Shown here piece by piece: positions 1-13,356 of a stretch of 13,356 nt of DNA; positions within the stretch are counted from its first letter, which is position 1, and each line of letters starts with the position of its first letter. This stretch comes from Selenomonas sp. GTDB taxonomy: Bacteria > Bacillota_C > Negativicutes > Selenomonadales > Selenomonadaceae. The translations under genes and the position numbers were made by a program. The notes beneath the pieces are model-generated. The model was not told the origin of the DNA and searched no databases. It was given only the letters and a program-made list of their open reading frames with translations. The stretch is taken from NCBI RefSeq assembly GCF_024699275.1, contig NZ_JAILPX010000058.1, forward strand, positions 1 through 13,356, written 5' to 3'.

Positions 1-807
1 CTGGCCACAACCAAAGGCGTCCTGTCCGGCGCCCTCAATTATGCCATCTATCCAGCAGAGCTGATTGTCGCTAATCCGGTGCTGGCCATAAGAATTCCCA
101 GGTCAGCTCCTCGCAAGGTGACAAAGCGCACCATCATCACGCCGGATCAGCTTGCTGACATACTCAAAAATTACCCTGTGGGCCATAAATACCGTGTACC
201 GATATTACTTGCCTATTACACAGGCATGCGGGCAGGGGAAATACTGGGGCTTGAATGGGGCGACATCGACCTTGATAATCGGACGATATGTGTCCGGCAC
301 CAAATTCAAAAAGACGACCTGTCACAATTATTCTACGCTGAGACACCAAAGACGGAATCCAGTCACCGCGATTTTTACATCGACAGCCAGATGGCCAGTG
401 AACTAAAGAAATGGAAAACCACCCAAGGTGCCAATCGAATGAAGCGCGGTGAAGCATACCAGCTTGTCTACGCAGGCAGTGACAGTTTCCTGTTTTCCCT
501 GCCTGTTTCAGAGAACTGCCCTGCCGGGGCTACGCACAAAGATTTGGTGTGCACCGATAAGACTGGCTTATTTATCAAGTACCCGTCATTCGCGCTAATG
601 CTTCGCAAGCTCGGCCTGAACTCTCACAGCTTCCGCCATACTCACACCACGGAGCTGGCAGAACATGGAGCCCTGCCGATTGACATAGCCGCCCGCCTGG
701 GACATCACGACGCCACGATGGTCAATAAGCTCTATGCCCATGATACCGAAGCCATGAAACAGGCCACCGTCCAAATCATTGAAAGTCGCATCGTTCACAA
801 ACAGTAA
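1..807 (+). CDS. Tyrosine recombinase / phage-type integrase, 5'-truncated by window edge
   Basis: The reading frame is open from the first base, so the window holds only the last 268 residues; the true start lies to the left. The first ~30 residues look like the end of the SAM-like core-binding domain (helical, ending in an ANP-type turn). The catalytic domain follows. Visible active-site residues are the first Arg in TGMRAGEI (codon 229-231), the HSFR box (His codon 625-627, Arg 634-636), the GHH motif near 700-708 and the nucleophilic Tyr in KLYAHD (codon 733-735). All are intact, so the enzyme should be able to cut and rejoin DNA by the 3'-phosphotyrosine mechanism. A GTG at 79 could be mistaken for a start, but coding clearly extends upstream. 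Its type resembles integrases of conjugative elements and prophages rather than XerC/XerD. The rest of any element would lie to the left, with this gene at its right end. Confidence 0.93.
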   Translation: MATTKGVLSGALNYAIYPAELIVANPVLAIRIPRSAPRKVTKRTIITPDQLADILKNYPVGHKYRVPILLAYYTGMRAGEILGLEWGDIDLDNRTICVRHQIQKDDLSQLFYAETPKTESSHRDFYIDSQMASELKKWKTTQGANRMKRGEAYQLVYAGSDSFLFSLPVSENCPAGATHKDLVCTDKTGLFIKYPSFALMLRKLGLNSHSFRHTHTTELAEHGALPIDIAARLGHHDATMVNKLYAHDTEAMKQATVQIIESRIVHKQ

Positions 808-897
808 GCAAGGTAAACTCTCTTTGTTGACAAACCGTTGACAAACGCACTCCACCAAATCCCGCCAGCCCTGTATTTTCAAGGGTTACGGGTTACG

Positions 898-924
898 CTT
901 GACATTCTTAGTCAAAATGTCAAG
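898..924. repeat. Perfect 9-bp inverted repeat downstream of integrase
   Basis: The arms CTTGACATT (898-906) and AATGTCAAG (916-924) are exact complements around a nine-base spacer. No T-run follows directly on either strand, so it fits a protein binding site better than an intrinsic terminator. A role as an integrase or excisionase site, or as an operator, is inference. Confidence 0.5.
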
Positions 925-1050
925 TTCTTAACACAAAAAAGTCAAAAAAACAAAGTTTATCCCCGCTGACTTTGTTGTTGCGCAATAAACATAAAAAAGA
1001 TAATGTGGCCAGCGGAAATTTTGCCTATGGTAAAACCGAGACGAGGGCGT

Positions 1051-1056
1051 TATAAT
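1051..1056 (+). promoter_or_regulatory. Possible -10 box for the VanW gene
   Basis: TATAAT at 1051-1056 lies 40 bases before the ATG of the VanW gene. The base at the -35 distance (TGGTAA, 1028-1033) matches the consensus at only three of six positions, so this is a tentative promoter. Confidence 0.35.
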
Positions 1057-1095
1057 AGGGATTGTCTGAAAATCTCTTAAGGAGTGTCCTCATTT

Positions 1096-2346
1096 ATGAA
1101 TATTTCCAACACGGCCTTGAGTAAAATCGTTGCCCTTACGCTTATCGGCACAGTATTGACCGTCTTGGTTGCCGGCAGCATTTCCGTAACCGTCAGCAAC
1201 AAGAACAGGATTGTCATGGGCGTACAAGCCCATGGAATCCCCATTGCTGGCATGAGCAAAAGTGACGCACACAAATTCTTCACCGAGCTTGCCGCCAGCA
1301 AATTACGGCGTAAGGCCGCCGTACTCAGTTATAAAGAACGCATCTTCCAAATTGACCCTGCAGACATCAACCTGCATGGTAATGTGGATGAGGCTGTGGA
1401 AGCGGCCTATCGCATTGGCCGTCAGGGAACGCCTGCAGAAAACCTCATCAGTCAAATGTGGTGCGCCATCTTCGGCAAAAACGTCACCATGGACGCCAGT
1501 TTCGATGAGCAACTGCTGAACAGCCAGCTGCAGCAAATAAAAGCCGCCATTGATACCCCCCCCATAAATGGTACCGTTATCCTGCAGGCCGATGGTAGCA
1601 TCAAAAAGACGCCTGCTGTCACAGGCCTAAGCTTAGATATTACCCCTCTGGCCGAGGAAATGACCCCTGATTTCAAAACCTTCAACATAACCGTAAAAAA
1701 AGAGCTGATTCCCACCGAACAGCCGCCCTTCATTCAAAATAATGATTTGGCCGCCATTGATGGTATTTTAGGCTCCTATACCACCAGTTTTTATCCCGGT
1801 GATCGTGGGGATAATATCGGCCTGGCGGCCAGCCACTTGCAGGGTGCGTTAGTCCGCAGCGGTTCCACATTATCCTTCAACTCCGTGGTGGGTCCCCGCA
1901 CCCATGCTGCAGGATACAAAAATGCTGGTGTCATCGTCTATGGCGAACATGCCATTGATGTGGGCGGTGGGGTTTGTCAGGTAAGTTCCACCCTCTACAA
2001 TGCCATACTCCTGGCCGGTCTTACCCCAGTGGAACGCACCGGACATTTCGCTTCTTCTTCCTATGTGCCTGCCGGACGGGATGCCACCGTAGCAGACGGA
2101 CTGATTGACTTCGTCTTCCGCAATCCCCTGCCTCATCCTGTCTACCTGACCATTGGCAACAGTGGCAGCACCCTGACGATTTATGTACTGGGCACCAAAG
2201 CGGATTTGGGAGGCAAAAGCATTTCCCTAATCACCGAAGGCAGTACCATGCATCCTTCCCTCTACCGCCTATGGCTGCAGAACGGTCAGGTCATCGAAAA
2301 GGAATTTCTCCATACCGATGCCTATGAAACCTTAAAGCATACATAA
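1096..2346 (+). CDS. VanW-family membrane-anchored cell-wall protein
   Basis: The protein has 416 residues from ATG 1096, which follows AAGGAG at 1079-1084. An in-frame GTG at 1084 overlaps that ribosome binding site and is less likely to be the start. An N-terminal hydrophobic segment (about residues 8-30) acts as a signal anchor. The middle (~80-195) looks like the putative peptidoglycan-binding domain often paired with VanW. The VanW domain proper covers about 226-355, with recognisable strings such as STLSFNSVVGPRT, GGGVCQVSSTLYNA and GRDATVADGLIDF. VanW proteins occur in some vancomycin-resistance clusters and widely in Bacillota; their biochemical role is not established. No vanS/vanR/vanH/vanA-type genes are present here, so resistance should not be inferred. 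It probably acts outside the membrane on or near peptidoglycan. It converges with the GntP permease gene across a shared hairpin terminator. Confidence 0.9.
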   Translation: MNISNTALSKIVALTLIGTVLTVLVAGSISVTVSNKNRIVMGVQAHGIPIAGMSKSDAHKFFTELAASKLRRKAAVLSYKERIFQIDPADINLHGNVDEAVEAAYRIGRQGTPAENLISQMWCAIFGKNVTMDASFDEQLLNSQLQQIKAAIDTPPINGTVILQADGSIKKTPAVTGLSLDITPLAEEMTPDFKTFNITVKKELIPTEQPPFIQNNDLAAIDGILGSYTTSFYPGDRGDNIGLAASHLQGALVRSGSTLSFNSVVGPRTHAAGYKNAGVIVYGEHAIDVGGGVCQVSSTLYNAILLAGLTPVERTGHFASSSYVPAGRDATVADGLIDFVFRNPLPHPVYLTIGNSGSTLTIYVLGTKADLGGKSISLITEGSTMHPSLYRLWLQNGQVIEKEFLHTDAYETLKHT

Positions 2347-2353
2347 TCGATAA

Positions 2354-2399
2354 AAAGCGTCCGGCAGAATCATTTTATCGTGATTCTACCGGACGCTTT
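2354..2399 (-). terminator. Strong hairpin terminator between convergent genes
   Basis: An 11-bp stem (2354-2364 with 2389-2399), one mismatch, and seven further pairs (2366-2372 with 2381-2387) close an eight-base loop. On the minus strand the stem is followed by a T-rich run (TTTTTA), serving the GntP gene. On the plus strand it sits 7 bases after the VanW stop and runs into TTTCT, so it probably works in both directions. Confidence 0.88.
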
Positions 2400-2421
2400 C
2401 TGATACGGTAAAAATATATAT

Positions 2422-3840
2422 TCAACAGATTCCCGTCAGCATATAGAACAATATGCACAGGAACGGTACGACGAACTTCATCCCCATAATCATGGCAATA
2501 TCAAAATAGGATTCCTTATGGGATAGACCACAGATTGCCAATAAGGTAACCAGCGCACCGCAGTGAGGAACCGGGTCAATGCCCACCGAAGCCACAGCCA
2601 CGATACGATGCAGGACCTCCAGGGGAATCCCCGCAGCCATGGCCATGGCTGCCCACTGATCGCCCAAAGCCGACAATGCGATGGTCAGACCACCAGAGGC
2701 CGAACCGGTAATACCACACATGATGTTGGTGGTAATAACTGCCGACAACAGCGGACCAAAAGTCGCCGCTATGCCAACCAGCCATTCCGTCACCGGGGCA
2801 AATCCCGGCATAGCTGTAATGACACAGCCAAAAGCATAACCGGAAGCAACGTTAAGCGCTGCAGAACCGGAAGACAGGGCTGCATAGTTAACGGTAGGCA
2901 GGATACCCTCCGCAACCTTTAGGCGATGCCGGCCGATATAGGCAGCCACAATACTGCTGAGAATCAACGCTACACTGATGGACCAGATGGCCGATACCTT
3001 ACCCACATGCGAGGCCAGCAGGGTCAGCTTCAAAGGCACGAAGGCCGCCAAACTTTCCTCATTCCAGTGAAAGCCCCATTCCCAGGCAAAGGGATTGGAC
3101 AAAATCACATTAATCACGATTACCATCAGCAAAGGAATCATCGCCAAATACCAGGGAATAGTCATTTTAGGATGACGTTTCTTCTGCCCATCACCGCCAT
3201 GCTCACCATAACCCTCTCCACGGGATTGCAAAAGCTTCGCCCGATGACCAATCCAGCCCCAGCCAATCAACAGAAATAACAACGATGCAAATAACCCGAT
3301 TCCAGGCGCTGCCCAGGTACTTGTCTGAAAATATGAGGACGGAATAATATTCTGAATTTGTGGCGTGCCAGGCAACGAAACCATGGCGAAGGAAAAAATC
3401 CCCACCCACAGGGCCGCCGGCAGAAGTCTTTTCGGTATATCGGCCTTCTTGAACACCACCGCACCAAAGGGATACATGACAAAGGCCACCACGAACACAG
3501 ACAATCCCCCGTAGGTCAAAGCACCACACCCCATCAACACCGCCAGAATGGCGCGCTTTTCCCCCAGCACGTCCACAATCTTGCCGGCAATAGACGAGGC
3601 CAGGCCGCCTTTTTCCATCAGCTTGGCAAATACTGCACCGAAAAGAAATACCGGATAATAGGTCTTCACATACTCGGCCAGCCTCGTCATATACAGCTCA
3701 CTATACACCGGCAGGATATCGAACATACTGGCCAGTGCCGCCAATCCCGCAAAAAAAGGTGCAATCAGGATGATTGACCAACCGCGATAGGCAAAATACA
3801 TAAGTCCCAAAAGTGCTAACCCAATACAAAGTGCTTCCAT
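2422..3840 (-). CDS. GntP-family permease (organic acid / gluconate-type symporter)
   Basis: This is a highly hydrophobic protein of 472 residues from ATG at 3840, with roughly 12 or more membrane segments. A GAGGGGAG ribosome binding site (3853-3860) lies 12 bases before that ATG. In-frame TTG codons upstream (the first at 3882) would add up to 14 residues. The C-terminal part contains the segment HRIVAVASVGIDPVPHCGAL, very like the conserved motif of the GntP family (gluconate:H+ symporter family), and a glycine/serine-rich GSASGGL segment. Family members import gluconate, related sugar acids, hydroxybutyrate or other small carboxylates with a cation; the substrate here cannot be read from sequence. 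The leader holds a cobalamin riboswitch and two terminators. No catabolic enzyme gene lies next to it, so context does not identify the substrate. The gene ends 23 bases before the shared terminator. Confidence 0.85.
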   Translation of the reverse strand: MEALCIGLALLGLMYFAYRGWSIILIAPFFAGLAALASMFDILPVYSELYMTRLAEYVKTYYPVFLFGAVFAKLMEKGGLASSIAGKIVDVLGEKRAILAVLMGCGALTYGGLSVFVVAFVMYPFGAVVFKKADIPKRLLPAALWVGIFSFAMVSLPGTPQIQNIIPSSYFQTSTWAAPGIGLFASLLFLLIGWGWIGHRAKLLQSRGEGYGEHGGDGQKKRHPKMTIPWYLAMIPLLMVIVINVILSNPFAWEWGFHWNEESLAAFVPLKLTLLASHVGKVSAIWSISVALILSSIVAAYIGRHRLKVAEGILPTVNYAALSSGSAALNVASGYAFGCVITAMPGFAPVTEWLVGIAATFGPLLSAVITTNIMCGITGSASGGLTIALSALGDQWAAMAMAAGIPLEVLHRIVAVASVGIDPVPHCGALVTLLAICGLSHKESYFDIAMIMGMKFVVPFLCILFYMLTGIC

Positions 3841-3935
3841 GGTGTCCAAAGACTCCCCTCGTAGAAATTTTACTATCCACAATCCCCGATAGTCTTGGGA
3901 ACATCGTCCCCTATGTAAATGGAAAGAAAAAAATA

Positions 3936-3959
3936 AGCTCCGATATCGCTATCGGAGCT
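3936..3959 (-). terminator. Second intrinsic terminator in the GntP leader
   Basis: On the minus strand a perfect 9-bp stem AGCTCCGAT/ATCGGAGCT with a six-base loop is followed by TATTTTTTTC, a textbook intrinsic terminator. It lies about 95 bases upstream of the GntP start codon and ~105 bases beyond the first terminator. No gene lies between the two. Confidence 0.88.
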
Positions 3960-4019
3960 GCTGCAAGACGCAGACAATCCATAGAACTGAATGAAATGTA
4001 TGAGCATTTCTTCCTGTCA

Positions 4020-4048
4020 GTCGAAACCAACAGGAAAAACCTTTCGAC
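4020..4048 (-). repeat. Small inverted repeat between the two leader terminators
   Basis: GTCGAAA at one end and TTTCGAC at the other form a 7-bp stem around a 15-base loop in the leader RNA. An overlapping CCTGT/ACAGG pairing is also possible. It may be an extra folded element of the leader; no known motif is recognised. Confidence 0.4.
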
Positions 4049-4064
4049 AAAATAGGCAAAATAA

Positions 4065-4091
4065 AAGCTCCTCCCGCGTAGGGAAGAGCTT
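4065..4091 (-). terminator. First intrinsic terminator, riboswitch expression platform
   Basis: The minus-strand RNA forms an 11-bp stem AAGCTCTTCCC/GGGAGGAGCTT (one G-U pair) with loop TACGC, followed by TTTATTTTG. It lies about 80 bases downstream of the riboswitch aptamer. The 5' arm contains CTTCCCTA (4086 to 4079), which is exactly complementary to TAGGGAAG in the aptamer core (4325 to 4318). That pairing offers a possible antiterminator. Confidence 0.88.
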
Positions 4092-4171
4092 ATTACGCTA
4101 CTCGAAAATACCCACACTAACCCAGGCTCTAAAAACTTTTCAGTACCGATAAATCTCCATCCCTATCACTC

Positions 4172-4343
4172 GCAGGTCAAACGGCGATTGTTAATCAGGC
4201 AGTTCTCCTGGCTCCAGTTCAACATTTATCTGCGCCTTCCCAAAGGAAACCTCCAGTGACGTAACTATGCAGATAAACTCCCTGTTACAGTGGCGGGACC
4301 GCGCCGGCTTATACCGGCTTCCCTATTAAGTCTAAGACACCTG
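4172..4343 (-). promoter_or_regulatory. Cobalamin (B12) riboswitch
   Basis: On the minus strand the conserved blocks of the cobalamin aptamer appear in order: TTAATAGGGAAGCCGG (near 4328-4313), GCGGTCCCGCCACTGTAA (4302-4285), GTCACTGG (about 4261-4254), GGGAAGGCG (about 4242-4234) and the B12-box AGCCAGGAGAACTGCC (4213-4198), which differs from the usual box at one position. A short closing pairing CAGG/CCTG brackets it. In this RNA family bound adenosyl- or other cobalamins turn the downstream gene off. The next gene in the direction of transcription is the GntP permease, ~330 bases downstream past two terminators. Aptamer identity is very likely; control of the permease is inferred from position. 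Confidence 0.95.
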
Positions 4344-4383
4344 ACCCAACCCATATTCTATTGGTCTTTCTTTTACAGTATGT

Positions 4384-4412
4384 ATATTAGCATAAATTTT
4401 CTTTATTGTCAA
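4384..4412 (-). promoter_or_regulatory. Promoter of the cobalamin riboswitch leader
   Basis: A perfect -35 TTGACA (4412-4407), a 17-base spacer and -10 TAATAT (4389-4384) preceded by TGC (extended -10) lie about 40 bases upstream of the aptamer. This is one of the best-matching promoters in the window and gives the riboswitch RNA its own transcription start near 4377. Confidence 0.85.
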
Positions 4413-4441
4413 CGCAATAAATAACTTTTATAAACAGATAA

Positions 4442-4463
4442 GGCAGTCCCCTAAGGAACTGCC
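4442..4463 (-). terminator. Terminator of the infC-rpmI-rplT operon
   Basis: A 9-bp stem GGCAGTTCC/GGGACTGCC (one G-U pair) with a four-base loop lies 27 bases after the rplT stop. The following TTATCTGTTTATAAAA is only moderately T-rich, so termination may be incomplete. Confidence 0.7.
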
Positions 4464-4489
4464 CTAAATTTCACGCTATATACCCCAAA

Positions 4490-4843
4490 TTAGAGGTTTT
4501 CTTTTGCAACAGCAACGAGCTGAGCGAAAGCTTTCTCGTCGGAGATGGCGAGATCTGCCAGCATCTTGCGGTTTACTTCAACGCCAGCCTTGGTCAGACC
4601 ACAAACAAGACGGCTGTAGGAAATGCCGTTGATGCGGGCAGCTGCGTTGATACGAGCAATCCAAAGACGACGGAAGTTGCCCTTCTTTGCACGACGGTCA
4701 CGGCGTGCATAGTAGAGAGCCTTCATTACGGTCTCATTAGCTTTCTTAAACTGTTTGCTCTTGGAACCCTTGTAACCCTTAGCGAGCTTCAGGATTTTCT
4801 TATGACGTCTATGTGCAGTCACGCCTACTTTTACTCTTGGCAT
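4490..4843 (-). CDS. rplT: 50S ribosomal protein L20 (bL20)
   Basis: The protein has 117 residues, the usual length for bL20. It begins [16 protein letters not shown] and carries the family signature [17 protein letters not shown] and the [20 protein letters not shown] block. The basic N-terminal half threads into 23S rRNA during early 50S assembly; the C-terminal globular half binds RNA and in characterised bacteria also binds its own mRNA leader to repress the infC-rpmI-rplT operon. It is the last gene of that operon here, 48 bases after rpmI, with an AGGAGG ribosome binding site ahead of the ATG at 4843. A leader that could carry this autoregulation is visible before infC. Confidence 0.99.
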
Positions 4844-4891
4844 GGTTTCATCCTCCTAAAAATTCAAGTTAACGATAAAAATTCGCGAAAA

Positions 4892-5092
4892 TTATGCGTA
4901 AGGAAGCATTCTCTTTACGCGGCCGAAATCAGCAGCCGTAACCATAGCGGCTTTGCGCAGATTACGTTTGCGCTTCGGAGACTTCTTCTCCAGAATATGG
5001 CTCTTGAAAGCCTTGTTACGTTTGAAATTTTCACCGCTACCAGTCATGGTAAAGCGTTTAGCAGCTGCTCTGCGAGTCTTAATCTTTGGCAT
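4892..5092 (-). CDS. rpmI: 50S ribosomal protein L35 (bL35)
   Basis: This is a 66-residue, very basic protein of normal bL35 length. It begins [14 protein letters not shown] and includes [18 protein letters not shown] and a lysine/arginine-rich [12 protein letters not shown] stretch. It is a small structural protein of the large ribosomal subunit. AAGGAGG stands 9-10 bases before the ATG at 5092. It lies between infC (34 bases upstream) and rplT in the conserved order infC-rpmI-rplT and should share their leader-mediated regulation. Confidence 0.99.
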
Positions 5093-5126
5093 TACATTTT
5101 CCTCCTTAAATTAGCCTGGGAGTCTC

Positions 5127-5678
5127 TTAGGATTCCTGTGCAGGCTGTTTGGACTTCGATGCTTTCTGCGTCTTAGGCGCAACGATCATCGTCATATTTT
5201 TTCCTTCAAGTTTGGCATTGCGTTCAATGGAAACACGGTCACCAAGGGCTTCTGCCACACGGCCCAGGACCTCTTTGCCCAGTTCCGGATGGGAAAGCTC
5301 ACGGCCACGGAACATGATGGTCACTTTGACCTTGTTCCCTTCCTCTACGAAACGAAGTGCATTCTTTAACTTGACGTCAAAATCATGCTGTTCAATATTG
5401 GGACGAAGTTTCACTTCCTTAATATTGATGACCTTCTGCTTCTTCTTCGCTTCCTTTTCCCGCTTCTGCTGTTCGTAGCGGTACTTACCGAAGTCCATGA
5501 TCCGGCAGACCGGCGGTTTGGCCTTGGGGGCGATCTCCACCAGGTCAAGATGCTGTTCTTCCGCCATGCGCAATGCGTCACGGGTTGCCATGATCCCCAG
5601 CTGCTCACCTTCAGCGCTGGTCACACGCACTTCACGAATGCGAATTTCCTCATTGATGCGTAAGGATTCTCTGCTAAT
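5127..5678 (-). CDS. infC: Translation initiation factor IF-3 with an AUU start codon
   Basis: The product is a 183-residue IF3 if it starts at ATT 5678. The N-terminal domain begins SRESLRINEEIRIREVRVTS and includes LGIMATRDAL and the PPVCRIMDFGKYRYEQQKR region. A lysine-rich linker (~75-95) leads to the C-terminal 30S-binding domain with VKLRPNIEQHDFDVKLKNA and VTIMFRGRE. IF3 binds the 30S subunit, blocks premature 50S joining and checks the start codon. No ATG or GTG exists at the right place: the first in-frame GTG (5630) would cut off the conserved N-terminus. AGGAGGTG at 5693-5686 lies directly ahead of two ATT codons at 5681-5679 and 5678-5676; spacing favours the second. A rare AUU start is the known autoregulatory device of infC, since IF3 itself rejects such starts. 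Confidence 0.96.
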   Translation of the reverse strand: MSRESLRINEEIRIREVRVTSAEGEQLGIMATRDALRMAEEQHLDLVEIAPKAKPPVCRIMDFGKYRYEQQKREKEAKKKQKVINIKEVKLRPNIEQHDFDVKLKNALRFVEEGNKVKVTIMFRGRELSHPELGKEVLGRVAEALGDRVSIERNAKLEGKNMTMIVAPKTQKASKSKQPAQES

Positions 5679-5681
5679 AAT

Positions 5682-5835
5682 AAAACACCTCCTGCTTAAA
5701 GTCTACATCTTCTCCAAAACAAGAAAGAGGCGGCAATTCAGCCACCTCAATAAAACTCATGCTATAAACCCAACTGACTCTTACCATTCATCAGCAGGTG
5801 AGAAGCGGTGGCTTCTTCTTGTTCACGACTTTGAT
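5682..5835 (-). promoter_or_regulatory. infC operon attenuator leader (L20-leader type)
   Basis: The ~150-base untranslated leader between the promoter and infC can form two exclusive structures. One is a terminator hairpin at 5727-5748. The other pairs AGCCACC (5813-5807) with GGTGGCT (5746-5740), which takes up the 5' arm of that terminator. A small hairpin GAAGC-CACC-GCTTC also forms around 5804-5817. In Bacillus the same operon is controlled by L20 binding to a leader that ends in such an attenuator. Assignment to that family rests on position and architecture, not on a covariance search. Confidence 0.75.
5727..5748 (-). terminator. Attenuator terminator in the infC leader
   Basis: The minus strand reads GAGGTGGC, six-base loop, GCCGCCTC (8 bp with one G-U pair), followed by TTTCTTGTTTT. 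It stands ~50 bases before the infC start and would stop transcription of the operon unless the upstream AGCCACC segment captures its 5' arm. Confidence 0.82.
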
Positions 5836-5864
5836 AGTTTAACATAAAACGCAGACACTGTCAA
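5836..5864 (-). promoter_or_regulatory. Promoter of infC-rpmI-rplT
   Basis: The -35 TTGACA (5864-5859), a 17-base spacer and -10 TAAACT (5841-5836) preceded by TGT (extended -10) form a convincing housekeeping promoter. It lies ~60 bases after the aroE stop; no terminator is evident between, so some readthrough from aroE is possible. Confidence 0.83.
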
Positions 5865-5926
5865 ATATTTTTTCACGATCTCTGACTCAGTAGTACCATT
5901 ATGTAAAAGCACCCTAATAAGTCCAT

Positions 5927-6778
5927 TCAAGCAAGCAACGCCCGACGCAAGGCTTTTCTCATACAATCCAGGTTCACCTTGCAGCCTGTCCACAACGCCA
6001 AAGCTGCAGCCCCTTGCCCAGCCAGCATTTCCTCACCATTTACCGTCTTATGTCCATGCGCCTTTGCTTCCTTCAAAAAGCAAGTCTCTGCCGGCGTATA
6101 GATAATATCATATACAAAAGCATCTGCCCTGACCTTTGACCAGTCAACAGGTGGGCATTCCTCCACCTTAGGCGTCATCCCCAATGGTGTTGTATTCACC
6201 AGAAGGGCACAATCATGCAGCTTTTGGAAAAAATCCTCATCTTCCCAATGACGAATGGTTACTTTGCCGTAGGCAGAAAATTCTTTTGTCAGCGATTGCA
6301 CTTTAACAGGATTGCGCACGCCTAGCACCACTTCTGACACACCAGCTTTCAGCAGACCCCAGATAACCGCCCTAGCAGCACCACCAGCTCCCAGCAGCAC
6401 CGCCAGTTTATTGGACAGATCAATATTGCGGGCCGTCAAAGCCCCCATAAAGCCCAGATAATCCGTATTGTAACCCGTCAGCTTGCCGGAATCGTTGACC
6501 ACGGCATTGACTGCACCAATAATCCTGGCTGCTTCGTCGATTCCATCCAACAGAGGCATGATGGCCGTCTTATGGGGAATGGTCACATTCCAGCCCCGGT
6601 AATTCAAGGCTTTAAGACCGGCTACCGCCGCTGGTAAATCCTCCGGCTTCACCGGCAAGGCTGTATAGTTATAATCCATGCCGGCGTTTGCAATAGCAGC
6701 ATTTTGCAACACCGGCGAAAGAGAGTGACCAATGGGCCAGCCAATAACCCCCAAGTTCTGCGTTTTTCCGGTAATCAT
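5927..6778 (-). CDS. aroE: Shikimate 5-dehydrogenase
   Basis: The enzyme has 283 residues, normal length for AroE. It reduces 3-dehydroshikimate to shikimate with NADPH in the cytoplasmic chorismate pathway. The substrate-binding domain shows GWPIGHSLSP (Ser19, Ser21), NVTIPHK with the catalytic Lys70, and TGYNTD with Asp106. The nucleotide-binding Rossmann domain has GAGGAAR at about 130-136. The end contains VNGEEMLAGQGAAALALWTG, typical of the family. ATG at 6778 is preferred over the in-frame TTG at 6781 because AGGAG lies 8 bases before it. Its start overlaps the stop of pncB by one base (TGATG), so the two are translationally coupled. No other aromatic-pathway gene lies nearby, so pairing with NAD salvage is unusual but may only reflect shared expression. 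Confidence 0.97.
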   Translation of the reverse strand: MITGKTQNLGVIGWPIGHSLSPVLQNAAIANAGMDYNYTALPVKPEDLPAAVAGLKALNYRGWNVTIPHKTAIMPLLDGIDEAARIIGAVNAVVNDSGKLTGYNTDYLGFMGALTARNIDLSNKLAVLLGAGGAARAVIWGLLKAGVSEVVLGVRNPVKVQSLTKEFSAYGKVTIRHWEDEDFFQKLHDCALLVNTTPLGMTPKVEECPPVDWSKVRADAFVYDIIYTPAETCFLKEAKAHGHKTVNGEEMLAGQGAAALALWTGCKVNLDCMRKALRRALLA

Positions 6779-8235
6779 CAAGCATGCTCCTCACGAGTTT
6801 TGGACAGGAGTTCCATCTTGAGCTCATAATAATCCGGCGTCATATCCAAATAATGACGATGCGGATTTTCAAAGCGCTGTTCCTCTTCCCAAATCTCATT
6901 GTCCAGCTGTTCCTTGACATAATTGCGGATTTCATCCAAATCAGGCAAATCCTCTACCCGCTTGCCCTGGCGCACATAGAGCCTGCGCAGATTCTTCAGC
7001 GTACAGTTCTCAAAAGTACGGTTTTTCCAGGGCTTCTGCGGGTCCACATAGCGGAAGGGCTTACTCGTATCGATGGGCTCGCCGCATACGGCCATCATAT
7101 CGGCCACAGCCTTGCCATCTGCATCATAGACACGATACAAATCCTTCAAGCCCGGATTGGTGATTTTCTCCACGTTTTCCGAAACCTTGATGCGGGGAGC
7201 AAAGGCACCATCTTCCCCCACGGCCGCCAGTTTATAGACCGCACCGAACACAGGTTCTGATTTTGCCGTAATTAGGCGCTCGCCAATGCCAAAGCTGTCA
7301 ATGCAGGCCCCCTGCCCCAACAGGGAAGTTACCGTAAATTCATCCAGGCTGTTGGACACCACAATCATACAATCCTCCAGTCCTGCCGCGTCCAGCATCT
7401 TGCGCACCCGCTTGGAAAGGTACGCCAAATCGCCAGAATCGATGCGAATGCCGCGCAGACGCTTGCCCATGGGTTCCAGAATCTCATGGGCCACCCGGAT
7501 GGCATTGGGAATCCCCGAATGAATGACATCATAGGTATCCACCAACAATACCGTAGCATCGGGATATGTTTCCGCGTACTTTTGGAACGCCGTGAATTCA
7601 TCACCATAAAACATCACCCAGCTATGGGCCATGGTGCCGGAAATGGGAATATTGAACATCTGACCGGCAGACACCGTAGCTGTCCCCACCACGCCGCCGA
7701 TATAGGCCGCCCGGGCGCCATAGGTTGCTGCATCCATATTATGGGCCCGACGGGCACCAAAATCCGAAACGGCCCGGCCCTGCGCAGCTTTTACAATCCG
7801 CCGTGCCTTGGTGGCAATCAGGGACTGATGATTGACCTGGGCCAGAATAGCCGTTTCCACCAATTGGGCATCAATCAGAGGTGCCACCACCGTGATACAA
7901 GGCTCGTTGGGATACATGATGGTCCCTTCCGGCATGGCATAGATATCACCACTAAAGTGAAAATTCTCCAGATAATTCAGAAACGCTTCGGAAAACATCT
8001 GCTGCTGCCGGAAGTATTCCACATCCTCGTGGGAGAACTTCATGTTTTCCACGTACTCAATAACCTGTTCCAAACCAGCGAAGATGGCAAAGCCTCCCTT
8101 ATCGGGATTTGCCCGATAGAATACATCGAAAGCCACCTGTACATCCTTATCATGATCCTGAAAATAACCATTGGCCATGGTCATTTCATAGAAATCCATC
8201 ATCATGGTTATATTGCGTTTATCAAACTGTGTCAA
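6778..8235 (-). CDS. pncB: Nicotinate phosphoribosyltransferase
   Basis: The enzyme has 485 residues from a TTG start at 8235. GGAGG at 8247-8243 lies 7 bases before that TTG, and the resulting N-terminus MTQFDKRNIT matches the family's usual beginning. An upstream in-frame GTG at 8265 lacks this. It joins nicotinate to PRPP, with ATP hydrolysis, to make nicotinate mononucleotide in the Preiss-Handler NAD salvage route. Visible motifs include DFYEMTMANGYF, VSDFGARRAHN (substrate binding), GTMAHSW with His204, the residue phosphorylated in this family, and RIDSGDLAYLSK. It is the first gene of a pncB-aroE transcription unit with its own extended -10 promoter. The length fits the longer bacterial NAPRTase group. 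Nothing suggests it is broken. Confidence 0.96.
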   Translation of the reverse strand: MTQFDKRNITMMMDFYEMTMANGYFQDHDKDVQVAFDVFYRANPDKGGFAIFAGLEQVIEYVENMKFSHEDVEYFRQQQMFSEAFLNYLENFHFSGDIYAMPEGTIMYPNEPCITVVAPLIDAQLVETAILAQVNHQSLIATKARRIVKAAQGRAVSDFGARRAHNMDAATYGARAAYIGGVVGTATVSAGQMFNIPISGTMAHSWVMFYGDEFTAFQKYAETYPDATVLLVDTYDVIHSGIPNAIRVAHEILEPMGKRLRGIRIDSGDLAYLSKRVRKMLDAAGLEDCMIVVSNSLDEFTVTSLLGQGACIDSFGIGERLITAKSEPVFGAVYKLAAVGEDGAFAPRIKVSENVEKITNPGLKDLYRVYDADGKAVADMMAVCGEPIDTSKPFRYVDPQKPWKNRTFENCTLKNLRRLYVRQGKRVEDLPDLDEIRNYVKEQLDNEIWEEEQRFENPHRHYLDMTPDYYELKMELLSKTREEHA

Positions 8236-8285
8236 AAGGACACCTCCAGTATACGGCAAAGCCACTATAGAAATAATACTATTGT

Positions 8286-8314
8286 ATTATAGCATCTTCC
8301 CAGCGCCTAGGCAA
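8286..8314 (-). promoter_or_regulatory. Promoter of pncB-aroE
   Basis: On the minus strand -10 TATAAT (8291-8286) preceded by TGC (extended -10) and -35 TTGCCT (8314-8309, four of six matches) are 17 bases apart. The expected transcription start is about 45 bases before the pncB TTG start. Confidence 0.78.
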
Positions 8315-8390
8315 AACATACTTAACTTTCTGCCAAAAGAATCCTCCAAACCTTATCCTAAGGGGCAAAGACCCCAAAATCACGCAAAAA

Positions 8391-8416
8391 CGGCACCTGC
8401 CATTCAGCAAGTGCCG
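8391..8416 (-). terminator. Terminator after the YbjN-like gene
   Basis: The minus strand forms CGGCACTTGC/GCAGGTGCCG, ten pairs with one G-U, around a six-base loop, followed by TTTTTGCGTGATTTT. It lies 16 bases after the stop at 8432 and ends the pot/YbjN-like unit ahead of the pncB promoter. Confidence 0.87.
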
Positions 8417-8431
8417 CTAATTCATCTCGGC

Positions 8432-8875
8432 TTACCAGATTTCTTTCATCCAGCTGCGATAATTCTCTTCCAGGAACTTAATCAATACATCAAACATACC
8501 GTAAACTTCCTCACCCAGTTCCGGGAAATCGCCTTCTTCCTTGCCCGGCGTAAGCAGGCATATGTCAAGGATCAACGCTCCCGCCTGGTCGAAATACAAT
8601 TTGAACGGTTTGTATTTCATATTCTGCTCACTGATCATACGCAGAACAGCAAGTTCATTTTCCTCGGTGCGGGCCTTCGGGGAAATCTGCACCCGAATCA
8701 TGGAAAACACACTGTCATCCAAGAGTACCAGCGTGGGCAGCTGCTGACCTTCCACCACGATGTGGGAACGATAAACCACCGTATGCTGGGCATCATCGGC
8801 TACCTCTTCCACTTGAAAGGCATCGATCTTTTTTTCTTCCAGATACTTATTAAAAACTTCTGCTTTGATATTCAT
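8432..8875 (-). CDS. YbjN-like small protein of unknown function
   Basis: This is a 147-residue acidic, soluble protein without signal peptide or membrane segment. ATG 8875 follows AAAGGAG at about 10 bases. It starts with a helix (NIKAEVFNKYLEEKKID), then alternating strands (HTVVYRSHIVVEGQQLPTLVLLDDSVFSMIRVQI), a helix (NELAVLRMISEQNMKYKPFKL), more strands (LILDICLL) and a C-terminal helix (VYGMFDVLIKFLEENY). This order resembles the YbjN / secretion-chaperone-like fold, where proteins often act as chaperones or adaptors, but no catalytic residue is visible and no function can be assigned. It follows potD by 124 bases with no clear terminator or strong promoter between, so it may be transcribed with the pot operon. 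Whether it has any link to polyamine uptake is unknown. Confidence 0.8.
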   Translation of the reverse strand: MNIKAEVFNKYLEEKKIDAFQVEEVADDAQHTVVYRSHIVVEGQQLPTLVLLDDSVFSMIRVQISPKARTEENELAVLRMISEQNMKYKPFKLYFDQAGALILDICLLTPGKEEGDFPELGEEVYGMFDVLIKFLEENYRSWMKEIW

Positions 8876-8999
8876 AAAAAAACAACTCCTTTATTTCTAC
8901 GCTATCGTTACGTATATTCCACAAAGAAGCTGTTTTTTCCTGTTTTTATTTTCCCCTTTTTCAAAGCAGGCTGCTTTCGCCAAGGCCAGTTCCCGAAAA

Positions 9000-10088
9000 T
9001 TATTCAACCTTGACCTGCAGCCAAAGCTTCGTATAGAGCTTGTCCAAAGCCTCTCCCAGGTAACGATACGTTTCCTGTCCTTTATAAATCGCTTCCGGCG
9101 GAAAAGCCGTATCCACGTACTCGCCCAAATCTTCCTCCACCTGCTCCTTGACCGCAGTATTCGGCGTAGAATAGCCCAATTCTTCAAAGTTAGCCGCTGC
9201 GATATCCGGCCGGCACATGAAATCGATAAACTTATGGGCATTTTCCACATGACGGGCATTCTTAGGAATCACCCAGCAGTCCAGCCAGACATTTGTTCCC
9301 TCTTTAGGCGCAGGCTGAAACCGCAGTGCCGGATTGGACTTCATGAGATTAATGGCTTCACCGGAAAAAACGACCCCCAGAGCCGCTTCTCCAGAACTTA
9401 GTTTATCCCGGATATCGTCCACACCATAAGCCTGCACCAAAGGCTTTTGCTGAATCAGCATATCCCTGGCCGCCTTCAGTTCCTCCTCATTGGTGGTATT
9501 CATGGAATAGCCCAGAATCTTCAGGGAAATCATTATGGCATCCCGGGCAGAATCCTGCATGAGGATACTATCCTTATAGCGCTCATCCCAAAGGATTTTC
9601 CAACTGTCCACGGGCTCATGAACCATGGTCGTATTATACATGATGCCCACCGTTCCCCAGCAATAAGGCACGGTATATTTTCCATCCTGGTCAAAGGCTC
9701 TCGACTGCGCGAAAAAGTCCTGACCGATATACTTGCGGGCATTTGGCAGCTGATTATAATCCAACGGCTGCAAGAGATGATTATGGATAAGCTTGTGAAT
9801 CATGTAATCGGAGGGACAGAGGATATCATAGGACTCTGCTCCCTCGGCAATGCGCGGATACATGCTCTCGTTGGTATCGTACTCATCCAATACCACCTTG
9901 ATGCCGGTTTCCTCCTCAAACTGCTTGATGACCTCCGGGTTAAGGTAATCCCCCCAGCTATAGACATAGAGCACATCGGCACCGTCATCCTTATCCTCGG
10001 CCAGCATATCACAGCCAGACAATGAGAAACTGCACAGCACCAACAGGACAATCCACAGAGAACGCAGCTTTCGCCTCAACATCTTCAT
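9000..10088 (-). CDS. potD: Spermidine/putrescine ABC transporter substrate-binding lipoprotein
   Basis: The protein has 362 residues. The N-terminus is a lipoprotein signal: basic MKMLRRKLR, a hydrophobic core, and lipobox LSGC with Cys26 as the lipidated residue. The mature part begins with the PotD/PotF signature LYVYSWGDYLNPEVIKQFEEE and continues with DILCPSDYMIHKLI, YTVPYCWGTVGIMYN and a C-terminal region ending in LWLQVKVE. It captures polyamines outside the membrane and hands them to PotBC. Which polyamine it prefers cannot be judged from sequence. The ATG overlaps the potC stop by four bases (ATGA). It is the last of four pot genes in standard order. No obvious terminator follows. 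Confidence 0.95.
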   Translation of the reverse strand: MKMLRRKLRSLWIVLLVLCSFSLSGCDMLAEDKDDGADVLYVYSWGDYLNPEVIKQFEEETGIKVVLDEYDTNESMYPRIAEGAESYDILCPSDYMIHKLIHNHLLQPLDYNQLPNARKYIGQDFFAQSRAFDQDGKYTVPYCWGTVGIMYNTTMVHEPVDSWKILWDERYKDSILMQDSARDAIMISLKILGYSMNTTNEEELKAARDMLIQQKPLVQAYGVDDIRDKLSSGEAALGVVFSGEAINLMKSNPALRFQPAPKEGTNVWLDCWVIPKNARHVENAHKFIDFMCRPDIAAANFEELGYSTPNTAVKEQVEEDLGEYVDTAFPPEAIYKGQETYRYLGEALDKLYTKLWLQVKVE

Positions 10089-10885
10089 GCTTTCTGCCCC
10101 CTTCTTTCTGCCGCCCGATAGCGCCGGATTACCTTATAATTGAACATCAGCAGCATGGCAAACACCAAAACGCCACAGAAGAACAACGTGGACAGCGCAT
10201 ACATTTCCGGATGCACCCCTAGTTTCAGTTCCGCATAGATTTCTGTGGTCAGGGTTTCAATGCCTGCGCCCTTGGTAAAGTAAGTCACGATAAAATCATC
10301 GGCGCTCATGGCAAAGGACAGCAAAAAAGCCGCCATAATACCGGGCATAAGCTCCGGCAGAATGACCTTACGGAAAGCCTGCACCGGTGTAGCTCCTAAA
10401 TCCCGGGCCGCCTCATACCAGACATCATCCATGATGAGAACCTGCGGCAATATGCACAGCATGGCATAGGGCAGGCTGATGACGATATGGGAAAGCAGAA
10501 TCGTATCATAGCCCAAGCGCAGGCCTAAGCCTAAAAACAGCAACATCAGCGAGATCCCCGTGACGATATCGGCATTGAGTAAGGGAATGTTCGCCAGCCC
10601 CCGCAGCAGCATTCGGCCCTGTTTCCCCATCTGACGCATGCCCAGCGCGGTCACCAGTGCCAATAATGTCGCCAGCAAAGCCGAAGCCACGCCAATGGTC
10701 AGCGTATTGGTAAAAGCATTGATGATATCTTCGCTTTCCAGCAGTTTTTCGTACCATTCCCAAGTGAATCCCGTCCATTGCCCCCGATAACGACTGGCAT
10801 TAAAGGATTGGGCAATCAGTACCACAATGGGAGCATAGAGAAAGGTCACAATGAAACCAAGGTATAGATTTTTGACTTTCCGCAT
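10085..10885 (-). CDS. potC: Spermidine/putrescine ABC transporter permease PotC
   Basis: The protein has 266 residues, the usual PotC length, with about six membrane helices. The first lies at ~8-26 (YLGFIVTFLYAPIVVLIAQ) and is followed by the PotC-typical SFNASRYRGQWTGFTWEWY. The cytoplasmic EAA loop that docks on the ATPase is YEAARDLGATPVQAFRKVIL followed by PELMPG. DDFIVTYFTKGAG near the end is also characteristic. It forms the channel with PotB. Its ATG overlaps the potB stop by one base (TAATG), and its own stop overlaps the potD start, so translation of the three genes is coupled. Confidence 0.96.
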   Translation of the reverse strand: MRKVKNLYLGFIVTFLYAPIVVLIAQSFNASRYRGQWTGFTWEWYEKLLESEDIINAFTNTLTIGVASALLATLLALVTALGMRQMGKQGRMLLRGLANIPLLNADIVTGISLMLLFLGLGLRLGYDTILLSHIVISLPYAMLCILPQVLIMDDVWYEAARDLGATPVQAFRKVILPELMPGIMAAFLLSFAMSADDFIVTYFTKGAGIETLTTEIYAELKLGVHPEMYALSTLFFCGVLVFAMLLMFNYKVIRRYRAAERRGQKA

Positions 10886-11721
10886 TATGGCCGCCCTCCC
10901 TTCTTCGCCTGCTTGCCATTATCCGTAAAGGCTTCCAGCAGGATGTTCAGGATGATAAAGACCATCAGCACCATGGACAGGGCACTGCCCAGCTGCCAGT
11001 CGTAGGCCGCCGTAAACTCCTGTTCGATGATATTACCGACCAGAAGCACCTTATTGCCCCCCAAAAGAGCACTGATGACAAAAGTCGTCAGCGCCGGAAT
11101 GAACACCATGGTGGAACCACTGACTATGCCTGGCATGGACAGTGGCAAAAGCACCCGTCTAAAGGTCTGATAATGGTTGGCCCCTAAATCCTGCGCCGCT
11201 TCGATAATGCTGTTATCGATACGATTGATGGCCACATAAAGAGGCAGCACCATATAGGGCAGAAAATTATAGACCATGCCGATGATGATGGCCAAGGGCG
11301 TATTGATGATATTCATCTCCGGCCATCCCCAGGCATGGAAGAACATGTTCAGCAAACCGTGTTTCTCCAATATGGTCTGCCAGGCCATGGTGGTCAACAA
11401 AGAATTCATCCATAACGGCAATAGGAACAGGATAAAAATCAACAGTCCCCGGCTCTCTTTGCGCTCCCTTAAAATCATGCACAAGGGATAAGCCAGTATC
11501 AGGCAGACAAACGTGCTGGCAAGAGCCAGCTCTACGGATAATCCCAGAGCCTTCACATATTCCCACTGCAGCACCGTTTGCAGGTGTTCCAGGGTAAAAC
11601 CGCCGGCGGCATCCTTCAGCCCATTCCAAAGCACAAAGAACAGGGGCAGCACGATAAAGATTGCTGCCCAAAGGCAGAAGGGCAAGGCTAGGAAGCGCTG
11701 AGTTGAAAGGCGTTCATTCAT
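10885..11721 (-). CDS. potB: Spermidine/putrescine ABC transporter permease PotB
   Basis: This is a 278-residue inner-membrane protein with about six helices, the first at ~12-32 (LPFCLWAAIFIVLPLFFVLW). The EAA loop is IEAAQDLGANHYQTFRRVLL followed by PLSMPG, the docking site for PotA. ALTTFVISALLGGNKVLLVG is a typical PotB segment. It pairs with PotC as the heterodimeric channel. The ATG at 11721 lies inside the end of potA, an 8-base overlap (ATGAATGA), with potA ending TGA at 11714. Codon use and GC look like its neighbours. Confidence 0.96.
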   Translation of the reverse strand: MNERLSTQRFLALPFCLWAAIFIVLPLFFVLWNGLKDAAGGFTLEHLQTVLQWEYVKALGLSVELALASTFVCLILAYPLCMILRERKESRGLLIFILFLLPLWMNSLLTTMAWQTILEKHGLLNMFFHAWGWPEMNIINTPLAIIIGMVYNFLPYMVLPLYVAINRIDNSIIEAAQDLGANHYQTFRRVLLPLSMPGIVSGSTMVFIPALTTFVISALLGGNKVLLVGNIIEQEFTAAYDWQLGSALSMVLMVFIILNILLEAFTDNGKQAKKGGRP

Positions 11722-12784
11722 CGCTCACCGCCTCCTCGTCTTCCGACTCGGGCTTTGCCATAATCTGAATATTGGCAGCAGCCAGCTTGATGCCTACCTC
11801 TTTTCCCTGTTCGTGACCGGTAATGGTCTGCACCAGCCATTCAAAGCCGCCGGCCTCGATGGTGATATCATACACGGTTCCCTTGAAGACAACCTGCTTG
11901 ATTCTCCCGGTGAACTGCCCGTCCTCCAGACTGCAAATCTGAATGTCCTCCGGACGAATCTGCACATCCACGGGAACGTTTTCCCCAAAGCCGGTATTGA
12001 TGCAGGGAATATCCTTCCCTAAAAGATGGACCAGTTTATCCCGCACCATAATGCCATCGATGATATTGCTGTCACCGATGAAATCCGCCACAAAAGCATT
12101 TTCCGGTTCATTGTATACGTTTTCCGGTGTCCCAATCTGCTGAATCCAGCCCTGATTCATGACCACCACTGTATCGGACATGGACAGAGCCTCTTCCTGA
12201 TCATGGGTGACAAAGACAAAGGTAATGCCCAGTTCCCGCTTGATCTTAACCAGTTCCCGCTGCATATTCTGCCGCAGTTTCAAGTCCAAGGCCGACAGCG
12301 GCTCATCCAGCAGCAGCACCTTGGGTTCATTGACGATGGCCCGGGCAATGGCAATGCGCTGCTGCTGCCCCCCGGACATCTGGGTCACCCGGGCATGTTC
12401 ATAGCCATCCAGATTTACCAGCTTTAATGCATATTTTATCTTATCGCGAATATAGCTTGCGCTTTTCCCTTTGAGCTTCAGTCCAAAGGCGATATTGTCC
12501 GCCACATCCATATGGGAAAACAACGAATACTTCTGAAACACCGTATTGACCTGCCGTTTTTCCGGCTGCAAATTGGTTATATCCTGTCCGGCAAACAATA
12601 TCCGTCCACTGTCCGGTGTCTCAAAACCGCCAATCAACCGCAGAATCGTGGTCTTGCCACAGCCCGAGGGGCCCAAAAGAGTCACAAATTCGTTCTCATG
12701 AATGGTTAAATCCAGGTCTTCCAAAATCTTTCGACCATCGTAGCTTTTGTTAACGCGTTCAAGACGCAAGAGTTCTTTTTCCAT
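11714..12784 (-). CDS. potA: Spermidine/putrescine ABC transporter ATP-binding protein
   Basis: The protein has 356 residues. The nucleotide-binding domain shows Walker A GPSGCGKTT (38-46), Q-loop Gln84 in VFQKYSLF, signature MSGGQQQR (136-143), Walker B VLLLDE (156-161), the SALD D-loop and the H-loop His194 in VTHDQ. The C-terminal ~110 residues form the OB-like regulatory (TOBE) region with VQIRPEDI. It powers polyamine import by ATP hydrolysis on the cytoplasmic face. In the related E. coli protein the C-terminal region takes part in feedback by spermidine; that is only known for the family. It is the first gene of potABCD, with AAGGGA about 8 bases before ATG 12784. A palindrome sits 35-49 bases upstream. 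Confidence 0.96.
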   Translation of the reverse strand: MEKELLRLERVNKSYDGRKILEDLDLTIHENEFVTLLGPSGCGKTTILRLIGGFETPDSGRILFAGQDITNLQPEKRQVNTVFQKYSLFSHMDVADNIAFGLKLKGKSASYIRDKIKYALKLVNLDGYEHARVTQMSGGQQQRIAIARAIVNEPKVLLLDEPLSALDLKLRQNMQRELVKIKRELGITFVFVTHDQEEALSMSDTVVVMNQGWIQQIGTPENVYNEPENAFVADFIGDSNIIDGIMVRDKLVHLLGKDIPCINTGFGENVPVDVQIRPEDIQICSLEDGQFTGRIKQVVFKGTVYDITIEAGGFEWLVQTITGHEQGKEVGIKLAAANIQIMAKPESEDEEAVSDE

Positions 12785-12880
12785 TTATCGTCCCTTTTCT
12801 CATCAATCATATTTAAATTATTGTACAACAATACTAATTTATCATAGCATATTTATGATCTAAAATCTATATTATAAAAA
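12785..12880 (-). promoter_or_regulatory. AT-rich potA upstream region with possible promoter
   Basis: This stretch is far more AT-rich than the pot genes. Candidate -10 boxes on the minus strand are TATAAT (12876-12871) and TATGAT (12846-12841), but neither has a good -35 partner at 17 bases. An inverted repeat ATCATA/TATGAT (12841-12846, 12854-12859) overlaps the second. The pot promoter probably lies here, but its exact place is not clear. Confidence 0.4.
12819..12833. promoter_or_regulatory. Palindrome upstream of potA, possible operator
   Basis: TATTGT (12819-12824) and ACAATA (12828-12833) are perfect 6-base arms around the three-base centre ACA. The site lies 35-49 bases before the potA ATG, where a repressor or activator could act on the pot operon. 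No named regulator's consensus is recognised. Confidence 0.4.
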
Positions 12881-12918
12881 GGAATCATAGGTAACTCGTA
12901 ATAGTCCCCCATGACTCC
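12881..12918 (-). terminator. Terminator of the upstream AT-rich gene
   Basis: The minus strand forms GGAGTCAT/ATGATTCC (8 pairs with one G-U), plus weaker inner pairing that includes ACT/AGT, followed by TTTTTATAAT. It lies ~85 bases after the stop at 13002 and separates that gene from the pot operon. Confidence 0.7.
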
Positions 12919-13001
12919 TTCATATATTATTCATCTAAAAATTACAACGAATAGCAATAGCAGATCTAAATAAAAAACCTTTCAGTCAAGCAAAATTCGC
13001 T

Positions 13002-13356
13002 TCATTTAGTATCACGCAACAGTTCTTCCATATATCGATCATTATTTTGAATCACAAGCATTTTTGCATTTTTACCTATGTATTCAATAGCATTATTCCT
13101 ATCTTTTATCTCCATCAATTTAGCCTTCCACATTTCCTTAGAAGACATTTCAAAATCATAATATAAAGCTATATCTATCGTCCTATATAATGTATTATAA
13201 TCCTTCATATGAAATAATATCAACATTTCTTTTGAACATTCGTTTGGTATTTGTACCGCTGATGAAAAAAATAATTTATCTTGTTTGCCAAATATCAACT
13301 CTGCATTTGCATTTAATGTATATACTGATTTAAAACCAAAAATATCTGGTTTTTTG
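13002..13356 (-). CDS. Unrecognised AT-rich gene, 3' part only
   Basis: The frame is open to the right window edge, so this is the last 117 residues of a longer protein; the in-frame TTG at 13298 is unlikely to be the true start. The visible part has alternating hydrophobic strands (DIFGFKSVYTLNANAELIF, KLFFSSAVQI, EMLILFHMK) and a charged helical C-terminus (SKEMWKAKLMEIKDRNNAIEYIG, then DRYMEELLRD). I do not recognise a family and see no catalytic motif. Base composition is much more AT-rich than every other gene here, a sign of different ancestry or recent acquisition. The gene ends 217 bases before potA, with its own terminator between. Confidence 0.65.
   Translation of the reverse strand, partial: KKPDIFGFKSVYTLNANAELIFGKQDKLFFSSAVQIPNECSKEMLILFHMKDYNTLYRTIDIALYYDFEMSSKEMWKAKLMEIKDRNNAIEYIGKNAKMLVIQNNDRYMEELLRDTK

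Follow-up and report, generated by a model that had tools for sequence, protein, structure and literature searches.

Which gene, or which RNA, is served by the cobalamin riboswitch that lies upstream of a permease gene in the window (the whole 13,356-nucleotide stretch of Selenomonas sp. DNA analyzed here)? Most of what is known about corrinoid riboswitches concerns regulation in cis, and the preliminary description of this DNA read the locus, from position, as possible B12 control of the permease. Sequence comparison and predicted folding point instead to a B12-gated small RNA, made at low B12, that would pair with the mRNAs of cobalamin-synthesis (cbi) genes and probably activate them, a reading to which we assign a probability of about 0.64.

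The elements of the locus are listed in Table 1. Both the aptamer and the promoter of its own that had been described previously are borne out. The match to RF00174 extends over the complete model (positions 1–189 of 189, E 1.1e-23; gathering score 31.5 bits), placing the aptamer in that family, and the promoter-like sequence is kept in all 10 of the 11 aligned leaders that are long enough to cover its position. A search of positions 3830–4440 against Rfam at E up to 5 returned RF00174 alone and no second family. Since a terminator scan of positions 1500–6000 on both strands gave eight terminator-like sites against 4.3 in shuffled sequences, the support for T1 and T2 is taken from their conservation in relatives and not from the scan.

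Table 1. Elements of the riboswitch locus, in window coordinates, with the basis of each assignment
Feature	Position	Strand	Basis
Promoter-like TTGACA-17-TAATAT, TG before -10	4412-4384	minus	sequence scan
Cobalamin riboswitch aptamer	4359-4181	minus	RF00174 covariance model, 97.2 bits
Aptamer L5, TCCCG	4298-4294	minus	
Candidate P13/L13 hairpin	4169-4143	minus	sequence; analogy with the accessible part of PMC10653944
T1, terminator-like hairpin of riboswitch	4091-4065	minus	scan, aligned leaders, folding
Conserved RNA element (model R1)	4058-3980	minus	alignment A1; model match of 80.3 bits, not independent, as R1 was built from 42 copies including this one
Hairpin H1	4036-4011	minus	alignment, compensatory changes in relatives
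Proposed pairing seed GCUCAUACAUUUCAUUCA	4005-3988	minus	near-invariant, mostly unpaired in predicted folds
Small variable hairpin H2	3975-3960 (ends approximate)	minus	aligned leaders, folding
T2, terminator-like hairpin, proposed small-RNA 3' end	3959-3936	minus	scan, aligned leaders
GntP/CitMHS-superfamily permease	3849-2422	minus	start TTG 3849 or ATG 3840

By analogy with related riboswitches, the GGGA of L13 (4163–4160), complementary to the UCCC of L5, may form a kissing loop with it. Both the L5 UCCCG and a GGGA loop are present, and making the L13 GGGA unavailable in the folding model increased the predicted formation of T1 in five of 11 leaders (from 0.68 to 0.98 in the window, and marginally, from 0.96 to just 0.98, in L005) and lowered it in none; it was unchanged in six, for which equilibrium folding shows no switching. 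An activating (ON) switch, suggested by the need of mutAB for B12, was dropped because P13 and T1 share no sequence at the window locus, folding never favoured the ON state, and the mutA riboswitch of Veillonella parvula acts as a repressor in a reporter assay, as stated in the accessible part of PMC9600662. From the folding model and this analogy we infer a repressing (OFF) direction.

The region between T1 and T2, which went unnamed in the preliminary description, contains a conserved RNA consisting of a hairpin, the 18-nucleotide segment GCUCAUACAUUUCAUUCA, predicted to be accessible, a small hairpin, and a terminator. The layout is that of a conserved noncoding RNA with its own terminator, located 3' of the terminator of the riboswitch. 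In H1, 21 alignment cells are altered on both sides of the stem, compared to a shuffled mean of 8.8 that reached this value in none of 500 shuffles; the number of pairs with two-sided change (5 versus 3.5 shuffled, equalled in 80 of 500 shuffles) is not significant. In 55 of the 56 copies folded, the seed is predicted to be less paired than the remainder of the molecule. With at most one mismatch, GCUCAUACAUUUCAUUCA occurs at 62 places among 189 genomes, 58 of them copies of the element; three of the other four are antisense sites within the 5'UTRs of cbiL and cbiK, and the last is a chance match in G080. These places fall in 56 of the 189 genomes (55 without the chance match), whereas the reversed 18-mer, used as a control, is found in one. 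The copies in G023 and G024 (L045 and L046) lack H1, and model R1 misses both. No description of this RNA was found in open-licence PMC papers, judged by titles and the beginnings of abstracts, and as far as that search goes it is a previously undescribed small RNA. A leader peptide read from this conserved sequence (ATG/TTG-CTC-ATA-CAT-TTC-ATT, MLIHFI..) behind a purine-rich ribosome-binding site is highly improbable. A possible start codon and, at a fitting distance, a GGGGAG/AGGA-like sequence can be seen by eye in many copies, but the frame is broken by indels of one base (L018 and L473), two bases (L469–L472 and L044) and five bases (L036, L041 and L048), and the codon changes in A1 are not synonymous, as constraint at the level of RNA would give.

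Among relatives, the riboswitch lies directly upstream of the permease orthologue in 26 of 54 Selenomonadaceae loci (cmscan), with upstream neighbours that otherwise differ among the ten such loci inspected, and is absent from the remaining 28, one of which (L031) has only 214 bases upstream; the riboswitch–gntP arrangement thus recurs in some relatives and is missing in others. All 26 riboswitch-permease loci carry the conserved RNA in between, and 24 of them have a terminator-like hairpin 3' of the element by a strict script, imperfect hairpins being visible by eye after the element in the two script-negative loci, L035 and L037. The permease reading of the preliminary description is partly supported by these loci, the intervening RNA and hairpin counting against it. 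A separate promoter-like sequence is seen in one type of locus: it follows T2, 79–149 nucleotides before the permease, in all 15 Anaerovibrio-type loci, whereas in none of the 12 window-type loci (L018 included) does a promoter of the TTGAC(A/T) type lie between seed and permease, with one weak match to the promoter consensus (9 of 12) in L005. Because of that absence, control of the permease by read-through is plausible in window-type loci. It nevertheless appears rather unlikely that the riboswitch simply controls the permease in cis, as in the preliminary description, with the inter-terminator RNA merely a leader. The occurrence of the riboswitch before orthologues in differing neighbourhoods and the 12 promoterless window-type loci would agree with such a role; the two terminators in series, the promoter-like sequences of the 15 Anaerovibrio-type permeases, and the recurrence of the near-invariant leader core behind riboswitches that precede unrelated genes speak against it.

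The genes downstream of the cassette of riboswitch and RNA vary indeed, and include the permease, mutAB, serS, cbiK, short ORFs, and others; in L217 it is a convergent integrase that lies nearest downstream, and in L222 the element lies upstream of a cbiK-like start. RF00174 is found just upstream of the element in 18 of 19 scanned element loci, the exception being L216, a second copy of the element in G174, as well as upstream of 20 of 20 hand-picked weaker R1 matches, in one of which the end of the contig truncates the aptamer. Several genomes whose permease orthologues lack a riboswitch carry the cassette before other genes. The antisense ORFs beside the element in L194 and L222 are not taken to indicate stand-alone genes. 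By sequence comparison, the riboswitch is most consistently linked to the small RNA, and the permease is mostly a changeable neighbour; the conserved output would be the RNA, and control of the permease would be, at most, an additional output limited to one clade. Riboswitches arranged in tandem are known in general, and the terminator that follows the element in 24 of the 26 permease loci could mean that the element and T2 are a second cis attenuator, or a riboswitch of unknown type, forming a two-input gate on the following gene. Such a gate is quite improbable given the unrelated genes downstream, the integrase of L217, and the promoter-like sequences after T2, both those of the Anaerovibrio-type permeases and the TTGGAC-18-TATAAT seen by eye before serS in L216; it would also leave the antisense sites in cbi leaders unexplained.

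As for the permease, the ORF reported in the preliminary description is present, and its GntP label holds at family level only, since the window protein gives no match to Pfam PF02447 (GntP) at E≤10 while nine of 15 aligned permease proteins do match at E≤1 (best 1.1e-13). CitMHS scores 9.3 bits with the window protein and matches 13 of the 15 at E≤1. The protein would thus be at most a divergent member of the GntP superfamily. Its in-frame TTG start is closer than the ATG to a Shine-Dalgarno-like sequence. Relatives at about 40–44% identity adjoin genes of short-chain dehydrogenase, CoA-transferase and thiolase-like proteins (two confirmed by Pfam, others by eye), which suggests a permease for a short hydroxy acid, the substrate not being settled. 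In many of these genomes a B12 riboswitch accompanies mutAB as well, but a substrate tied to B12-dependent succinate/propionate metabolism was rejected, as nothing connects the permease to mutAB. The permease mRNA was likewise discarded as a target of the RNA: among the 28 permeases without a riboswitch, the 18 whose 5'UTRs were tested gave a mean z of 0.11.

Candidate targets lie in the cobalamin-synthesis genes, where seed pairing was expressed as z scores of the real seed against 300 shuffled seeds. Strong predicted sites are found in four of 29 cbiL loci (z from -5.5 to -9.2) and in five of 26 cbiK loci. All five belong to the 12 cbiK loci that show no riboswitch motif within 450 nucleotides (z from -3.4 to -6.0), compared to none of the 14 with one (Mann-Whitney p 0.008), absence here being defined by motif and within that distance. 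A riboswitch is located about 3.3 kb upstream of cbiK in G021, G023 and G024, and the cassette itself lies farther upstream in G137, G138, G149, G155 and G157, so that only the cbiK of G047 is clearly far (about 6.3 kb) from any. Across all cbiL loci, sites are not associated with absence of a riboswitch (p 0.40). The cbiF leader holds the strongest site of the stretch in four of 15 cbi stretches (-22.2 to -23.0 kcal/mol), where the minima of shuffled seeds average about -15 and the lowest of 20 shuffles range from -17.3 to -20.5; sites in L484 (-20.2) and L486 (-19.7) slightly pass the lowest shuffled minimum, and lie outside the leaders of interest. The strong cbi sites are confined to few lineages: as G041 and G021 are near-identical, those for cbiK amount to roughly four independent lineages (G041/G021, G044, G023 and G047), and there are three for cbiL and three for cbiF. 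Release of the ribosome-binding site upon binding of the RNA is predicted for the cbiK of G047 only (from 0.10 to 0.67), and not in the other seven leaders folded. A predicted accessible seed is thus accompanied by sites in functionally linked mRNAs, as for a trans-pairing small RNA; in the clade of the window (S. ruminantium), no cbi target has been found so far.

Several other candidates were set aside. Pairing with metH reaches -20.5 in two of 29 genomes, with z ≤ -4 in three of 29, and the seed matches the start codon of nuoF in five genomes, possibly by chance because it contains GCUCAU, the complement of AUGAGC; too little conservation and the AUGAGC start-codon bias leave both as weak leads only, as is also the case for old-yellow-enzyme-like and HAD-like genes (named by eye). 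Duplexes near the start of cbiD (-22.9 in L277 and L278, -20.8 in L262) top their sets, but were not counted, as unrelated genes in other stretches reach -18 to -28, and cbiD of that operon (L477) came to no more than -15 in the 40-nucleotide scan. Matches to TGAATGAAGTGCATGAG near cbi operons fall inside coding sequence, presumably of an rsmB-like gene. The 12-mer AATGTATGAGCA has, beyond the element copies, several extra sites inside unrelated ORFs, and its control with the pattern reversed, which gave 1 site in 46 genomes, is not composition-matched, so the ratio was not used. A 17-mer search with two mismatches was too loose and was excluded from the counts.

The antisense sites also bear on the possibility that the RNA is a decoy of the EutX/Rli55 type, titrating an RNA-binding antiterminator protein with no pairing to mRNA. 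The layout of B12 aptamer, terminator and then structured RNA is shared with those systems, as far as the accessible part of PMC5821096 describes them, but a decoy is very unlikely here, the most conserved part being single-stranded sequence and not paired hairpins, and matching antisense sites being present in cbi leaders.

The B12-gated pairing RNA could work as follows. Transcription would begin at the promoter-like sequence; with corrinoid bound, L5 would hold L13, T1 would form, and RNA polymerase would stop. When corrinoid is scarce, L13 and its flank would be free to base-pair with the 5' strand of the T1 hairpin, and transcription would proceed through H1 and the seed, ending mainly at T2. 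In Anaerovibrio-type genomes, the released RNA may pair in vivo through GCUCAUACAUUUCAUUCA with the 5'UTRs of cbiK, cbiL and cbiF and probably raise expression of these mRNAs. In the Selenomonas ruminantium type, which includes the window, read-through of T2 may supply permease mRNA at low B12. In its widest form, the proposal is of a Selenomonadaceae-wide family of B12-gated pairing RNAs, a trans arm of the B12 regulon with its cassette at permease, mutAB, serS and cbiK loci, which would reach riboswitch-less cbiK, cbiL and cbiF and activate corrin-ring synthesis at low B12, at least once by unmasking a ribosome-binding site; on this we are evenly divided.

If pairing with cbi mRNAs in trans is true, a single B12 sensor would extend to genes that have no riboswitch. 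In this rumen family, propionate is formed by a route that requires the cobalamin-dependent methylmalonyl-CoA mutase; mutAB was identified in the genomes examined, and dependence of propionate on cobalamin is reported for Xylanibacter in the accessible part of PMC11575231. Annotation of the kind "riboswitch next to gene X" can also mislead, in that the adjoining gene may not be the main output.

In the accessible parts of the sources, the known B12-gated noncoding RNAs act by protein capture (EutX/Rli55, PMC5821096) or as antisense to pocR (AspocR, PMC8079631). EutX of Enterococcus faecalis and Rli55 of Listeria likewise have an AdoCbl aptamer and a terminator followed by a noncoding RNA made without AdoCbl, but those RNAs capture the EutV protein and act on the ethanolamine system, whereas the RNA described here has a seed with sites in cbi leaders. 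In Listeria, a B12 riboswitch gates AspocR (AspocR/Rli39), also thought to act on mRNA; that RNA is a 1.4-kb antisense to pocR, in contrast to a short RNA with predicted targets elsewhere in the genome. The SAM riboswitch RNAs SreA and SreB of Listeria pair in trans with the distal part of a 5'UTR (PMC8079631), although SreA consists of the riboswitch in its terminated form and arises when ligand is present, whereas the present RNA lies beyond the terminator and would be expected without ligand. The mutA riboswitch of V. parvula and the metE riboswitch of Priestia megaterium share the aptamer and have the terminator-based repression and L5–L13 kissing loop that are proposed for the window (PMC9600662, PMC10653944), but were studied, according to the accessible parts of those papers, which describe no small RNA, as cis regulators of a downstream reporter.

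Read along the minus strand, the window carries a promoter-like sequence, a cobalamin aptamer, two terminators (T1, which belongs to the riboswitch, and T2) and the permease ORF, as listed in the table. Both the aptamer and the promoter of its own claimed in the preliminary description are borne out.

Features of the locus and its flank
Feature	Position	Strand	Basis or remark
Promoter-like TTGACA-17-TAATAT	4412-4384	minus	terminator/promoter scan
Cobalamin aptamer RF00174, complete	4359-4181	minus	97.2 bits, cut-off 31.5
L13 GGGA	4163-4160	minus	complementary to L5 UCCC
Terminator T1	4091-4065	minus	scan
Terminator T2	3959-3936	minus	scan
Permease ORF	ends 2422	minus	ORF call
VanW-domain protein with putative peptidoglycan-binding domain	1096-2346	plus	convergent with permease
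Tyrosine recombinase	79-807	plus	ORF start near window edge

Selenomonas ruminantium and kindred Selenomonas genomes are the closest named relatives, with 93-96% protein identity in several. The assignment of the permease to the GntP family stands in part: of 15 proteins aligned, nine match GntP and 13 match CitMHS at E ≤ 1, and several relatives bear the NCBI name GntP family permease, whereas the Pfam search of the window protein itself returned no GntP match. The 61 permease-related loci collected comprise 55 from Selenomonadaceae, by record titles, and six from Moraxella, Filifactor, Peptoniphilus and Bacillus; cmscan covered 57 of them (L001-L056 and L060), and L057-L059 and L061 were searched by motif script only. 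RF00174 lies directly upstream of the permease in 26 of 54 Selenomonadaceae loci and was not found there by cmscan in the other 28, among which L031 has only 214 upstream bases. The neighboring genes vary among the ten loci inspected, so this pairing is more than chance, as the preliminary description had anticipated. As a neighbor of the riboswitch, the permease is conserved yet optional. In five Anaerovibrio-type loci (L032, L036, L041, L048, L049), cbiK with a riboswitch of its own and/or, by eye, exbB-exbD-tonB-like genes come after the permease. In L054-L059, relatives of ~40-44% identity adjoin genes of the short-chain dehydrogenase, CoA-transferase and thiolase-like kinds, two of the proteins being assigned by Pfam and the others by eye; this suggests 3-hydroxybutyrate/acetoacetate-type substrates.

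The proposed control of the permease by the riboswitch holds for some loci at most. The pattern TTGAC(A/T)-15..19-T(A/T)(T/A)(A/T/G)A(T/A) occurs after T2, 79-149 nt before the permease, in all 15 Anaerovibrio-type loci, and in none of the 12 window-type (S. ruminantium-like) loci, L018 included, for which a plain consensus scan gave a single weak 9-of-12 match, in L005. Among 27 riboswitch-less loci tested, an exact TTGACA at spacing 17 stands close to the gene in 23, and some match at 9 or more of 12 positions occurs in 26. Thus, to judge from such promoter-like sequences, in most relatives the permease has its own promoter; because the window-type loci lack the pattern, expression of the permease there may require read-through of both terminators, T1 and T2. 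By eye, a GC-rich hairpin (GCAGTCGGC..GCCGGCTGC-like), possibly a separate attenuator, stands between promoter and gene in eight riboswitch-less leaders (L008, L009, L011, L012, L014, L016, L017, L020), ~100-200 nt ahead of the permease.

Between T1 and T2 lies a conserved RNA. In 11 aligned window-type leaders, T1 is followed by hairpin H1, with co-varying arms, by GCTCATACATTTCATTCAGTTCTATGGATT, identical in all 11, by a small variable hairpin and by T2. Anaerovibrio-type genomes have this core in the interval from riboswitch to permease too. It is present in all 26 riboswitch-permease loci (24 by word search with two mismatches allowed; L018, G015:C42, and L044, G039:C76, by covariance model), as is the word GCTCATACA. 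A terminator-like hairpin and T-run follow the core in 24 of the 26 by a strict script, with imperfect hairpins seen by eye in L035 and L037. In alignment A1, comprising 42 copies of the RNA, 96.7% of cells of the lower H1 helix are paired, and 21 cells of the whole structure carry changes on both sides, where shuffles average 8.8 and 0 of 500 attain 21; the number of pairs with such changes is 5 versus 3.5, a level attained in 80 of 500 shuffles. Sliding A1 by +1 column still leaves 18 both-side-changed cells, but only 74.8% paired. The RNAalifold energy is weak (-0.23 kcal/mol) and loop lengths are variable. Its 18-mer, the proposed pairing seed, is predicted to be more unpaired than the remaining RNA in single folds of 55 of 56 copies (mean 0.65 versus 0.36). 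That the core encodes a peptide is countered by indels of 1, 2 and 5 bases within it. In ten Anaerovibrio-type loci (L032, L035-L037, L041, L042, L044, L048, L049, L052), the T2 loop is AGGTGGAGCT or near it while the stems vary; it is possibly a second functional site.

The RNA follows the riboswitch rather than the permease. A search of 32 genomes that allowed two mismatches gave perfect copies of the core in 17, one in each, before the permease in the S. ruminantium and Anaerovibrio types and behind the mutAB riboswitch where the permease has none (e.g., G006, G009). With at most one mismatch, the 18-mer is found at 62 places in 56 of 189 genomes of the family, and the reversed word in one genome. 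Cobalamin-aptamer motifs lie just upstream in 43 of 46 such loci inspected; the other three are an antisense site (L185), a chance match (L191, G080) and a second copy (L216, G174). RF00174 was found by cmscan upstream in 18 of 20 of these 46 loci, and not at L216 and L191. R1, a covariance model of the RNA, matches in 97 of 189 genomes at E ≤ 1e-3 (E-values are rough), missing the copies in G023 and G024 (L045, L046), both without H1; among its weaker matches, 20 were selected, and RF00174 precedes every one of them by no more than ~400 nt, with one aptamer truncated at a contig edge. The downstream genes include the permease, mutAB, serine-tRNA ligase, cbiK and short unnamed ORFs, and at L217 the nearest is a phage-type integrase on the opposite strand. 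Some genomes, e.g., G149, G155, G157, G171 and G172, carry tandem or extra copies; at L192, L193, L196-L202, L213, L214 and L475, some share one riboswitch and some have their own. In G174 (L395, C8:1867000-1885500; also L216, L217), two copies lie 14.8 kb apart, the upstream one keeping its riboswitch and followed by the convergent integrase, the other preceding serS with no riboswitch match; the arrangement suggests that an integrative element has used or duplicated the locus of the small RNA.

Four of the 62 places are not the element, and three of these have antisense orientation within the 5'UTRs of genes for B12 synthesis: cbiL of G041 (18/18 complementary) and its near-identical sister G021 (17/18), and cbiK in G047 (17/18, just after TATAAT). 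Pairing of the seed was scored against 300 shuffled seeds in a set of 30 genomes, of which 29 contributed cbiL (G044 had no orthologue) and 26 contributed cbiK (G026, G040, G042 and G043 gave distant cbiK-like matches only); these genes, cbiF, mutA, mutB and serS were identified by Pfam/NCBIfam. For cbiL, predicted pairing is strong in G041 (-30.6, z -9.2), G021 (-26.2), G023 (-23.7) and G174 (-22.3, z -5.8), the remaining 25 loci giving -9.0 to -15.0 with z no lower than -1.8; for cbiK, it is strong in G047 (-24.1, z -6.0), G023 (-19.5), G041 and G021 (both -18.6) and G044 (-17.1, z -3.4). When loci are grouped solely by whether a riboswitch motif lies within 450 nt, strong cbiK sites occur in 5 of the 12 that lack one and in 0 of the 14 that have it (Mann-Whitney p 0.008); for cbiL the p value is 0.40. 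A riboswitch lies ~3.3 kb upstream of cbiK in G021, G023 and G024, heading in the first two a btuF-led operon that cbiK follows, and in G137, G138, G149, G155 and G157 the riboswitch-RNA cassette itself is further upstream. The RNA would therefore often supplement operon-level control rather than replace it. The clearest case without a riboswitch is G047, with the nearest 6.3 kb away.

Among 15 cbi-gene stretches scanned, the strongest site falls in the cbiF leader in G041 (-22.8), G021 (-23.0), G044 (-23.0) and G024 (-22.2), 42-43 nt before the start in the first three and at the equivalent position in G024, where the site differs by pairing-preserving changes and the flanks have diverged. 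Shuffled-seed minima (20 shuffles each) average ~-15, with a lowest value of -20.5; the other 11 stretches reach -13.6 to -20.2, L484 (-20.2) and L486 (-19.7) passing slightly beyond their own lowest minimum. For the window's own clade, candidate sites at metH and nuoF starts may be chance; in the strong cases they overlap AUGAGC start codons. Among 29 genomes, metH pairing attains -20.5 in just two, G164 (z -4.7) and G002 (z -4.6), and is weaker in G047 (-16.2, z -4.0) and G001 (-16.7, z -3.4), while the nuoF sites share a 12-mer in five S. ruminantium-type genomes. A further target is possible at L370 (G025:C3, ~1834), where a strong complement of the seed (-25.2 kcal/mol) precedes a regulator gene that by eye is helix-turn-helix-like.

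In the window, L13 is complementary to L5 and, with its 3' flank, able to pair with the 5' arm of T1, resembling the repressing layout of P. megaterium metE (PMC10653944); in the single activating case described there P13 overlaps the terminator, unlike in the window. When L13 GGGA is forced unpaired, the predicted probability of T1 rises in 5 of 11 leaders (window, 0.68 to 0.98; L001, 0.55 to 0.98; L002, 0.29 to 0.98; L007, 0.72 to 0.98; trivially in L005, 0.96 to 0.98) and stays at 0.98 in six. As T1 is favored when L13 is unavailable, low B12 should yield the full RNA, and because cbi genes should be on at low B12, the RNA would be their activator. In G047 cbiK, the site is predicted to form one half of a stem that masks both RBS and start codon, and with the site blocked RBS accessibility would rise from 0.10 to 0.67; seven other leaders are little changed. 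The sign of regulation is the least certain step. Cobalamin riboswitches precede mutA-mutB in many Selenomonadaceae (L092, L099, L103, L106, L111, L115, L119, L121, L122, L126, L129; genes assigned by family search in L103 and L099). These genes encode methylmalonyl-CoA mutase, a B12-dependent enzyme, for which a repressing switch is a puzzle. The mutA gene of Veillonella parvula has likewise been reported to follow a cobalamin riboswitch.

The stable unit, as read from sequence, is a B12 riboswitch together with a putative small RNA that is predicted to pair with mRNAs for cobalamin synthesis. To the full mechanism, a base-pairing small RNA gated by B12, we assign a probability of about 0.64, slightly lowered since a number of the cbiK loci classed as riboswitch-negative do have one at a greater distance upstream. 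EutX/Rli55 and AspocR are likewise noncoding RNAs under riboswitch control, and the unit described here would be new kin to both.
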